From the NCBI RefSeq assembly GCF_900105725.1, contig NZ_FNLM01000034.1:3224001-3288000 (forward strand): a stretch of DNA of 64,000 bases, given 5' to 3'. The position numbers and the translations under genes are program-made. Each line of letters opens with the position of its first letter. Position 1 is the stretch's first letter. Origin of the DNA: Gordonia westfalica. GTDB taxonomy: Bacteria; Actinomycetota; Actinomycetes; Mycobacteriales; Mycobacteriaceae. This document shows, piece after piece, positions 1 through 64,000 of this stretch. The notes under the pieces are model-generated. The model was not told the origin of the DNA. It made no database searches and saw only the letters and a list, made by a program, of their open reading frames with translations.

Positions 1-17
1 GAGCGGGTGAGCGTGGA

Positions 18-1721
<1,704 letters not shown>

Positions 1722-1750
1722 TCATTCGGTACCGATCTCACCGTCCCGAC

Positions 1751-1777
1751 CTGGCACTCACAGCTCGTGAGTGCCAA
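1751..1777. promoter_or_regulatory. CIRCE element 1 (HrcA operator)
   Basis: Inverted repeat with GCACTC, a 9-base spacer and GAGTGC, matching the HrcA-binding CIRCE layout TTAGCACTC-N9-GAGTGCTAA. It lies upstream of groEL2, in the region between that gene and the divergent oxidoreductase. HrcA would repress groEL2 until heat or protein damage titrates it. Confidence 0.93.
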
Positions 1778-1785
1778 CGTCCGTT

Positions 1786-1812
1786 TTAGCACTCGCCCCT
1801 GCCGAGTGCAAG
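1786..1812. promoter_or_regulatory. CIRCE element 2 (HrcA operator)
   Basis: Second CIRCE: TTAGCACTC, nine bases, GAGTGCAAG. It is closer to consensus in the left arm than element 1 and starts 9 bases after it. It lies 66 bases before the start of the divergent luciferase-like oxidoreductase gene, so it could in principle touch that promoter too. Confidence 0.93.
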
Positions 1813-1878
1813 GTTGCACCGGCCCGAGGCCACCGCATTCACCCGGCCGGGCGCGTCGACCCTGGCTACGTTGAGGAC

Positions 1879-2775
1879 ATGTCTCTCGCGTCCAGGGCGT
1901 TCCGGTTCGGGGTCAACATGCTCGCAGTGGACACCAGCGCGTCGTGGCACCACCGCGCGCGGCACGTCGAACAGCTCGGCTTCGACGTCCTGCTGGTCCC
2001 CGATCACCTGGGCATCCCGAGCCCCTGGCCTGCACTCGCGACGGCCGCTGCCGTCACCGAACGCCTTCGCGTCGGCCCGTTCGTCCTCAACGCGGCGTTC
2101 ACCAACCCGGCGCTGCTCGCCCGCGACGCGGCGACCGTCGACCAGCTGTCCGACGGTCGCGTCGAGCTCGGGCTGGGCACGGGCTACGTCAAGGAGGAGT
2201 TCGAGGCGGCCGGAATCGAATTCCTGTCGGCCGGCCGCCGGGTCGACCATCTGGGCGACACCGTGGCCGGGGTGACGTCACTGCTGGCCGACCCCGAGCA
2301 CACCCCGCGTCCGGTACAGGAGCGCGTGCCGCTGCTCCTCGGCGGCAACGGCGATCGTGTGCTGCGGATGGCCGCCGAGCACGCCGACATCGTGGGGTTC
2401 ACCGCGGCGCGCACCGGTCGGGACGGCGACCTCGAGCCGCTCTCGGCGGCGGACTTCGCCCAACGCGTCGCGTTCGCCCGAGCGGCGGCCGGGAACCGCG
2501 TCGAGACCATCGAGTGGAACCTGCTGATGCAGATCGTCGTGGTCACCGACGTCCCGATGCGCGTCGCCGAGGAAAACATCGAGAAGTGGGGGCTGTCGAT
2601 GAGTCCGCAGGAGTTCCTCGACATTCCCTCGATCCTCATCGGCTCCGCCGCCGACATCGCCGACCAGCTCGTCGAGCTCCGCGCGACCACCGGGATCAGC
2701 TATCTCACGGTCCTCGAACCGATGCTCGAACAGTTCGCGCCGGTGATCGGGTTACTGCGCGGCGTGGACCGCTGA
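1879..2775 (+). CDS. LLM-class F420-dependent oxidoreductase
   Basis: A 298-residue luciferase-like (TIM-barrel) flavin/F420 oxidoreductase. Family signs are the early FGVNML strand, LLVPDHLG, LRVGPFVLNAAFTNPALLARDAATVDQLSDGR and the VELGLGTGYVKEEFEAAG segment, all typical of actinobacterial F420-dependent members. Substrate is unknown. The ATG at 1879 is preceded by a TANNNT-type -10 (TACGTT, about 9 bases upstream) and only a poor ribosome site, so the mRNA may be leaderless. Divergent from groEL2 and convergent with the NTF2-like gene, with a strong hairpin between them. It appears to stand alone. Confidence 0.85.
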   Translation: MSLASRAFRFGVNMLAVDTSASWHHRARHVEQLGFDVLLVPDHLGIPSPWPALATAAAVTERLRVGPFVLNAAFTNPALLARDAATVDQLSDGRVELGLGTGYVKEEFEAAGIEFLSAGRRVDHLGDTVAGVTSLLADPEHTPRPVQERVPLLLGGNGDRVLRMAAEHADIVGFTAARTGRDGDLEPLSAADFAQRVAFARAAAGNRVETIEWNLLMQIVVVTDVPMRVAEENIEKWGLSMSPQEFLDIPSILIGSAADIADQLVELRATTGISYLTVLEPMLEQFAPVIGLLRGVDR

Positions 2776-2792
2776 TGTCCGCGGGCCCCGCA

Positions 2793-2833
2793 CGACGAGC
2801 CGCCACGGGATGGCTCCCCGCGGCGGCTCGTCG
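2793..2833. terminator. bidirectional hairpin terminator
   Basis: A perfect 12-bp stem (CGACGAGCCGCC at 2793-2804 paired with 2822-2833) closes a 17-base loop that can form an inner GGGA/TCCC stem. It sits in the 86-base gap between the convergent oxidoreductase and NTF2-like genes. No T-run follows, which is common in actinobacteria. Confidence 0.7.
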
Positions 2834-2861
2834 ACCGAAGCGAATCAGACCTTTCAATCGC

Positions 2862-3521
2862 TCACTGCGGCACGCCGTACTTGTCGATGATCGGAGCCAA
2901 CAGTTCGGCGGCGCGTGCGCCGGTGATGACCTCGTCGTTGCCGACCTTGGTGACCACCTTGGACTCGGTGTCCTCGTAGACATGCTCGCCGATCATCTTG
3001 CCGTCCTCGTCATAGGGCCAGAAGAAGGCGAGCGTCCGGCGGACGAGGTAGAACGAATCGGCGTCGTACTGTGACGAAGAGGGCGCGCCCGGATCGTTGT
3101 TCATCGAATCGAAGACGTTGTCGCCGAGCAACGCACCGGGCACGAACTGGCTGAACTCGGCCTCTCCGGCGAAGCCCCAGTCGTGCACGGCCATCTTCTG
3201 CTTACCCGTCCACATCACGAGCATGTCCATCGCAGCGAGCTGCTGATAGAAGGCGCGAACCGTGTCCATCCCGTCGAGAATGGTCCCCTGCCCACCCTCG
3301 AAGAGCCGGTAGTGCGGATGCGGGACGGTCATGTTGGGTGCGAGCAGTTCCTCGTACCGGCCGGAGACCTCCAACAGTCCGTGCCTGCGGTAGTTGATGA
3401 GGATCTTGCGGTGCCTGGGATTCTCCAGGGTGTCGATGAGGTCGTCGACATCGTCCATCATGTGGACGAACTCCTCCTCATACGACGTACGGGTGGCAAC
3501 GGGAGCGTGGGCTGTACTCAT
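2862..3521 (-). CDS. NTF2-like / SnoaL-like protein
   Basis: A 219-residue protein of the alpha+beta barrel NTF2 superfamily: an N-terminal helix (FVHMMDDVDDLIDTLENPRHRKILINYRRHGLLEVSGRYEELLAP), then strands such as TVPHPHYRLFEGG and GMDTVRAFYQQL. Members act as small isomerases, hydratases or dehydratases or as subunits; the reaction here is unknown. The start at 3521 has a GAAGGAGA ribosome site. It follows the SDR gene by 17 bases on the same strand, so the two are probably one transcript controlled by the divergent LysR regulator. The pair may process one hydroxylated or keto substrate; that is inference. Confidence 0.75.
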   Translation of the reverse strand: MSTAHAPVATRTSYEEEFVHMMDDVDDLIDTLENPRHRKILINYRRHGLLEVSGRYEELLAPNMTVPHPHYRLFEGGQGTILDGMDTVRAFYQQLAAMDMLVMWTGKQKMAVHDWGFAGEAEFSQFVPGALLGDNVFDSMNNDPGAPSSSQYDADSFYLVRRTLAFFWPYDEDGKMIGEHVYEDTESKVVTKVGNDEVITGARAAELLAPIIDKYGVPQ

Positions 3522-3538
3522 TGTTTGTGATCTCTCCT

Positions 3539-4315
3539 TCACAGGTACTTGCTGAGGTCTGGGTAGCTACCGATCTCGTAACCGCCGTCGACGACGAGGC
3601 TGGAGCCGGTGATGTAGCTGGCGTCACCGGAAGCCAGGAACACCGCGGGGGCCGCGAGCTCCGACGGCTTGGCCGGGCGCTTGAGGACTGCGTTGGCGTC
3701 AAATTCGGCCATGATTCCCTCGTTTTCGAGGATGAAGCCGGCCATCGGGGTGTCGACGAGACCGGGTAGGACCGAGTTGACGCGGATTCCGTGGCGCCCC
3801 AGTTCGAGGGCCGCGTTCTTGGCGAACATGTCTGCACCGGCCTTGCCTGCGGCATATGCACTTCCGCCGTACAGCGGGATGTGGGCATTGACCGATGACA
3901 CGACGACGATCGATCCGCCGTTACCGGCACGGATCATGCTCTGCGCCGCGTACTTGGTGCAGAGGAACACACCGCGCAGCACAATATCGACGGTGAAATC
4001 CCATGTCTCCCCGTCCAAGTCGGTGATCGGACCAGGACGGATCGCGCCGGCCACGTTGAACAGACTGTCGAGGCCGCCGAGGTCGGACTCCGCCCGGGCG
4101 ACCGCCGCCTGGATGTCATTCGCATCGGTCACACTCCCCGGTTGGGCAATGTAGTTGTCACCGAGCTGTTTTGCCGCGTCGTCCAGACCACCGGAGTCGA
4201 GATCGAAGGCGACCACCGACCCTCCGTCGGCGATGAGGCGCTCGGCGATCGCGTATCCGATTCCGGATGCGGCTCCGGTGACGATCGACCGTTTGGGTGC
4301 TGAGGAATTGGACAT
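3539..4315 (-). CDS. SDR family oxidoreductase
   Basis: A 258-residue classical short-chain dehydrogenase with NAD(P)-binding TGAASGIG near residue 12, FDLDSGG after beta-2 (an acidic residue that favours NAD), NVAGAI (NNAG-type motif), catalytic Ser in VVVSSVNAH, Tyr and Lys in SAYAAGK, and the C-terminal VDGGY. Substrate not identifiable. The ATG at 4315 gives the usual family N-terminus SNSSAPKRSIVTG; its ribosome site is weak. First gene of a two-gene minus-strand operon with the NTF2-like gene; divergent from the LysR regulator. Confidence 0.88.
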   Translation of the reverse strand: MSNSSAPKRSIVTGAASGIGYAIAERLIADGGSVVAFDLDSGGLDDAAKQLGDNYIAQPGSVTDANDIQAAVARAESDLGGLDSLFNVAGAIRPGPITDLDGETWDFTVDIVLRGVFLCTKYAAQSMIRAGNGGSIVVVSSVNAHIPLYGGSAYAAGKAGADMFAKNAALELGRHGIRVNSVLPGLVDTPMAGFILENEGIMAEFDANAVLKRPAKPSELAAPAVFLASGDASYITGSSLVVDGGYEIGSYPDLSKYL

Positions 4316-4495
4316 GATTTCCCGTCGTACGAGGAGTGAGAATGTCGCCGCGAAAGAGGGCGGCGAGGCGGCCGGAATGATCTCCGACACCGGAATGTCC
4401 GACCCCGCGATCAGCGGGGGGCCATCAGACCTCCGATGTGAGGTCAATCATTGCGCCCATCAAAGGTGGCGTCCATTACAAATACCCACACCGAC

Positions 4496-4513
4496 GTTAG
4501 CCGTTTAACTAAC
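4496..4513. promoter_or_regulatory. probable LysR-type operator
   Basis: GTTAG, eight bases, CTAAC: an inverted repeat that contains a T-N11-A box, the usual LysR-family target. It lies in the AT-richer gap between the divergent SDR and LysR genes, 65 bases before the LysR start. Binding by the adjacent regulator is an inference. Confidence 0.5.
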
Positions 4514-4577
4514 ACTGCAGGTGGAAGGCTTGCCGCCTTGTGTTCTGCGTCACAACCGCTTGATAGAGTCTGTCCCT

Positions 4578-5498
4578 GTGACCCTCAATCTGCACCTGGT
4601 GCGCTACCTGATCGCCGTCGTCGACGAAGGGCATTTCGGGCGCGCCGCAGAGCGCCTGTACATCAGCACGCCGTCGTTGAGTCAGCAGATCCGCAAGCTG
4701 GAACGGTCCCTCGGTGCCGAGCTGCTCGACCGGACCGCACACCCCGTCCGTCCGACCCCGGCCGGCGAACGGTTCCTCGCCGAGGCCAGGGAGTCGGTCT
4801 CGGCGGCCGACCGGGCGGTCGCCGCCGTGAACAGCTACCGCCGAGAATTGGCCCATACCTTGCGAATCGGGTTCATGACGGCGTCGACGGGAATCCGTAC
4901 CCACGAGATCCTCGACGAGTTACGGCGACGGGTACCCGACGTAACGGTGCAGATGGTCGAACTTCCGTGGTCGCATCAGACCTCGGCGGTGCGTGAGGGT
5001 CAGGTCGACGCCGCGCTGGTACGCCCGCCCTTCGCCGATTCCACCGGCCTGCGACTCGATGTCATCCGCCACGAGGGGAGGGTCGTGGCTCTACCGAGAA
5101 CCCATGCGCTGGCCGATCATTCAGTCGTCCACCTCGCAGATCTGGACGACGAGATCCACGTCACCAACGACGACGCCGATCCGGTATGGGTCCGCTGGTG
5201 GGCCTGCGATCCACGGCCGAGTGGCGCAGCGGTGCGCTACGGGCCGTCGGTCCGCACGATGGACGAACTGCTGGAGGTGGTGGCAGCCGGGCAGGCAGTG
5301 TCCATCACGGGCCAGTTCGTGGCGCAGAGCTACCGGAACCCCGGCGTGGCCTTCGTCCCGGTCGACGACGTGCCCTCATGCCCGTTGTCCCTCTGCACAC
5401 GCAACTCCGATACGTCGACTGTCATCGCCGAGTTGCGTGGAGCTGTCGCGGCATCGGCACGCACAGAAGAGTCACGAACGCCCGTAGGGCGTTCGTGA
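4578..5498 (+). CDS. LysR family transcriptional regulator
   Basis: A 306-residue LysR regulator: N-terminal winged helix (NLHLVRYLIAVVDEGHFGRAAERLYISTP then SLSQQIRKLERSLG), linker helix, and a C-terminal effector-binding domain (LRIGFMTAS, VDAALVRPPF, DELLEVVAAGQAVSITG). The GTG at 4578 is chosen because it gives the family N-terminus and is preceded by a TAGAGT -10-like hexamer, suggesting a leaderless transcript. It is divergent from the SDR/NTF2-like operon and probably controls it. The last ten codons and the stop lie inside a perfect terminator hairpin, so the C-terminal tail EESRTPVGRS is encoded by that structure. Confidence 0.9.
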   Translation: MTLNLHLVRYLIAVVDEGHFGRAAERLYISTPSLSQQIRKLERSLGAELLDRTAHPVRPTPAGERFLAEARESVSAADRAVAAVNSYRRELAHTLRIGFMTASTGIRTHEILDELRRRVPDVTVQMVELPWSHQTSAVREGQVDAALVRPPFADSTGLRLDVIRHEGRVVALPRTHALADHSVVHLADLDDEIHVTNDDADPVWVRWWACDPRPSGAAVRYGPSVRTMDELLEVVAAGQAVSITGQFVAQSYRNPGVAFVPVDDVPSCPLSLCTRNSDTSTVIAELRGAVAASARTEESRTPVGRS

Positions 5499-5505
5499 CT
5501 CTTCT
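5465..5505. terminator. perfect 19-bp hairpin terminator
   Basis: Left arm 5465-5483 and right arm 5487-5505 pair perfectly over 19 bp with a GTA loop. The LysR stop codon (5496-5498) lies in the right arm, and the convergent paaK gene ends 15 bases later. Its symmetry suits termination in both directions. Confidence 0.85.
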
Positions 5506-5519
5506 CGCGTCGGATTCGG

Positions 5520-6836
5520 TCAGGCCTTGGGCCGGTTGTCCACGAGTCGCTTGGCCTTGCCCGTCGAACGGAACAGGACACCGGATTCGACGACATCCAC
5601 CGCCACGCTGACGCCGATCCGGTCCTTGATCAACGACTGCAGTTGGGCGGCGGCCGCTCCGCGGTGATCGCCGGAGACATCGTGGCGGTACTCGACTTTC
5701 ACCGTCATCTGGTCCATGCGTCCGGGCCGCTCCAGCACACACTGGAACTGCGGGGCCAGCGTCGGAACGCCCAGGATGAGTTCCTCTATCTGGGTCGGGA
5801 ACAGATTCACTCCGCGCAGGATGATCATGTCGTCGGTCCGGCCGGTCACCTTCTGCATACGGCGCATGGATCGCGCGGTCCCGGGGAGCAGCCTGGTCAG
5901 GTCGCGCGTGCGGTATCGGATGATCGGCATGGCTTCCTTGGTGAGCGAGGTGAACACCAGCTCACCCTCCTCCCCGTCGGGAAGCACCTCACCGGTCATC
6001 GGATCGATGATCTCCGGATAGAAGTGATCCTCCCAGATATGCAGTCCATCTTTGGTTTCCACACATTCCTGCGCGACCCCGGGCCCCATGACCTCCGAGA
6101 GGCCATAGATGTCGACCGCGTCCATCCCGAGCTGCTGCTCGAGTTCACGCCGCATCTGCTCGGTCCACGGCTCGGCACCGAACACTCCGGTGCGCAGCGA
6201 GGTCGTGGTCGGGTCGATCCCCTTCGCGAGCATCGCGTCGACGATGGTCAGCATGTACGACGGCGTCACCATGATCGCGTCCGGCCGGAAGTCCTCGATC
6301 AGCTGAATCTGTCGTTCGGTCATGCCTCCCGACATGGGGGTCACCGTGCAGCCCAGACGTTCTGCTCCATAGTGGGCCCCGAGACCGCCGGTGAACAGGC
6401 CATACCCGTAGGCGACGTGCACCTTGTCACCAGGCCGCACACCACCCGCACGCAGGCTGCGGGCCACCAGGTCTGCCCAGGTGTCCAGGTCGCGGGCGGT
6501 GTACCCGACCACCGTCGGCCGTCCGGTGGTACCCGATGACGCGTGGATCCGCGATACCTGATCCTGCGGTACCGCCAGCATGCCGAACGGATAGTTCTCC
6601 CGCAGATCGTTTTTCGCGGTGAACGGGAACAGTCGCAGGTCGGACAGTTCCTGAAGGTCGTCGGGGTGTACACCTCGTGCGTCGAACGCCGCGCGGTAAT
6701 GCGGGACGTTGTCATATGCGTGCCGCAGCGACCACTTCAGCCGCGCAAGTTGGGTTGCCGCGATCTGGTCACGAGAGGCGAACTCCAGGTTCGACTCGGG
6801 GCTGCCGGCGGTGGGTCGGGAAAGGGTGCTGGTCAT
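5520..6836 (-). CDS. paaK: phenylacetate-CoA ligase PaaK
   Basis: ATP-dependent ligase that converts phenylacetate to phenylacetyl-CoA, the first step of aerobic phenylacetate breakdown in the cytosol. The 438-residue length is normal for PaaK. The adenylate-forming motif SSGTTGRPTVVGYT, the IYGLSEVMGPGVAQEC segment, YRTRDLTRLLPG and GRTDDMIILRGVNLFPTQIEE hinge region are all present. The ATG at 6836 has a CTGGAG ribosome site. It follows paaE by 19 bases and is the last gene of the paaABCDE-K transcript. The downstream hairpin at 5465-5505 ends the operon. Confidence 0.96.
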   Translation of the reverse strand: MTSTLSRPTAGSPESNLEFASRDQIAATQLARLKWSLRHAYDNVPHYRAAFDARGVHPDDLQELSDLRLFPFTAKNDLRENYPFGMLAVPQDQVSRIHASSGTTGRPTVVGYTARDLDTWADLVARSLRAGGVRPGDKVHVAYGYGLFTGGLGAHYGAERLGCTVTPMSGGMTERQIQLIEDFRPDAIMVTPSYMLTIVDAMLAKGIDPTTTSLRTGVFGAEPWTEQMRRELEQQLGMDAVDIYGLSEVMGPGVAQECVETKDGLHIWEDHFYPEIIDPMTGEVLPDGEEGELVFTSLTKEAMPIIRYRTRDLTRLLPGTARSMRRMQKVTGRTDDMIILRGVNLFPTQIEELILGVPTLAPQFQCVLERPGRMDQMTVKVEYRHDVSGDHRGAAAAQLQSLIKDRIGVSVAVDVVESGVLFRSTGKAKRLVDNRPKA

Positions 6837-6855
6837 GTCGTACTCCAGGATCTTG

Positions 6856-7950
6856 TCAGGCGTCGAAGTCGACAGTGACGCTGTTGCCGACAGGGAAAGT
6901 CTGGCAGGTGAGGACGAATCCGTCTGCCACCTCTGAGTTTTCGAGAGCATAGTTGCGGCGCATGTCGACCTCGCCGACGGTCACCTTGGCCCGGCACGTG
7001 CCGCACACTCCGCCCTTGCAGGCGAACGGGAGATCCGAGCGCAACTGTTCACCCGCGTCGAGGATCGACTCGTCGCGCGGCAGGCGGCCGCTGACCGACC
7101 GGCCGTCGAGGACGATGGTGACGTCGCTGCTCGGCCCGGTGACACCCGGCTCGCGGTGCTTTTCCTGCGGTGGCGGCGCATCGTCGACGTAGAACAGTTC
7201 GAAGTGGACCTGCTCCCCAGCAACATCCATGCCGCTCAGCATCTCTCGGGCGTCGGTCACCATCCCGTAGGGACCGCACAGCCAGAAGTGGTCGATGTCG
7301 GGAGTCGGGACGAGTGTGTCCAGGATCGTTCGCAGCCGACCCGCATCGAGCCTGCCGCTGAACAGTTCCACCTCACGCGGTTCGCGGGACAGCACATGGA
7401 TGACGTCGAATCGTGCGCCGAACCGGTCTTTCAGGTCGGCGATCTCCTCGGCGAACATCACCGACCGCGACCGCCGGTTGCCGTAGAGCAGGATCACCTG
7501 TGCGTCCGGGTTTTCCAGGACCGACGAGGCGATCGACAGCATCGGTGTGATCCCCGAACCCGCGGCGATGAGCACATGCCGGCCGCCGGCCGAGGGGTCG
7601 GCCACGAACGCCCCGGCCGGCGGCGCGACGTCGATGCGGTCGCCGGGGCGCACGTCGCGCACCAGCCAGGTGGAGAAGAGTCCGTCAGCGACCTCGCGGA
7701 CTCCAACCCGCGGTGAGTTCCCGGCGGGCGCACAGATCGAGTAGGAACGGCGATGCTCGACGCCGTCGATGAAACGCCGCAACGTCAGCGACTGTCCCGG
7801 ACGGAAGTCGTAGTCCGCGGCCAGGTCGGCGGGGACGTCGAAGCGGACGGCGACCGCATCGTCGCAGAGCTTCTCGACGTCGGCCACGGTCAGCGTGTGG
7901 AACGACCTGGTACGCGATGGTGCGTCGATCGCCTCGGCGGTGATGGTCAT
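6856..7950 (-). CDS. paaE: phenylacetyl-CoA epoxidase reductase subunit PaaE
   Basis: NAD(P)H-dependent reductase that feeds electrons to the PaaABC di-iron oxygenase. 364 residues in the order FAD-binding barrel (RRSYSICAP), NAD domain (GSGITPMLSIASSVL), and C-terminal plant-type 2Fe-2S ferredoxin domain with CKGGVCGTCRAKV and a later Cys in VLTCQTFP. The start at 7950 lies one base after the paaD stop, so the two are translationally coupled. Fifth gene of paaABCDE-K. Confidence 0.95.
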   Translation of the reverse strand: MTITAEAIDAPSRTRSFHTLTVADVEKLCDDAVAVRFDVPADLAADYDFRPGQSLTLRRFIDGVEHRRSYSICAPAGNSPRVGVREVADGLFSTWLVRDVRPGDRIDVAPPAGAFVADPSAGGRHVLIAAGSGITPMLSIASSVLENPDAQVILLYGNRRSRSVMFAEEIADLKDRFGARFDVIHVLSREPREVELFSGRLDAGRLRTILDTLVPTPDIDHFWLCGPYGMVTDAREMLSGMDVAGEQVHFELFYVDDAPPPQEKHREPGVTGPSSDVTIVLDGRSVSGRLPRDESILDAGEQLRSDLPFACKGGVCGTCRAKVTVGEVDMRRNYALENSEVADGFVLTCQTFPVGNSVTVDFDA

Positions 7951-7951
7951 G

Positions 7952-8497
7952 TCAGATCTCTTTCACATGATCGAAGGGCTCGAGGCAACCGCGGCAGCGG
8001 TAGTGCGCTTTGCACAGGGTCGCGCCGAACTCGGAGACGAGTTGGGTGTCGGCGGAACCACATCGGGGGCACGACAGGGTCCGTGGGCGTGCGGTGAGGG
8101 TGAGCGGGATCGGTCCGCTCGGACGCGAGGCGACCGCGCCGGGAACCGAGTATCCGCTGTCGGCGAGTTTCTGCCGGCCGTGCGCCGAGATCCAGTCCGT
8201 CGACCACGCCGGCTGCAACTGTGTGCGCACCACGACGCGTGAGAAGCCCTGCTGTGCAAGGGTGTACTCGATGTCGTCGCGCATGGTCGCGATCGCGGGA
8301 CACCCCGAGTAGGTCGGGGTGATCGTCACGACAACCGAACCGTCGTCGTCGACCACTACGCCGCGCAGGACGCCGAGGTCCGCGAGAGTCAGCATCGGCA
8401 TCTCGGGGTCGGTGACCGATGCGGCGAGTTCCCGCGCGGTCTGTTGCCTGGTCCCGCCCAGTGTTCCGGCCATGCTCAGTGTTCGGGGCATGCTCAC
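7952..8497 (-). CDS. paaD: phenylacetyl-CoA epoxidase accessory protein PaaD
   Basis: PaaD-family MIP18/DUF59 protein thought to help assemble iron-sulfur clusters in the epoxidase system. About 181 residues: DUF59 region with TDPEMPMLTLADLGVLRGV and TPTYSGCPAI (conserved Cys), then a C-terminal zinc-ribbon-like CPRCGS...CRGCLEPFDH characteristic of PaaD. I placed the start at the GTG 8497, which overlaps the paaC stop as GTGA; an ATG six bases later is also possible. Confidence 0.93.
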   Translation of the reverse strand: MSMPRTLSMAGTLGGTRQQTARELAASVTDPEMPMLTLADLGVLRGVVVDDDGSVVVTITPTYSGCPAIATMRDDIEYTLAQQGFSRVVVRTQLQPAWSTDWISAHGRQKLADSGYSVPGAVASRPSGPIPLTLTARPRTLSCPRCGSADTQLVSEFGATLCKAHYRCRGCLEPFDHVKEI

Positions 8498-9411
8498 CAC
8501 ACACCTTCGGGATGTGCGCGGGCGACGCTCTGCATCTCGGTCAGCAGCAGGCCCATCGCCTCGGTGTGCAGGCCGCGCCGGCCTTCACGTCCCCCCACGG
8601 TGCCGGCGGACCCTCCCGCGGGGCGATCGAGTCCGGCGGCGTGCAGGACTTGATCGATGACCGCGTCGAACTCGTCGCGGACGGTCCGCGGGTCCACGCC
8701 CACGCCGGCTGCGGCGAGGACGATCTCTTCGCCGGCCGGGCGGAACAGTTCTTCGACGTAAGGCCACACCCGCACGAGCGCCTCCCGGACGCGTCGCCGC
8801 GACTCGGCGGTGCCGCACCCGAGTGTGACCGTCCAGCGCGCCGCGTAGTCGCGGTGGTACGTCAGCTCTTTGACACCCTTCTGGGCTACGGCCGCGAGCA
8901 CCGGATCGCGAGAGGTGCGCAGCCGGTCGAAGATCGCCAGCCGCCAGGTGGTGAACACCAGTAGCCGGACGATCGACACCGCGAAGTCACCGTTGTCCAG
9001 TTCGACCAGGCGAACGTTGCGGAAGGCCGCTTCGTCGCGGAAGAAGGCGAGCGCATCCTCGGCGGGCGCCGGCGAGGTCTCGGAGATGACCGGAACCACC
9101 GCGGCGTCGGCGGCCGCGGCCCGTGCGAGCAGCAGCCGGGCCTGGCCGAGGAGGTCGAGGCCGATGTTGGCCAGCGCGACTTCTTCTTCGAGTTCGGGTG
9201 CGCGAGCGGCCCATTGCGCCAGTCGCTGCGAGCTGATCAGTGCGTCGTCACCGAGCATCAGGCAGTACTCCGCGAGTGCGCTCGGGTCGATGTCGGCGGG
9301 GACCGTGGTGTCGACGCCGGCAAGCGGGTCGGCGAAGCTGGTGCCGAACGCCCACTGCCCGTGCGAGTCCTCGTCGACGAGACCGTCGTAAGCGTTGTCG
9401 TGATCTGTCAT
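8494..9411 (-). CDS. paaC: phenylacetyl-CoA epoxidase subunit PaaC
   Basis: Structural subunit of the PaaABCE monooxygenase; a di-iron-oxygenase fold that has lost the metal site and stabilises PaaA. 305 residues with family segments CLMLGDDALISSQRLAQW, VALANIGLDLLGQARLLL and LTYHRDYAARWTVTLGCGT. It has a 45-residue N-terminal stretch ahead of the ALAEYCLMLGDD start of the usual domain. The gap to paaB is 13 bases, and its stop overlaps the paaD start. Part of paaABCDE-K. Confidence 0.95.
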   Translation of the reverse strand: MTDHDNAYDGLVDEDSHGQWAFGTSFADPLAGVDTTVPADIDPSALAEYCLMLGDDALISSQRLAQWAARAPELEEEVALANIGLDLLGQARLLLARAAAADAAVVPVISETSPAPAEDALAFFRDEAAFRNVRLVELDNGDFAVSIVRLLVFTTWRLAIFDRLRTSRDPVLAAVAQKGVKELTYHRDYAARWTVTLGCGTAESRRRVREALVRVWPYVEELFRPAGEEIVLAAAGVGVDPRTVRDEFDAVIDQVLHAAGLDRPAGGSAGTVGGREGRRGLHTEAMGLLLTEMQSVARAHPEGVW

Positions 9412-9424
9412 CTGTCCTGCGACC

Positions 9425-9739
9425 TCACATGTGGGGGACGTTGTCGGGGATCTCGTAGAACGTCGGATGCCGGTAGACCTTGTCGCCGCTCGGGGCGAAG
9501 AACGGATCCTTCTCCGACGGGCTCGACGCGACCACCGCGGTCGAGGCCACCACCCAGATGCTCACTCCCTCATTGCGCCGGGTATAGACATCGCGCGCAT
9601 GCCGCAACGCCATCTCGTCGTCGGCGGCGTGGAGCGAGCCGACATGCACGTGGTTCAGTCCGCGCTTGCCGCGCAGGAACACCTCGTACAGCGGCCAGTC
9701 CGCTTTCACCGTGTTGCTGGTTGACGTGTGGTCGTTCAC
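9425..9739 (-). CDS. paaB: phenylacetyl-CoA epoxidase subunit PaaB
   Basis: Small subunit of the phenylacetyl-CoA epoxidase; it bridges PaaAC heterodimers. 104 residues with the hallmark [42 protein letters not shown] and C-terminal [18 protein letters not shown]. The GTG at 9739 overlaps the paaA stop as GTGA and has an AGGAGAG ribosome site; a longer upstream reading would add non-conserved residues. Confidence 0.95.
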
Positions 9740-10695
9740 CGTGTGCTCTCCTGTCCGCGTGCAGCGAAGGCCGTGGCGGCCTCGCGCACCCATGCGCCGT
9801 TCTCGTGTGCGGCACGGCGATTGGCGATGCGCTCGGCGTTCGCCGCGCCGTTGCCCTTGATGACCTCGGTGAACTCGCTCCAGTCCGGTTCGCCGAAGTC
9901 GTGGGCCCCGCGGTCGGGATTCCAGATGAGGTCCGGGTCGGGGAAGGTGACACCGAGCGCCTTGGCCTGCGGCACACTCATGTCGACAAAACGCTGGCGC
10001 AGTTCGTCATTCGTGTGTCGCTTGATCCGCCACTCCATCGACTGCTCGGTGTTGGGCGACTGGTCGTCGGGCGGGCCGAACATCATCAGTGCCGGCCACC
10101 ACCAACGATCGACAGACTCCTGGACCATCGCGCGCTGCGCATCGGTCCCGCGCATCATCGTCGACAGCAGTTCGTAGCCCTGCCGCTGGTGGAAGGACTC
10201 CTCCTTGCACACCCGGATCATGGCTCGCGCGTACGGACCGAAGGAGCTGCGGCACAACGGGACCTGGTTGCAGATGGCGGCACCGTCGACCAACCAACCG
10301 ATGGTGCCGACGTCGGCGTAGGTCAGGGTCGGATAGTTGAAGATCGACGAGTACTTCTGCTTGCCCTCGATCAGCTTCTCGGTGAGCTCGGCCCGCTCGA
10401 CGCCCAGCGTCTCCGCAGCCGAGTACAGATAGAGGCCGTGGCCGGCCTCGTCCTGCACCTTCGCCATGAGGATCGCCTTACGCCGCAACGACGGTGCGCG
10501 GGTCAGCCAGTTGCCCTCGGGCTGCATGCCGATGATCTCCGAATGCGCATGCTGGGCGATCTGGCGGACCAGCGTCTTGCGGTAGCCGTCGGGCATCCAG
10601 TCCCGCGGTTCGATCCGCAGGTCGTCGGCAATCGTCCTGGCAAACTCGTCATCGAGAGCAGAAGCGTCGGCCGTTATGGCGTTTGACGTGGACAT
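9736..10695 (-). CDS. paaA: phenylacetyl-CoA 1,2-epoxidase catalytic subunit PaaA
   Basis: Catalytic di-iron subunit that epoxidises the aromatic ring of phenylacetyl-CoA. 319 residues. Metal-ligand helices are visible: [26 protein letters not shown] (ExxH pair) and [14 protein letters not shown] (ExxxH pair). First gene of paaABCDE-K. The ATG at 10695 is preceded by a TACTAT -10 hexamer and a probable PaaR operator in the 77-base gap after paaG, so this operon has its own regulated promoter in addition to any read-through from paaF-H-G. Confidence 0.97.
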
Positions 10696-10711
10696 TCACC
10701 CTACTTTCGAA

Positions 10712-10732
10712 ACCGACTGTTCGGTTGGTAAT
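10712..10732 (-). promoter_or_regulatory. probable PaaR operator and paaA promoter
   Basis: On the minus strand this site reads ATT followed by ACCAACCGAACAGTCGGT. The same 21-base element occurs at 13171 and 13914 next to the other paa promoters. A TACTAT -10 hexamer (complement of 10731-10736) abuts its upstream edge, so a bound repressor would cover the transcription start of paaABCDE-K. Confidence 0.75.
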
Positions 10733-10772
10733 AGTATGTACGACAGTGAGCCGGAGCACAACCGCGCCGGCG

Positions 10773-11552
10773 TCAGGAACCGACGAAGACCGGCTTCTCC
10801 TTGGCGAGGAACGCTGACACCGCGGCCCGATGGTCGACGCCGGCACCCAGCCTGACCTGCGCATGGAGTTCGCGATCGAGTGCGGCGTCGAGGCCGTCGG
10901 CCGACGCGGCGACAAGGGATTTGATCTCGCGGTAGGCCGCGGTCGGCCCCTCCGACAGCGCACGGGCGGTCTCCCGAGCAACATCGACGACATCCTCGTC
11001 GTCGACGACCAGGTGGACCAGACCCCAGTCCAATGCCTTCTGCGCACCGACCTTCTCGCCGAGAAGCAGCAGAGCACGGGCGCGGTCGGCACCGAGACGC
11101 TGCACCAGGGAGTAACTGAGACCCGAGTCGCTCGCGAGGGCTATACCGCTGAAGGCCGTCGCAAACGAGGTCTTGCGACCGGCGATCCGGATGTCGGTGG
11201 CCAGCACCAGACCCCAGCCCGCGCCCACGCACGCACCGGGGACGGCGGACACGACGGGCACCCGCAGCGCCGCCAGGGCACGAACGAGCGGGTTGTAGTG
11301 CTCGGCCACCGTGTTCATCGCGGTGGACGGGTCGGACTCGAGTGCGGTGACGTGCTCGGCGAGATCCTGTCCGACACAGAAATTTCTACCCTCCGCAGTG
11401 AGGAGCACCGCACGGACGGACGGGTCGGCAGCGGCGGTGGTCACCGCTTCCAGGAACGCGACCTTCGTCGCCGCATCCAATGCGTTGTGCGCCTGTGCGC
11501 GGGCCAGGGTGAGGATGGCCAGCCCGTCCGCGATGTCGATGGTCACGGTCAT
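10773..11552 (-). CDS. paaG: enoyl-CoA hydratase/isomerase PaaG-like
   Basis: Crotonase-fold protein, 259 residues. PaaG isomerises ring-epoxyphenylacetyl-CoA to the oxepin-CoA that PaaZ opens. Visible: the N-terminal LTLARAQAHNALD, RNFCVGQDLAEH (the FxxGxDL element of the oxyanion hole and active site typical of PaaG), and VPGACVGAGWGLVLATDIRIA with Asp after the GGG-type loop. The start at 11552 overlaps the paaH stop as ATGA. Last gene of paaF-H-G. The split of G versus F roles between the two crotonases here is from sequence likeness and could be tested. Confidence 0.85.
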   Translation of the reverse strand: MTVTIDIADGLAILTLARAQAHNALDAATKVAFLEAVTTAAADPSVRAVLLTAEGRNFCVGQDLAEHVTALESDPSTAMNTVAEHYNPLVRALAALRVPVVSAVPGACVGAGWGLVLATDIRIAGRKTSFATAFSGIALASDSGLSYSLVQRLGADRARALLLLGEKVGAQKALDWGLVHLVVDDEDVVDVARETARALSEGPTAAYREIKSLVAASADGLDAALDRELHAQVRLGAGVDHRAAVSAFLAKEKPVFVGS

Positions 11553-12412
11553 GATATCGAGCCTTCCCACTCGTGGAACCCGCGGCCGGACTTGCGTCCG
11601 AGGTCACCGCGAGCGACTTTGTCACGTAACAGCTGCGGCGGCGAGAAGCGCTCGCCCAGCGTGCTTTCGAGGTGTTCGGCGATGGCCAGACGCACGTCGA
11701 GTCCGACGAGATCGGTGGAACGCAGCGGCCCCATCGGATGTCGATATCCCAGTTCCATCGCGCGGTCGATCGACTCCGCGTCGGCGACGCCGTCTTCCAG
11801 CATCCGAATCGCCTCGAGCCCCAGGCACACCCCCAGTCGACTCGTGGCAAAGCCAGGCGAATCATTCACCAGGACCTCGGATTTCCCGAGCATGGACACC
11901 CACCCGCCGACCACGTCCACGACAGAAGCCGAGGTCGACGGCGCCCGGACGATCTCCACCAGGGACGAGGCCGGCACGGGGTTGAAGAAGTGCATACCGA
12001 TGAAGCGCCTCGGATCGGTGAGCGCGGCGCCCAGTTCGGCGATGGAGATGGAACTGGTGTTGGAGGCGATGACCGTGCGCGCCCCCACCGAATCCTCCAC
12101 GGCCGTCAGGACATCGACCTTGAGAACCGGAACCTCGGGCACCGCCTCCACCACGAGATCGGTGTCGGTGGCCAGATCGTGAACCGCGGCGACCGCCGAC
12201 ACCCGGCCCGCCACCTCGTCGACTTCTCGACCGTCGAGCTTGCCGCGCTCGTCGGCACGACGCAGTCCGGTGACGACGCGGTCGAGTGCGGCCTGCCGGT
12301 CGGCGGTCTCGACGATGGTCACCATCGATCCGAGCGTCGCGAACACCTGCGCAATGCCGGCACCCATCCGGCCGCCACCCACCACCCCGACTCGTACGGG
12401 AATTCCGGTCAT
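11549..12412 (-). CDS. paaH: 3-hydroxyacyl-CoA dehydrogenase PaaH-like
   Basis: NAD-dependent dehydrogenase for the beta-oxidation part of phenylacetate breakdown. 287 residues: Rossmann domain VGVVGGGRMGAGIAQVFA, VVEAVPE, SNTSSISIAELG, then HFFNPVPASSLVEIV with the catalytic His, and the C-terminal domain DSPGFATSRLGVCLGLEAIRMLEDG. This is a single 3HCDH module, unlike the double-module PaaH of E. coli. The ATG at 12412 overlaps the preceding crotonase stop as ATGA. Confidence 0.88.
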   Translation of the reverse strand: MTGIPVRVGVVGGGRMGAGIAQVFATLGSMVTIVETADRQAALDRVVTGLRRADERGKLDGREVDEVAGRVSAVAAVHDLATDTDLVVEAVPEVPVLKVDVLTAVEDSVGARTVIASNTSSISIAELGAALTDPRRFIGMHFFNPVPASSLVEIVRAPSTSASVVDVVGGWVSMLGKSEVLVNDSPGFATSRLGVCLGLEAIRMLEDGVADAESIDRAMELGYRHPMGPLRSTDLVGLDVRLAIAEHLESTLGERFSPPQLLRDKVARGDLGRKSGRGFHEWEGSIS

Positions 12413-13140
12413 CGTTTCCTCTCCAGGAACGCGGTCATCCGCTCCTGCTTGTCCTCGGTCTCGAAAAGCACTGCCTGCGCGATGTCGTCGGCCCATGAAT
12501 GCGCCCCCGGCGCATTCAGAATGGTCTTGGTCAGCCTCAGAGCCAGCGGCGACTGCCGCACGATCCGGTCGACGACCCGGTGCGCGGCGGACACGTGGTC
12601 GTCGACGACCACCAGAACCAGGCCCGCCTGCTGAGCGGCCTCCGCGTCGAGACTGCGCCCACCGAGCAACACCTGCTTGGCCACCGACGTGCCGACCAGC
12701 GCGGGCAATCGGTAGCTCGCCCCCGCGGCGGCGAGGATGCCGAGCCCGGGTTCGGGGTTGCCGAACACCGCGGTCGGGGTGGCGATCCGGATGTCGCACG
12801 CATAGGACAACTCAGCGCCCCCGCCGAGGGCATAGCCGCTCACCGCGGCGACCGTCGGCAGCGGCAGCGATGCGACGCGGTCGAACAGCGACCGGTTGAT
12901 ACCGGCCAGCGCGTCCTCGCGGCGACGGTCGCGGAGTTCGGCGATGTCAGCGCCGCCGGCGAAATCGTCACCGCGACCCACCAGCACGACCGGCTTGGGA
13001 TCACGCTCGATCCGGGCGCACGCGTCGTGCAGTTCGGCGATCATCGCGGCGTTGATGGCGTTGCGTCGGGCGGGCCGGTTCAGCGTGATGACGAACCGGT
13101 CATCGCGCTCCTCGACCTCGACGGTCTGCGCGTCGGACAT
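12409..13140 (-). CDS. paaF: enoyl-CoA hydratase PaaF-like
   Basis: Crotonase-fold hydratase of 243 residues, predicted to hydrate the enoyl-CoA formed after ring opening. It shows FVITLNRPARRNAINAAM, DDFAGGADIAELRD (oxyanion hole) and VSGYALGGGAELSYACDIRIATPTAVFGNPEPGLG. Both catalytic positions are kept: Glu in the GGGAEL segment and Glu in GNPEPGLG. First gene of paaF-H-G; a GGAG ribosome site precedes the ATG at 13140. Divergent from paaR with an operator in the gap. Confidence 0.85.
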   Translation of the reverse strand: MSDAQTVEVEERDDRFVITLNRPARRNAINAAMIAELHDACARIERDPKPVVLVGRGDDFAGGADIAELRDRRREDALAGINRSLFDRVASLPLPTVAAVSGYALGGGAELSYACDIRIATPTAVFGNPEPGLGILAAAGASYRLPALVGTSVAKQVLLGGRSLDAEAAQQAGLVLVVVDDHVSAAHRVVDRIVRQSPLALRLTKTILNAPGAHSWADDIAQAVLFETEDKQERMTAFLERKR

Positions 13141-13170
13141 CTGGACTCCTCACTCGATGGGGTCACAGTA

Positions 13171-13191
13171 ACCAACCTTTCGGTCGGTAAT
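13171..13191. promoter_or_regulatory. probable PaaR operator in the paaF-paaR gap
   Basis: Plus strand ACCAACCTTTCGGTCGGT then AAT; on the minus strand ATT-ACCGACCGAAAGGTTGGT, the same element as at 10712 and 13914. It lies between the divergent paaF and paaR starts, so it can serve both paaF-H-G and paaR autoregulation. Confidence 0.75.
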
Positions 13192-13244
13192 CAATACCCG
13201 GTCGCCTGCCGGTTGACCGATTGCATGCGGGAGGAGATGACAAG

Positions 13245-13865
13245 ATGTTGGACATGGCCAGCACTCGAGCACCCCGCAGAACCGGTCGGCCGGGCCGACC
13301 CGGGTACGACCTCGACTCACTCCTCGCAGTCGCGGTCAAGGTGTTCAACGACAAGGGCTACGACGGCACCAGCATGGACGCCCTCGCCGAGCGCCTCGGC
13401 ATCAGCAAGTCGTCGATCTACCACCACGTGGCAGGCAAGGAAGAGCTACTCGAGCTGGCACTGAACCGCGCCCTCAACGCACTGTTCGCCGTCACCGTCG
13501 AGGCGCAGGCGACCGAGGGCCGCTACATCGACAGACTGGAATACCTGGTCAGGCGCAGTGTCGACATCCTGGTGGCCGAGCTCCCGTACGTCACCCTGCT
13601 GTTGCGGGTCCGCGGCAACTCCACGGTCGAACGCCGCGCGATGGCCCGTCGGCGCGAGTTCGACACGTTCGTCTCCGAGCTCGTCACCGCGGCCGCCGAC
13701 GAAGGCGATCTCAACCCCGAGATCGACCCCGCACTGGTCGCGCGCCTGCTCTTCGGCACCGTGAACTCGCTCATCGAGTGGTACCGCCCCCGGACCGGCG
13801 GCTCGGCCGCCGAGCTCGGCGACGCCGTCGTCGCCCTGACCTTCGACGGCCTGCGTCGTAGCTGA
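13245..13865 (+). CDS. paaR: TetR family regulator, probable PaaR
   Basis: About 206 residues. N-terminal TetR helix-turn-helix: LAVAVKVFNDKGYDGTSMDALAERLGISKSSIYHHVAGKEELLELAL. The C-terminal domain should bind phenylacetyl-CoA or a related thioester, by analogy with actinobacterial and Thermus PaaR. It sits between the divergent paa operons and three identical operators. The ATG at 13245 has a GGGAGGAG site 8 bases upstream; a second ATG nine bases later is possible. Confidence 0.85.
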   Translation: MLDMASTRAPRRTGRPGRPGYDLDSLLAVAVKVFNDKGYDGTSMDALAERLGISKSSIYHHVAGKEELLELALNRALNALFAVTVEAQATEGRYIDRLEYLVRRSVDILVAELPYVTLLLRVRGNSTVERRAMARRREFDTFVSELVTAAADEGDLNPEIDPALVARLLFGTVNSLIEWYRPRTGGSAAELGDAVVALTFDGLRRS

Positions 13866-13913
13866 CGCCCAGCCACCCTCTCTTGACAATTCCCAACCCT
13901 CGCAGCGATGGTA

Positions 13914-13934
13914 ATTACCGACCGAACGTACGGT
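13914..13934 (+). promoter_or_regulatory. probable PaaR operator upstream of paaZ
   Basis: Reads ATT then ACCGACCGAACGTACGGT, the third copy of the paa operator. It ends 13 bases before the paaZ GTG. A TTGACA hexamer lies at 13883-13888 and TAATTA at 13912-13917, but their 23-base spacing is not canonical, so the exact promoter is uncertain. Confidence 0.7.
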
Positions 13935-13947
13935 GGATGGAGTTGAT

Positions 13948-15987
13948 GTGACCAGACTGCTCGAGAGCTACGCACAAGGACGATGGTTCACCGCTGACGA
14001 CGCGGGATCGGTGGTGACTAGCGCGGTGGACGGCAGCGATGTCGCGCGCATCTCGTCATCGGGTCTGGATGTGGCGGGCATGGTCGCCCACGCCCGGGCG
14101 GTCGGCGGGCCCGCATTGCGCGCCCTGACCTTCCATGAGCGTGCGGGGCTGCTCAAACAGCTCGGGCTCACACTGATGGCGGGCAAAGAGGAGTTCTACG
14201 AACTCTCGACTTCCACCGGTGCGACGACACGGGATTCGGCTGTCGACATCGACGGCGGCATCGGCACCGTGCTCAGCTACGCGAGCAAAGCTCGTCGCGA
14301 ATTGCCCAACGACACCGTCTATCTCGACGGCGGTGTGGAGCAGCTCGGCAAGAAGGGCACCTTCCTCGGCCGGCACATCTACACCCCGCGGCACGGGGTG
14401 GCCGTGCAGATCAATGCCTTCAACTTCCCGGTCTGGGGTTTCCTGGAGAAACTCGCACCCGCCTTCATCGCGGGTGTCCCCTCGATCATCAAGCCTGCCA
14501 GTCAGACCGCCTACCTCACCGAGCTCGTCGTCCGGCGGATCATCGAGAGCTGCCTGCTGCCCGAGGGATCGATCCAGCTGATCTGCGGCAGCACGGACGA
14601 TCTGCTCGACCATCTCGACGGACAGGATTCGGTGGCGTTCACCGGCTCGGCCGCGACCGCGGCACTGCTGCGCTCGCATCCGGGCATCGTCGCCGCCGGT
14701 ACCCATTTCACCGCCGAGGCCGACTCGCTCAACGCATCGATCCTGGGACCCGATGTCGCCGTTGATGATCCGGAGTTCGACCTGTTCGTCAAGCAACTCG
14801 TCACCGAGATGACCGTGAAGGCCGGCCAGAAGTGTACCGCGATCCGTCGGGCCCTCGTCCCGGCCGACCGGGTGGATGCCGTCATCGAAGCCACCAGTGC
14901 ACGATTGGCGAAGGTGGTGGTCGGAGACCCCCGTGCCGATGGGGTCACGATGGGCGCCCTGGCGAGTCTCGAGCAGCGCGAGGAGGTCCGCACCTCCGTT
15001 CGCGGCCTCACCAAATCCGCCGAGATCGTCTTCGGCGACCCCGAACATGTCGACGCGGTGGGCACCGGCACCGAATCCGGCGCTTTCATGTCCCCGATAC
15101 TGCTGCGCGCCAATGACAACGACGCCACCGAACCCCACGACATCGAGGCGTTCGGCCCGGTCTCGACCGTCATCGGCTACACCGACACCGCCGACGCCGT
15201 CGCGCTGGCCGCCCGCGGTCAGGGCAGCCTCGTGGCCTCGCTGGTCACCAAGGACACCGGCGTGGCCCGGGAGATCGTCCTGGGTCTTGCGCCGTACCAC
15301 GGGCGCGTACTGGTCCTGAACAGCGAGGACGCCCGCGAGTCGACCGGACACGGGTCGCCGCTGCCGGTCCTGGTGCACGGCGGCCCCGGCCGTGCCGGCG
15401 GCGGCGAGGAACTCGGCGGCATCCGCGGTGTGCTGCATTACATGCAGCGCACGGCCGTCCAGGGCACACCCGATGTACTCACCGCGGTCGGCAACAGCTG
15501 GGTCACCGGGTCGCGACGCCACCTCGGCGACGTTCATCCCTTCCGGAAGAACATGGCGGAGTTGCGTATCGGGGACACCATCGTCGGCGGTCCACGACAG
15601 GTGACGCTCGCCGACATCGACCATTTCGCCGAGTTCACCGGCGACACGTTCTATGCGCACACCGACGCGGAGGCTGCTGCGGCGAATCCCCTGTTCGGCG
15701 GCATCGTCGCGCACGGCTATCTCGTGGTGTCGCTGGCCGCGGGCCTGTTCGTCGAACCGAACCCCGGTCCTGTGCTGGCCAATTTCGGCGTCGACACTCT
15801 CCGGTTCCTCACCCCGGTCAAGGCCGACGACAGCCTCACCGTCACTCTCACCGCCAAGCAGCTGACCCCACGCCAGAGCGCCGATTGCGGCGAGGTGCGC
15901 TGGGATGCGGTGGTGACCAACCAGAACGACGACGTCGTCGCCACCTACGACGTCCTGACCCTCGTCGCGAAGGAGGCACAGCAATGA
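13948..15987 (+). CDS. paaZ: oxepin-CoA hydrolase / aldehyde dehydrogenase PaaZ
   Basis: Bifunctional fusion of 679 residues, matching PaaZ of E. coli in size and order. The N-terminal aldehyde dehydrogenase domain (about 1-520) oxidises the ring-opened semialdehyde: FNFPVWGFLEKLAPAFIAGVPSIIKPA, FTGSAATAALL, catalytic Cys in KAGQKCTAIRRAL. The C-terminal MaoC-like hotdog hydratase (about 535-679) opens oxepin-CoA: DIDHFAEFTGDTFYAHTDAEAAAANPLFGGIVAHGYLVVSLAAGL carries the Asp/His hydratase motif. I chose GTG 13948 for its GGAG at 5-base spacing; GTG 13933 is less likely because it overlaps the operator. Its stop overlaps the next gene as ATGA. Confidence 0.96.
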   Translation: MTRLLESYAQGRWFTADDAGSVVTSAVDGSDVARISSSGLDVAGMVAHARAVGGPALRALTFHERAGLLKQLGLTLMAGKEEFYELSTSTGATTRDSAVDIDGGIGTVLSYASKARRELPNDTVYLDGGVEQLGKKGTFLGRHIYTPRHGVAVQINAFNFPVWGFLEKLAPAFIAGVPSIIKPASQTAYLTELVVRRIIESCLLPEGSIQLICGSTDDLLDHLDGQDSVAFTGSAATAALLRSHPGIVAAGTHFTAEADSLNASILGPDVAVDDPEFDLFVKQLVTEMTVKAGQKCTAIRRALVPADRVDAVIEATSARLAKVVVGDPRADGVTMGALASLEQREEVRTSVRGLTKSAEIVFGDPEHVDAVGTGTESGAFMSPILLRANDNDATEPHDIEAFGPVSTVIGYTDTADAVALAARGQGSLVASLVTKDTGVAREIVLGLAPYHGRVLVLNSEDARESTGHGSPLPVLVHGGPGRAGGGEELGGIRGVLHYMQRTAVQGTPDVLTAVGNSWVTGSRRHLGDVHPFRKNMAELRIGDTIVGGPRQVTLADIDHFAEFTGDTFYAHTDAEAAAANPLFGGIVAHGYLVVSLAAGLFVEPNPGPVLANFGVDTLRFLTPVKADDSLTVTLTAKQLTPRQSADCGEVRWDAVVTNQNDDVVATYDVLTLVAKEAQQ

Positions 15988-16298
15988 GCGTGCGCGTCGC
16001 CGTCTGTTACGGACAGCCCACCGATACCGAGGCCTTCGACGAGTACTACAGGCGCGTACACATCCGGCTTGCGAGTCGAGTGCCGGGACTGCGGGAGTTC
16101 ACCTGGGGCAAGGTGACGTCTATGGACGGCACCGCCCCGCCCTACTACGCCATCGCCAGTCTGTATTTCGACGACGACGCCGCGCTTCGGGCAGGACTCG
16201 CGTCCCCGGAGATGGCCGCGGCGGGCAAGGACGTCCGCAACTTCGCGACCGAGCCGGTGTCGATGTTCATCCACACCGAAGAGACTGTCGGTCCGTGA
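15984..16298 (+). CDS. EthD family protein
   Basis: A 104-residue EthD-type ferredoxin-like barrel protein: VRVAVCYGQPTDTEAFDEYYRRVHIRLASRVPGLREFTWGK and the C-terminal SPEMAAAGKDVRNFATEPVSMFI are family hallmarks (HxxLxxxxPG element). Small EthD proteins often accompany catabolic oxygenase systems, but their reaction is usually unknown. It overlaps both paaZ (ATGA) and paaI (GTGA), so tight coupling points to a role in phenylacetate breakdown, perhaps detoxifying or trapping a reactive intermediate. Confidence 0.85.
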   Translation: MSVRVAVCYGQPTDTEAFDEYYRRVHIRLASRVPGLREFTWGKVTSMDGTAPPYYAIASLYFDDDAALRAGLASPEMAAAGKDVRNFATEPVSMFIHTEETVGP

Positions 16299-16723
16299 GT
16301 CGCGTGACCGCCGTGCACGACGATTCCCGCCGACACCAGATCGCCCGCAGCATGTTCGATGCCGATCTCGCGTCCAGCGCCCTCGGCATCGAGTTGCTCG
16401 AACTCGACGACGGCCTCGCGCGCGCTGCCATGACGGTCACCGAGCGCATGGTCAATGGCCACGGCATCACGCACGGCGGTTTCGTCTTCCTCCTGGCCGA
16501 CACCACGTTCGCGCTGGCCTGCAACAGCCACGACGCCGCAGCCGTCGCCGCACGCGCCGACATCCGCTACCTGCGCCCCACTCACCAGGGCGACCGGCTG
16601 ACTGCGTCAGCGGTCGAACGCGCACGCTTCGGCCGGAACGGGATCTACGACGTCACGGTGCGCGTCGGCGACGAGGTGGTCGCCGAGTTCCGCGGGGACA
16701 GCCGCACCATCGGGCGGCCCTGA
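16295..16723 (+). CDS. paaI: hydroxyphenylacetyl-CoA thioesterase PaaI
   Basis: Hotdog-fold thioesterase of 142 residues that releases CoA from dead-end ring-hydroxylated or hydrated phenylacetyl-CoA products. VNGHGITHGGFVFLLADTTFALACNSH carries the HGG(F) and active-site Asp region of PaaI, and ADIRYLRPTHQGDRLTASA is typical. Start GTG 16295 overlaps the EthD stop. Last gene of paaZ-ethD-paaI. Confidence 0.93.
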   Translation: MSRVTAVHDDSRRHQIARSMFDADLASSALGIELLELDDGLARAAMTVTERMVNGHGITHGGFVFLLADTTFALACNSHDAAAVAARADIRYLRPTHQGDRLTASAVERARFGRNGIYDVTVRVGDEVVAEFRGDSRTIGRP

Positions 16724-16808
16724 CGGCGTGCCTCCGCGCATCACCGACGTCATCCACAGCGCCGACGAGTAGCCTCCGGAGGCCACTCTGTCGACTAGGG
16801 TCTGCGGT

Positions 16809-17444
16809 GTGGAGTTCCTGCTGATCATCGTCGTGGCACTGCTCGCGATCATCGCGGTGGTCGTCATCTTCAACTTCCTGGGCAACCGCAAGGCCCGACA
16901 AGCCGAGGCCGACGCCCTGCGCAACCGCACCTACCGGCCCGGCGACCCCTTCTCCTCGGCCGACGACGACTCGGTCTACGGCGACCCGCGCGAGCTCAAG
17001 CCCGGCGACCTCGTCGAACTGCGCGGGGAGACGTACGCGGTGCGCGGCACGGTGCGACTGACCCAGGACGGCTACACCTGGACCGAGAACTTCCTCGACA
17101 CGGGACTCGGCGCCAAGGCGTGGATCTCGGTCGAGGACGATCCCGACCTCGAGGTCGTGCTGTGGCATGAGCTGTCCGGCGTCGTCGCCGAGCCCGGACC
17201 CGACACGGTCGAGGTCGAGGGCCGCCGCTATCACTCCGAGGAGGCCGGCAGTGCGCGGTTCACCTCGGCGGGCACCACCGGGGTCGCGACCTCCGGCCGG
17301 ATGGCCTACCACGACTACCAGGCAGGGGACGACCGGTTGTCCTTCGAAGACTACGGCAGCGGCTGGGAATGCGCGCGCGGCGAGCTCCTCACCCGGGCCG
17401 ATTACCGGATCTTCCCCAGCAACCCCTCCGACCAGAACATCTGA
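16809..17444 (+). CDS. DUF4178 domain membrane protein
   Basis: 211 residues: one N-terminal membrane helix (FLLIIVVALLAIIAVVVIFNFLG), a short charged linker, then a DUF4178 beta-rich domain (LKPGDLVELRGETYAVRGTVRLTQDGYTWTENFLDTG, then WISVEDDPDLEVVLWHE). DUF4178 function is not established; such proteins co-occur with DUF350 and aminopropyltransferases. GTG start at 16809. First gene of a five-gene operon through 20613; likely a cytoplasmic domain tethered to the membrane. Confidence 0.82.
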   Translation: MEFLLIIVVALLAIIAVVVIFNFLGNRKARQAEADALRNRTYRPGDPFSSADDDSVYGDPRELKPGDLVELRGETYAVRGTVRLTQDGYTWTENFLDTGLGAKAWISVEDDPDLEVVLWHELSGVVAEPGPDTVEVEGRRYHSEEAGSARFTSAGTTGVATSGRMAYHDYQAGDDRLSFEDYGSGWECARGELLTRADYRIFPSNPSDQNI

Positions 17445-17466
17445 GCGACGAAGGACTGCGAGACAC

Positions 17467-18003
17467 ATGTCAGAACAGCCCGGCGTGGCCGTCGCCCGCC
17501 TGCCCGTTGCCTACGCAGACACCGGTGCGGCCCAGCTCGGCTTCTCCCTCGACGCCGCGCTGCAGGAACCCCTGGCCCGGGAAGACGGGAAGATCGACGG
17601 CATCACCGTGTCCGTCCGGTTGCTCGGTGCAAGCCATCAGATCGTCGTCGACGACGGCGCGCGGCGCATCTGCGAGACCGTCGCGTGCCTGCCCGACGTG
17701 ACCTCGGCCCTGCCCGAGAACTTCCAGGAGAGCGGTTACGTCTTCAGCTCCCGGATCGAGAAGGTCACCGAGCACCAGTTGGCCGCGCTCGTCGAACAAC
17801 TCGGGGTCCGCGTCACCGAACAGATGGCATCGGGCAATCCGAGTGTGATGGGCGTCTTCCCGGGCGATCCCCACGCGGTGACCGCGATCGTCTCCGACTC
17901 GTCGGCGGAGGAGATCTCGTGGCACACCTGGCACACCTACCCGCAGGCCGGTGAGGTGGTCATCACGACCAGCGTGATCAACCGCGGGGCCGCGCGAGCA
18001 TGA
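17467..18003 (+). CDS. DUF2617 family protein
   Basis: A 178-residue soluble protein. The first half (DTGAAQLGFSLDAALQEPL, VSVRLLGASHQIVVDDGARRICETVACLP) and the C-terminal half (WHTWHTYPQAGEVVITTSVI) match the DUF2617 family, which is actinobacterial and uncharacterised. No catalytic motif is evident. It starts 22 bases after the DUF4178 gene and overlaps the DUF4247 gene as ATGA, so it belongs to that operon. Confidence 0.78.
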   Translation: MSEQPGVAVARLPVAYADTGAAQLGFSLDAALQEPLAREDGKIDGITVSVRLLGASHQIVVDDGARRICETVACLPDVTSALPENFQESGYVFSSRIEKVTEHQLAALVEQLGVRVTEQMASGNPSVMGVFPGDPHAVTAIVSDSSAEEISWHTWHTYPQAGEVVITTSVINRGAARA

Positions 18004-18539
18004 CCCACCCACCCCCGTCCCCCGACCAGCCGGCGCCCGATCCGCGCCGCCGGCTCAACAGGATCCGCAACATCATCATCGGCGTCATCGTGGTGATCAC
18101 GATCTTCGCCTTGCTCGGCGCATGCGGTGCCCGGGCCCTGCGCGGCGGCGGGCTGGGCGGTTCGGCCCGCGACTACATCTCGCAGAACTACGAACGCAAC
18201 ACCACGCTCGACGACGGGGACGTGGACGCCTACGTGGCCGAGGGCACCCCCGCCGAGGTGGCCGAGGACATCCGCGACGCCGAGCGCCCCACCGACCAGC
18301 GCGCCGGGACGTCGGGAACCGGCAATGTCGCGGGCACCCAGTTCCTCCAGTACCCCGACTATCTGGTCGCTCTGTTTCCCTACGCCGCCAACCAGACCCG
18401 CGTGATGCTGAGCCGCGATTACCGATCGGGCTACAACCGGTACCACAACTACGTCGGCGCCTATTGGGTTCCGACGCCGGGATATTCCGGCAGCGGGAGC
18501 AGCAACCGCGGCGGCGGCAGTGGAGGTGGCGGCAAATGA
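18000..18539 (+). CDS. DUF4247 family membrane protein
   Basis: 179 residues: basic N-terminus, a membrane helix at about 24-42 (NIIIGVIVVITIFALLGAC) that ends in LGAC, a possible lipobox with Cys42 although the preceding region is long, then an extracytoplasmic domain with DYISQNYERN and QFLQYPDYLVALFPYAANQTRVMLSRDYRSGYNRYHNYVG, and a Gly/Ser-rich tail. DUF4247 has no known function. It may be a lipoprotein or a single-pass membrane protein. Third gene of the DUF4178 operon. Confidence 0.75.
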   Translation: MTHPPPSPDQPAPDPRRRLNRIRNIIIGVIVVITIFALLGACGARALRGGGLGGSARDYISQNYERNTTLDDGDVDAYVAEGTPAEVAEDIRDAERPTDQRAGTSGTGNVAGTQFLQYPDYLVALFPYAANQTRVMLSRDYRSGYNRYHNYVGAYWVPTPGYSGSGSSNRGGGSGGGGK

Positions 18540-18608
18540 CTGCCCTCCAGAGTTCTCGCGATCGATCCCCCCAGACCGAAACCACGGCCCGAACCCACGG
18601 AGACGACC

Positions 18609-19034
18609 ATGCTCGCTGACCTGACCGAGAACGCCTACGCCGCAGGTGCCTATGCGGGCGTCGGAGTGATCCTGATGATCGTGTCCTTCGCGATCGTCGA
18701 TCTGCTGACCCCGGGCAAGCTGCGTCAACAGGTCTGGTCCGAACGCAACCGCAATGCCGGAATCCTGGTCGGCGCCAACCTCTTCGCGGTCGCGATCATC
18801 GTGACCGCCGCCATCGTGGCCAGCGAGGGCCACCTGCTCGAGGGACTCACCTACACGGTGGTCTACTCGGCGATCGGCCTGGTCGTGATGGGGGTGACCT
18901 TCCTGGTCATCGATGCGCTCACCCCCGGCAGACTCGGGGAGATCCTCGTGCAGCCGGAGAGCCATCCGGCGGTGTGGGTGCAGGCCATCGCGCACATCGG
19001 GGTGGCCATCATCATCGCCGCCTCCATCCTGTGA
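18609..19034 (+). CDS. DUF350 membrane protein
   Basis: 141 residues with four predicted membrane helices and internal two-fold similarity: VDLLTPGKLRQQVWSERNRNAG and IDALTPGRLGEILVQPESHPAVW follow helices 1 and 3. This is DUF350 (YjfL-like). Function unknown. It starts 69 bases after the DUF4247 gene and is followed after 13 bases by the aminopropyltransferase gene. A paralogue with a frameshift lies at 36005-36432. Confidence 0.85.
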   Translation: MLADLTENAYAAGAYAGVGVILMIVSFAIVDLLTPGKLRQQVWSERNRNAGILVGANLFAVAIIVTAAIVASEGHLLEGLTYTVVYSAIGLVVMGVTFLVIDALTPGRLGEILVQPESHPAVWVQAIAHIGVAIIIAASIL

Positions 19035-19047
19035 CTACCCACATCCT

Positions 19048-20613
19048 GTGACACTCACCGACACCGCGACCGAACCGCTCTCCGCACGACCACGATTCGC
19101 GCGGTCCGCCCTGCTGGCCGTGGTGTTCGTCTGCGCCGCCTGCGGTCTGGTGTACGAGCTCGCGCTGGTGTCCCTGGGTTCCTTCCTGATCGGCAACACC
19201 GCGACACAGGCATCGATCGTCCTCGCGGTGATGGTGTTCGCGATGGGCGTCGGCTCGCTCGCCGCGAAACCGCTACAGCCCCAGTCGGTCACCGCCTTCG
19301 CGGTCATCGAGTTGTTGCTGGCACTGCTGGGCGGCCTGTCGGTGATGGCGCTCTATGCCGCCTTCGCCTACCTGGAGCTCTACACGCCGGCACTCATCGT
19401 GGTGGCGTTCGTCCTCGGCGTCCTCATCGGGGCGGAGATCCCGCTGCTGATGGTGCTCCTGCAACGAATCCGCCGCCAGGAGCCGGGTGCCGCGGTCGCG
19501 GACATGTTCGCCGTCGACTACATCGGCGCCCTGATCGGCGGCCTCTGCTTCCCGTTCCTGTTGCTCCCGTTGTTCGGTCAGCTCCGCGGGGCCCTCGTCG
19601 TCGGGCTCGTCAATGCCGCGGCCGGTTGCTTCCTGGTCTTCGTCATCTTCCGGAAGTCGTTGAGCCGCAGCCACCTCGTCCTGCTGTCCGCCGGGGCGCT
19701 GGCGGTGGTCGCGGCGCTCGTCGCCGGCCTGCTGTTGTCGGCCCGGTTCGAGGTGACGGCACGGCAGGCGCTCTACCGCGACCCGATCGTGGCCGCCGCG
19801 CGCAGTGCGTACCAGGACATCGTGATCACCGAGAAGTCCACCGGCGCAGGCCCCGACACCCGGCTCTACCTCAACGGCGACCTGCAGTTCTCCTCCGTCG
19901 ACGAGCACCGCTATCACGAGGCTCTCGTCCATCCGGCGATGTCGGGTGCGCATTCGTCGGTACTCGTCCTCGGCGGTGGCGACGGCCTCGCGCTGCGCGA
20001 AGTACTGCGGTACCCCGATGCGCAGGACGTGACCCTCGTCGAACTCGACCCGGAGATGATCCGGCTGGCCCGGACCGATCCTCGCCTGACCTCGCTCAAT
20101 CAGGGGTCGATGACCGACCGGCGGGCGGAGGTGGTGACCGCCGACGCGTTCAGCTGGCTACGCCAGACCGACCGGCGCTTCGACGTGATCATCGTCGACA
20201 TGCCGGACCCGGACGACTCGGCCACCGCCAAGCTGTATTCCACCGAGTTCTACGGGCTCGTTCGCGCACACCTCGCCGACGACGGCCGCGTGGTGGTGCA
20301 GGCGGGCTCGCCGTACTTCGCACCGAAGTCGTTCTGGTGCATCGCCTCGACCCTGCGCGAGGCCGGCCTGGCCGCGACGCCTTACCACGTCGATGTTCCG
20401 GCGTTCGGCGACTGGGGTTTTCACCTCGCCGGCACCGGCGGTCCGATCAACCCGACCGTGAACGCCCCCGGGGCCCTGCGTTTCCTGAGTGCCGAACAGC
20501 TGACCGCGGCGACGGTCTTCCCTCTCGACCGCCGGCCACTCGACCTGCCGCCGTCGACCCTGATGGACCCGCGGATCCTGCGTTACGCGCAGGGCGAGTG
20601 GGCCACCTACTGA
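19048..20613 (+). CDS. membrane-fused polyamine aminopropyltransferase (SpeE-like)
   Basis: 521 residues. The N-terminal half (about 18-230) has some seven membrane helices. The C-terminal half (about 240-521) is a spermidine-synthase domain: YQDIVITE near 255, VLVLGGGDGLALREVLRYP (SAM-type nucleotide loop, near 306-322), VELDPEM, and VDMPDPDD near 384, equivalent to the catalytic DxxDP of SpeE. It would transfer aminopropyl from decarboxylated S-adenosylmethionine to an amine at the membrane; the acceptor is unknown and may not be putrescine. GTG start at 19048, chosen as the first start after the DUF350 stop that gives the family N-terminus. Last gene of the DUF4178 operon. Confidence 0.87.
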   Translation: MTLTDTATEPLSARPRFARSALLAVVFVCAACGLVYELALVSLGSFLIGNTATQASIVLAVMVFAMGVGSLAAKPLQPQSVTAFAVIELLLALLGGLSVMALYAAFAYLELYTPALIVVAFVLGVLIGAEIPLLMVLLQRIRRQEPGAAVADMFAVDYIGALIGGLCFPFLLLPLFGQLRGALVVGLVNAAAGCFLVFVIFRKSLSRSHLVLLSAGALAVVAALVAGLLLSARFEVTARQALYRDPIVAAARSAYQDIVITEKSTGAGPDTRLYLNGDLQFSSVDEHRYHEALVHPAMSGAHSSVLVLGGGDGLALREVLRYPDAQDVTLVELDPEMIRLARTDPRLTSLNQGSMTDRRAEVVTADAFSWLRQTDRRFDVIIVDMPDPDDSATAKLYSTEFYGLVRAHLADDGRVVVQAGSPYFAPKSFWCIASTLREAGLAATPYHVDVPAFGDWGFHLAGTGGPINPTVNAPGALRFLSAEQLTAATVFPLDRRPLDLPPSTLMDPRILRYAQGEWATY

Positions 20614-20756
20614 ACGCCCTCCTCACAGAAGTCGCATAACGTTGCGCACCGCAACACGATTCGCGACACTCGGCTCAGGACGTTCCGGTTGCCGGTGTCG
20701 GACGAAGGCGTCTGAGGCACCCCTGGCGGTTCACCGTGCCAACTAGGGTTGGCGAC

Positions 20757-21947
20757 ATGTCGAGCGAAGTCGCGATCGTCGGATCGATCCTGCTGCTGAT
20801 CATGGTCCTCGGGCTGGTCACGCTGGTCCGGACACGTCGCCAGGTCACCACGCCCACCGAACGTGCGGTGCACATGGCCCTGCACACCGCGTCGCTGGCA
20901 GCGCGGTCGCTGCGCACCGGACTGTCGGAGGAGTCCGCACGGGAAGCCCTTCCGCACCTGCGGACGCTGACCTCGGCCGAGGCCGTCGCCCTCTTCGACG
21001 ACGAGCCGCGCCGACTCGCCCACGACCCGGACGACGACGCGATCTGGGATCCCGACATGCTGCGGGAAGCCGCCAGGGCCGCCGCGTCGGCGAAGGGCGA
21101 TCAGCGTCGGGTCCTGGTGTCCGATCCGTGCGGGGCGGAGTCACCGGTGCGGGCGCTGGTCGCACAGCCGCTCCTCGCCGGCGACGTCAATGTCGGTGTC
21201 CTCGTGGTCGCCACGACCCGCCGTCCGGGTCCGGGCATGCTCGGCGCCGTCGCCGAGGTCGCCCGTTACGTGTCGAGTCAGATCGAACTGGCCGAACTCG
21301 ACGCCTCGCGCGCCCGACTGGACCGGGCCGAGGTGCTCGCGCTGCGCGCGCAGATCAGCCCGCATTTCATCTACAACGCCCTCAACACGATCGCCTCGTT
21401 CGTCCGCACCGACCCCGACCGCGCCCGTGAACTCGTGCTCGACTTCGCCGACTTCACCCGCTACTCGTTCCGCGCGAGCGGCGAATACACGGTCCTGGCA
21501 GACGAACTGCGCAACATCGACCGCTACCTGACCCTCGAACGTGCCCGGTTCGGCAACTCACTCGACGTGAAACTCCATGTCGCGCCGGAGGTCCTGAACG
21601 TCGTCGTACCGTTCCTGGCGCTGCAGCCGCTCGTGGAGAACGCGGTCCGCCACGGACTGGCGTCGAAGGGCGGTGGCACCATCACGATCACCGCGGCCGA
21701 CGAGGGGGCCGACTGCGTGATCACGGTCGAGGACGACGGCGTCGGCATGGACCCCGAACTCCTGCGCACCGGCGCGCTCGACGCCCTCGACCACAGCGAG
21801 GGCGCCCACGTCGGGCTCACCAACGTCGACCATCGCCTCCGCGCGGCCTTCGGCAACGACTACGGACTGGTGGTCGAGACGGCCGTCGGCGCGGGCACCA
21901 AGGTCGGCATCCGGGTGCCGAAGTTCCGGGCCGGCATCCGAGCCTGA
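20757..21947 (+). CDS. LytS-type sensor histidine kinase
   Basis: 396 residues. One N-terminal membrane helix (VAIVGSILLLIMVLGLVTLV), a GAF-like central domain, then the His_kinase (PF06580) phosphoacceptor region LRAQISPHFIYNALNTIASFVRTDPDRARELVLDFADFTRYSFR with His near residue 200, and an HATPase domain (LQPLVENAVRHGLASKGGG, VEDDGVGMDP, HVGLTNVDHRL). This is the LytS/BtsS class that pairs with LytTR regulators. The ATG at 20757 follows a TAGGGT -10-like hexamer by 7 bases and looks leaderless. The cognate regulator is probably the gene at 23842, 1.9 kb away. Confidence 0.9.
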   Translation: MSSEVAIVGSILLLIMVLGLVTLVRTRRQVTTPTERAVHMALHTASLAARSLRTGLSEESAREALPHLRTLTSAEAVALFDDEPRRLAHDPDDDAIWDPDMLREAARAAASAKGDQRRVLVSDPCGAESPVRALVAQPLLAGDVNVGVLVVATTRRPGPGMLGAVAEVARYVSSQIELAELDASRARLDRAEVLALRAQISPHFIYNALNTIASFVRTDPDRARELVLDFADFTRYSFRASGEYTVLADELRNIDRYLTLERARFGNSLDVKLHVAPEVLNVVVPFLALQPLVENAVRHGLASKGGGTITITAADEGADCVITVEDDGVGMDPELLRTGALDALDHSEGAHVGLTNVDHRLRAAFGNDYGLVVETAVGAGTKVGIRVPKFRAGIRA

Positions 21948-21966
21948 CCCCGGAGCCTGCGAAGCG

Positions 21967-22953
21967 CTAGAAGGCCGCCTTCGCCGCCAGGAACGTCACG
22001 GCCGCGAACACAGCGGCGGCCGGGAAGGTGGTCACCCAGGCGGCGGCCATGTTCCCTGCGGTACCCCACCGCACGGCGCTCGTGCGCTTGGTCGATCCGA
22101 CGCCCATGATCGCCGAGGAGATCACGTGGGTGGTCGAGATGGGTGCGCCCAGGCCGGCCGAGGCGACGTAGAGCACCGAAGCGGCCGTCGCTTCGGCGGC
22201 GAAGCCCTGCGGCGGGTCCAGTTCGATGATCTTGCGCCCGAGGGTGCGCATGATCCGCATACCGCCCGTGGCGGTGCCGATGGCCAGGACCACGGCCGTC
22301 AGCAGGAAGCACCACAGCGGGATCGAATAATCGTCCTGGTAGCCCGCGACGACGAGTGCGAGGACCACGATGCCCATCGTCTTGGCGGCGTCCTGCATAC
22401 CGTGACCGAAGGCCATCATGGCGGCTGACACCGTCTGCGCATGCCGGAACCGGCGGCCGGTGATCGCCGGCGACGCATTGCGGAAAAGCCACATGATCGC
22501 CAGCATCGCCGCCGCGCCCAGCAGGAATCCGGCGAGCGGGGAGAGCACCATCGGCAGCAGGATCTTCTCCACGACGCCGGACCAGAGCACGGTGACCCCG
22601 GCGACCAGGGCCGCACCCACCATGCCGCCGATGAGCGCATGCGACGAGGACGACGGGAGGCCGAACCACCACGTGATGAGGTTCCAGGTGATCGCTCCCA
22701 CGAGGGCACATCCGACGAGCAACAGCGCGTCCGGGCCCGCCTTGAGGTCGATGATGCCCGAGCCGACCGTACTGGCCACCTTGGCACCGAAGAAGGAGCC
22801 GATCAGATTGCCGACGGCGGCCATCGCCAGTGCCGCGCGCAGCGTCAGGGCACGGGTCGACACCGAGGTCGCGATCGCATTGGCAGAGTCGTGGAAACCG
22901 TTGGTGAACGTGAAGGCCATGGCAAGGCCGATCACCACGAGAAGTGCGAACAC
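21967..22953 (-). CDS. PiT family inorganic phosphate transporter
   Basis: A 328-residue integral membrane protein of the low-affinity PitA/PiT family. Both family repeats are present: GFHDSANAIATSV near the N-terminus and PISTTHVISSAIMGVG near the C-terminus, along with LPSSSSHALIGG and GHGMQDAAKTMG. Phosphate-metal symport with protons is expected. I chose GTG 22953, eight bases after the DUF47 stop, because it gives the usual VFALLVVIGLAMAF opening; its ribosome site is rather far. Second gene of the DUF47-pit operon. Confidence 0.92.
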   Translation of the reverse strand: MFALLVVIGLAMAFTFTNGFHDSANAIATSVSTRALTLRAALAMAAVGNLIGSFFGAKVASTVGSGIIDLKAGPDALLLVGCALVGAITWNLITWWFGLPSSSSHALIGGMVGAALVAGVTVLWSGVVEKILLPMVLSPLAGFLLGAAAMLAIMWLFRNASPAITGRRFRHAQTVSAAMMAFGHGMQDAAKTMGIVVLALVVAGYQDDYSIPLWCFLLTAVVLAIGTATGGMRIMRTLGRKIIELDPPQGFAAEATAASVLYVASAGLGAPISTTHVISSAIMGVGSTKRTSAVRWGTAGNMAAAWVTTFPAAAVFAAVTFLAAKAAF

Positions 22954-22960
22954 AGGTGTG

Positions 22961-23578
22961 TCACGACTCCTTGAGGACGATGGTCTCGACGATGTTGGCG
23001 ACCTTCTCGAAGGAATCCGCCGCATCCTCGAGTTCGTCGGCGACGTCCTTGAGCTTCATCACCGTCAGCGCGTCGAGGTGCCCGTCGAACAGGTACGCGA
23101 GGAACGTCCGGTACGTGTGATCGGCCCGGTTCTCGAGCGCGTTGATCTCGATCCAGTACCGCTCCAGGTCTTTCATCCCGGCCAGTCGCGGCATCGCGTC
23201 GGCGGTGACGCTCGCGGAGGTGTCGAGGATCTCGATCATCTCCCGCAGGTGCTGCGGGAGCTCGGTGACGCCGTAGAGGGCCATGAGGTGGGTCGCCGCC
23301 TCGATGTGGTCCATGACGTCGTCGAGGCTCGAACCGAGGACGTAGATGTCGGATCGGTCGAACGGCGTGATGAAGCTCGAGTTGACCGTGCGGAACATCT
23401 CGTGCGTGATGCGGTCGCAGTCGTGTTCGAGGTCGACCATCCGGCGCGCGATTCCCTCGAAGTCCGGTTCGGGCTCCAGCAGGCCGGTGAGGGTCTTGGT
23501 CCCATCCGCCAGGCACTGGGCCGAGGACGTGAACAATCCGTAGAAGAGATCGTTCTTGGGTTTGAACCGGGAGAACAC
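22961..23578 (-). CDS. DUF47 (PhoU-like) phosphate transport accessory protein
   Basis: 205-residue all-helical DUF47 protein: VFSRFKPKNDLFYGLFTSSAQ, RMVDLEHDCDRITHEMFRTVNSSFITPFDRSDIYVLGSSLDDVMDHIEAA with conserved metal-binding acidic and His residues. DUF47 genes pair with pit genes and are thought to regulate them, as here. The GTG at 23578 gives the family start; an AGGAAG site precedes it. First gene of the minus-strand pair; divergent from the LytTR regulator. Confidence 0.9.
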   Translation of the reverse strand: MFSRFKPKNDLFYGLFTSSAQCLADGTKTLTGLLEPEPDFEGIARRMVDLEHDCDRITHEMFRTVNSSFITPFDRSDIYVLGSSLDDVMDHIEAATHLMALYGVTELPQHLREMIEILDTSASVTADAMPRLAGMKDLERYWIEINALENRADHTYRTFLAYLFDGHLDALTVMKLKDVADELEDAADSFEKVANIVETIVLKES

Positions 23579-23841
23579 AGTGACTTTCTTCCTATCTTGC
23601 GTCCAACGCATCGAGGCGACGCTGGGCAGCGACTTCCTCGGTGAGTCCGTCTGACGTCGGGATGGCCGTGGACAGGGTAGCGAGACCGCTCGGCGGCCCA
23701 CCCGGCCGACCGGACTTTTTCCGAATTCTCGCGAATCGGGTGTCACACGCTGCGGGCTGTTCCGATCTGTGACGCGGCCCACGCGGTACGATCCTCGTGT
23801 CCGTCGTCGCGCGTCAGGCGCAGTCAGTCGGGAGGTGATGG

Positions 23842-24656
23842 ATGTCCGGGCTGGTGGTGCTCGCGGTCGACGACGAACCCCCTGCTCTCGACGAGCTCCG
23901 ATACCTCCTCGACCGGCAGGAGGACGTCGCCGAGGTGCACGCGGCGACCGACGCGACCGGCGCGCTGCGCGAGCTCAACTCCGGCCGGATCGGCGCGATC
24001 TTCCTCGACATCAACATGCCGGGCCTCTCGGGGCTCGAGCTCGCCGGCGTCCTCGCCAGGTACGCGCAACCACCGGCGATCGTGTTCGTCACCGCGCACG
24101 AGGACAAGGCGGTCCGCGCTTTCGAGGTCGGGGCCGTCGACTATCTGCTGAAACCGCTGCGCGAGGAGCGGCTCACCCAGGCGATCGGACGCGTCCGCGC
24201 CGTCCTCGACGCCCGCACGAAGCCCGCCGAGAAGGCTCCTACCCCGCGCAGGGCGATCCCCGCACTCCCTCCGACGACGTGATCCCGGTCGAGATGAGCG
24301 GGGTGACCTCGTTGGTCCGTCGCGAGTCGATCTCGTGGGTCGAAGCCGTCGGCGACTATGCCCGGTTGCACGCCGAATCGGGCGCCCACCTGGTCCGGAT
24401 ACCGCTCTCGACCCTCGAGTCGCGCTGGCAGGAAAAGGGATTCGCCCGTGTTCACCGTTCCTATCTGGTGGCCTTGCCGATGGTGACCGGCCTACGGGCC
24501 ACCGGGGGCGGGACCGTCGTCAGCATCCGCGCGAACGGGGCGTCGGAAGCGGTGGAACTGCCCGTCAGCCGACGCCAGGTCCGTGAACTGAAGGACCGGC
24601 TCGTCCGAGACCCGCTGCGCCAGTATCGTTCCCCCGCCGTCCGCGACGATGCCTGA
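23842..24656 (+). pseudogene. LytTR response regulator, frameshifted between domains
   Basis: The receiver domain (23842-24240: LAVDDEPPALDEL, phospho-Asp in IFLDINMPG, Thr in VFVTAH, Lys in LLKPL) reads in one frame that stops at 24282. The LytTR DNA-binding domain (SLVRRESISWVEAVGDYARLHAESGAHLVRIPLSTLESRW, FARVHRSYLVAL) follows in another frame to 24656. One extra base near 24268 (CTCCCTCC read as CTCCCCTCC) joins them as IPALPSDDVIPVEM, giving a normal 271-residue regulator. So the gene is either truly broken or carries a one-base sequence error in a C run. The start has a GGAGG site. Expected partner is the LytS kinase at 20757; a likely target is the symporter genes just downstream. Confidence 0.85.
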
Positions 24657-25038
24657 GAACCCGCCGCAGCGCGAACGGGTCGTCCTGGCGTCACGACGCG
24701 GCGCGCGGATGGTCCGCACCCGGGTGGAGGTCCAGGAACAGACCGAGGTCGGTGACGCGCTGGTGCGCGGCCTGATGCGAGCCCAGCTCGGGCTGGCGCT
24801 GCGCCTCGGCGGGAGCCTGCTGGTCGTCGTGGTGGCCATTCCCCTGCTCGCCGTGCTGTTCCCGAGCGTGGCCGAGACGACCGTCTTCGGTATCCGGATC
24901 ACATGGATCGTCCTCGGACTCCTCGCCTACCCCGTCCTGTACCTGACCGGGCTCCTGTTCGTGAGACTCGCCGAGAACGCCGAGCGCGACTTCATGAAAC
25001 TCGTCGACGACGACCCCGGCGAACCGGGCGGCCCATGA
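24649..25038 (+). CDS. small two-helix membrane protein of symporter module
   Basis: 129 residues with a charged N-terminus and two membrane helices (LALRLGGSLLVVVVAIPLLAVLF and ITWIVLGLLAYPVLYLTGLLFVRLAE). It has the size, topology and C-terminal RLAE(N)..ERDF pattern of DUF485-type partners of sodium/solute symporters, though I cannot assign the family with certainty. It overlaps the end of the regulator gene by 8 bases and the symporter start by 4 (ATGA), so the three form one operon. Confidence 0.75.
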   Translation: MPENPPQRERVVLASRRGARMVRTRVEVQEQTEVGDALVRGLMRAQLGLALRLGGSLLVVVVAIPLLAVLFPSVAETTVFGIRITWIVLGLLAYPVLYLTGLLFVRLAENAERDFMKLVDDDPGEPGGP

Positions 25039-26774
25039 CCGGGACCGACGTACTGACCGCCGTGGGACTGTTCGCCGCGGCGATCGCCACGATCGCCGTC
25101 GGCGCCTGGGGCGGACGGTTCTCGCGCACCACGTCGGATTTCCTGGTGGCCTCGCGCACCGTCGGCTCACGGTGGAATGCCGCCGCGGTGTCCGGCGAAT
25201 ACCTCTCGGCGGCATCGTTTCTCGGCGTGGCCGGGCTCGTCGCGAAGTACGGCGCCGACGCCCTCTGGTACCCGGTGGGTTTCACCGCAGGCTATCTCGG
25301 CCTCCTGTTGTTCGTCGCGGCGCCGCTGCGTCGTTCCGGCGCCTACACCGTGCCCGACTTCGCCGAGTTCCGGCTCGCCTCCGCCACCGTGCGCAAGACC
25401 GCGATGGTGGTCGTGGTCGTGGTCTGCGTGCTGTACCTCATCCCCCAGTTCCAGGGCGCGGGACTCACTCTCAACATCCTGTTGGGCGCCCCGGTGTGGA
25501 CCGGCGCGGTCGGCGTCGGGCTCATCGTGATCGTCAACGTCGTCGGTGGCGGGATGCGGTCGATCACCTTCGTGCAGGCATTCCAGTACTGGCTCAAGCT
25601 GACCGCCATCGCGATTCCCGCCCTGGTGCTGATCGGGGTGTTCGCCAACGATCCGACGCACGTGGGCGAACCGGCGCCGCCGCGGGTCACGACGGCCACC
25701 ACCGTCGACGTCACCACCGACGTGTCGGTCACCGTCGCCGAGACCAAAGGCGTGCGCGTCACCGGCACGCTCGACGGAGCCGCTGTCGTCGACGCCCCGA
25801 TCCCGGCCCCCGGCGGTCACGTCATCTCCGCCGACTCCGTCATCTACCTCGACGCCGGTGCCGCCACGCCGGTGGTCGCGGGAGCCCCGGTGCACGGGTC
25901 CGACTGGGTCACGCCCGGCGGCGGCTTCGGCGGTCGCCATCCGCTGTTCCAGGTGCTCTCACTGATCCTGGCCACCTTTCTCGGCGTGATGGGGCTGCCG
26001 CACGTCCTGGTGCGCTTCTACACGAACCCCGATGGCCGATCGGCACGTCGGACGGCGCTCGCGGCGATCGCCCTGCTGTCACTGTTCTATCTGTTCCCCG
26101 TCCTGCTCGGCGTGTTCGCGCGGCTCTACGTGCCCGAACTGCTCATCACCGGGACCTCCGACGCCGCGGTCCTTCTTCTTCCGAGCGCGGCCATCGGCGG
26201 CCTGGCCGGTCAGATCCTCGCGGCCCTGGTGGCAGCCGGTGCCATCGCGGCATTCCTCGCCACGTCGTCGGGTCTGCTCGTATCGGTGGCCGGGGCCCTG
26301 GCGACGGACGTCTTCCGCGGGCGTGTCCGCGACTTCCGCATGGCCGCGGTCATCGGCGGCGCCATCCCGATCGCACTGTCGCTGGCGGCGGGATCGCTGG
26401 AACTGTCCCGGACCGTCGGACTGGTGTTCGCGGTCGCCGCGTCGACGCTGTGCCCGCTGCTCGTGCTGGGGATCTGGTGGCGCGGCCTCACCGCGACCGG
26501 CGCGATCGCCGGTCTGATCGTCGGCGGGGTGTCGTCGGGTTCGGCGGCGTCGCTCGCCATCGCCGGCGTGATCGACGACGACGTCCTCGGCGGCTGGCCT
26601 GCCGCCCTCGTCGGCTATCCGGGCGCGGTCACCGTGCCGGTCGCCTTCGGCACGATGGTGCTGGTCAGCCTCGCAACCCGACGACGGTTGCCCGGCGACC
26701 TCGCCCGCACCTTCGCGCGAATGCACGTTCCCGAACGCGTCGGGATGGGCGTCGATCGTCTGCCCGACGCCTGA
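25035..26774 (+). CDS. sodium:solute symporter (SSS family)
   Basis: 579 residues, about 13 membrane helices. SSS motifs: ASRTVGSRWNAAAVSGEYLSAASFLGVAGL, AYTVPDFAEFR, VGGGMRSITFVQAFQYWLK, GLPHVLVRFYTNPDGRSARR. It resembles acetate/pyruvate-type carriers but contains an unusual hydrophilic insertion of about 90 residues (roughly 205-300, Thr/Val-rich TTATTVDVTTDVSVTVAETKG and following) between helices, probably outside the membrane. Substrate unknown; short monocarboxylates are plausible. Translationally coupled to the small membrane protein before it. Confidence 0.87.
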   Translation: MTGTDVLTAVGLFAAAIATIAVGAWGGRFSRTTSDFLVASRTVGSRWNAAAVSGEYLSAASFLGVAGLVAKYGADALWYPVGFTAGYLGLLLFVAAPLRRSGAYTVPDFAEFRLASATVRKTAMVVVVVVCVLYLIPQFQGAGLTLNILLGAPVWTGAVGVGLIVIVNVVGGGMRSITFVQAFQYWLKLTAIAIPALVLIGVFANDPTHVGEPAPPRVTTATTVDVTTDVSVTVAETKGVRVTGTLDGAAVVDAPIPAPGGHVISADSVIYLDAGAATPVVAGAPVHGSDWVTPGGGFGGRHPLFQVLSLILATFLGVMGLPHVLVRFYTNPDGRSARRTALAAIALLSLFYLFPVLLGVFARLYVPELLITGTSDAAVLLLPSAAIGGLAGQILAALVAAGAIAAFLATSSGLLVSVAGALATDVFRGRVRDFRMAAVIGGAIPIALSLAAGSLELSRTVGLVFAVAASTLCPLLVLGIWWRGLTATGAIAGLIVGGVSSGSAASLAIAGVIDDDVLGGWPAALVGYPGAVTVPVAFGTMVLVSLATRRRLPGDLARTFARMHVPERVGMGVDRLPDA

Positions 26775-26945
26775 CCGTTCACCGTTCGTCGGATCTGATC
26801 GACCGCCCGTCGCACAGACGGCGACCTTCGGCGTGTGACCCACGCCACCTGATTGCGGTGTGATCTGGGCCTCAACAAGGCTGTTCCCCGAAGAGCCATC
26901 ACAGTGGGGTTCCGCCACCGCGGCCCCATCACCTTGGAGGACAGC

Positions 26946-27305
26946 GTGTCGAACATCGACCAACCAGCAGCGGCACCACCGCATGCGCCGACGGGCGAGC
27001 AATTCATCGAAATGCAGAACAGCCCGCAGTTCCAGGAACTGAAGACGCGGCTGCGCAAGTTCATCTTCCCGATGACCGCGTTCTTCCTGATCTGGTACGC
27101 GCTCTACGTGCTGCTCGGCGCGTTCGCGCATGACTTCATGTCGATCCAGGTCTGGGGCAACATCAACCTCGGCCTGATCCTCGGCCTGCTGCAGTTCGTG
27201 ACCACGTTCGTCATCACCGGTCTCTACGTGCGCTTCGCGAACCGCGAACTCGACCCGCGCGCCGAGGCCATCCGCAACGAGATGGAAGGCGGTCCGTCGC
27301 TGTGA
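26946..27305 (+). CDS. DUF485 family membrane protein
   Basis: 119 residues: FIEMQNSPQFQELKTRLRKFIFPMTAFFLIWYALYVLLGAFAHDFM is the DUF485 signature, with two membrane helices and the RFANRELDPRAEAIRNEME tail. Homologues (YjcH) are encoded just before ActP-type acetate permeases, as here; exact role unknown. GTG start at 26946 with a GGAGG site. The stop overlaps the permease start as GTGA. Confidence 0.92.
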   Translation: MSNIDQPAAAPPHAPTGEQFIEMQNSPQFQELKTRLRKFIFPMTAFFLIWYALYVLLGAFAHDFMSIQVWGNINLGLILGLLQFVTTFVITGLYVRFANRELDPRAEAIRNEMEGGPSL

Positions 27306-28945
27306 ACACCTCCGTCCACACCACCACGCTCGCCGCCACCGTCGGCAGCCCGGCCGCCAACATCGCGATCTTCGCCGCGTTCGTGGCGGTCACGATGTAC
27401 ATCGTCATCCGGGCGAGCAAGAACAACAACTCCGCCGCGGACTTCTTCACCGGCGGCCGCGGCTTCTCCGGGCCGCAGAACGGTATCGCCATCGCCGGCG
27501 ACTACCTGTCGGCGGCCAGCTTCCTCGGTATCGCCGGTGCCATCGCGGTCTACGGCTACGACGGCTTCCTGTACTCGATCGGCTTCCTCGTCGCCTGGCT
27601 CGTGGCCCTGCTGCTCGTCGCCGAATTGCTGCGCAACACAGGCAAGTTCACGATGGCCGACGTTCTCAGCTTCCGCCTGAAGCAGCGACCGGTCCGTCTC
27701 GCCGCCGCCATCTCGACCCTCGCGGTCTCGCTGTTCTACCTGCTGGCCCAGATGGCCGGCGCCGGCGGCCTCGTGGCCCTGCTCCTCGACATCGAGGGCC
27801 GCGTGGGCCAGTCGATCGTGATCGCCGTGGTCGGCGCACTGATGATCGTCTACGTCCTCATCGGCGGCATGAAGGGCACCACCTGGGTGCAGATCATCAA
27901 GGCGGTGCTGCTCATCAGCGGCGCGGCGGTCATGACCTTCATCGTGCTCGCCAAGTTCGGCATGAACCTGTCGTCGATCCTCGGCGCCGCGCAGGACGCC
28001 ATCAGCAGCTCGAGCAGCGAAAAGGTCGCCTCCCGTGACGTTCTCGCTCCCGGCGCACAGTACGGCGGTTCGCTGGAGTCCAAGATCAACTTCCTCTCGC
28101 TGGCCATCGCGCTGGTCCTCGGCACCGCGGGCCTGCCGCACGTGCTGATGCGCTTCTACACCGTGCCGACCGCGAAAGAGGCTCGTAAGTCGGTGGTCTG
28201 GGCGATCGCACTCATCGGCGCCTTCTACCTCTTCACCTTGGTTCTCGGTTACGGCGCAGCCGCTCTGGTCGGTCCGGACAAGATCCTCGCCGCCGCCGGC
28301 GGACAGAACGCGGCGGCACCGCTGCTGGCGTTCGAGATCGGCGGCGTGGTGCTCCTGGGCATCATCTCGGCGGTCGCCTTCGCCACGATCCTCGCCGTCG
28401 TCGCCGGCCTGGCGATCACCGCATCGGCGTCCTTCGCCCACGACATCTATGCGTCGGTCATCAAGCGCAACAAGGTGAGTGAGGACGATCAGGTCCGCGT
28501 CTCGCGCTACACCGTCGTCGTGCTCGGCGTGCTCGGCATCGTCCTCGGCATCCTCGCCAACGGTCAGAACATCGCCTTCCTGGTGGCACTGGCCTTCGCC
28601 ATCGCCGCGGCGGCGAACCTGCCGACGATCGTGTACTCGCTCTACTGGAAGCGGTTCAACACCCGCGGTGCCCTGTGGAGCATGTACGGCGGCCTGATCT
28701 CCACGATCGTGCTGATCATCTTCTCGCCGGCCGTCTCCGGGTCGTCGACCGCGATGATCCCCGGCGCCGACTTCGCCTGGTTCCCGCTGGCCAACCCCGG
28801 CATCGTCTCCATCCCGCTGGCCTTCGTCCTCGGCATCGTCGGCACCCTGACGAGCCCGTCCGACAACGGAACACCGGAACGCAACGCGGAGATGGAGGTC
28901 CGCTCCCTCACCGGCATCGGCGCGGAGAAGGCAGTGCAGCACTAG
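27302..28945 (+). CDS. cation/acetate symporter ActP/MctC-like
   Basis: 547-residue SSS symporter with about 13 helices. FFTGGRGFSGPQNGIAIAGDYLSAASFLGIAGAIAVYGYDGFLYSIGFLVAWLVALLLVAELLRNTGKFTMADVL and GLPHVLMRFYTVPTAKEARKSVVWA are hallmarks of ActP and of Corynebacterium MctC, which imports acetate, propionate and pyruvate. GTG 27302 overlaps the DUF485 stop. It is the second symporter module in a row and may be under the LytS/LytTR pair upstream. Followed by a very strong hairpin. Confidence 0.93.
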   Translation: MNTSVHTTTLAATVGSPAANIAIFAAFVAVTMYIVIRASKNNNSAADFFTGGRGFSGPQNGIAIAGDYLSAASFLGIAGAIAVYGYDGFLYSIGFLVAWLVALLLVAELLRNTGKFTMADVLSFRLKQRPVRLAAAISTLAVSLFYLLAQMAGAGGLVALLLDIEGRVGQSIVIAVVGALMIVYVLIGGMKGTTWVQIIKAVLLISGAAVMTFIVLAKFGMNLSSILGAAQDAISSSSSEKVASRDVLAPGAQYGGSLESKINFLSLAIALVLGTAGLPHVLMRFYTVPTAKEARKSVVWAIALIGAFYLFTLVLGYGAAALVGPDKILAAAGGQNAAAPLLAFEIGGVVLLGIISAVAFATILAVVAGLAITASASFAHDIYASVIKRNKVSEDDQVRVSRYTVVVLGVLGIVLGILANGQNIAFLVALAFAIAAAANLPTIVYSLYWKRFNTRGALWSMYGGLISTIVLIIFSPAVSGSSTAMIPGADFAWFPLANPGIVSIPLAFVLGIVGTLTSPSDNGTPERNAEMEVRSLTGIGAEKAVQH

Positions 28946-28954
28946 CCTTCTCGG

Positions 28955-29024
28955 CAAACCCACCCCTTTTCGGCAGAATCACCACCCTCCGAGGTGGTGA
29001 TTTTGCCGAAAAGGGGTGGGTTTG
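28955..29024. terminator. 32-bp stem bidirectional terminator
   Basis: Arms 28955-28986 and 28993-29024 pair over 32 bp with a single G-T wobble and a 6-base loop. It lies 9 bases after the actP-like stop and 17 bases before the convergent amidase stop, and would stop transcripts from both sides. The stem contains an AAAA/TTTT block that gives a U-run in either direction. Confidence 0.9.
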
Positions 29025-29041
29025 TCAGCGGAGGGCTTCGG

Positions 29042-30454
29042 TCAGGCGTCCTGGATCCGCGCGAACGGCCGGGCCGCCTCGAGCTCGAACGCCAACTCCA
29101 GCAGCGTCCGCTCGTCACCCAGATCCGCGGAAAACTGGATGCCGACGGGCAGCCCCGACTTCGACTGTCCCAGCGGCAGACTGATGGCCGGTGTGCCGGA
29201 CGTGTTGTTGGCGGGCGTGAACGCGACGTACCGGGTCAGCCGATCCATCGCCTCGGCGAAATCGATGCCCGGATCGAGGTATCCGATCTCCGGGGGCAGG
29301 TGCGCGAGTGTCGGCGACAGGATCACGTCGAACTGGTCGTGGAGTGAGCGGAACGCGGCGGTGGAACGCCGGAGTCCGCGGATCGACGACGGCATGCGGT
29401 AGAAGTGGCGCAGGGCGTTCCGCGACAGGCCGCGGGTGAACGAGTCCAGCTTCTTTCGATCGAAACCCTTGTCGTGCAGGCGCTTACCAGTTCGATCCAG
29501 AGCAAAGGCCAGCAACGACCAGTAGTCGATGAACTGCCGGATGTACGCACGATCGACCGGCAGCGGCACCATTTCCGTTCGGTGGCCGAGGGATTCGACG
29601 AGTTCGGCGACCTCGGTGACACACCGCTGGGTGTCGCGGTCGAGCAGTTGCCCGGTGATCGGTTCGGTGATCAGCGCGATCCGCAGACGCTTGGCGCCGG
29701 GCCCCTCGACGAGGCCGACCGGCGGCAGGCCGGGCGCGGGGCGGAACCCCTGGGTGTCGTCGAGGAATCGTGCGGTGTCACGCACCGAGCGGCTCACGAT
29801 CCCGTTGCACACCAGGTCGATCGGGGCATCCTCGGTCTGCTTCGCCGGCGCGGTACGACCGCGGGTCGGCTTGAGCCCCACCAGACCGCATGCCGCAGCG
29901 GGGATCCGGATGGATCCGCCACCGTCGTTGGCATGCGCGATCGGTAGCGCGCCCGCCGCCACGAGCGCCGCCGACCCGCCGGAGGAGCCGCCGGCGGAGA
30001 AGTCGGTGTCCCACGGGTTGCGTGTCGGCTCGCGATCGACGTACTCGGTCGTCGCGGTCAGCCCGAAGGCCGGCATGTTCGACGCCCCGACGAAGTTGAC
30101 CCCCGTCGCCAGGAACTGGTTGGTGAACGCCTCGTTCGCCGCAGCCGGGTTCGGGGCCACCGCAGCCGAACCGTGACAGGTGGGCAGACCCGCGAAGTCG
30201 GTGTTGTTCTTGATGATCGACGGCACCCCGGCGAACGATCCCAGCGGGAAGTCGTTGTCCACGGAGCGTTTCCGTGCTCGTTCGCGATCGTCGAAGGCGA
30301 TCGCGTTCAGCTGCGGATTGACGGCGTCGATGCGTGCGAGGGCCGCTTCGACCGCCTCGGCCGCCGAGATCTCCCGGGCGGCGATGGCGGCAGCGATGCC
30401 GACGGCGTCGCGGTCACCGAGTGCGTCGTCGTTGAACGCGTGAACCTTCTTCAT
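29042..30454 (-). CDS. amidase signature family hydrolase
   Basis: 470 residues of the amidase signature (AS) family. The Ser-cisSer-Lys triad is visible as Lys82 (GVPSIIKNNTDF), Ser157 (AGGSSGGSAA) and Ser181 (DGGGSIRIPAAACGLVGLKPTRGR). It should hydrolyse an amide; the substrate is not predictable, and the sequence resembles broad-specificity actinobacterial amidases. Eighteen bases follow the upstream TetR gene on the same strand, so they may be co-transcribed. Confidence 0.92.
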   Translation of the reverse strand: MKKVHAFNDDALGDRDAVGIAAAIAAREISAAEAVEAALARIDAVNPQLNAIAFDDRERARKRSVDNDFPLGSFAGVPSIIKNNTDFAGLPTCHGSAAVAPNPAAANEAFTNQFLATGVNFVGASNMPAFGLTATTEYVDREPTRNPWDTDFSAGGSSGGSAALVAAGALPIAHANDGGGSIRIPAAACGLVGLKPTRGRTAPAKQTEDAPIDLVCNGIVSRSVRDTARFLDDTQGFRPAPGLPPVGLVEGPGAKRLRIALITEPITGQLLDRDTQRCVTEVAELVESLGHRTEMVPLPVDRAYIRQFIDYWSLLAFALDRTGKRLHDKGFDRKKLDSFTRGLSRNALRHFYRMPSSIRGLRRSTAAFRSLHDQFDVILSPTLAHLPPEIGYLDPGIDFAEAMDRLTRYVAFTPANNTSGTPAISLPLGQSKSGLPVGIQFSADLGDERTLLELAFELEAARPFARIQDA

Positions 30455-30472
30455 GCCCGGACCCTATCCCCC

Positions 30473-31087
30473 TCAGGCAGGTCCCCGGGGCGAGAACATC
30501 GAGACGACATCGTCGATCAACTCGGCGACATACTCGTCGTCGACGGCGAGCCCGAACACCGCGTGGTGGTACAGCGGTGCGATCACATGATCGAGGAGCT
30601 GCCGTACCGACGGCGCCGACTCCCCGCGCTCGCGGGCCCGCGCGATCATCTCCTCCGCCTGCTCGCGGCGGATCTCCCAGCACGGACACACCTCGACGAC
30701 GCCGTCACGTGCCGCGACCATCGCACGCAGGTAGGCGCGACGCTTCGGCCTGCCGATGTCGGCGGCGATCACCCGTGCCCACTCCGCGACGTCGTCGCGC
30801 AGCACCCCGGTGTCGGGCAGCGGCTCGCCCTGGGTCAGCGCGGCCACCGCCACCTCGCCCAGGAGGACGTCGATCGATCCCCACCTGCGATAGATGCTGG
30901 TCGGGTTCACACCGGCGAGGTCGGCGACCTCCGGGATCGTCATCGTCTCGCGCCGACCCGCACCCACCAGCTGGCCGACCGCGGCGTACACCGCCGACTG
31001 CACCCGCGCGCTCCGACCACCGGGCCGCTTCGCGCGGGGAGCCGCCTCCGCGGAATCCGTCCGCGACGTTGCGCTTCCCATAGCCAT
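30473..31087 (-). CDS. TetR family transcriptional regulator
   Basis: 204 residues. The DNA-binding part is RSARVQSAVYAAVGQLVGAGRRETMTIPEVADLAGVNPTSIYRRWGSIDVLLGEVAVAAL; the C-terminal half looks like the TetR_C_16 type. It is divergent from an MFS transporter gene, with two similar inverted repeats between them, so it most likely represses that exporter and itself. ATG at 31087 or 31081; neither has a clear ribosome site. Confidence 0.87.
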   Translation of the reverse strand: MAMGSATSRTDSAEAAPRAKRPGGRSARVQSAVYAAVGQLVGAGRRETMTIPEVADLAGVNPTSIYRRWGSIDVLLGEVAVAALTQGEPLPDTGVLRDDVAEWARVIAADIGRPKRRAYLRAMVAARDGVVEVCPCWEIRREQAEEMIARARERGESAPSVRQLLDHVIAPLYHHAVFGLAVDDEYVAELIDDVVSMFSPRGPA

Positions 31088-31094
31088 GCGGCCA

Positions 31095-31118
31095 TTATTG
31101 CAAAACTGATTGCTTTTG
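31095..31118. promoter_or_regulatory. probable TetR operator, regulator-proximal copy
   Basis: TTATTGCAA, six bases, TTGCTTTTG: an imperfect inverted repeat around TGCAA/TTGC with the same layout as the copy at 31145. It lies just upstream of the TetR start. Confidence 0.55.
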
Positions 31119-31144
31119 GGGTCGGACCGGGACTACCGTCATCG

Positions 31145-31168
31145 TTAATGCAACTCAGTTTGCGTTAA
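31145..31168. promoter_or_regulatory. probable TetR operator, MFS-proximal copy
   Basis: TTAATGCAA, CTCAGT, TTGCGTTAA: nine-base arms with one mismatch. It ends 9 bases before the MFS start and overlaps its ribosome site (AAGGAG), so binding would block the transporter gene directly. Confidence 0.68.
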
Positions 31169-31177
31169 GGAGACGAC

Positions 31178-32440
31178 ATGGCACCGCTACATCCCCACCG
31201 CGCGTTCTGGCTGATCGCGGCCACCTACGTGATGGTCCTCTTCGCCTCCGCCGCGCCATCGCCGCTGTACCCGATCTACCAGGAACTCTGGGGGTTCTCG
31301 GCACTGACGTTGACCCTGGTCTTCGCGGTCTACGTGGTAACGATGCTGGTGAGTCTCCTGACGGTCGGGTCACTGTCCGACCACATCGGCCGACGCCCGG
31401 TGCTCGCGGTCGCGCTCGTGTTGCTGATCGCCAGCATGGTGCTGTTCGTCGTGGCCCAGGACGTGGGTACGCTCCTCGCCGCCCGCGCACTGCAGGGCCT
31501 GGCCACCGGCGCCGCGATGGGCACCTTGACCGCGACCACCGTCGATCTCCAGCCCACCGCGCGACTCGGTTCGACGATCATCGGCGCCGCACCGGCATTC
31601 GGGCTCGCCACCGGTGTCGGTGTCGCGGGCCTGCTCGTCGAATACGCGCCCGCGCCCCGAATCCTGGTCTACGAGATCATCCTCGGTCTCTTCGCCGTTC
31701 TCCTCGCCGCGCTGCTCGCAGTTCCCGAGACCCGCGAGCGCGTGGGTTTCACCTCACGCCGCCACCTCGCGATCACCCTTGCCCCGCAGGTCCGCGTGCC
31801 GCGCGGCGTCCGCCCCGTGTTCTTCGCCGCGGTGCCCACTCTCATCGCCACCTGGTCCCTCGGCGGTCTGTATCTGTCGCTCGGATCATCCGTCGTCGCA
31901 CGGGTCTTCGGTGTCACCAACCACGGCGAGGCCGGGCTCATCCTGTTCACGTTCTTCGCGTGCGCGACGATCACGTCGCTGTTCATCACGGGACGACCCG
32001 CGACCGTCAAGCAGGCCTTCGGCTACCCGACCCTCGCTGCGGGCGTGCTGATCTCGTTGTCCGGTGTGCTGACCGAGGCCCTGCCGCTCTACATCCTCGG
32101 TTCGATCGTGGCCGGTTCCGGATGGGCGGCGACCTTCCTCAGCGCGATGGACAACATCACCGCCGCGACGCCACCCGCCCAGCGCGGACAGGTCTTCTCG
32201 TCGGTGTTCGTCGCGAGTTACCTGGCGTTCAGCGTGCCGGCGGTGATCGCGGGAGTCGTCGTGTCCCACATCGGTCTTCGCGCGACCGTCATCGGCTATG
32301 TCGGCTACGTCCTCGCCGTCGCCGTGTTCGGCGCCGTACTCGCGGTCGCCATGCGACGGGCGGCGGTCAGAGCCGAAACCACCACGGCCGCAGTCGACGA
32401 GATCGCAACACCGCAACCGGTTCCGGCCGGCGAATCCTGA
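31178..32440 (+). CDS. MFS transporter (probable drug exporter)
   Basis: 420 residues with 12 predicted membrane helices. The loop 2-3 motif GSLSDHIGRRPVLAVALVLL and loop 4 ARALQGLATGAAMGTLTATTVDL mark a major facilitator exporter of the DHA type. AAGGAG ribosome site. Divergent TetR regulator and shared operators suggest ligand-induced efflux. It ends 4 bases from the convergent TetR gene that follows. Confidence 0.88.
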   Translation: MAPLHPHRAFWLIAATYVMVLFASAAPSPLYPIYQELWGFSALTLTLVFAVYVVTMLVSLLTVGSLSDHIGRRPVLAVALVLLIASMVLFVVAQDVGTLLAARALQGLATGAAMGTLTATTVDLQPTARLGSTIIGAAPAFGLATGVGVAGLLVEYAPAPRILVYEIILGLFAVLLAALLAVPETRERVGFTSRRHLAITLAPQVRVPRGVRPVFFAAVPTLIATWSLGGLYLSLGSSVVARVFGVTNHGEAGLILFTFFACATITSLFITGRPATVKQAFGYPTLAAGVLISLSGVLTEALPLYILGSIVAGSGWAATFLSAMDNITAATPPAQRGQVFSSVFVASYLAFSVPAVIAGVVVSHIGLRATVIGYVGYVLAVAVFGAVLAVAMRRAAVRAETTTAAVDEIATPQPVPAGES

Positions 32441-32444
32441 CTGC

Positions 32445-33065
32445 CTAGTCCCGGCCCCGCGAACCGACCATCCGGGTGGCCAGCTGCGCGTAGAACTCCC
32501 CCATCGCCTCGGGCGGGAGCGAGTTCTCGGCGCGATACCACCGCGCGACGTCGATACCCATCGACAGCATGGCGTTGGTGGTCGCCTGCGAGTCGGTGAC
32601 GTCGAAGTCGCCGTTCTCGATGCCCGCATCGACGATCGCCCGCACCCGCCGGGTGATCGCCCGACGCAGCTCCATCACCGTCTCGAGATGTTCGGGTGCG
32701 AGGGACGCGAGTTCGTAGTTCACGACACGAGCGCGAACGTGCTCACGCGCGTGATGCTCGGTGAACGCGCCGATGACGGTCTCCAGCCGCTCGCCCGGCG
32801 GCGACGACGGATCATCGACCTCGTCGATCATGCCCATGATGCGTCGATGCCCGGCATCGGAGAGCTCGAAGAGGAGCTCCTCCTTGGACCGGAAGTGCAC
32901 ATAGACCGCCGCCGAACTCATCTGCGCCCCGTTGGCGATGTCGCGGGTCGTCGTGGCGTTGAAGCCCTTCGCGGCGAACGCCTCGACCGCGGCGAGCAGC
33001 AGCCGCTCCCGGGCCGCGACCGGCTGTACCCGGGTCGTCGGTTCGGTTGACGAGACCACGTTCAC
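32445..33065 (-). CDS. TetR family regulator of acyl-CoA dehydrogenase pair
   Basis: About 206 residues. HTH: RERLLLAAVEAFAAKGFNATTTRDIANGAQMSSAAVYVHFRSKEELLFELSDAGHRRIM. The C-terminal domain resembles KstR2/FadR-like TetR proteins that bind acyl-CoAs, though that is inference. GTG 33065 is preceded by a G-rich site; longer readings add no conserved residues. Divergent from two acyl-CoA dehydrogenase genes with a near-perfect palindrome between. Confidence 0.85.
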   Translation of the reverse strand: MNVVSSTEPTTRVQPVAARERLLLAAVEAFAAKGFNATTTRDIANGAQMSSAAVYVHFRSKEELLFELSDAGHRRIMGMIDEVDDPSSPPGERLETVIGAFTEHHAREHVRARVVNYELASLAPEHLETVMELRRAITRRVRAIVDAGIENGDFDVTDSQATTNAMLSMGIDVARWYRAENSLPPEAMGEFYAQLATRMVGSRGRD

Positions 33066-33144
33066 CCCCAAGAAACACTCGGCGACCAGGCACCTAACCT
33101 GCCGATTGACACCGCCCTCGCGGCGCGGCATAGTGCAACATATC

Positions 33145-33162
33145 ACTAAGCAAGCGCTTAGT
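33145..33162. promoter_or_regulatory. TetR-type palindromic operator
   Basis: ACTAAGC-AAGC-GCTTAGT: perfect 7-base arms around four bases, of the form seen for acyl-CoA-responsive TetR repressors. It lies between the divergent TetR and acyl-CoA dehydrogenase genes, 93 bases before the latter. Confidence 0.75.
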
Positions 33163-33255
33163 CAGCGGCAGTCTTCCAGGGTCTTCCCAGGTAGGCGGTC
33201 CGCGATTGGTGTCGCCGAACACCCGGCAACCCCCGACAGGAGTAGAGAAGAACCC

Positions 33256-34449
33256 ATGCACCTGAAGTTCAGTCCGGAGGAAGAGGCGTTCCGCGAGGAA
33301 CTGCGCGGCATCTTCGCAAAGGTCCCCGAGGACCTCCGCAAGCGGAACGAAGAGGGCAACCTCAGCTACCCCGACGACATCGTGACCGCATCGCGCGTGC
33401 TCAACGAGCACGGTGTGCTGACCCCGAGCTGGCCGATCGAATGGGGCGGCAAGGACTGGACCCCGATCCAGCACCACATCTACCGCGAAGAGATGAGCCT
33501 CGCGTTCGTCCCCGACCCGCTGCCGTTCAACGTGAGCATGATCGGTCCGGTCATCGCGCAGTTCGGGTCGCAGGAGATGAAGGAGAAATTCCTCCCCAAG
33601 ACCGCCAACCTCGACATCTGGTGGTGCCAGGGCTTCTCCGAGCCCGAGGCCGGCTCCGACCTCGCCTCGCTCAAGACCCGCGCGGTCCTCGACGGCGACC
33701 ACTACGTCATCAACGGCCAGAAGACCTGGACGACGCTCGGCCAGTTCGCCGACTGGATCTTCCTGCTCGCCCGGACCAACCCGGATGTGAAGAAGCAGGC
33801 CGGCATCAGCATGTTCCTGATCCCGATGGACACCCCCGGCATCGAACTGCGCCCGATCCAGCTCATCGACGGCAGCTACGAGGTCAACGAGGTCTTCTTC
33901 AACGACGTCCGCGTGCCCGTCGAGAACATGGTCGGCGAGGAGAACAGCGGCTGGACCCAGGCCAAGTTCCTGCTCGGCAACGAGCGCAACGGCATTGCCC
34001 GCGTCGGCTACACCAAGTCGAAGCTGGCCCGCGCCAAGGAACTCGCCAAGTCGACCCGGACCGCCAACGGCACCCTGCTCGACGACCCGCTGTTCGCCAC
34101 CCGTCTGGCCGAACTGGAGAACGAGCTCCTCGCCCTGGAGATCACCCAGCTCCGTGTCGCCGCGTCGTCGGCCGACGGCAAGCCGAACCCGGCGTCGTCG
34201 CTGCTGAAGCTCAAGGGCAGCCAGCTGCAGCAGGCCGCGATGGAGCTCATCGCCGACATCGCCGGCCCGGACTCGCTCCCGGTCGCCGAGGTCAACGTCG
34301 ACGCGGCGAACGGAAGCGCTGAGGTCACCGCACCCGAGTGGGCCCAGCTCGCCGCTCCGACCTACCTCAACTACCGCAAGGTCTCGATCTACGGCGGCTC
34401 CTCCGAGGTCCAGCGCCAGATCATCGACAAGGCGGTCCTCGGTCTCTGA
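33256..34449 (+). CDS. acyl-CoA dehydrogenase, large-type subunit (FadE)
   Basis: 397 residues, FAD-dependent dehydrogenase fold: CQGFSEPEAGSDLASLKTRA (flavin/substrate loop), GQKTWTT, LLGNERNGIA near 239-247 and YGGSSEVQRQIIDKAVLGL. Where medium-chain dehydrogenases have the catalytic Glu in YEGT, this protein has YGG; the Glu of GNER (about residue 243) sits where the base is found in FadE26-type subunits of heterotetrameric mycobacterial enzymes. It likely pairs with the next gene. ATG at 33256 follows an AGGAG site at wider-than-usual spacing. Confidence 0.88.
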   Translation: MHLKFSPEEEAFREELRGIFAKVPEDLRKRNEEGNLSYPDDIVTASRVLNEHGVLTPSWPIEWGGKDWTPIQHHIYREEMSLAFVPDPLPFNVSMIGPVIAQFGSQEMKEKFLPKTANLDIWWCQGFSEPEAGSDLASLKTRAVLDGDHYVINGQKTWTTLGQFADWIFLLARTNPDVKKQAGISMFLIPMDTPGIELRPIQLIDGSYEVNEVFFNDVRVPVENMVGEENSGWTQAKFLLGNERNGIARVGYTKSKLARAKELAKSTRTANGTLLDDPLFATRLAELENELLALEITQLRVAASSADGKPNPASSLLKLKGSQLQQAAMELIADIAGPDSLPVAEVNVDAANGSAEVTAPEWAQLAAPTYLNYRKVSIYGGSSEVQRQIIDKAVLGL

Positions 34450-34498
34450 CCGCCGGCCCCGCTGACCTCACTTTTCGACTTACAGACCAAGGACAACA

Positions 34499-35611
34499 AT
34501 GGATTTCGAGCTTTCCGAAGAACAGGGGATGTTGCGCGACACCGTGCGCGAGGTCCTCACCAAGACCTACGACGTGGAGACCCTCCGCAAGGTGACCGAC
34601 ACCGATCTCGGCTGGAGCGAGAAGGTGTGGAAGTCGCTCGCGGAGATCGGCATCCTGGGCCTGACCTTCCCCGAGTCCGAGGGCGGCATGGACGCCGGAC
34701 CCGTCGAGTTCACCAGTGTGATGACCGAACTCGGTCGCGCCCTGGCACCCGAGCCCTACCTGGATTCGGTTCTCGTTCCCGGCTCGCTGCTCGAGGCCGC
34801 CGACGACGCGACCCGCGCCGAGCTGCGCGGTGGCCTCGCCTCCGGTGAGCTGCTCATGGCCTTCGCACACAACGAGCCCGGCGACCGCTGGCCGGTGGCC
34901 GCGGTGGCGACCAGCGCGACCGCCGACGGCGTGCTCAACGGCACCAAGACCCTTGTCGGACACGGCGACTGCGCACACAAGCTGATCGTCTCGGCACGCG
35001 TCGCCGACGAGGTGGGCCTGTTCCTCATCGACGCCGACGCCGAGGGCGTCGTCCGCACGGCGTACCGCACGCATGATCGCCGACGCGGCGCCGAGTTCAC
35101 CTTCAACGACGCCAAGGCCACCCGACTCGGCAGCGGCGACGCGTCGGAGCTCATCGCCAACGCGGAGATCGGCATCCAGACCGCGCTGTGCGCCGAGGCG
35201 CAGGGCGCCATGGAACGCAGCCTCGAGCTGACCGTCGAATACCTCAAGTCGCGCAAGCAGTTCGGTGTCCCGCTGGCCACCTTCCAGGCGCTCACCCATC
35301 GCGCCGCGGACATGTACGTCCAGCTCGAACTCGCGCGCAGCCTGGTGCTGTACGCGACGACCGCACTTGCCGACGGCATCGCCGACGCCGCCATCGCGTC
35401 GCGGGTGAAGCTGCAGACCGTTCGCTCTGCACGCCTCATCGGCCAGGAGGCCATCCAGATGCACGGCGGTATCGGCATGACCGCCGAATACCCGATCGCG
35501 CACTACGTGAGCCGGCTGACCGCGATCAGCCACACCCTCGGTGACGCGGACGCACACGTCACCAAGCTGTCGAAGGACCTCGCGTCCTACGACATGCTCA
35601 GCGTCGGCTGA
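34499..35611 (+). CDS. acyl-CoA dehydrogenase, small-type subunit (FadE)
   Basis: 370 residues with N-terminal helical domain (MDFELSEEQGMLRDTVREVL), middle beta domain that is short and lacks a clear flavin-loop motif, and C-terminal domain SRKQFGVPLATFQALTHRAADMYVQLELARSLV and HGGIGMTAEYPIAHY. Such shortened partners form alpha2beta2 enzymes with a larger FadE in actinobacterial sterol and side-chain catabolism. It follows the first gene by 49 bases. Substrate unknown; a branched or bulky acyl-CoA is plausible. Confidence 0.86.
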   Translation: MDFELSEEQGMLRDTVREVLTKTYDVETLRKVTDTDLGWSEKVWKSLAEIGILGLTFPESEGGMDAGPVEFTSVMTELGRALAPEPYLDSVLVPGSLLEAADDATRAELRGGLASGELLMAFAHNEPGDRWPVAAVATSATADGVLNGTKTLVGHGDCAHKLIVSARVADEVGLFLIDADAEGVVRTAYRTHDRRRGAEFTFNDAKATRLGSGDASELIANAEIGIQTALCAEAQGAMERSLELTVEYLKSRKQFGVPLATFQALTHRAADMYVQLELARSLVLYATTALADGIADAAIASRVKLQTVRSARLIGQEAIQMHGGIGMTAEYPIAHYVSRLTAISHTLGDADAHVTKLSKDLASYDMLSVG

Positions 35612-35620
35612 CACATCTCC

Positions 35621-35760
35621 TCGCTCCCTGAGGCACTTCAATCGCTGCCCGAGGAGCGAGGAGCGCTTCCATCGCTGCCTGAGGAGCGAGAAGCGCTTCC
35701 ATCGCTGCCTGAGGCGTGAGGAGCGCTTCCATCGCTGCCTGAGGAGCGAGGAGCGCAAGC
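35621..35760. repeat. 30-bp tandem repeat array
   Basis: Four consecutive 30-base units (35641, 35671, 35701, 35731) with core ATCGCTGCCTGAGGAGCGAG and few changes, preceded by a partial unit from 35621. It begins 10 bases after the acyl-CoA dehydrogenase stop. Both strands are open, giving ten-residue peptide repeats, but without ribosome sites or family likeness, so I treat it as non-coding. Confidence 0.85.
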
Positions 35761-35763
35761 GAC

Positions 35764-35810
35764 GAGCCACGAAGGCCTGGTGAGGATTTGTCGCCAGCCC
35801 TTCGTGGCTC
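35764..35810. terminator. 12-bp hairpin between two repeat arrays
   Basis: GAGCCACGAAGG (35764-35775) pairs perfectly with 35799-35810 across a 23-base loop. The flanking arrays continue the pairing imperfectly, so the whole field can fold as one long stem. It could end the acyl-CoA dehydrogenase transcript. Confidence 0.6.
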
Positions 35811-35900
35811 GCTGCGCTCGCACCTCAGGGAGCGAGTGGTGAGCTGCGCTCGCACCTCAGGGAGCGAGTGGTGAGCTGCGCTCGCACCTCAGGGAGCGAG
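35811..35900. repeat. 32-bp tandem repeat array, opposite orientation
   Basis: Three units starting at 35811, 35843 and 35875, each with GCTGCGCTCGCACCTCAGGG and a following AGCGAG. The CCTCAGGGAGCGAG part is related to the complement of the first array. The gap 35612-36004 (393 bases) is otherwise empty: I see no gene there, only these repeats and a short spacer before the next gene. Confidence 0.85.
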
Positions 35901-36004
35901 GGCGATCCGCCCTGCGCAGACACGCGTCGGGCAGCGCGACGCACTCCGACCCCACCCACCGATACTGTTTCCTCAGCACGACTCGGTGACGGAGAGGGAC
36001 TCGG

Positions 36005-36432
36005 ATGGAACTGCTGCGTGACAACCTGGCCGCGGGGGCTTCGTTCAGCCTCGTCGGAATCGCCCTGCTCGTCGTCGGATTCGTGGCGCTCGACCTCGTG
36101 ACCCCCGGCCGGCTGCGGCAGCTGGTGTGGATCGCCCACAACCGCAACGCGGTCATCCTCACCACGTCGATGGTCATCGGGCTGGCGATCGTCCTGGTCT
36201 GTTCGGTCATCGACACCGAACTCCTCGCACTGTGGCGCGCACTCCTCTACACCGTCGCCTACGTGATCCTGACGATCGCCGTGATGATGTGGTCGTTCGT
36301 GCTCATCGACTGGCTCACCCCGGCAAGCTGGGCACGTTGCTGCTCGAGAACGACGAGCATCCTGCCGGCTGGATCACCGCCGCGGTCTTCGTCGGTATCG
36401 GCGCCGTCATCGGCATGACCCTGCTGGTCTGA
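36005..36432 (+). pseudogene. DUF350 membrane protein, frameshifted
   Basis: Paralogue of the DUF350 gene at 18609. The first three helices read normally (LRDNLAAGASFSLVGIALLVVGFVALDLVTPGRLRQLVW, and so on to VLIDWLTP at about 36324). There CACCCCGGC should be CACCCCCGGC: one added C restores LTPGKLGTLLLENDEHPAGW and the fourth helix to a stop at 36432. As written, the frame runs to 36418 with an unrelated tail. Either a real inactivating deletion or a sequence error in a C run. A GGAGAGGG site precedes the ATG. It stands alone, without the DUF4178 or aminopropyltransferase partners. Confidence 0.85.
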
Positions 36433-36456
36433 GCTGTTTTCCGACACTCGGACCCT

Positions 36457-36497
36457 TATTGACGGTCCGCCAACAGCCTATTGACGGTGCGCCAACA
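36457..36497 (+). repeat. 19-bp direct repeat, possible operator
   Basis: TATTGACGGTCCGCCAACA at 36457-36475 and the same with one change (G for C) at 36479-36497, so the copies are 22 bases apart, about two helical turns. Each copy is itself an imperfect palindrome (TTGACGG/CCGCCAA). The pair lies just upstream of the -10-like TACTGT of the SRPBCC gene. Confidence 0.65.
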
Positions 36498-36517
36498 AGC
36501 CCATACTGTTGGCGACC

Positions 36518-36988
36518 ATGACCGCAGCACTCATCGAGGAATCCATCGACATCGACGCACCCGCCGAGAAGGTGTGGTCGGTGATCTCCGATCTCAAGCG
36601 CATGGGCGAGTGGAGCCCGCAGTGCAAGAAGATGATCATCCGCGGCGGCTCTGTCGGGTTGGGGACCAAGACCGTCAACATCAACCGCCGGGGCCCGCTG
36701 GTGTGGCCGACCACCTCCAAGGTCGTGCGCTTCACGCCGAATCAGGAGATCGCCTTCCGCGTGGCGGAGAACCACACCGTCTGGAGCTACACCATCACAC
36801 CGAACGGCTCGGGCGTCACCGTGACCGAGCGTCGCGAGGTGAACGGCTCGACCACCAAGGTGTCGTCGTTCCTCGTCGACAAGTTCATGGGCGGCACCGA
36901 GTCCTTCGAGGTCGAACTCAAGCTCGGCATGGCCGAGACGCTCGGCAGGATCAAGCGCGCAGCGGAGAGTCAGCTCGACCGCGTCTGA
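36518..36988 (+). CDS. SRPBCC (polyketide cyclase-like) protein
   Basis: 156-residue START/SRPBCC-fold protein: IDIDAPAEKVWSVISDLKRMGEWSPQCKKM is the family N-terminus, followed by the long C-terminal helix ELKLGMAETLGRIKRAAESQL. These proteins bind hydrophobic ligands; function here unknown. The ATG at 36518 lies 8 bases after a TACTGT -10-like hexamer, so a leaderless transcript is likely. Upstream direct repeats may be its operator. Convergent with the HAD gene. Confidence 0.88.
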   Translation: MTAALIEESIDIDAPAEKVWSVISDLKRMGEWSPQCKKMIIRGGSVGLGTKTVNINRRGPLVWPTTSKVVRFTPNQEIAFRVAENHTVWSYTITPNGSGVTVTERREVNGSTTKVSSFLVDKFMGGTESFEVELKLGMAETLGRIKRAAESQLDRV

Positions 36989-37006
36989 TCGCCTCCGTCA
37001 CCCCGG

Positions 37007-37807
37007 TCAGGTTCCGCTGATCTTGTCGATCAGTTCGGGGAGGTCGGCGACCGAGTCGATGACGTGGTCCGGGTAGGGCCCGAACTCGTCACGCGCAAGC
37101 GCATTCAGCCCCTCCTCGCGGAACTTGCCGGTACGTACCAGCACGCCGATGAGGGCCGACGCCTGCGCGCCCAGGACGTCGTTGTGCATGTCGTCGCCGA
37201 CCATGACCACCTGAGTCGGTTCGAGACCCAACCTGTCTGTGGCGGCCCGGAATCCGAGCGGCGACGGCTTGCCGATCGCCTTGATCTTCTTGCCCGACGC
37301 CTTCTCGAGCCCCTCGAGGTACACCCCGGTGTCGATGGACAGTCCATCGGCCGTCGACCACGTCATCGAGCGGTGCATGGCGATGACCGGTACGCCGTCG
37401 AGCAGCATCTCGAGCACCTTCGACAGAGAGTCGTGGGTGAACACCGAACCGGCGCCGCCGAGCACCACGACCTCGGCGTCCGCCGGGTCGTCGGTGAGTT
37501 CGACCTCGGTCATGTCCTCGGCGATCGGCCCCTGGTTGAGAACCCACACCCGCTTGCCCGGGTACGTGGAACTCACGTACTCGGCGGTGAGCTTGGCGGC
37601 CGTCAGGATCTCGTCGGCGTCGACGGAGAAACCGCAGTCGTTCAACAACTCCGCGATCTCGTTGCGCGAGCGCGAGGTGGTGTTGGTCAGGAACATCCGC
37701 GGGATGTCCCGGTCGGCGAGGCGGGAGACGGCCTCCACCGCGCCGGGCAGAGCCTTCCACGAGGTGACCATCACCCCGTCGATGTCGAGAAGCAGACCCA
37801 ATGCCAT
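37007..37807 (-). CDS. HAD superfamily (IIA) phosphatase
   Basis: 266 residues of the NagD-like HAD-IIA family: nucleophile motif LLLDIDGVMVTSWKALPGA, motif II FLTNTTSRSR, Lys in KAIGKPSPLGFRAA, and motif III VVMVGDDMHNDVLGAQASALIGVLVRTGKF. Mg-dependent phosphatase acting on a small phosphorylated metabolite. The DIDG first motif (DxDG) is usual for the family. ATG 37807 seems leaderless (TACATT upstream). Divergent from moeA. Confidence 0.9.
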   Translation of the reverse strand: MALGLLLDIDGVMVTSWKALPGAVEAVSRLADRDIPRMFLTNTTSRSRNEIAELLNDCGFSVDADEILTAAKLTAEYVSSTYPGKRVWVLNQGPIAEDMTEVELTDDPADAEVVVLGGAGSVFTHDSLSKVLEMLLDGVPVIAMHRSMTWSTADGLSIDTGVYLEGLEKASGKKIKAIGKPSPLGFRAATDRLGLEPTQVVMVGDDMHNDVLGAQASALIGVLVRTGKFREEGLNALARDEFGPYPDHVIDSVADLPELIDKISGT

Positions 37808-37907
37808 GGGCACGAATGTAGTCCCCGGTCCCAGGCGACGCAGTGCAGGCATCCCCCGAACCGGGTACCCCGACGAGGCTTGCCCACCCACCTGGCATCC
37901 TGAGCGC

Positions 37908-39167
37908 ATGCGTACCGTCGCAGAGCATCAGGCCGTCGTCTCGGCCCTGTTCGGCTCTCCCGTCCCCGTCCGGCTGCCCGTCCCCGACGCGCTGGGCACG
38001 GCGACGCTCACCGACGTCGAAGCACCGCTGTCGCTGCCCGGTTTCGACAACTCCGCGATGGACGGATTCGCCGTCCTCGCCGCGGATCTCGCGGCCGCCG
38101 GCCCCGACTCCCCCGTCACACTGCCCGTCGCCGCGGACATCCCGGCCGGACGCACCGACGCCCTCACCCTCACACCCGGCACCGCGCACCGGATCATGAC
38201 CGGCGCCCCGATGCCGGGCGGTGCCGACGCCGTCGTGCCGGTGGAACTGACCGACGCGGTGATCGGCCCGGTCGCGGCCGCCGAGACGGTCACGTTCACG
38301 GCACCGGTCGAGTCCGGAAAGCACATCCGGCGCGCGGGTTCCGACATCGGACAGGGAGCACGGGCGCTGTCCGCCGGCACCGTGGTCGGGGCGCCGCAGG
38401 TCGGGCTGCTCGCCGCGCTCGGGATCGCCGAGGTCACCGTCGCCCGACCGCTGCGCGTCGTGGTCCTGTCCACCGGGTCGGAACTCGTCGAACCCGGAAA
38501 ACCGTTGCAGCACGGCCAGATCTACGAATCCAACGGGGCGATGCTCACCGCCGCCGCCATCGAGGCCGGGGCGCGCGGACGGCACGTGCACTTCGTGCCG
38601 GACAACACCGACGACTTCCTCGCGCGGCTCGACGAGGTCGCCGACGAGGCAGACCTGATCATCACCTCCGGCGGTGTCAGCGCGGGCGCCTTCGAGGTCG
38701 TGAAGGAGTCGCTGTCGGCCACGGGTTCCGTCGAGTTCGTGAAGGTCGCGATGCAACCCGGCATGCCGCAGGGGTGCGGCCATCACACCGCGTCCGCGAA
38801 GCCCGACGGGTCACCCGGGCCCACCGTGCCGATCATCACACTGCCGGGCAACCCGGTCAGCGCCCTGGTGTCCTTCGAGGTCTTCATCCGTCCCGCGCTC
38901 CGAGCCGCGATGGGGTTGCCGGCCGTGCGACCTCGTGTGACCGCGCGTCTGGGTGCCGACATCCGCTCACCGCAGGGCAAAAGGCAGTTCCTGCGCGGAG
39001 TCCTCCGGACGGACGAAGGCGGATCGGGCTTCGTCGTCGACCCGATCGGCCCACCCGCGTCGCATCACCTGCGTTTTCTCGCCGAGGCCGATGCGTTGAT
39101 CGACGTGCCCACCGAGGCCGACGGTCTGGCCGCCGGGTCTCCGGTCGACGTGCTCGTCCTGCGCTGA
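37908..39167 (+). CDS. moeA: molybdopterin molybdenumtransferase MoeA
   Basis: 419 residues; inserts molybdate into adenylylated molybdopterin in the last step of molybdenum cofactor synthesis. Domains are in order: PGFDNSAMDGFAVLAADL, HRIMTGAPMPGGADAVVPVE, central MoCF-binding domain LSTGSELVEPGKPL...GQIYESNGAML and IITSGGVSAGAFEVVKE, LPGNPVSALVSFEVFIRPAL, then the C-terminal domain IV. In M. tuberculosis the equivalent moeA2 lies beside psd, pssA and the AAA gene, as here. Confidence 0.95.
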   Translation: MRTVAEHQAVVSALFGSPVPVRLPVPDALGTATLTDVEAPLSLPGFDNSAMDGFAVLAADLAAAGPDSPVTLPVAADIPAGRTDALTLTPGTAHRIMTGAPMPGGADAVVPVELTDAVIGPVAAAETVTFTAPVESGKHIRRAGSDIGQGARALSAGTVVGAPQVGLLAALGIAEVTVARPLRVVVLSTGSELVEPGKPLQHGQIYESNGAMLTAAAIEAGARGRHVHFVPDNTDDFLARLDEVADEADLIITSGGVSAGAFEVVKESLSATGSVEFVKVAMQPGMPQGCGHHTASAKPDGSPGPTVPIITLPGNPVSALVSFEVFIRPALRAAMGLPAVRPRVTARLGADIRSPQGKRQFLRGVLRTDEGGSGFVVDPIGPPASHHLRFLAEADALIDVPTEADGLAAGSPVDVLVLR

Positions 39168-39256
39168 GCTCTAAGCTGGACTCCAGTCGCACCCGACACC
39201 GTGGGTGCGTGAGGTTCATCGAGTGCGCCCGCACCGGGCACAACAGGAGGTAGATC

Positions 39257-39988
39257 GTGGCCAGACGTCCGCGTCCGGACGACCAGGGCAACACCGGCCG
39301 TGTCGCCCATTTCCTTGACCTGGCCCGCGAGACCATCCCACCGATCCACCCGGCCGGCATCCCGTTCGTCGCCGCCCCCGCGGCGGTCGCGCTCCTCGGA
39401 CGCCGCCACCGCTGGATCGCGCGACCCGCGGCCCTCACCGCCGGCGCCTGCGCCGCGTTCTTCCGACACCCCGGCCGCATCCCGCCGACCGAGCCGGGCG
39501 TGGTCGTCGCACCCGCCGACGGCACGATCGCGCTCGTCGACGAGGCGGTCCCGCCGGCCGAGTCTGGCCTGGGCACCGATCCACTCCCCCGCGTCTCGAC
39601 CTTCCTGTCGATCTTCGACGTCCACGTGCAGCGCGTGCCCATCGCCGGTACGGTCACCGCGGTGACGCACACACCCGGCGCTTTCCTGTCCGCGGATCTA
39701 CCCGAGGCCAGCCGCGACAACGAGCGCACGACGATGACCATCCACACGACGGCGACCGGCGGAGGACCAGGCCCCGACCTCGCGGTCGTGCAGATCGCCG
39801 GGCTCGTCGCCCGTCGGATCGTGTGCGACCCGAAGGTCGGCGACACGCTGCGCCTCGGTGACACGTACGGGCTGATCCGCTTCGGTTCCCGGGTCGACGT
39901 CTACTTCCCGAAGGGCACCACTCCTCGAGTGTCGGTCGGCCAGCGCGCCGTCGGCGGCGAGACCCCCTTCGCCTACCTCGATCTCTGA
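39257..39988 (+). CDS. psd: phosphatidylserine decarboxylase Psd
   Basis: 243 residues; makes phosphatidylethanolamine from phosphatidylserine. It is the short PSD-A type: VVAPADGTIALVDEAV, STFLSIFDVHVQRVPIAGTV, and the self-cleavage site Gly-Ser in LIRFGSRVDVYFP, where Ser becomes the pyruvoyl group. GTG start at 39257 with an AGGAGG site. Followed after 13 bases by pssA, the preceding enzyme of the pathway. Confidence 0.95.
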   Translation: MARRPRPDDQGNTGRVAHFLDLARETIPPIHPAGIPFVAAPAAVALLGRRHRWIARPAALTAGACAAFFRHPGRIPPTEPGVVVAPADGTIALVDEAVPPAESGLGTDPLPRVSTFLSIFDVHVQRVPIAGTVTAVTHTPGAFLSADLPEASRDNERTTMTIHTTATGGGPGPDLAVVQIAGLVARRIVCDPKVGDTLRLGDTYGLIRFGSRVDVYFPKGTTPRVSVGQRAVGGETPFAYLDL

Positions 39989-40001
39989 TCCGGCCCGGCC
40001 C

Positions 40002-41090
40002 GTGAATCCCCCAGCAGCGAACTCCCCCGACGGACCCGCCGCGCATCGGACCGGCGGCCCCGGAATCCGACGGCCCCGGACGTCGAAGACCCGCAACCCC
40101 ACCGCACGGTCGGCGCGACGCCAGGCGCAGGCTCATGCCCCGACACCCCAGGAGCCCGAGCGGCGGCGTCTCCGCAAGCAGGCGCAGGCCGGGCGCATCA
40201 TCATCCCGTCGTCGCTGACGATCCTGGCGATCTGCGCGGGACTGACGGCGATGCGCGCGGCCACCACCGGCGACATCGACGTCGCCATGGGTCTCCTCGT
40301 GGCCGCCGCGTTCCTCGACGGCATCGACGGCAGGGTCGCCCGACTCATGGGCGCGACGAGCCGTATCGGCGCCGAGATCGACTCCCTGGCCGACGCGATC
40401 AACTTCGGCGTGGTGCCGGCGATGATCGTCTACTTCTTCCTGCTCGACGGCGAGGATCTCGGCTGGGCACTGGCACTGATCTATTGCTGCGCGATCGTGC
40501 TGCGCCTGGCCCGGTTCAACACCCTGCTCGACGACGACGAGGCACCCGGGTACACGAGGGACTTCTTCGTCGGCGTCCCGGCGCCCGCGGCCGCCATCTG
40601 TGCACTGCTGCCGATCGGTCTGGCGCAGCAGTTCGGCGAGGGCTGGTGGACATCGTTGCCCGCCGTGGGCGGATGGCTGGTCCTGGTCGCGTTCCTGGCC
40701 GTCAGCCGCGTCCCCACGGCCTCCCTGAAGACCGCGTCGATCCCGCCGCGCGCGGTCGCCGGTCTGCTCGTCCTCGTCGCGGTCGGTGCCGCGCTCCTGC
40801 TGACCTACCCCTACCTGCTGATGTTGATCGGCATCGCCGGATACGCGATCCACATCCCGTTCGCGTGGCGTTCGCGTCGGTGGGTCGCGTCTCGGCCGGA
40901 GTACTGGGACGAGAAGCCCGCCGAACGTCGTGCGCAGCGGAAGGCGTCGAAGACCGCGCCGGGCGGCCGTCGACGACGCCCCGTCCTGAAGTCGCAGCGC
41001 AGGCTGGGCCTCAACCGGCCCACCGGTGCGCCGGTCGCCGTTCAGAACCCGGAACCGGTTGCGGACGAGACCGAAAGCGAGACCAGATGA
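40002..41090 (+). CDS. pssA: CDP-diacylglycerol-serine O-phosphatidyltransferase PssA
   Basis: Integral membrane enzyme that makes phosphatidylserine. 362 residues, longer than the usual 280 or so because of a 65-residue Pro/Arg-rich N-terminal and an 80-residue basic C-terminal extension. The CDP-alcohol phosphotransferase signature DGIDGRVARLMGATSRIG followed by EIDSLAD gives the D-G-x2-A-R-x8-G-x3-D-x3-D pattern. GTG 40002; the N-terminal extension could be partly untranslated if a later start is used. Its stop overlaps the AAA gene start as ATGA. Confidence 0.93.
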   Translation: MNPPAANSPDGPAAHRTGGPGIRRPRTSKTRNPTARSARRQAQAHAPTPQEPERRRLRKQAQAGRIIIPSSLTILAICAGLTAMRAATTGDIDVAMGLLVAAAFLDGIDGRVARLMGATSRIGAEIDSLADAINFGVVPAMIVYFFLLDGEDLGWALALIYCCAIVLRLARFNTLLDDDEAPGYTRDFFVGVPAPAAAICALLPIGLAQQFGEGWWTSLPAVGGWLVLVAFLAVSRVPTASLKTASIPPRAVAGLLVLVAVGAALLLTYPYLLMLIGIAGYAIHIPFAWRSRRWVASRPEYWDEKPAERRAQRKASKTAPGGRRRRPVLKSQRRLGLNRPTGAPVAVQNPEPVADETESETR

Positions 41091-43360
41091 GCTCCCAGGT
41101 GTCCCTGACCCTGACCGCCCGGCTCAACACCTCCGCCGCCGAGGCGCGTCGCGGCATCATCCGGGTGCATCCCGAGGTGCTGACCGCGTTGTCGCTGCGG
41201 GAGTGGGATGCCGTGTCGATCACCGGCGCCCGCGTGACCGCCGCGGTGGTCGCGGCGACCGAAGCGTCGGCTCCGACCGGGATCGCCCTGCTCGACGAGA
41301 TCCTCTTCTCCAATGCCGGGGTCAAGGAGAACGCCTCGGTCGTGCTGGCCCCGGTGGTCGTGCACGGCGCGAGCCGGGTCGTCGTCAACGGCTCGGTGCT
41401 GGCCACCCAGTCCATCACCGAATCCACGCTCCGGCGCGCGCTGCTCGGCAAGGTGCTCTCCGTCGGCGACGCGGTGTCGCTGCTGCCCCGCGACCTCGGG
41501 CCCGAACTCGCCGCCACCGAGGCGACGCGCGCCCTCGCCCGGTCCGTCGGCATCACCTGGACCACCGAGCTGCTCACCGTCACGGGTACCGATCCGGGCT
41601 CCCCCGTCAGCGTGCAGACCAACACCGCAGTGCTGTGGTCGACGACCGCCGGCGAGGTGCCCCCGCTCGGCGACCGCGCCGGTCTCGGTTCACCGCGAAT
41701 CCCGGGTGCGCTCGGCATCGTGCCCGACGCCCCGGTCGACGCACCTGCGCCGACGATCCCGGCTCCCGTCGGCAGCGTCCCGGTCGAGGAGCCCGACGTC
41801 CCGGTCCGTCCGGTGTCCGAGCTGGTCGGCGTCGACTCCCAGATCACCAAGCTCACCGAGTGGCTGGCGATCACGCTCGACGAACCGGATGTGCTGCGCA
41901 CCCTGGGCGCCGCACCCCGCCTGGGTGTCCTGGTCACCGGGCCCGCCGGTGGCGGCAAGGCGACGCTGGTGCGATCGGTCTGCGCGAAGCGCACCCTCGT
42001 CGCCGTCGACGGCCCGACGACCGGCGCGACCGAACCGAACACCCGCCTGCGCACGGTGTCCGACGCCGTCACCCGCGCCCGCTCGACCGGCGGGGTACTG
42101 CTCATCACCGACATCGACGCACTGTTGCCGTCCGAGCCCGAGCCGGTCGCCACCCTCATCCTCGACGAGCTGCGGTCGGGCATCGCCGACGGTCGCATCG
42201 CGCTCGTCGCGACCACCGCCGAACCGGTCCGCCTCGACTCGCGCCTACGCGATCCGTCGCTGTGCGATCGCGAACTGATCATCGGCCTGCCCGACTCCCC
42301 GACCCGCGCCCGGCTGTTGTCGGCGATCCTGTCGACGGTCCCGACCGAAGGCGACCTCGACCTCGACTCGGTGGCCGCGCGTACCCCCGGTTTCGTCGCC
42401 GGCGACCTCGCGGCGCTCACCCGGGAGGCCGCGCTGCGGGCCGCGACCCGCGCCAGCGCCGGCAAGTCCGAACCCGCACTCCGCACCGAGGATCTCGTCG
42501 GCGCGCTCGACGTGATCCGGCCGGTGTCGCGATCGGACTCACCCGAGGTCGCCCTGGGCTCGATCACGCTCGCCGACGTCGGGGACATGGTCGAGACCAA
42601 GCAGGCGCTGACCGAGGCCGTGTTGTGGCCGTTGCAGCACCCCGACACCTTCGCCCGGCTCGGCGTCGACCCGCCCCGCGGTGTGCTGCTCTTCGGCCCG
42701 CCCGGGTGCGGCAAGACCTTCGTCGTCCGGGCACTCGCGGCATCCGGCCAGTTGTCGGTGCACACCGTCAAAGGTGCTGAGCTGATGGACAAGTGGGTCG
42801 GTTCGTCGGAGAAGGCCGTCCGCGACCTCTTCGCCCGCGCCCGGGAGTCGGCGCCGTCGCTGATCTTCCTCGACGAGGTCGACGCCCTCGCGCCGCGTCG
42901 CGGACAGTCCACCGATTCCGGCGTCGCCGACCGCGTGGTCGCATCCCTGCTCACCGAACTCGACGGCGTCGAACCGCTGCAGGACGTGGTGGTGCTCGGC
43001 GCCACCAACCGCCCCGACCTCATCGATCCGGCCCTGCTGCGACCCGGGCGCCTCGAACGACTGGTCTTCGTGCCGCCGCCGGATGCCGCTGCCCGCGGTG
43101 ACATCCTGCGCACCAGCGGCCGGGACGTCCCGCTCGACGACATCGACCTCGACGAACTCGCCGCCGACCTCGAAGGCTACTCGGCCGCCGACTGCTCGGC
43201 GCTCCTCCGCGAGGCCGCGCTGTCGGCGATGCGACGCGACATCAACGCCGCGGTGGTCACCGCCGACGACGTCACGGAGGCGAGGAGCCGGGTTCGCCCG
43301 TCGCTCGACCCCGACCAGGTGGAGAACCTCAGGGCGTACGCCGAGCGCCGCCTGGAGTGA
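41087..43360 (+). CDS. Cdc48-like AAA family ATPase (Rv0435c type)
   Basis: 757 residues: N-terminal Cdc48-like beta domains (about 1-185), D1 (about 240-480) and D2 (about 490-735). D2 is intact: Walker A GPPGCGKT 537-544, Walker B IFLDEVDA 593-600, sensor GATN, arginine fingers in RPGRLE. D1 looks degenerate: GPAGGGKA has Ala292 where Ser/Thr is expected, and TDID at 341-344 lacks the catalytic Glu. Thus D2 probably does the ATP hydrolysis and D1 is structural. Same gene order as M. tuberculosis Rv0435c with pssA. Role unknown; protein unfolding or remodelling is expected. Confidence 0.92.
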   Translation: MSSQVSLTLTARLNTSAAEARRGIIRVHPEVLTALSLREWDAVSITGARVTAAVVAATEASAPTGIALLDEILFSNAGVKENASVVLAPVVVHGASRVVVNGSVLATQSITESTLRRALLGKVLSVGDAVSLLPRDLGPELAATEATRALARSVGITWTTELLTVTGTDPGSPVSVQTNTAVLWSTTAGEVPPLGDRAGLGSPRIPGALGIVPDAPVDAPAPTIPAPVGSVPVEEPDVPVRPVSELVGVDSQITKLTEWLAITLDEPDVLRTLGAAPRLGVLVTGPAGGGKATLVRSVCAKRTLVAVDGPTTGATEPNTRLRTVSDAVTRARSTGGVLLITDIDALLPSEPEPVATLILDELRSGIADGRIALVATTAEPVRLDSRLRDPSLCDRELIIGLPDSPTRARLLSAILSTVPTEGDLDLDSVAARTPGFVAGDLAALTREAALRAATRASAGKSEPALRTEDLVGALDVIRPVSRSDSPEVALGSITLADVGDMVETKQALTEAVLWPLQHPDTFARLGVDPPRGVLLFGPPGCGKTFVVRALAASGQLSVHTVKGAELMDKWVGSSEKAVRDLFARARESAPSLIFLDEVDALAPRRGQSTDSGVADRVVASLLTELDGVEPLQDVVVLGATNRPDLIDPALLRPGRLERLVFVPPPDAAARGDILRTSGRDVPLDDIDLDELAADLEGYSAADCSALLREAALSAMRRDINAAVVTADDVTEARSRVRPSLDPDQVENLRAYAERRLE

Positions 43361-43479
43361 CCTGCACGCCATTCGCCGCAACCGCGTGGACGATCAGTCC
43401 CGCGGAAACTACTGTGGTTAGGTCAGATGCGGGCGCACGACAGGTGCGCCGCGTGACATGACGCGCTGAGAGGTGAGCA

Positions 43480-44127
43480 ATGGCACGGCCGTCCAAGCCG
43501 TTGATCAGTCGCGATGCCGCGGTGGCGGCATCGATCGAGATCATCGACGCCGAAGGGCTCGACGCCTTCAGCCTTCCCAAGCTCGCCAAGCACCTCGGGG
43601 TTCGCGCCCCGTCGCTGTACCACCACTTCGACGACAAGAACGAGATCCTCACCGAGGTGGCCCGCTACGTCGCCGGTACCGCGGTCCGACGCCCCCGGAT
43701 GAAACCGGGACCGGACTGGCCGGAGTTCTTCGTGAACCTGGCACTGAACTTCCGGCAGTCGATCCTCCGTCACCGCAACGCCGCGCCGGTTCTTCTTCAG
43801 CACCTGCCCCGCGACCTGTTCACCGCCACCTACGAGGACACCGCGAAGTTCCTGCTGGAGTCGGGAGTGCCCGTCGACCTCCACGTCCGCATCCTGGACG
43901 GCATGGAGACCCTGGCCATCGGCGCGGTCCTCATGGAGGCGACGCGGCCGCCGCGTCCACGGTCCGCGATCTTCCCCAACGTGTCGGCCAACTCGCAACC
44001 GCTTCTCGCAGAAGCGTTGTCGAAGAACGAACTGACCCAGAAGCAGCTGTTCGAGGCGATGGTCCGGAGCTTCCTGCACGGCATCATCCGGGACCACGCC
44101 CTGCCGGCGCCCCCGCTCCCTGAGTAG
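43480..44127 (+). CDS. TetR family transcriptional regulator
   Basis: 215 residues. HTH: ISRDAAVAASIEIIDAEGLDAFSLPKLAKHLGVRAPSLYHHFDDKNEILTEVARYV, with a TetR_C_1-like C-terminal domain. GAGGTGAG site before the ATG. It is convergent with the reductase gene at 44299, and stands at the edge of the 44-54 kb acyl-CoA cluster, which it might regulate. The last codons fall within a 24-bp repeat. Confidence 0.87.
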   Translation: MARPSKPLISRDAAVAASIEIIDAEGLDAFSLPKLAKHLGVRAPSLYHHFDDKNEILTEVARYVAGTAVRRPRMKPGPDWPEFFVNLALNFRQSILRHRNAAPVLLQHLPRDLFTATYEDTAKFLLESGVPVDLHVRILDGMETLAIGAVLMEATRPPRPRSAIFPNVSANSQPLLAEALSKNELTQKQLFEAMVRSFLHGIIRDHALPAPPLPE

Positions 44128-44176
44128 CCCCGGAGCCTGCGGAGGGGCGTATCCCCGCTCCCTGAGTAGCCCCGGA
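44111..44176. repeat. 24-bp direct repeat with GCTCCCTGAG core
   Basis: CCCCGCTCCCTGAGTAGCCC followed by CGGA at 44111-44134 and again at 44153-44176, 18 bases apart. It shares the GCTCCCTGAG core with the partial unit at 35621, so it may belong to the same interspersed family. The first copy encodes the last residues and stop of the TetR gene. Confidence 0.75.
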
Positions 44177-44191
44177 TCCGACTGCCGAACC

Positions 44192-44237
44192 TCAACTCGA
44201 CCGGCAGACGTCGATCGAAGTCTGCCGGTCGGGTTGA
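44192..44237. terminator. 18-bp hairpin terminator
   Basis: Arms 44192-44209 and 44220-44237 pair over 18 bp (one T-G wobble) around a 10-base loop. It lies between the convergent TetR and reductase genes and can stop both. Confidence 0.85.
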
Positions 44238-44298
44238 CGTCTACCGGTGATTGCGTGGGCGACGGTGTCTCACCGGGCCTTCGAGGCGCTTCTTCGGA

Positions 44299-45279
44299 TC
44301 ACAGATCCAGCACGAGCCTCGGCGTGCAGCTCCTCGAGACGCACACCATCATGCAGTCGTTCGCGGCCTGCTCGTCGTCGTCGAGCACCGAATCCCGGTG
44401 GTCCGGAACACCGTCGAGAACCGTCTGTTCGCAGGTGCCGCAGGTGCCCTCGCGGCAGGAGAAGTCGACCTCCACGCCCTCACGGAGCAACGCGTCGAGA
44501 ACCGTCTCGTCCGCCGAGACCGTCACGGTCTTGCCGCTGCGGTCGAGTACGACGTCGAATCCTTCGGCGGGACCATCGTTCTCGGATTCGATGACCTTCG
44601 GCGCGAACCGCTCCAGATGGAGTTCGATGCCGCTGCGGGACTTGCACTTCTCCTCGATCGCCGCCAGGAGCGGCTCGGGTCCACAGCAGTAGACGGCGGT
44701 CCCCGGCGTCAGCGCATCGAGTGCCGCATCAAGGTCGAGCAGACCGTACTCGTCCTGCGGCCTCACCTGCACACGATCCGAATACTGTTGCGTCAGAGCA
44801 TCGGCGAACGCCATCCCCGACGCCGTGCGGCCGCCGTAGAGCAACATCCACTCGGCTCCGCGCGCGTCGACCTCGGCGATCATCGGCTTCATCGGGGTGA
44901 TGCCGATGCCGCCGGCGACGAACAGATACGACGGTGCGTCGACGAGCGGGAAGTTGTTCCGGGGCCCCTTGACCGCGACCAGGTCACCGACCGAGACGTC
45001 CTCGTGCACACTTCGCGAACCACCACGACTCACCGGTTCGCGGAGGACCGCCACCCGGAGACGGCTTCGGTCGGCCACGTCTCCACAGAGGGAGTACTGG
45101 CGGATCAGGTTCTCGCCGAGTACCAGGTCGAGGTGGGCACCCGGTGACCACTCCGGCAGGTCGCCGCCGTCGGGGTCGGCGAGGACGAGTGACACGACCC
45201 CCTCGGCCGCAGCCTCTTTCGCAACCACGCGGAGCTTGTGGTTGTCGAGCGCGGCTGTCTCGGTCCGGTTGTCGTTCAT
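44299..45279 (-). CDS. PDR/VanB-type oxidoreductase (oxygenase reductase)
   Basis: 326 residues: flavin-binding barrel (RQYSLCGD), NAD domain (VAGGIGITPMKPMI), and C-terminal 2Fe-2S ferredoxin domain with CREGTCGTC and a later Cys. This is the phthalate dioxygenase reductase order, FMN-NAD-FeS, which supplies electrons to Rieske oxygenases. No oxygenase gene lies in the window, so its partner must be elsewhere. The ATG at 45279 has a GAAGG site. It follows the GNAT gene by 29 bases and ends the minus-strand cluster. Confidence 0.9.
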   Translation of the reverse strand: MNDNRTETAALDNHKLRVVAKEAAAEGVVSLVLADPDGGDLPEWSPGAHLDLVLGENLIRQYSLCGDVADRSRLRVAVLREPVSRGGSRSVHEDVSVGDLVAVKGPRNNFPLVDAPSYLFVAGGIGITPMKPMIAEVDARGAEWMLLYGGRTASGMAFADALTQQYSDRVQVRPQDEYGLLDLDAALDALTPGTAVYCCGPEPLLAAIEEKCKSRSGIELHLERFAPKVIESENDGPAEGFDVVLDRSGKTVTVSADETVLDALLREGVEVDFSCREGTCGTCEQTVLDGVPDHRDSVLDDDEQAANDCMMVCVSRSCTPRLVLDL

Positions 45280-45308
45280 CAGGGCCTTCTCACATGTCGG
45301 AAGTCGTG

Positions 45309-46295
45309 TCAGCGAAACGCCGGTGGCGGGCTCGAGCTCTCGCCGAGCTGGTAGCAGGAGTGCACGTCTTCCTGTTCGTAGCCGAGCAACCTGCACATCC
45401 GGACCGCGCCCGCATCGTCGGGATCGATTCGCAGCGTGGACACCTGGACGTCGGCGTCGAGTTGATGCCAGAGCGCACTGAGCAACAGTGCGGTCCCGAC
45501 GCCTCCGCCTCGTGCGGCCGCGGTGAGCACCAGCGCGTTGACCGGTGCGGCACGGAGTTCGAGGTGACGGCGATGCTCGGTCGAGAACCACACGAAGCCG
45601 AGAACCTCCCCGTCGGCGTTCCGCGCGTCGACGACCATCCCACCACCGAGCCGCAGGTCGTCGGCGACGCGATCACGATGCCGCGGTGCGAGTTCAGAGG
45701 ATGCGAGGACGTCGGCGATCACCGGATCGTCGGCGGCGAGCTCCCGTGGCTCGGTGACGGTGACGCCGGCCGGGATCTCGGGCTTGTCGAGCGGCAAGGA
45801 GAAGGGGCCGGTCAGGTGCCGGACCAGCGTCCACTGGCGGCTGACGGCCGGTATCCCGAAGCGGCGCGTGAGACGTCCCGACGCCGGGTGTGTCGAATAC
45901 GCCCAGCACCGAAGCGCTTTGGCGCCGGTGTGGTCCCAGCCGTCGGCTCCGTCGGTCTCGAGACCGATCTCCTCGACGAGCAGAGTGGTGATGCCCCGGG
46001 AACGATATTCGGGGTGGACCACGTAGGAGACGGTGCCCAGCCCGTCGGCGTCGACCGCAAGGTGCAGGTACGCCACGATCACCATCGGGACGTCCTCGAG
46101 CGGGCTGAGGTCGCGCCGTGCCTTGATGGGCAGATGCGCGACGGTGCGGTTGCCGTCACCGACCTCGCGGACGGTGGTGGGATCGATGTGCGAGAACCCG
46201 GCCTCGTCGTCGTATTCGGCTGCCTCGGTCACGAGTTCGATCACTTCGTCGAGCTCGGCGCCCTCGAGGCGAGGCCGCCATTCATAGGTGATCAT
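45309..46295 (-). CDS. tandem GNAT N-acetyltransferase
   Basis: 328 residues made of two GNAT domains. The first (about 1-160) has VSYVVHPEYRSRGITTLLVEEIG, a clear acetyl-CoA loop (RSRGIT). The second (about 175-325) has ALVLTAAARGGGVGTALLLSALW and ends RMCRLLGYEQEDVHSCYQLG. The tandem layout is like mycothiol synthase MshD, but the diagnostic MshD segments are not evident, so I do not call it that. Its start overlaps the CoA-transferase stop (ATGA), implying a role in the same pathway or self-protection. Confidence 0.82.
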   Translation of the reverse strand: MITYEWRPRLEGAELDEVIELVTEAAEYDDEAGFSHIDPTTVREVGDGNRTVAHLPIKARRDLSPLEDVPMVIVAYLHLAVDADGLGTVSYVVHPEYRSRGITTLLVEEIGLETDGADGWDHTGAKALRCWAYSTHPASGRLTRRFGIPAVSRQWTLVRHLTGPFSLPLDKPEIPAGVTVTEPRELAADDPVIADVLASSELAPRHRDRVADDLRLGGGMVVDARNADGEVLGFVWFSTEHRRHLELRAAPVNALVLTAAARGGGVGTALLLSALWHQLDADVQVSTLRIDPDDAGAVRMCRLLGYEQEDVHSCYQLGESSSPPPAFR

Positions 46296-48688
46296 CGTGC
46301 ACTCTCCTCGAGTGGCTGGAGGATTCCGTCGGCGACGAATCGCCGGTACTCGGCATCGTCGAGGCCGAGCAACCCGACCGCGATCTCATGCGTGTCGGCA
46401 CCGGGCAGGGGCGCCGGGCGCAGCGGCGCATCCGGGATCGACGTGAACCGTGCGACACGCACCGCGGTGGGAAGCGGCCCCGGGAGCAGCGGATGTTCGA
46501 GCTGGGTGTAGGCATCCCGCGCGCTCAGATGGGGGTCGGTCAGCAACTCGGGCAGCCGGACCATCGCACCGGCGGGAACACCTGCCTCCTGGAGTGCGGT
46601 CATCGCGTCGGTGGGCGTCCGCTCCGACAGCCAGTCGGTCAGCGCCTTGTCCGCCTCCTCCCGGTTCTCGGTCCGCCTGTCCGCGAGCCCGAATCGGGCG
46701 TCGTCGGCGAGGTCGTCACGCCCGATGACACGGGTGAGGCTGCGCCAGTCACGATCGTCGCGGACCGTGACGACGCACCACTCGTCGTCGCCGGCACACG
46801 GGTACACGCCGGCCGGTGCGGCGAACGGGTCGGTGTTGCCCACGGCCGACACCGATCCCTGGGCCAGTGATTCGCGGACGAGTTGGCCGCCGAGCGCGAC
46901 GAGAGCCGTATCGGCCTGTGCCACCTCGATCTCGGCACCGCGCCCGTGTGACAGCCGGGCGATGAGGGCGGCGAGGACTGCCACCGCGGCCACCTGTCCG
47001 CCGATGTGGTCGGGGTACACCGTCGAGCCGTCGCTCAGACCCGTGTCGGAGTCGGAGTACCGCCACAGTGCCGACACGCCGCAGGCCGCACGTACGAGAG
47101 GCCCGTAGCCGAGTCTGGTGTTCCACGGTCCGGTGCTGCCGAAGGCGCTGCCGTCGGAGACGATGATGCGCGGGTTGATCTTTCGCAGTTCGTCGTAGCC
47201 GATCCCCATCGAGTCGAGGGTCCCGGGCTTGAAGTTGGCGAGGACGACATCGGCATCGGCGGCCAGCTGCCGGAACAGCTTCCGTCCCTCGTCGGTGCGG
47301 AGGTTGACGCCCAGTGAGCGGCGGTTGCGGTGACCCCAGGCCACCGACGGAGACAGCGTGTCCTTCCTCTTCGACTGGCGCAGACCGTCCGGGAAGTCAC
47401 GGTTCTCGACCTTGATCACGTCGGCGCCGTGGTCCGCGAACTGGCGGCCGAGTTCGGCCCCGAACACCACGACCCCGAGGTCGAGCACGCGCAGCCCGGT
47501 GAACGGGTGGGTGCCGGGTTCGGCTGCGTCCGATGTGAGCTCGCGGGCCGCGGGCGTCTCGGACCAGAGGTCCGCGGCGGCGTCGGCCGACTGCGCACGG
47601 TGCCGGAATCCCGCTCGCCGGCCATCGATCTTGACGTAGCCCGACGGAATGCGGGCCGTGACACCGGGTGCGAGCTCTGCGTCGACGAGTGTCCCGGCGG
47701 CGGCGAAGTGTTCGTTGGCGAGCACTTCGGCCGGGCGCAGCACGCCGCCGATCGGAATGCCCCGCGCGGCTCCTTCGGCGACCAGCTCGTCGCGCGTGCG
47801 TCCGGCGAACAGTTCCTCGATCAGCGGATGCAGGCGGTCCGCGGCCGCGAAACGTGCCGGGATGGTGTCGAAGGCGGGATCGGCGAACTCGGCCGGTTCG
47901 CCGAGCCAGGAGAACATGGCACGCCACTGACGCTTCGCCAGCAGGCAGATCCGCACCTGTCCGTCCGCACAGCGCAGGACCGGGTAGAAGTTCGCGGCGT
48001 CGGGGCGGCCCCGCGGGAAGTCGTCGCGACGGCCCGCGGCGGCCGAGCCCTGCACACCGAAGCCGGGATCGAAACCGTGGACCACCGTCTCGAAGGCCGA
48101 GATGTCGACGAGTTGTCCGCTGCCGGTGCGCAACCGGTCGTAGTATCCCAGCAGCGCCGACCAGGCCGCGTGCACTCCCACCGACTGTTCGACCAGCCCG
48201 GCCGGAGGCAGCAGCGGCTCCCGACCCGGCTCACCGGAACGCGACAGCACTCCGCTCATCGCGTAGATCACCGATTCGGTTGCGGCCCAATCGGCATAGG
48301 GGCCGGTCTGACCGAAGCCGCTGATCGAGACGACGACCAGTTCGGGGTGGCGTTCCAGGTGCTCGGCCGGCGACAACCCACGTCCGGCCGGCGTTCCGGC
48401 AAGCGTGGTCTCGACGAGGATGTCCGCGCCGGCAACCAGATCCAGGAATCGGGACCTGTCCGCATCGGAGTCGAGGTCGAGGACGACGACCCGCTTGTTC
48501 GCGTTGTCGAGTGCGAACGGGATGCTGATTCCGGACTCGATCGGCTCGGTCCGGCGCGACGCCGAACCGCCCGGACGTTCGACACGCACAACGTCGACGC
48601 CCAGGTCGGCGAGGAAGCGTCCACACGACTCGCCGAGACCGTCGGTCACGTCGACGACCCGGACACCTGTCAGAGGCAGATCCGTCAT
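46292..48688 (-). CDS. fused double CaiB/BaiF (class III) CoA-transferase
   Basis: 798 residues: two full class III CoA-transferase domains in one chain, about 1-385 and 395-790. Such enzymes move CoA between carboxylic acids. The catalytic Asp is present in domain 2 (EIEVAQADTAL, Asp593), but the matching position in domain 1 is Glu200 (LVDISAFETVV). So only the second domain probably has normal catalysis, with the first perhaps structural or altered. Family dimers are interlocked, so a fusion is reasonable. The gene follows the aldehyde dehydrogenase by 25 bases. Confidence 0.9.
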   Translation of the reverse strand: MTDLPLTGVRVVDVTDGLGESCGRFLADLGVDVVRVERPGGSASRRTEPIESGISIPFALDNANKRVVVLDLDSDADRSRFLDLVAGADILVETTLAGTPAGRGLSPAEHLERHPELVVVSISGFGQTGPYADWAATESVIYAMSGVLSRSGEPGREPLLPPAGLVEQSVGVHAAWSALLGYYDRLRTGSGQLVDISAFETVVHGFDPGFGVQGSAAAGRRDDFPRGRPDAANFYPVLRCADGQVRICLLAKRQWRAMFSWLGEPAEFADPAFDTIPARFAAADRLHPLIEELFAGRTRDELVAEGAARGIPIGGVLRPAEVLANEHFAAAGTLVDAELAPGVTARIPSGYVKIDGRRAGFRHRAQSADAAADLWSETPAARELTSDAAEPGTHPFTGLRVLDLGVVVFGAELGRQFADHGADVIKVENRDFPDGLRQSKRKDTLSPSVAWGHRNRRSLGVNLRTDEGRKLFRQLAADADVVLANFKPGTLDSMGIGYDELRKINPRIIVSDGSAFGSTGPWNTRLGYGPLVRAACGVSALWRYSDSDTGLSDGSTVYPDHIGGQVAAVAVLAALIARLSHGRGAEIEVAQADTALVALGGQLVRESLAQGSVSAVGNTDPFAAPAGVYPCAGDDEWCVVTVRDDRDWRSLTRVIGRDDLADDARFGLADRRTENREEADKALTDWLSERTPTDAMTALQEAGVPAGAMVRLPELLTDPHLSARDAYTQLEHPLLPGPLPTAVRVARFTSIPDAPLRPAPLPGADTHEIAVGLLGLDDAEYRRFVADGILQPLEESAR

Positions 48689-48713
48689 GTCACTCCTGTC
48701 GAAACTCAGATGA

Positions 48714-50153
48714 TCAGCGGGTGGCGAAATACACCGATTTGGGGGCGAGGTAGGGCGCGAGGCCCTCCGGCCCGAGTTCCCGTCCGAGACCGGATGCCTT
48801 CACACCGCCGAACGGTGCGGTGAGGTCGAGGGCGTAGTGGTTGACGCCGACCGTCCCCGTCCTGATCCGCCGGGCCAGTTCGAGCCCGCGCTCCTCGTCC
48901 GTCGTCCACACGGTGCCGCCGAGTCCGTACACGGAGTCGTTGGCGATGCGCACCGCGTCGTCGGTGTCGGCGTACTCGGTGATGGTGAGCACCGGACCGA
49001 AGATCTCCTCCTGCGCGATGGACGCGGAGTTGTCGACGCCGGCGAATACGGTCGGTTCGACGAACCAGCCCTGCGGCTGGTCGCCGGGAACGCCTCCGCC
49101 CGTGGTGATCTGGTAACCATCGGCTCGGCCCGCCGCGATGTGCCCGAGGACCCGATCGCGCTGGGCGGCGCTGACGAGCGGACCGATGGCCGTCGCCTTG
49201 TCGAGCGGGTCACCGACGCGCAGTGCACGAACGGTCTCGGTGACCGCGTCGACGACCTCGCCGTAGCGGGAACGCGGGGCCAGAATCCGTGTGCTGGCGT
49301 GACAGGTCTGCCCGTTGTTCACCAGCGACACCTCCAGCAGGTGACCGGCGAACACCTCCAGGTCGGCGTCCTCGGCGACGATGGCGGCCGACTTGCCGCC
49401 GAGCTCCAGGGTCACCGGACGCAACAGGCGGCCGCACACCTCCCCGATCGCACGTCCGGCGCCGGTCGACCCGGTGAATGCCACCTTGTCGACGCCCGGG
49501 TGTTCGACGAGGTGCGCTCCGGCCTCGCGACCGCCCGGCACGACGTTGAGGACACCGGCCGGCAGCCCGGCCTCCTGCGCCGCGTCGGCGAAAACGAAAG
49601 CATCCAGAGCGGTTTCGGGTGCAGGCTTGAGGACGACCGTGCAACCCGCGGCGAGGGCGGGGGCGATCTTCATCGCGGCGAGCGGCTGCGGGTAGTTCCA
49701 CGGCGTGATCGCCGCGACCACCCCGACGGGCTCACTGCGGACGACGGTACGACCGCCCAGCGCGCCGGGTCGAACCTCCTCGTCCTCCGCGGCCCGGATC
49801 AGGCCCGCGTAGTACGTCAGCATCGCCGCGGGGCCGTAGCCGTTCGTCGGCTTCGCCAGGCTGATGGGCATTCCGTTCTCGCGGCTGACCAGCTCGGCGG
49901 TGTCGCGGGCACGCCTGGTCATCGCCGCGGCGAACCGGTCGAGGACATCGGCTCGCTCGGCTCTGCTCATCGATCCCCACGGCCCGTCGAGTGCGGCCCG
50001 TGCGGCCGCGTCCGCGGCATCGATGTCCGCGGTCCCCGCCAGCGCACTACGACCGAGCACCTTCTCGGTGGCGGCCTCGACGACGTCGCCGTACTCCCCC
50101 GACGCCGGCGGAGCCCAGTTCCCGTCGATGAACAGCTCGTTGCGATCCAACAT
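48714..50153 (-). CDS. aldehyde dehydrogenase (NAD(P)-dependent)
   Basis: 479 residues of the ALDH superfamily: ITPWNYPQPLAAMKIAPALAAGCTVVLKPAPETALDA, FTGSTGAGRAIGEVC, general base Glu in VTLELGGKSAAIV, nucleophile Cys in NNGQTCHASTRIL, and EEIFGPVLTI. It oxidises an aldehyde to the acid. In this cluster it may take the aldehyde released by a retro-aldol cleavage catalysed by the neighbouring thiolase-like/DUF35 pair and pass the acid to the CoA-transferase; that is inference. Confidence 0.93.
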   Translation of the reverse strand: MLDRNELFIDGNWAPPASGEYGDVVEAATEKVLGRSALAGTADIDAADAAARAALDGPWGSMSRAERADVLDRFAAAMTRRARDTAELVSRENGMPISLAKPTNGYGPAAMLTYYAGLIRAAEDEEVRPGALGGRTVVRSEPVGVVAAITPWNYPQPLAAMKIAPALAAGCTVVLKPAPETALDAFVFADAAQEAGLPAGVLNVVPGGREAGAHLVEHPGVDKVAFTGSTGAGRAIGEVCGRLLRPVTLELGGKSAAIVAEDADLEVFAGHLLEVSLVNNGQTCHASTRILAPRSRYGEVVDAVTETVRALRVGDPLDKATAIGPLVSAAQRDRVLGHIAAGRADGYQITTGGGVPGDQPQGWFVEPTVFAGVDNSASIAQEEIFGPVLTITEYADTDDAVRIANDSVYGLGGTVWTTDEERGLELARRIRTGTVGVNHYALDLTAPFGGVKASGLGRELGPEGLAPYLAPKSVYFATR

Positions 50154-50181
50154 GATGACCCTTCGAAGTCTGAGTGCCTGG

Positions 50182-51366
50182 CTAGAGCGTGTCTGCGTGG
50201 CCGAACAACACCGAACTGACCAGCGGCGCCATCGGCCCCCCGATGAACAACGAGGTCTTGGCGTCGGACACCTGGTTGGTCGAGGTGCCGCGGATCTGAC
50301 GCACGGCCTCCGCCGCGAGGTTGAGTCCGTTGATGAACGAGTCCGCCAGGTTGCCGCCGCTGGTGTTCACCGGGAGCTTGCCGTGCGGCGCGGTCAGGTT
50401 CTCCACCGTCATGACCGTGCCCGCGGCTTCTCCGGGCGGGCACAACCGGTGGTCGATGAGTGCCGCGACCGCGGGACCGCTGAAGTTCTCGTAGACCTGC
50501 ACCACGTCGACGTCGTCCGGACCGAGCCCCGCCGACGCCCAGAGACGTTCGGCGACACCGGGTTTGCCGTTGTTCGCCGGACCGAAACCGGCGGTCGAGT
50601 ACTGCTCGTCGTTGTCGACGCGCTCGCAGTATCCGCCGGGCGCACCCTGAGCGCCGGCGATGACATAGGCCGGGTCGGGGCGCAGGTCGCGCGCGCGGTC
50701 GGCGGACACGAGGACGAGTGCCACCGCGCCGTCGCTCTCCCTCGAGCAGTCGTACAGATGGAACGGTTCGGCGATGAGCCTCGACGATTCGTAGGTGTCC
50801 TCGTCGAGCGGTCGACCGTGTCCCTGGGCCGTGGGGTTCTGCTGCGCATGCTGATACGCCGCCAGCACGAGCGAGCGCATCGCCGATCGCGGGACCCCGT
50901 CGTGTTCGAGCATCCGCTGCGTCCGCATCGCGCAGATCTGCGCGGGCGAGCCGACGCCGTGCGCCAGGAAGTGCGGGCCGTAGTGGTACTTGGCGTAGCC
51001 GAGTCGTCCGGTGTCGGCCTGCGACATGGCGCGATACACGACGACACAGTCCGCCTGTCCCGACGCGATCGCGACGGCCGCGTTGGTGATGGCCGCGGCG
51101 ACACTGCCCCCGCCACCTCCCCACATCATGTTCGACCACCGCAGTTCGTCGATCATCAGTGCCGCACCGAGGATGGGGCCGTCGTTGGAACCGCCTGCAT
51201 ACGAGACGAATCCGTCGATCTCACGGGCCGAGACCCCGGCGTCGGCGCAGGCGTCGAGGATGGCCTTGATGGTCATCTGCTGCTCGGTCATCGGCGATTG
51301 CCCGCGCTTGTAATGCATTTCGGACACGCCGACGACGGCGGTCGCGCCACGAATCGATCCGGACAT
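50182..51366 (-). CDS. Ltp2-like thiolase-fold protein without nucleophilic Cys
   Basis: 394 residues of the lipid-transfer-protein/SCPx thiolase group. At the place of the thiolase nucleophile the sequence is WGGGGGSVAAAITNAAVAI with no Cys, and the C-terminal NTSGGNLADSFINGLN replaces the usual GHPxGxSG. VYENFSGPAVAALIDHR carries a Tyr like the catalytic Tyr of Ltp2. With the DUF35 partner whose stop overlaps this start (TGATG), it resembles the Ltp2-DUF35 retro-aldolases of sterol side-chain breakdown. A true thiolase reaction is unlikely. Confidence 0.85.
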   Translation of the reverse strand: MSGSIRGATAVVGVSEMHYKRGQSPMTEQQMTIKAILDACADAGVSAREIDGFVSYAGGSNDGPILGAALMIDELRWSNMMWGGGGGSVAAAITNAAVAIASGQADCVVVYRAMSQADTGRLGYAKYHYGPHFLAHGVGSPAQICAMRTQRMLEHDGVPRSAMRSLVLAAYQHAQQNPTAQGHGRPLDEDTYESSRLIAEPFHLYDCSRESDGAVALVLVSADRARDLRPDPAYVIAGAQGAPGGYCERVDNDEQYSTAGFGPANNGKPGVAERLWASAGLGPDDVDVVQVYENFSGPAVAALIDHRLCPPGEAAGTVMTVENLTAPHGKLPVNTSGGNLADSFINGLNLAAEAVRQIRGTSTNQVSDAKTSLFIGGPMAPLVSSVLFGHADTL

Positions 51367-51827
51367 CAGCGTCCTCCCCCTATCGAATCGGCCGGGGCCG
51401 AATCGCTCCGGCGCCACCGCAGCAGCGGCCAGGGTTCACCCTCTTTGTGCTCGAAGAACCCGGTTACGGACTCGCCGATCTGCGGCGTCCGCTCCACGTC
51501 GTCGACGAGCAGCCCGAGGACGCGGCGGCCACCGGCGCCGGCGAGTTCGACGAGGACGCTGATGTAGGGCATCCGGTCGGACAGTTCCTCGATGTACGGA
51601 TACCAGCTCCGGCTCCAGCTGTAGACGGTGCCGGCCGGCTCGACGCTGCGCCATTCGAGGTCGAAGCCGTGGCAGTTGCCGCACACCGACTGCGGGCTCC
51701 AGATCCAGGTCTGGCATGTCCCGCAGCGCTGCAGCCGCAGCTCACCGGCGAGGAGGCCCTCCCAGTACGGTGCGTCGATGCCGTCCGCGGCCGGACCCCA
51801 GGGGACGTCGGTCGTCGCGGCGGTCAT
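51366..51827 (-). CDS. DUF35 zinc-ribbon/OB-fold protein
   Basis: 153 residues: N-terminal helix, zinc ribbon CGTCQTWIWSPQSVCGNC (two CxxC pairs), then an OB-fold with GTVYSWSRSWYPY and VLGLLVDDVE. DUF35 proteins are obligate partners of Cys-less thiolase-like enzymes, binding the acyl-CoA. It overlaps the NTF2-like gene (ATGA) upstream and the thiolase-like gene downstream, so a complex is likely. Confidence 0.92.
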   Translation of the reverse strand: MTAATTDVPWGPAADGIDAPYWEGLLAGELRLQRCGTCQTWIWSPQSVCGNCHGFDLEWRSVEPAGTVYSWSRSWYPYIEELSDRMPYISVLVELAGAGGRRVLGLLVDDVERTPQIGESVTGFFEHKEGEPWPLLRWRRSDSAPADSIGGGR

Positions 51828-52138
51828 GCCCGATCACCGGGCGGGAAGTTCTCCAGGGCGGCGGCCAGCCACGTGCCGTCGCGGCGTTCCCAGACCGAGC
51901 GGAGTCCGACCTGGCGGCCGTCGAATGTGTAGACGGCCTCACCGATCATCCGGTCGCCATCGGCTCGGACACCGACGATCCGATGGTCGTCGATCGCGCC
52001 ACGGGGCACGTCGACGCCCTCGAACACGGTCGGCAGGTTCTCCTGGACCATCTCCGCCAATGCGGACCCCATGTCCCCGGCGGCGACGTGGCCGACGTGC
52101 TGCGCATAGCGCGCACGAAAGTCGTCGATCTCGCTCAT
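51824..52138 (-). CDS. small NTF2/SnoaL-like protein
   Basis: 104 residues: IDDFRARYAQHVGHVAAGDMGSALAEMVQENLPTVFEG, VGVRADGDRMIGEAVYTFDGRQVGLRSVWERRDGTWLAAALENFPP is an NTF2-like alpha/beta cone. In many thiolase/DUF35 pairs a MaoC-like hydratase is neighbouring; here an NTF2-like protein takes that place and could be a hydratase or binding subunit. GAAGGAGTGA site before the ATG. First gene of the minus-strand run to 44299 unless read-through from the gene at 52208 occurs. Confidence 0.75.
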   Translation of the reverse strand: MSEIDDFRARYAQHVGHVAAGDMGSALAEMVQENLPTVFEGVDVPRGAIDDHRIVGVRADGDRMIGEAVYTFDGRQVGLRSVWERRDGTWLAAALENFPPGDRA

Positions 52139-52178
52139 CGCGTCACTCCTTCACCGCCGGCTACCCGGCGCCTGTGCA

Positions 52179-52202
52179 ATAAACCTTACGTCTTTAGATA
52201 AT
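52179..52202. promoter_or_regulatory. AT-rich promoter-region motif, copy 1
   Basis: A 24-base AT-rich stretch (core CTTACGTCTTTAGAT) in a 67%-GC-like setting, 40 bases upstream of the NTF2-like gene. It matches 16 of 24 positions of the stretch at 53751, upstream of the next gene. It could be a shared operator or simply promoter sequence. Confidence 0.4.
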
Positions 52203-52207
52203 GCGGG

Positions 52208-53644
52208 TCAATCGAGCCGAGCGGTCCCGGACCCCTCGACCCGTAGCGGGCGGCCGGCCATCTCGGCGTCGGCGAACTCGTCGAGGTCGCCGGCGTCGGT
52301 GACCACCGCCAGGGTCCGTGCACCGCCCGGAACCCGCGCCGCGACGAACGCCTTGTCGGGATTCCCGTCTCGACCGAAAGCGACAGTCCAGGACTCGATC
52401 TCGGCGACGCCGTCGTGGGTTTCGGCCACCGCCGTCGTGGGTTCGGTGTCCACCTCGGCCTGGACGTTCTCACGCCGGAAGCCCCCTGCCGGAGGCTCGG
52501 TGCTGTACACGCCGAAGGCATGCTTGGTCAGGTACCCGCTGTTCGCGGTCACCAGACCGTAGGTGCCCGGCGATTCGCGCAGCCGCGACGCCACCGTCGC
52601 GATGGCGTGCGTGCTGTAGTTGTTCCACGGCCCACCGGCGAAGGTGAGACCGCCGGTGCAGGTCAGGGGTCGCTGCATCCCGCCCGGATCGAGCCCCAGC
52701 TCGATGGCGGCCACCTGCACCGCGGACGGGAAACAGGAATAGATGTCCAGGAACGAGACGTCGTCGATCCCCACGCGGGCGAGTTCCAGCGCGCGGCGTG
52801 CCCCGATCCGGATCGCGGCCGACCGATCGAGCGCCCCGCGCGCCGCGATCGCGTCGGTGTCCTTCGACTCGGTACCGCTGTGCGGGAACACCCACTCCGA
52901 ACGGGGCACGCCGAAACGTTCCGCCGCCTCCGCGGAGCACAGGATCAGCGCGGCCCCCTGGTCCACCATGTTGTTGGAGTTCAACAACTTCGGGTAGGGA
53001 GTCGAGATCCAGCGGTTGTTCTCCGACGCCGTCGCCAGTTCGGCGGCGGCGTAGGACCGCTGCGTCCAGGCGTGCGGGTTGGTCGCGGCCATCTCACTGA
53101 ACGACGACCAGAGCGCGCCGATGTACTCGGCGTGCTCGGCGATGGTCCGGCCGGCCGAGATCCGCAGCGCCTGCTCGAACAGTGGGTAGACGTACGACGG
53201 GCGGTCCAGCCCGATCCGACGCTCGCTCTCGGCCTCCATCGGCACATCCGGCACAATGATCTCGGCCGGCGGCACCGACTCGTCCTGTTTCGTCCACGCG
53301 GGACGCTCCCCCTTGGCGCGCAACTTCATCCGAGTACGCCAGGACTCCGCGCCGGCGATCAGGACGACGTCGGCCCGTCCCGCTGCGATGTCCTCGGCAG
53401 CGGCATTGACGAGCACCTGAGGGGTACTGCCTCCGTTGCCGGTGTAACCGGTGTGCGCAGGCCCCGCGCCGAGTCGCTCCGCAACGAGTGCCCAGGGATC
53501 GCGATACCGCCAGGAGAGCAATCCCACCACGCGCACCGAATCGATGCTCTCGAGCAACTTCGGCGCACCGGCCTGCTCGGCAGCATCGCGGGCGGCCCGC
53601 ACGATGAGGTCGACGGGCTCGACCCCGCCGTCGCGTTCGTTCAC
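52208..53644 (-). CDS. thiolase-like acetyltransferase, N-terminus frameshifted
   Basis: 478 residues as written, from a GTG at 53644. A thiolase-fold protein of the Cys-less actinobacterial group: GYTGNGGSTPQVLVNAAAEDIAAGRADVVLIAGAES lacks the nucleophile, DIYSCFPSAVQVAAIELGLD and GLVTANSGYLTKHAFGVYS follow. Family members begin near (D/P)RTPVVVGAGQ. Exactly that (MRIDPRTPVVVGAGQ) is encoded just upstream from an ATG at 53688 if one C is added to the run at 53649-53650. So the natural gene is probably 52208-53688, with a one-base deletion or sequence error. Possible substrate: an acyl-CoA of the same pathway as the genes downstream. Confidence 0.82.
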   Translation of the reverse strand: MNERDGGVEPVDLIVRAARDAAEQAGAPKLLESIDSVRVVGLLSWRYRDPWALVAERLGAGPAHTGYTGNGGSTPQVLVNAAAEDIAAGRADVVLIAGAESWRTRMKLRAKGERPAWTKQDESVPPAEIIVPDVPMEAESERRIGLDRPSYVYPLFEQALRISAGRTIAEHAEYIGALWSSFSEMAATNPHAWTQRSYAAAELATASENNRWISTPYPKLLNSNNMVDQGAALILCSAEAAERFGVPRSEWVFPHSGTESKDTDAIAARGALDRSAAIRIGARRALELARVGIDDVSFLDIYSCFPSAVQVAAIELGLDPGGMQRPLTCTGGLTFAGGPWNNYSTHAIATVASRLRESPGTYGLVTANSGYLTKHAFGVYSTEPPAGGFRRENVQAEVDTEPTTAVAETHDGVAEIESWTVAFGRDGNPDKAFVAARVPGGARTLAVVTDAGDLDEFADAEMAGRPLRVEGSGTARLD

Positions 53645-53750
53645 CTGTCCGCCCCGACGACGACAGGTGTACGGGGATCAATTCTCATGGACTGTTCGCT
53701 TCCACTTCAGAGATGGGCATTCGGGAGGGTTCACGACCCGGCACGGGAGT

Positions 53751-53774
53751 CTAAAACTAACATCAATAGATAGA
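53751..53774. promoter_or_regulatory. AT-rich promoter-region motif, copy 2
   Basis: 24-base AT-rich stretch (core CTAACATCAATAGAT) in the 130-base gap between the second thiolase-like gene and mkl, about 63 bases before the 53688 ATG. It resembles the stretch at 52179, suggesting both transcription starts answer to one regulator. Confidence 0.4.
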
Positions 53775-53818
53775 GGGCGTGCGTCGGCCGGCGCGGCGAT
53801 GCCGCACCGGACGCGCCC

Positions 53819-54913
53819 TCAGATGCGGGGCAGGACCTGGGTGGGTGCTTCCTGCCAGTCCCGCGCGCCGGACCCGGCGACGCCGTCGGCCACATCGGCC
53901 GCGTGGGCGTCGCCCTCGGCACGAATGCGGTCCTCCTCGGCCATACTGCGCAGGATCGCGTCCTGCGCATTCGGGGGCAAGGTGGGCAGCATCGCGTGCA
54001 CACGCTCGCGATGACGGGCCACCGCCTTGCGCTCGGGCATACCGGGATTCGGCTGCACCTGCGGGATGATCTCGGTGAAGTCCTCCTTGGTACCACCACC
54101 GGAGATACCCGCCGCCGCCATCGCCGCCTCCGCCGCGACGAGGGCCTCGTCCTTCTCCTCCGACATACCGATCGGACCGAACCGGTCACCGGAGAGGAAC
54201 TGCTTGACTACCGGCTGCTCCGAGGTGAGCAACTGCTCACGCGGACCGAACATCACCAACTCCTTGCGGAACAACATGCCGATGTTGTCCGGGATCGTCC
54301 GCGCGATGTTGATGTTGTGCGTCACGATCAGGATCGTCGCGTCGATCTGCGCATTGATGTCGATCAACAACTGCGAGATGTAAGCGGTACGCACCGGATC
54401 CAGACCCGAGTCCGGCTCGTCGCACAGGATGATCTGCGGGTCCAGAACCAGCGCACGCGCCAGCCCGGCACGCTTGCGCATACCGCCGGAGATCTCACCG
54501 GGCAGCTTGTCCTCGGCACCGGTCAGACCGACCAGGTCGATCTTCTCCATCACGATGTCGCGGACCTCGTTCTCCTTCTTCTTCGTGTGCTCACGAAGCG
54601 GGAACGCGATGTTGTCGAACAAACTCATCGAACCGAACAGGGCGCCGTCCTGGAACAGCACACCGAACAGCTTGCGGATCTCGTACAGCTCCTTGGCCGA
54701 ACACTGCGTGATGTCGGTGCCGTCGATGATCACCGAACCCTGCTCGGGATGCAGCAGACCGATCAAGGTCTTCAGGAACACCGACTTACCGGTACCCGAC
54801 GGACCCAGCAGCGCAGACACCTCACCCTCCGGCAACGTCAACGACACATCTCGCCAAATGTTCTGCGAACCAAAAGATTTCGTCAGATTCTCGACACTGA
54901 CCTCAACACCCAT
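53819..54913 (-). CDS. mkl: Mce transporter ATPase MceG/Mkl
   Basis: 364-residue ABC ATPase of the MlaF/Mkl type that powers mce-type lipid import. Walker A GPSGTGKS, Q-loop FGVLFQDGALFGSMSLFDNIAFPL, signature ISGGMRKRAGLARAL, Walker B ILCDEPDSGLDP, H-loop IVTHN. A C-terminal extension of about 110 residues (acidic, Ala-rich, DFTEIIPQVQPNPGMPERKAVARHRERV) is typical of Mkl. ATG 54913 chosen; a GTG nine bases upstream is possible. Unlike in mycobacteria, where mceG is unlinked, it is the last gene of the mce operon here. Confidence 0.95.
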   Translation of the reverse strand: MGVEVSVENLTKSFGSQNIWRDVSLTLPEGEVSALLGPSGTGKSVFLKTLIGLLHPEQGSVIIDGTDITQCSAKELYEIRKLFGVLFQDGALFGSMSLFDNIAFPLREHTKKKENEVRDIVMEKIDLVGLTGAEDKLPGEISGGMRKRAGLARALVLDPQIILCDEPDSGLDPVRTAYISQLLIDINAQIDATILIVTHNINIARTIPDNIGMLFRKELVMFGPREQLLTSEQPVVKQFLSGDRFGPIGMSEEKDEALVAAEAAMAAAGISGGGTKEDFTEIIPQVQPNPGMPERKAVARHRERVHAMLPTLPPNAQDAILRSMAEEDRIRAEGDAHAADVADGVAGSGARDWQEAPTQVLPRI

Positions 54914-54941
54914 GGCGTTTACCCCGTCCTCGTCGTCGCGT

Positions 54942-55724
54942 TCAGTTACCCGGAACCGCGGGTGCGGGCTGTGCGGGCGCCTGCTCGGCAGGCGCCTGCT
55001 GCGCCGGCGCCGGTGCTCCACCCTCGTTGGCGTCGAGGTTCGAGCCGGTGCTGCTGATGGCGGTGATGAGCCAGTCCTGACTCTTGTCCAGGGTCATCCG
55101 GTAGGTCGCCGTCGACTCGATACCCGACGGTGCCTGCACGTTCTTGGTGCGCACGTTCACGAAGGCCACCACCTGGTAGGAGTCACCGTCGACCGATTCG
55201 ACCTTCGCCGCAATGGGTTCCGCGGTCGACGACCACTGCAGCGGACGCAGCAGCTGTTCCATCTGGGTCGACGCCTGGCGCAGGCGCTCGGACAGTTCCG
55301 GTGAGGTACCCGCGGTGAGGCGACTCCGCCAGTCCTCCGGATTCTCGAAGCTCATGTTCGCGGCGCCCTGTGCATAGTCGAGGGCGACCTGCTCGGCCTT
55401 GGCCTGATCGGCCGAGGCCGCCTTCAGGTCGTCGACCTCGTTGGAGGTGCTCATCAGCTGCCAGCCCATCAGGCCCAGTGCGGCGACCACCAGCACGGCG
55501 ACCGCGCCGACGAGGACGGAGCGCAGCGACACCGAGCGGCCGGCCAGGCGGGACTTCGACTCGGCCTTGGTATCGGCGGTCTTCTTCTCGGCGGTCTTCT
55601 TCTCGGCGGTCTTCTTCTCGGCGGCCTTCTCGTCAGCGGTCGTCTCGGTGACGTTCTCCTCAACCGCGACATCGTCTGCGGTGGTGTCGGTCTGGTCGTT
55701 CTCCGGGTGGGTATCGGTCTTCAT
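54942..55724 (-). CDS. Mce-associated membrane protein (Mam)
   Basis: 260 residues: acidic N-terminus, three tandem AEKKT repeats (about 34-50), a basic stretch, one membrane helix at about 71-92 (LVGAVAVLVVAALGLMGWQL), an extracytoplasmic domain (ALDYAQGAANMSFENPEDWRSRLTAGTSPEL... TATYRMTLDKSQDWLITAI) and an Ala/Pro/Gln-rich tail. This is the Mce-associated (Mas/Mam) layout, whose job is to stabilise the Mce complex. It lies between mceF and mkl. Confidence 0.88.
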   Translation of the reverse strand: MKTDTHPENDQTDTTADDVAVEENVTETTADEKAAEKKTAEKKTAEKKTADTKAESKSRLAGRSVSLRSVLVGAVAVLVVAALGLMGWQLMSTSNEVDDLKAASADQAKAEQVALDYAQGAANMSFENPEDWRSRLTAGTSPELSERLRQASTQMEQLLRPLQWSSTAEPIAAKVESVDGDSYQVVAFVNVRTKNVQAPSGIESTATYRMTLDKSQDWLITAISSTGSNLDANEGGAPAPAQQAPAEQAPAQPAPAVPGN

Positions 55725-55816
55725 GGGAGTCTCTCTTCAGGTCGGGGGTGAAGTCAGCAGGGCTGTGACATCCAGGCGACGGGGCTACGCCCGTCCCGTC
55801 TGTCTTCGACGCGACA

Positions 55817-56773
55817 TCATCGACCTCCCACGGGGATCTCGATGTCGAGCGCCCCGGAATCCGTTGCGTTCAGCAGGTTGTCGAGGAATCGTCCCATGTC
55901 GACGGTCCGCAGCGAAGCCGCGCCTGATTGCGCGGCGGGCAGCAGGTTGTCGCCGATGACCTTCAGATCCGCTCCGCTGTCGTCGAGGAACTTCTGCAGG
56001 GCGGCCACCAGAGGCGAAGCTCCGGTGGTGATCCCGGTGTACATCGGGCCACTCCAGTCGATCGCGTCCTTGGTCCCGGATTCCATCGCCGAGAAAGCCA
56101 CACCGAATTCTTCGAGGTTCGGCGAGGTCGCGCGCAGCAAAGCAGGCAGCGGAGTGGATCGCATCAGCAGCGGCTGCATGGTGGCCAGCAGCGTGGTGAG
56201 CTGATCGGCCTGCTGGGTGAACTCGGACGTGAGCAGCCGGCCGGCACGGTTGAGGTCCTCGATGACCTCCATTCCGTCGGGCAGGCCCAGGTCGAGTTCG
56301 GCGAAGACGCGCTGGACCTTCTCCGGGTCGGTCTGGCCCAGCACTTCGGTCACCCGCTCGGAGAGTTCCTTGAACGTCGCCGAACTGGAGACGCTCTCGC
56401 CGTCGACCAGAGCGTTGTCCTGCAGGTACGGTCCGCCGGCCGTACTCGGCATGACGGCCACGTAGGCCTCGCCGAGCGCCGAGAGGTTGTCGACCCGGAA
56501 CTCGGACTCCACCGGGACATTCTCCGACTCGTCGTAGTCCCAGGTGATCTGGGCTCCGTCCGCGGCCTGCCGGATCGAGGTGACGTGCCCGATCTCGATA
56601 CCGCGGAGCAGGACACGCGAACCGACGAGGATGCCGTTGGTGTCGGGCACGGTGATCGTCGCGTGCTTCGCCGACGGCGATTTGACGTGCAGTCCGACGT
56701 TGAGGATGTAGGCGATCGACAGGGCGGCCAGCGCCAGCATGGCCACCACCGACACGCGGGTCTTGGTGATCAT
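55817..56773 (-). CDS. mceF: MCE family protein MceF
   Basis: 318 residues: one N-terminal membrane helix (VVAMLALAALSIAYILNVGL), the MlaD/MCE domain (ATITVPDTNGILVGSRVLLRGIEIGHVTSIR), then helical needle region. Sixth substrate-binding subunit of the hexameric Mce channel. Its length is short for MceF, which often has a long disordered tail. Start overlaps the mceE stop (ATGA). Confidence 0.9.
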   Translation of the reverse strand: MITKTRVSVVAMLALAALSIAYILNVGLHVKSPSAKHATITVPDTNGILVGSRVLLRGIEIGHVTSIRQAADGAQITWDYDESENVPVESEFRVDNLSALGEAYVAVMPSTAGGPYLQDNALVDGESVSSSATFKELSERVTEVLGQTDPEKVQRVFAELDLGLPDGMEVIEDLNRAGRLLTSEFTQQADQLTTLLATMQPLLMRSTPLPALLRATSPNLEEFGVAFSAMESGTKDAIDWSGPMYTGITTGASPLVAALQKFLDDSGADLKVIGDNLLPAAQSGAASLRTVDMGRFLDNLLNATDSGALDIEIPVGGR

Positions 56774-57801
56774 CGAATTGCTCCCAGCATGCTCAGCAGC
56801 AGCTTGGTGTCCCCGAGAAGCTGCTTCTTACCCGCCGTGCGGATCGAACCGCTGTCCGTGGCGGTGACGCGAACCGACGACACGTTGACCGAGGGGTTCT
56901 TGGCGAACGGGATCAGCGTGTTCTCGAGGAACTTCGCCATCGCGGCGCCGGTGGACGGCGCCTGATCCCACATCCCGCGGCCGGCCTCGCCCGTGGCGGC
57001 GAGGGAGTTCAGCAGCGGCACGAGGAACAGACCACCGGTGAACACCGATCCCACCGACGGCAGGAGCGTACTGATGTGGGCGACCAGTGATTTGGCCACG
57101 GTCTTCCAGTAGTGCAGGCCCTGATCGGAGAAGACGTGGTCGATCTGGACCCGGCTGTCGTCGAAGGACTGGGACACGGCGTTGAGCGCGTTGATGGTCC
57201 GTTCGATCTCGCCGGTGTTCCGCGCGAGATCGTCGAGGTCCTTCGACACGGTCGCCGCGATCTTCCGGACATCGCCGACCGGCGGCATCGTGCGGTTGAG
57301 GGTCGCCATCGTGTCCTGGACCTTCTGGATGCTGCCACCGTTCACGAAGTACGCCAGGACGGCGATGGTGTCCTCGAGCGGCGGCGGCGACGTCGTCCGG
57401 TCGACCGGGATGACGCTGCCCTCTCGGAGATACTCGCCGGAGCCGTCACGGGCCGGCGGTTCGATGGCGAGGTAGGTGTCGCCGAGAGGCGTGTTCTGGC
57501 GGATGATCGCGGAGGAATCGGCCGGCACCGCGCGGTCATCGGTCAGTCCGACGATGACGTCGACGCCGTCCGGGGTCGGGTTCGTCGACTCGACGCGCCC
57601 GACCTGGATGCCGTTCATCATGACGTCGGCGCCGTCGGGCAGGTTCAGCACACTGGTGAACTGCAGGGTCACCCGGTAGTCCAGCGGCACGCCGCTCTTC
57701 ACCGACGGAAGGCGATTCGGGCTCAGTGACGAGCAGCCGGTCAGGCCGACGACGATCGCGCAGACGGCGATCGCCGCGACGAGGATTCGTTTCGCGCTCA
57801 T
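56770..57801 (-). CDS. mceE: MCE family lipoprotein MceE
   Basis: 343 residues. N-terminal lipoprotein signal with lipobox VGLTGCSS (Cys about residue 23), as expected for MceE/LprK. MCE domain: VTLQFTSVLNLPDGADVMMNGIQVGRVESTNPTPDGVDVIVGLTDD, then helical region. The ATG immediately follows the mceD TAG stop. Confidence 0.92.
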   Translation of the reverse strand: MSAKRILVAAIAVCAIVVGLTGCSSLSPNRLPSVKSGVPLDYRVTLQFTSVLNLPDGADVMMNGIQVGRVESTNPTPDGVDVIVGLTDDRAVPADSSAIIRQNTPLGDTYLAIEPPARDGSGEYLREGSVIPVDRTTSPPPLEDTIAVLAYFVNGGSIQKVQDTMATLNRTMPPVGDVRKIAATVSKDLDDLARNTGEIERTINALNAVSQSFDDSRVQIDHVFSDQGLHYWKTVAKSLVAHISTLLPSVGSVFTGGLFLVPLLNSLAATGEAGRGMWDQAPSTGAAMAKFLENTLIPFAKNPSVNVSSVRVTATDSGSIRTAGKKQLLGDTKLLLSMLGAIR

Positions 57802-58917
57802 CTAGAAACCAGCCTTCTGCAGCAGGATCGACAACGGATTGACCGAGGTGGTGCCCCTCTCCTGATCGCAGGCTCCGCCGAGGGCCTTGCACTCGGCCTT
57901 GCTGACCGCGACCTTGGGTGCCTGATACGGCACGGACAGTGCACCGGCGGCCGACTCCTGCTCGCGCATCGCCGCGGCGATCGACGGCGTGACACCGAGG
58001 AGCTCGGAGAGCTCCGGAGCGCGCTGCGCACCGTAGGCGACGATGTCCTCCACCGGCCCGTGTAGCAGCGGCCACAGAATGTCGTCGCCGTAGTTGCGCT
58101 GGATGTCGTACAGCAGGGCGATGGTCCAGCCGACACCCTGACAGAACCGGGCGACGTCGTAGAACAGGGTGGTGCCCAGCGCCGAGACGTTCGGCGCCTG
58201 GTTCATGATCGACATGATCTGATCCCAGTTCCGCACCGCGGAGTCGGTGAGCGGGGCCATGTCGCGGATCGACGTCCCGATGTCGGCGATGAACGAGTCC
58301 GGGTTCTGGGCGGCTCGCGCCGCATTCTCGAACATCTTCGACGCCTGCGTCCCCGTCCCGGCGAACGCACGGTCGGCACCCTCGAGGACCTTCTCGAGGT
58401 CGTCACCGCCGTTGTCCGACAAGGCCTTCAGGAAGTCCGACGCCGAGCCGGCGACCTCGGAGATACTCTTGGGCGTGAAGGCGTTGTCGACGCCGATGCA
58501 TCCGCCCTCGACGAGCGTGGGTCCGCCCGCATAATTGCCGACGAGTTCCAGATTGCGGTCTGCGAGGAGGGATTTGGACCTCGTGACCGCTTTGACGTCG
58601 GCCGGGTACTTCCGTCCCGGCTCGAGCGAGAAGGTGACGCGCGCGTGGGTGCCGCGGCTCTCGATCTTCTCGACCTTGCCGACCGGGATGCCCATCTGGG
58701 TGACCCGGTTGCCCACATACAGACCGATCGTGTCCGAGATGTCGGCACAGAAGCCGTCACCACCCGCCATGTCCGGACCGACATCGCGTGCGGAGGCCAC
58801 GCTCAGCCCGACGGTCGTGACCACCGCGGCCATCGCCGCGACCGTTCCGACCGCGATGGCGGCCCGCCGACGCTTGCCGGCACGGTCTGTCCCGAGCCTG
58901 GAGATGATGCCCCTCAT
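57802..58917 (-). CDS. mceD: MCE family protein MceD
   Basis: 371 residues: membrane helix (AAIAVGTVAAMAAVVTTVGLSVA), MCE domain FCADISDTIGLYVGNRVTQMGIPVGKVEKIESRGTHARVTFSLEPG, helical region ending VARFCQGVGWTIALLYDIQ. Four Cys residues (FCADIS, GCIGVD, FCQGVG, ECKALGGAC) could form disulfides outside the cell. ATG 58917 overlaps the mceC stop (TGATG). Confidence 0.9.
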   Translation of the reverse strand: MRGIISRLGTDRAGKRRRAAIAVGTVAAMAAVVTTVGLSVASARDVGPDMAGGDGFCADISDTIGLYVGNRVTQMGIPVGKVEKIESRGTHARVTFSLEPGRKYPADVKAVTRSKSLLADRNLELVGNYAGGPTLVEGGCIGVDNAFTPKSISEVAGSASDFLKALSDNGGDDLEKVLEGADRAFAGTGTQASKMFENAARAAQNPDSFIADIGTSIRDMAPLTDSAVRNWDQIMSIMNQAPNVSALGTTLFYDVARFCQGVGWTIALLYDIQRNYGDDILWPLLHGPVEDIVAYGAQRAPELSELLGVTPSIAAAMREQESAAGALSVPYQAPKVAVSKAECKALGGACDQERGTTSVNPLSILLQKAGF

Positions 58918-59900
58918 CAGCAGTTCCTTCCCGGAATCGGAATGCACACGTTCTCGGTCCACAGCGCGTCGCCGCCGATCTCACGCATGCCCTGCGGAGT
59001 GATCCACTGCGCCAGCTGTTTCCGCGTGGAGACCAAGCCGTCGATGGCTGGTCCCAGCTGCTGCTGCAGCCGGATGATGGTGTCCTTCATCTGGTTCACG
59101 TGCTGGGCGACCAGATCACTGTGGCCGAGGTAGAAGCGCATGAACGGGGACAGCTTGTACAGCACGTTCGCGAACAGCTTGTAGGCGTAGTTGAAGCCCG
59201 CCGAGTTCACGTGATAGGCGCTGACGACCATGTCGATCTTGCGGATCAGTTCGAAGACGAATTCACGGTTGCCGTTGAAGGTCTGGAGGTACTCCGCAGC
59301 CAGTCCGGCGATCTGATGGACCTGACCGCGCTGCTTGTCGAAGACCTCGGTGACCGACTCCAGGCCGTCCACGATGCCCCGGAGGGAGGTGTCGTTGGAG
59401 CCGAGCGCCTTCGCGACCTGGTCCAGGTTCGAGTTGACCTCGCCGGCGTCGACCTCGTCGGTGGTGCTGGGCACCGCCTGGATGATGTCGCCGATCGAGT
59501 AGGGCACGGTGACCCGTTCTGCCGGAATGGGTGTGGTCAGTTCTTCCCGCCCCATCGGGATCATCGTGATCGCGTAGCCGCCGACCGGGGTGAGCATCCG
59601 GACCTCGAGGCGGGTCTGGTCGCCGACGAAGGTCTCCTCGTCGATCCGTGCGGTCACCTGGACCCGGTCCGGCGCGAGGGTCACCTCGCTGACCTTCCCG
59701 ACGCTGATCCCGGCGACGCGGACGTCTTCGCCCGGTTCGATCGCGGAGGCGTCGGTGACCTCGAAGGTGATCGACTTCTGGCCCGGCGGCCGCAGGTAGA
59801 TGACCGCGAGGGTGCCCAGCAGTGCCACGACGACCAGTAGGACCACCGCGCCGATCACACCGTCGTGTGTCGAGAACCGGTGCAGCCGGCTCTTCTTCAT
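58917..59900 (-). CDS. mceC: MCE family protein MceC
   Basis: 327 residues: membrane helix (GVIGAVVLLVVVALLGTLAVIYL), MCE domain SITFEVTDASAIEPGEDVRVAGISVGKVSEVTLAPDRVQVTARI, and helical domain ending in ENVCIPIPGRNC. The ATG at 59900 overlaps the mceB stop (ATGA); an upstream GTG at 59909 is less likely. Confidence 0.92.
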   Translation of the reverse strand: MKKSRLHRFSTHDGVIGAVVLLVVVALLGTLAVIYLRPPGQKSITFEVTDASAIEPGEDVRVAGISVGKVSEVTLAPDRVQVTARIDEETFVGDQTRLEVRMLTPVGGYAITMIPMGREELTTPIPAERVTVPYSIGDIIQAVPSTTDEVDAGEVNSNLDQVAKALGSNDTSLRGIVDGLESVTEVFDKQRGQVHQIAGLAAEYLQTFNGNREFVFELIRKIDMVVSAYHVNSAGFNYAYKLFANVLYKLSPFMRFYLGHSDLVAQHVNQMKDTIIRLQQQLGPAIDGLVSTRKQLAQWITPQGMREIGGDALWTENVCIPIPGRNC

Positions 59901-60907
59901 CGCTGGCACAGGACCACCTCGCTACCACTCATGAGCACACGGACATCGGCGGGGAGCTGCGCACGTCCGTTCGTGCACTGCTTCGAGAACGACGCGCGGG
60001 TGTCGATCCCCCGCAGGCCGGCCAGCGCATTCGGCATGAGCTGGAACGAGTTCAGCGCTTCCTGCATCGACTTGAACGAGGTCTGGAGGAACTCGTCGAC
60101 ATTGAACTGCTCGTTGATGCCCAACGCCACCAGGAGTCGCTCGACGGGTTCGAACAGGGCCGGGCCTGCACTCGCCGTCACCGCGAACTCGTCGAGCACC
60201 GTCATCGCATTGCTGATCGGCAGGTCCACGGCCTCCAGGAACCCCATGACCTGAGGTGAACGCCCGCCCATGGTGTCGGCGATGCGCGCGAGATTTGCGG
60301 TGAGGGTGGAGATCAGCTGCTGCCGGTTCTTCGCGTAGTCCGCCAGTTTCTGCGTGCTGTCGAGCATCGGTCCGAGACCGGAACCGTCTCCCTGCAACAA
60401 CGCGATCGCGTTCTCGCTGAACTGGTTGACCTCGTCGGCGTCCATGGTCGTCAGCACCGGTTGGAGTCCGTTGAACAGACCGGTGATGTCGAAGGACGGC
60501 ACTGTCTGGGAGGTCGACGCATGGCTGACCATCTGACCGGGCTCGTCCCCGGGTCGCACGTCGAGGTAACGCACGCCGGTGAGGTTCTGGTACTTGATCG
60601 CGAGCTTGGTGGTCGACGTCAGCTTCTGCTGGTCTTCCATCGTGAATTCGACTCGGGCGAAGGGCTTCCCGTCGGCATCGTGTTGCAGATCCACCGCGGT
60701 GATCTTGCCGATGCGCTTGCCGCGGAAGCGGACGTCACCGTTCTCGTGCAGTCCGGATGCATCGGTGAAGTCGGCGCGGTACTTGACCACCTGGGCGTCG
60801 ACCGGGTTGCGCATCGCGTTGATCACCAGGATGAACAACAGGACGGTGATCACCGCGACGATCGCGACCTTGATGCCGGCGAAGAGCGTGTTGCGAGACG
60901 TCAGCAT
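59897..60907 (-). CDS. mceB: MCE family protein MceB
   Basis: 336 residues: membrane helix (GIKVAIVAVITVLLFILVINAM), MCE domain YRADFTDASGLHENGDVRFRGKRIGKITAVDLQHDADGKPFARVEFTME and helical region ending in LPADVRVLMSGSEVVLCQR. Start 60907 overlaps the mceA stop (TGATG). Confidence 0.92.
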   Translation of the reverse strand: MLTSRNTLFAGIKVAIVAVITVLLFILVINAMRNPVDAQVVKYRADFTDASGLHENGDVRFRGKRIGKITAVDLQHDADGKPFARVEFTMEDQQKLTSTTKLAIKYQNLTGVRYLDVRPGDEPGQMVSHASTSQTVPSFDITGLFNGLQPVLTTMDADEVNQFSENAIALLQGDGSGLGPMLDSTQKLADYAKNRQQLISTLTANLARIADTMGGRSPQVMGFLEAVDLPISNAMTVLDEFAVTASAGPALFEPVERLLVALGINEQFNVDEFLQTSFKSMQEALNSFQLMPNALAGLRGIDTRASFSKQCTNGRAQLPADVRVLMSGSEVVLCQR

Positions 60908-61992
60908 CAGTTACCTCCGACGCGCGGGCCGTCGACGACACCCATGCGGGCCAGCGGACCCGCGACCGCGGGCACGGTGTCGAGGAGCAGACGGATCTGC
61001 AAGGTCTTGGCCTCCTCGTTGCCCTTGAACGTGTTGCGCAACTGTTCGATCGCCTTTCGTGTCTTTGCCATCGACGCACCGCCGCCGATCATCTGCGGCA
61101 CCGGGTCGACCAGGTACTTGATCGAGGTGACCACCGGGGTCAGATCCGTGGCGTGCGAGCCCAGCAGGGTGCCGATGGCGCCGAACAGCCCGTCGGCGGC
61201 GACGGTGAGGGACCGGTCCATCAGGTCGTGGTAGGCCTCGTCCACGCCGCGTGAACCATCAGGCAGCTTGTTGAGGACGTTGTTGCTGATCGCATCCAGG
61301 CTCTTCATCGCCTCCCGGTTGAAACCGGGGAAGGCCTCGGCGAGGTCGTTCATCTTGCCGAGGAGTGTGCTCGGCATCTGGCGCTGCGTACGCGCCACCT
61401 TGTCGGTGAAGATGACCGCGGTCTCGATCAGCGGCGACAGGCCGTTGGCGTAGCGCATCACCTCGTCGAGGCTGTCGATCATGTCGCGGGTCAGCGTCCC
61501 GTCCACCACGATCGAGCTGCGTTCGATCATCGTCGACATGGTGAAATCCGGTGCGGCCTCACGGCGTACGGTCTGCCCGCTGCGCAGGGACTCCCCACCC
61601 GGCATCGCCACGAGGTTGACCGCGGTGACGCCGAAGTAGTTCTGCGGCCGGTAGTCGAGCTGGAACGAATCGGTGAGGCTGCCCGCCGCCTGGTCGTCGA
61701 GCACCACGTCGACGTGGACGACACCGGGTTCGGTCGCGTCGATACCGGTCACCTCGCCGACCTCGGCCCCGCGGAGCAGGACCCGGCTCCCGTTCTCGAC
61801 GCCGGGTCCCAGTGCCGGGAGAACCAGGTGCAGATCGGTTCCCCGGGGCGCGGTCGCGCGGGGATAGACCACCGCGAACACCGCGACGACGACCACCAAC
61901 ACCACCAGCGCCGAGAGGCCGGCCGTGACGAGCGTCCGGGACTGCCCCCGGACATCTCCTCTGATGAAGTCCTGACTGCTGTTCACTGACAC
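60907..61992 (-). CDS. mceA: MCE family protein MceA
   Basis: 361 residues: membrane helix (LVTAGLSALVVLVVVVAVFAVVYP), MCE domain LHLVLPALGPGVENGSRVLLRGAEVGEVTGIDATEPGVVHVDVVLDD and helical needle region. First of six Mce subunits. GTG 61992 lies one base after the yrbEB stop; a second GTG two codons later is possible. Confidence 0.92.
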   Translation of the reverse strand: MSVNSSQDFIRGDVRGQSRTLVTAGLSALVVLVVVVAVFAVVYPRATAPRGTDLHLVLPALGPGVENGSRVLLRGAEVGEVTGIDATEPGVVHVDVVLDDQAAGSLTDSFQLDYRPQNYFGVTAVNLVAMPGGESLRSGQTVRREAAPDFTMSTMIERSSIVVDGTLTRDMIDSLDEVMRYANGLSPLIETAVIFTDKVARTQRQMPSTLLGKMNDLAEAFPGFNREAMKSLDAISNNVLNKLPDGSRGVDEAYHDLMDRSLTVAADGLFGAIGTLLGSHATDLTPVVTSIKYLVDPVPQMIGGGASMAKTRKAIEQLRNTFKGNEEAKTLQIRLLLDTVPAVAGPLARMGVVDGPRVGGN

Positions 61993-61993
61993 G

Positions 61994-62857
61994 TCAACCC
62001 CTGAACGGAAGGACCGGATTGAGGCCCCAGATGGCCACGGTCATGAGGAAATTGAGAACGACGATGGCGACCAGGCTTGCGCGGATGGCGCGCCCGGATG
62101 CGGCGCCGACACCTGCCGGCCCACCGGATGCGAAATAGCCGTAATAGCAATGGATGATGGTGATCACCGCGCAGAAGATGAGCGCCTTGGCGACCGAAGC
62201 GAGAAGATCCGGTATCGAGATGAACTGCGCGAAGTAGTGGTCGTAGGTTCCCTCGGGTTGGTCGTGGAAGAGTTTCACGATCAGTCCGCCGGTGATGAAG
62301 CTGACGACCAGCGCCATCAGGTAGCTCGGCAGCACCACGAGCATGCCGCCGATGAGTCGGGTTCCCACCACGAACGGGATGGCCCGCAGACCCATGGTCT
62401 CGGTCGCGTCGATCTCCTCGGAGATTCGCATGGCGCCGATCTCCGCGGTCATCCGGCAGCCTGCCTGCGCGGCGAAGCCGATGCCGGTGATGATCGGCGC
62501 CACCACGCGGATGTTGCCGAACGAGTTGATGATTCCGGTCAGCGCGCCGAACCCGAGGAGGTCGAAGGCCATGAAGGCCATGATCGCGACCACCGAACCC
62601 ACCGCGATGCCCAGGAAGAACATCAGGCTGACCACACCGCCGTCGACGATGATCGAGCCACTCCCCCAGGCCATGTCGTTCATGGTCTTGAGTGTTTGCT
62701 TGCGATAGTGGCGAATCGTCGTCGGCAACAACGCGAAGGTCTTGCCGACGAACACCACGATCTGACCGAAGGTCGCGATGGCCGCGGTCACGCGTTCGTT
62801 CAACGCTCGGCCCAGGCGGACGATCCCCGCGCTTGCCGTAGCACTCTCTGTCGTCAT
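61994..62857 (-). CDS. yrbEB: MlaE/YrbE family permease YrbEB
   Basis: 287 residues with five or six membrane helices: NSFGNIRVVAPIITGIGFAAQAGCRMTAEIGAMRISEEIDATETMGLRAIPFVVGTR is the MlaE EQuLO-type coupling helix region that contacts the ATPase. Forms the permease heterodimer with YrbEA. Seven bases follow the yrbEA stop. Confidence 0.94.
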   Translation of the reverse strand: MTTESATASAGIVRLGRALNERVTAAIATFGQIVVFVGKTFALLPTTIRHYRKQTLKTMNDMAWGSGSIIVDGGVVSLMFFLGIAVGSVVAIMAFMAFDLLGFGALTGIINSFGNIRVVAPIITGIGFAAQAGCRMTAEIGAMRISEEIDATETMGLRAIPFVVGTRLIGGMLVVLPSYLMALVVSFITGGLIVKLFHDQPEGTYDHYFAQFISIPDLLASVAKALIFCAVITIIHCYYGYFASGGPAGVGAASGRAIRASLVAIVVLNFLMTVAIWGLNPVLPFRG

Positions 62858-62864
62858 CTGAGCC

Positions 62865-63725
62865 TCACGCCAGTTGGGCCGGGAAGAACATGGCCTGCAG
62901 CTGACTGACCGCCATGTTCGTCATGAAAATGCACAGGACACTGAGGACCACCGAGGCGTTGACCGCGTTGGCCACACCTTTGGGACCACCCTTGGCCTCG
63001 AGTCCGCGCAAGCTTGCGATGACCACGACGATGAAGGCGAACAACACGGCCTTCAGCACCGAGAACATCAGGTCGGTCGGGGTTGCGAAGGTTCCGAAGG
63101 ACTGCCAGAAGCTCGCCGGGACAACGTCGTTGACGTTCGCCGCGATTGCCAGGCCCGCGCCCACACCGGACGCGATGATCATCACGCAGAGCGCCGGGGC
63201 GATGGCGAGCATCGCCAGGAACCGCGGCACGATGAGCCGCTGCACCGGGTTGACGCCGATCACCCTCATCGCCTCGATCTCCTCGCGGATCGACCGCGCA
63301 CCGAGGTCGGAGGCGATCGCCGACGCTGCCGCACCACTCATCAGGAGGCCGGCGGCCATCGGCGCGCCCTGGTTCACCACGCCGAGACCCGACGCCGCGC
63401 CCGCAAGGGAGTTGGCGCCGACCTGATCCATGACGCCACCGACCTGAACCGAGACCTCGGCACCGATCGGAACCGCCATCAGCAGCGCGGGAAGCGCGGT
63501 GACCTTGAAGAGCTTCCACATCTGGTCGATCACTTCACCGCCGGCCAGGCGGAGGGTGAAGGTGTCGGTGATCGCGAACCGGATCATCTCCCCGGCCAGT
63601 CGCGCCGAACGACCGATGGTCGCCAGACTACGACTGATCCGGTCGATCACGCCGGCGACGAACCTGCGGAGCGCCTCGGCCGATCTGATTCCCGGACTGC
63701 GCCCTCCCAGAGCACTGACAGTCAT
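62865..63725 (-). CDS. yrbEA: MlaE/YrbE family permease YrbEA
   Basis: 286 residues with five or six membrane helices. AAPMAAGLLMSG-type region, SAIASDLGARSIREEIEAMRVIGVNPVQRLIVPRFLAMLAIAPALC carries the conserved coupling helix. First gene of the ten-gene mce operon. ATG 63725 with a GAGAGGA site; a GTG just upstream is also in frame. Confidence 0.94.
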   Translation of the reverse strand: MTVSALGGRSPGIRSAEALRRFVAGVIDRISRSLATIGRSARLAGEMIRFAITDTFTLRLAGGEVIDQMWKLFKVTALPALLMAVPIGAEVSVQVGGVMDQVGANSLAGAASGLGVVNQGAPMAAGLLMSGAAASAIASDLGARSIREEIEAMRVIGVNPVQRLIVPRFLAMLAIAPALCVMIIASGVGAGLAIAANVNDVVPASFWQSFGTFATPTDLMFSVLKAVLFAFIVVVIASLRGLEAKGGPKGVANAVNASVVLSVLCIFMTNMAVSQLQAMFFPAQLA

Positions 63726-63930
63726 CACGGTCCTCTCGAATTCATTAAGAGCGGTGACACGTCGGGGAGAACTCCGAACGGTCCACGACCCCGTGGCGGG
63801 GTTTGGGCTGCCCCCGCGCCGGCGTCGACGGTGAGGTCCCGGGGGATGTCTCCCCGACTTCGGACATCACCCATGTGGCCTGGCACCGTAAGGCGGAACA
63901 CTGTGATGCCCACCACTTGAAACCTTGATC

Positions 63931-63961
63931 AGGCTAGCAGACATGAGACGTTAGCTGTCAA
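63931..63961 (-). promoter_or_regulatory. candidate mce operon promoter
   Basis: On the minus strand TTGACA (complement of 63956-63961) is followed after 19 bases by TAGCCT (63931-63936). If used, the transcript has an untranslated leader of about 200 bases before yrbEA, holding a small ACCCCG-TGG-CGGGGT hairpin near 63788. The rest of 63726-64000 shows nothing I can assign. A direct TGTCA-AG-TGTCA at 63956-63967 overlaps the -35 and could be an operator half-site pair. Confidence 0.4.
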
Positions 63962-64000
63962 GTGTCAGCAGCTCGAAATTGTCTGGACCGGCGAAAACCC

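Follow-up and report, generated by a model that had tools for sequence, protein, structure and literature searches.

DUF2617 as a probable AdoMetDC-type partner of a membrane aminopropyltransferase in Gordonia westfalica and other actinobacteria

The locus and its five genes

The window analyzed here is a 64,000-nucleotide stretch of the Gordonia westfalica genome, in which five open reading frames, all of them verified, occupy positions 16809-20613 of the + strand. An earlier note on this DNA had described them as a packed DUF4178-DUF2617-DUF4247-DUF350-SpeE set whose last member is fused to about seven membrane helices, and this was borne out by the frames, their Pfam matches and the spacing of the genes (in order, +22, -4, +69, and +13 bases), as well as by a hydropathy count of seven helices N-terminal to the SpeE domain. 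The features are as follows.

16796..16801, + strand: possible -10 element (TAGGGT), 7 bases 5' of the GTG start, which would make this start leaderless
16809..17444, + strand: DUF4178 protein, GTG start (PF13785, E 4.9e-34), with one N-terminal membrane helix (residues 3-21)
17467..18003, + strand: DUF2617 protein, 178 aa (PF10936, E 3.6e-48)
17632..17634, + strand: codon of DUF2617 Ser56 (LGA-S-H), proposed pyruvoyl precursor and equivalent of T. maritima Ser63
17686..17688, + strand: codon of DUF2617 Cys74, proposed from the strand pattern as equivalent of T. maritima Cys83
17719..18000, + strand: C-terminal half of DUF2617 (residues 85-178), which holds Thr139 and TWHTYPQ in a beta-alpha-beta-beta-beta-beta unit like that of AdoMetDC
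17932..17934, + strand: codon of DUF2617 His156, proposed from hhalign of the C-terminal half as equivalent of T. maritima His68
18000..18539, + strand: DUF4247 protein (PF14042, E 9.5e-28), with one N-terminal helix carrying a lipobox-like LGAC
18609..19034, + strand: DUF350 (YjfL) protein (PF03994, E 2.3e-25), with four membrane helices
19048..20613, + strand: membrane aminopropyltransferase homologue, 521 aa, GTG start (Spermine_synth, E 2.2e-33), with seven helices and a SpeE domain

A promoter and terminator scan of the locus did not find a sigma-70 consensus pair; leaderless starts are usual in actinobacteria. An Rfam search gave no match, and genes for PspA and CesT/Tir were absent from the five operon genes and the ten neighboring frames scanned.

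The product of the last gene was assigned to the PRK03612-type polyamine aminopropyltransferases by NCBIfam NF002956 (686 bits, cut-off 472). Its SpeE motifs are intact, as the earlier note had claimed, and are largely retained in 137 locus-level sequences (redundancy left in); the degraded active site which that note had named as an argument against its own hypothesis was not found among them. D312 is conserved in all 137 sequences, D334 in 136, D366 and D384 in 133 each, Y289 in 127, D387 in 122, and H290 in 120, and we take these columns to be the active-site residues of aminopropyltransferases. The Q280 column of the site is Arg in 52 of the 137. A membrane or envelope acceptor for this enzyme appears plausible.

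Distribution of DUF2617 and AdoMetDC across genomes

No match to AdoMetDC (PF02675) was found in the whole 6.4-Mb genome of the window (38 contigs, estimated completeness 100%), which therefore has a SpeE-type enzyme without a known donor supply. The earlier statement that no speD lies nearby thus stands and extends to the entire genome, but the second gene of the operon, DUF2617, probably encodes a functional counterpart of SpeD.

Membrane SpeE, defined as a match above the NF002956 cut-off, is present in 93 of 298 genomes of the order, including 73 with DUF2617 only, 18 with AdoMetDC only, one with both, and one with neither. The single genome counted as having both (G309) carries an AdoMetDC match (1.1e-10) with one stop and with the SH...HTWPE core missing, and was judged from this degenerate sequence to be probably not a genuine case. 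The genome with neither (G382) is 82% complete and its SpeE is located at a contig end; it was kept in the counts, as was G302, which is also cut. The operon could be read in 17 of the 18 AdoMetDC-only genomes, and in each of these the other four genes were found in order with DUF2617 absent. Only two to three independent switches between DUF2617 and AdoMetDC underlie this pattern, and the same split is seen in control genomes, one archaeon among them. Some weaker SpeE homologues co-occur with neither DUF2617 nor AdoMetDC. In the phylum sample, 123 genomes gave a match at E <= 0.001, which in 18 of them lay above the NF002956 cut-off, and 16 of 17 DUF2617 matches were used (that of G144, with E 8.9e-4 and on an 8-kb contig, fell below the cut-off and was omitted).

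Conservation of the neighborhood, which the earlier note had proposed as a check, was observed not only in the 17 four-gene operons but also among the named DUF2617 loci (the best 80 of at least 588 confirmed stretches), where a membrane SpeE lies downstream on the same strand in 77 of 80, the exceptions being L119, L120, and L142. This linkage exceeds coincidence, and the lack of co-occurrence that the earlier note had named as refuting its hypothesis was not seen. Gordonia, Williamsia, Streptomyces, Kitasatospora, Nocardioides, and others are represented among the loci listed, and DUF2617 is also present in C. glutamicum and H. volcanii. A search of plasmid sequences gave no DUF2617 match.

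Residues, profile and fold of DUF2617

At four positions of DUF2617 assigned to catalytic positions of AdoMetDC (Ser56, Cys74, Thr139, and His156), the residue is the same in each of the 171 sequences compared, a redundant set with an effective number of 71, from which L012 (the window itself), L015 (the G204 gene, recovered only in part), and the short P0123 were omitted. These include the features of an AdoMetDC-type site, namely S56-H57, H156 within TWHxYPQ, and C74. The C-terminal half aligns to the HTWPE core of AdoMetDC (hhalign E 1.2e-4, with none of 150 shuffles as good), and the placement of its residues is thus supported by profile; hhalign of the N-terminal half sets Ser56 on T. maritima Ser63 in a non-significant alignment, and placement in this half rests on that alignment and on strand order.

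An AlphaFold2 model of DUF2617 (pLDDT 92.6) matches weakly, over residues 90-176, the AdoMetDC-like domain in human spermine synthase (3c6k_A, residues 5-120). This match has the highest identity among the 50 structural matches listed for the model, none of which is an AdoMetDC chain. PDB sequence searches with DUF2617 returned nothing useful. Because the Pfam profile AdoMet_dc (PF02675) matched 0 of 70 and 0 of 40 DUF2617 sequences at E values up to 10, DUF2617 is excluded from AdoMetDC in the Pfam sense and is proposed only to work like such an enzyme.

Class 1b AdoMetDC (SpeD/SpeH; T. maritima 1tlu and 1vr7) resembles DUF2617 in a PHxVT...HTWPE-like core, in the Ser-His, Cys, and His positions, in its link with SpeE, and in the beta-alpha-beta-beta-beta-beta order, which we presume to be that of AdoMetDC. 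Unlike class 1b, DUF2617 has no Pfam match to that family, has Ala in place of the Glu before Ser, and carries its Ser/Cys and Thr/His sites in separate halves of one 178-aa chain. It also differs from class 2 AdoMetDC, which is eukaryotic and about twice as long, whereas DUF2617 is bacterial and archaeal. Compared by description only, the two are alike in having two fused halves with no cleavage site in the second, class 2 enzymes being described as a self-cleaving half fused to one without such a site (PMC10407285). The N-domain of animal spermine synthase (3c6k), which is AdoMetDC-like, has lost activity (PMC12803844); unlike it, DUF2617 retains Ser, Cys, and His.

A proposed donor supply and its alternatives

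Gene content, linkage to SpeE, complementarity with AdoMetDC, invariant residues, and the profile similarity of the C-terminal half are observed, and the explanation judged probable is that DUF2617 is a compact two-half pyruvoyl-dependent AdoMetDC that feeds the neighboring membrane SpeE. The protein would cut itself before Ser56 to give fragments of approximately 6 and 13 kDa, with Ser56 converted to a pyruvoyl group, and would then decarboxylate SAM with Cys74 of the N-terminal half and Thr139 and His156 of the C-terminal half. Decarboxylated SAM (dcSAM) would pass to the membrane-anchored SpeE next door, which may transfer the aminopropyl group onto an amine located at the membrane or embedded in it. 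DUF350, DUF4178, and DUF4247 probably act as its partners in the membrane and could hold, sense, or present this acceptor.

An AdoMetDC-like but non-catalytic DUF2617, acting beside SpeE as a scaffold or as a sensor of SAM or dcSAM, appears unlikely; it would suit the near-constant proximity of the two genes and the analogy with the inactive spermine synthase domain, which has the highest identity among the matches listed for the model, but invariant Ser56, Cys74, and His156 are unnecessary for a scaffold, and such a role leaves unexplained why DUF2617 occurs in genomes without AdoMetDC and is missing from the operon where AdoMetDC is present. That DUF2617 is a pyruvoyl enzyme of the same kind but acts on ornithine, arginine, or lysine, so that it would provide the amine that accepts the aminopropyl group and not the donor, is quite improbable. 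SpeD homologues have repeatedly become ornithine and arginine decarboxylases (PMC10407285), PF01276 decarboxylases are absent from the genome of the window, in which a single PF02784 gene occurs, and in G235, which has no DUF2617, an ornithine-decarboxylase-type gene adjoins an AdoMetDC-SpeE fusion; however, DUF2617 genomes without AdoMetDC would still lack a donor. We give similarly little credence to use of SAM itself by the membrane SpeE (methyl or 3-amino-3-carboxypropyl transfer), with DUF2617 an unrelated co-evolving protein and the complementarity a matter of lineage. The small number of independent switches, the frequent Arg at Q280, and the weaker SpeE homologues with neither enzyme are in keeping with it, whereas the conservation of the aminopropyltransferase Asp, Tyr, and His residues in most of the 137 sequences, the like split in the control genomes, and the similarity of DUF2617 itself to AdoMetDC argue against it.

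The remaining alternative builds on published neighborhoods. The co-occurrence of DUF350 and DUF4178 with PspA-like and polyamine genes, mentioned in the earlier note, is indeed in print, together with that of membrane SpeE (PMC11237479). Ravi et al. (2024) reported an operon variant with the same DUF4247/DUF2617 pair (CCP45394.1, CCP45395.1) and a DUF350/polyamine-gene neighborhood as in the window, left the functions open, and described DUF2617 as an enzyme that is predicted to form a beta-sandwich and whose His, Asp, and Glu residues are conserved; the accessible part of that text treats it as part of a CesT/Tir-PspA replacement and makes no connection with AdoMetDC (PMC11237479). The membrane (7TM/MFS) SpeE of PspA-linked operons (AAN56744.1, PMC11237479) has the same architecture and has DUF350 and DUF4178 as neighbors; unlike those operons, that of the window has DUF2617 and DUF4247 instead of a PspA pair. 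That the operon serves envelope stress, as the earlier note suggested, with DUF4247 and DUF2617 replacing the CesT/Tir-PspA pair, as in this neighborhood comparison, is extremely improbable as the explanation, given that DUF2617 tracks the absence of AdoMetDC and that DUF4247 is still present in all 17 operons that could be read and lack DUF2617, and thus the two do not form one replacement unit. As to physiology, envelope stress would be compatible with a decarboxylase role of DUF2617.

The present analysis adds to this the complementary distribution of DUF2617 and AdoMetDC and the mapping of Ser, Cys, and His, and a link between the two families was not found in the open-access passages searched. 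If the decarboxylase explanation of DUF2617 is true, it would provide a function for a DUF family of actinobacteria, including C. glutamicum, and of H. volcanii, explain the donor source in genomes with membrane SpeE but no recognized SpeD, and offer a handle on the published, unexplained link of membrane SpeE, DUF350, and envelope homeostasis. More tentatively, DUF2617 might represent, in actinobacteria and in one haloarchaeon or more, a separate class of compact, two-half pyruvoyl AdoMetDC whose dcSAM serves membrane or envelope aminopropylation and not free spermidine in hosts without a recognized polyamine pathway. A polyamine-independent role of AdoMetDC was reportedly described by Li et al. 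in 2019. In the literature, spermidine has been reported from S. coelicolor (PMC9397018), and speE of M. tuberculosis is referred to as encoding a spermidine synthase (PMC11841054).

Donor supply for the membrane SpeE

DUF2617 is proposed here as a self-cleaving S-adenosylmethionine (SAM) decarboxylase, because of a gap in donor supply, the distribution of the gene, and the existence of operons that lack it. The protein would cleave itself before Ser56, gain a pyruvoyl group and decarboxylate SAM, after which the membrane SpeE would transfer the aminopropyl group. This candidate activity, probable in our view and moderately well supported, would make DUF2617 a new class of enzyme resembling S-adenosylmethionine decarboxylase (AdoMetDC, PF02675), an assignment checkable in a standard E. 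coli strain. The five-gene operon claimed in the earlier note was confirmed, with all genes tightly packed in one direction:

16809-17444, +, DUF4178 gene (profile match)
17467-18003, +, DUF2617 gene (profile match)
18000-18539, +, DUF4247 gene (profile match)
18609-19034, +, DUF350 gene (profile match)
19048-20613, +, SpeE-domain protein, 521 aa, seven predicted helices (profile match and helix prediction)

Aminopropyltransferases require decarboxylated SAM. No speD had been noticed near the operon, and a profile search found no AdoMetDC in the whole genome, which comprises 6.4 Mb on 38 contigs with a stated completeness of 100%; the same search was positive in 8 of 14 named control genomes. 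The usual diamine sources searched were absent or unclear: the PF01276 decarboxylase profile had no match, and that of PF02784 matched a single gene. Residue columns showed the SpeE active site to be intact rather than degraded, as the earlier note had read it.

The operon itself is known, since Ravi et al. 2024 (PMC11237479) present operons with 7TM-SpeE, DUF350 and DUF4178, as well as a variant with DUF4247 and DUF2617 (CCP45394.1, CCP45395.1), and predict DUF2617 to be a beta-sandwich enzyme with two conserved histidines. The literature searched gave no function for DUF2617, and as far as it shows the AdoMetDC-like class is new. The earlier interpretation is partly supported, its DUF350, DUF4178 and membrane SpeE neighbourhood being in print; a membrane or envelope amine as acceptor, which it had guessed, is the boldest reading. 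M. smegmatis is described in PMC8503589 as a polyamine auxotroph without detectable polyamines.

Distribution of DUF2617 and AdoMetDC

Among 296 genomes drawn evenly from the phylum, with DUF2617 and membrane SpeE counted above cut-off, DUF2617 was found in 16, membrane SpeE in 18 and AdoMetDC in 30. Membrane SpeE was present in 16/16 DUF2617 genomes (AdoMetDC too in two), and both membrane-SpeE genomes without DUF2617 had AdoMetDC. The order sample (298 genomes) contained 93 genomes with membrane SpeE, with DUF2617 only in 73, AdoMetDC only in 18, both in one and neither in one. Ten of the 70 genomes in the class sample had membrane SpeE: nine with DUF2617, a single one of which (G023) carried AdoMetDC as well, and one with AdoMetDC only. 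A hand sum of distinct genomes, made since these samples overlap, gave 107 (85 DUF2617 only, 3 both, 18 AdoMetDC only, 1 neither). SpeE profile matches occurred in ten of the controls, eight with AdoMetDC and the other two with DUF2617. DUF2617 behaves like a substitute for AdoMetDC.

However, shared ancestry of related genomes weakens this count. A quick tree built from 55 SpeE proteins (SH-aLRT support only, long-branch warning) put DUF2617 absence in only two supported places, or three with a case cut by a contig end, so that a sign test on independent pairs was without power (p 0.5). The DUF2617-or-AdoMetDC rule also fails to extend to all SpeE homologues: by hand count, 19 phylum genomes with SpeE below cut-off but under E 1e-35 had AdoMetDC in 15 cases and neither enzyme in four, and most genomes with still weaker matches had neither.

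Operons with and without DUF2617

Eighteen operons were read from genomes with AdoMetDC and without DUF2617; 17 kept the other four genes, ordered DUF4178-DUF4247-DUF350-SpeE, but had no DUF2617; the remaining one was cut by a contig end. Because DUF4247 stays in the readable operons, joint replacement of PspA-CesT/Tir by DUF2617 and DUF4247 was rejected. In 11/17, a 0.7-1.2 kb stretch with other content precedes DUF350. One of the genomes without DUF2617, G235, has AdoMetDC fused to a soluble SpeE, adjoining an ornithine-decarboxylase-type gene. The unit is reduced to DUF2617-SpeE in many streptomycetes; among 80 named loci, the best of at least 588, this pair stands alone in 54, and SpeE lies downstream of DUF2617 in 77, with three exceptions.

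A 0.7-1.2 kb DUF4247-DUF350 gap occurs in 11 of 12 DUF2617-less operons of one family, f83 (loci L229, L230-L236, L238-L240), and in L229 (about 3940-5118) appears to encode an acidic protein that combines two hydrophobic segments with a proline-rich end. Genome G128 carries SpeE units at two loci (L050 and L062), one a DUF2617-SpeE pair and the other a distinct DUF2617-DUF4247-DUF350-SpeE operon. A divergent AdoMetDC (SASHLSIHTWPEF) occurs in two genomes of genus g7 (L178 7155-7532, L179 7610-7987); it is perhaps a natural-product enzyme, and in L179 it adjoins a phosphopantetheinyl transferase gene. An AdoMetDC-like stretch near 5645-5923 of locus L247 has lost the SH...HTWPE core, and the matches in genomes G296 and G322 are likewise weak and partial.

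Flanks of the operon

Phenylacetate genes (paaZ, an EthD protein, paaI) lie 5' of the operon and a PF06580-type histidine kinase gene 3'; the closest named relatives of the window's DUF2617 are Gordonia proteins, which places the organism in or near that genus. TAGGGT, seven bases and a start codon precede both the operon (16796-16809, GTG 16809) and the kinase gene (20744-20757, ATG 20757), a spacing that suggests leaderless transcripts of both and a kinase start later than that of the longest frame (20736-21947). The response regulator of this histidine kinase/LytTR pair seems split over two frames (23769-24656), with its receiver domain in 23842-24282 and its LytTR domain in frame 23769-24656, by either a frameshift or a sequencing error. 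Between kinase and regulator, a PIT-type phosphate transporter and a DUF47 (PhoU_div) gene occupy 21967-23782 on the minus strand.
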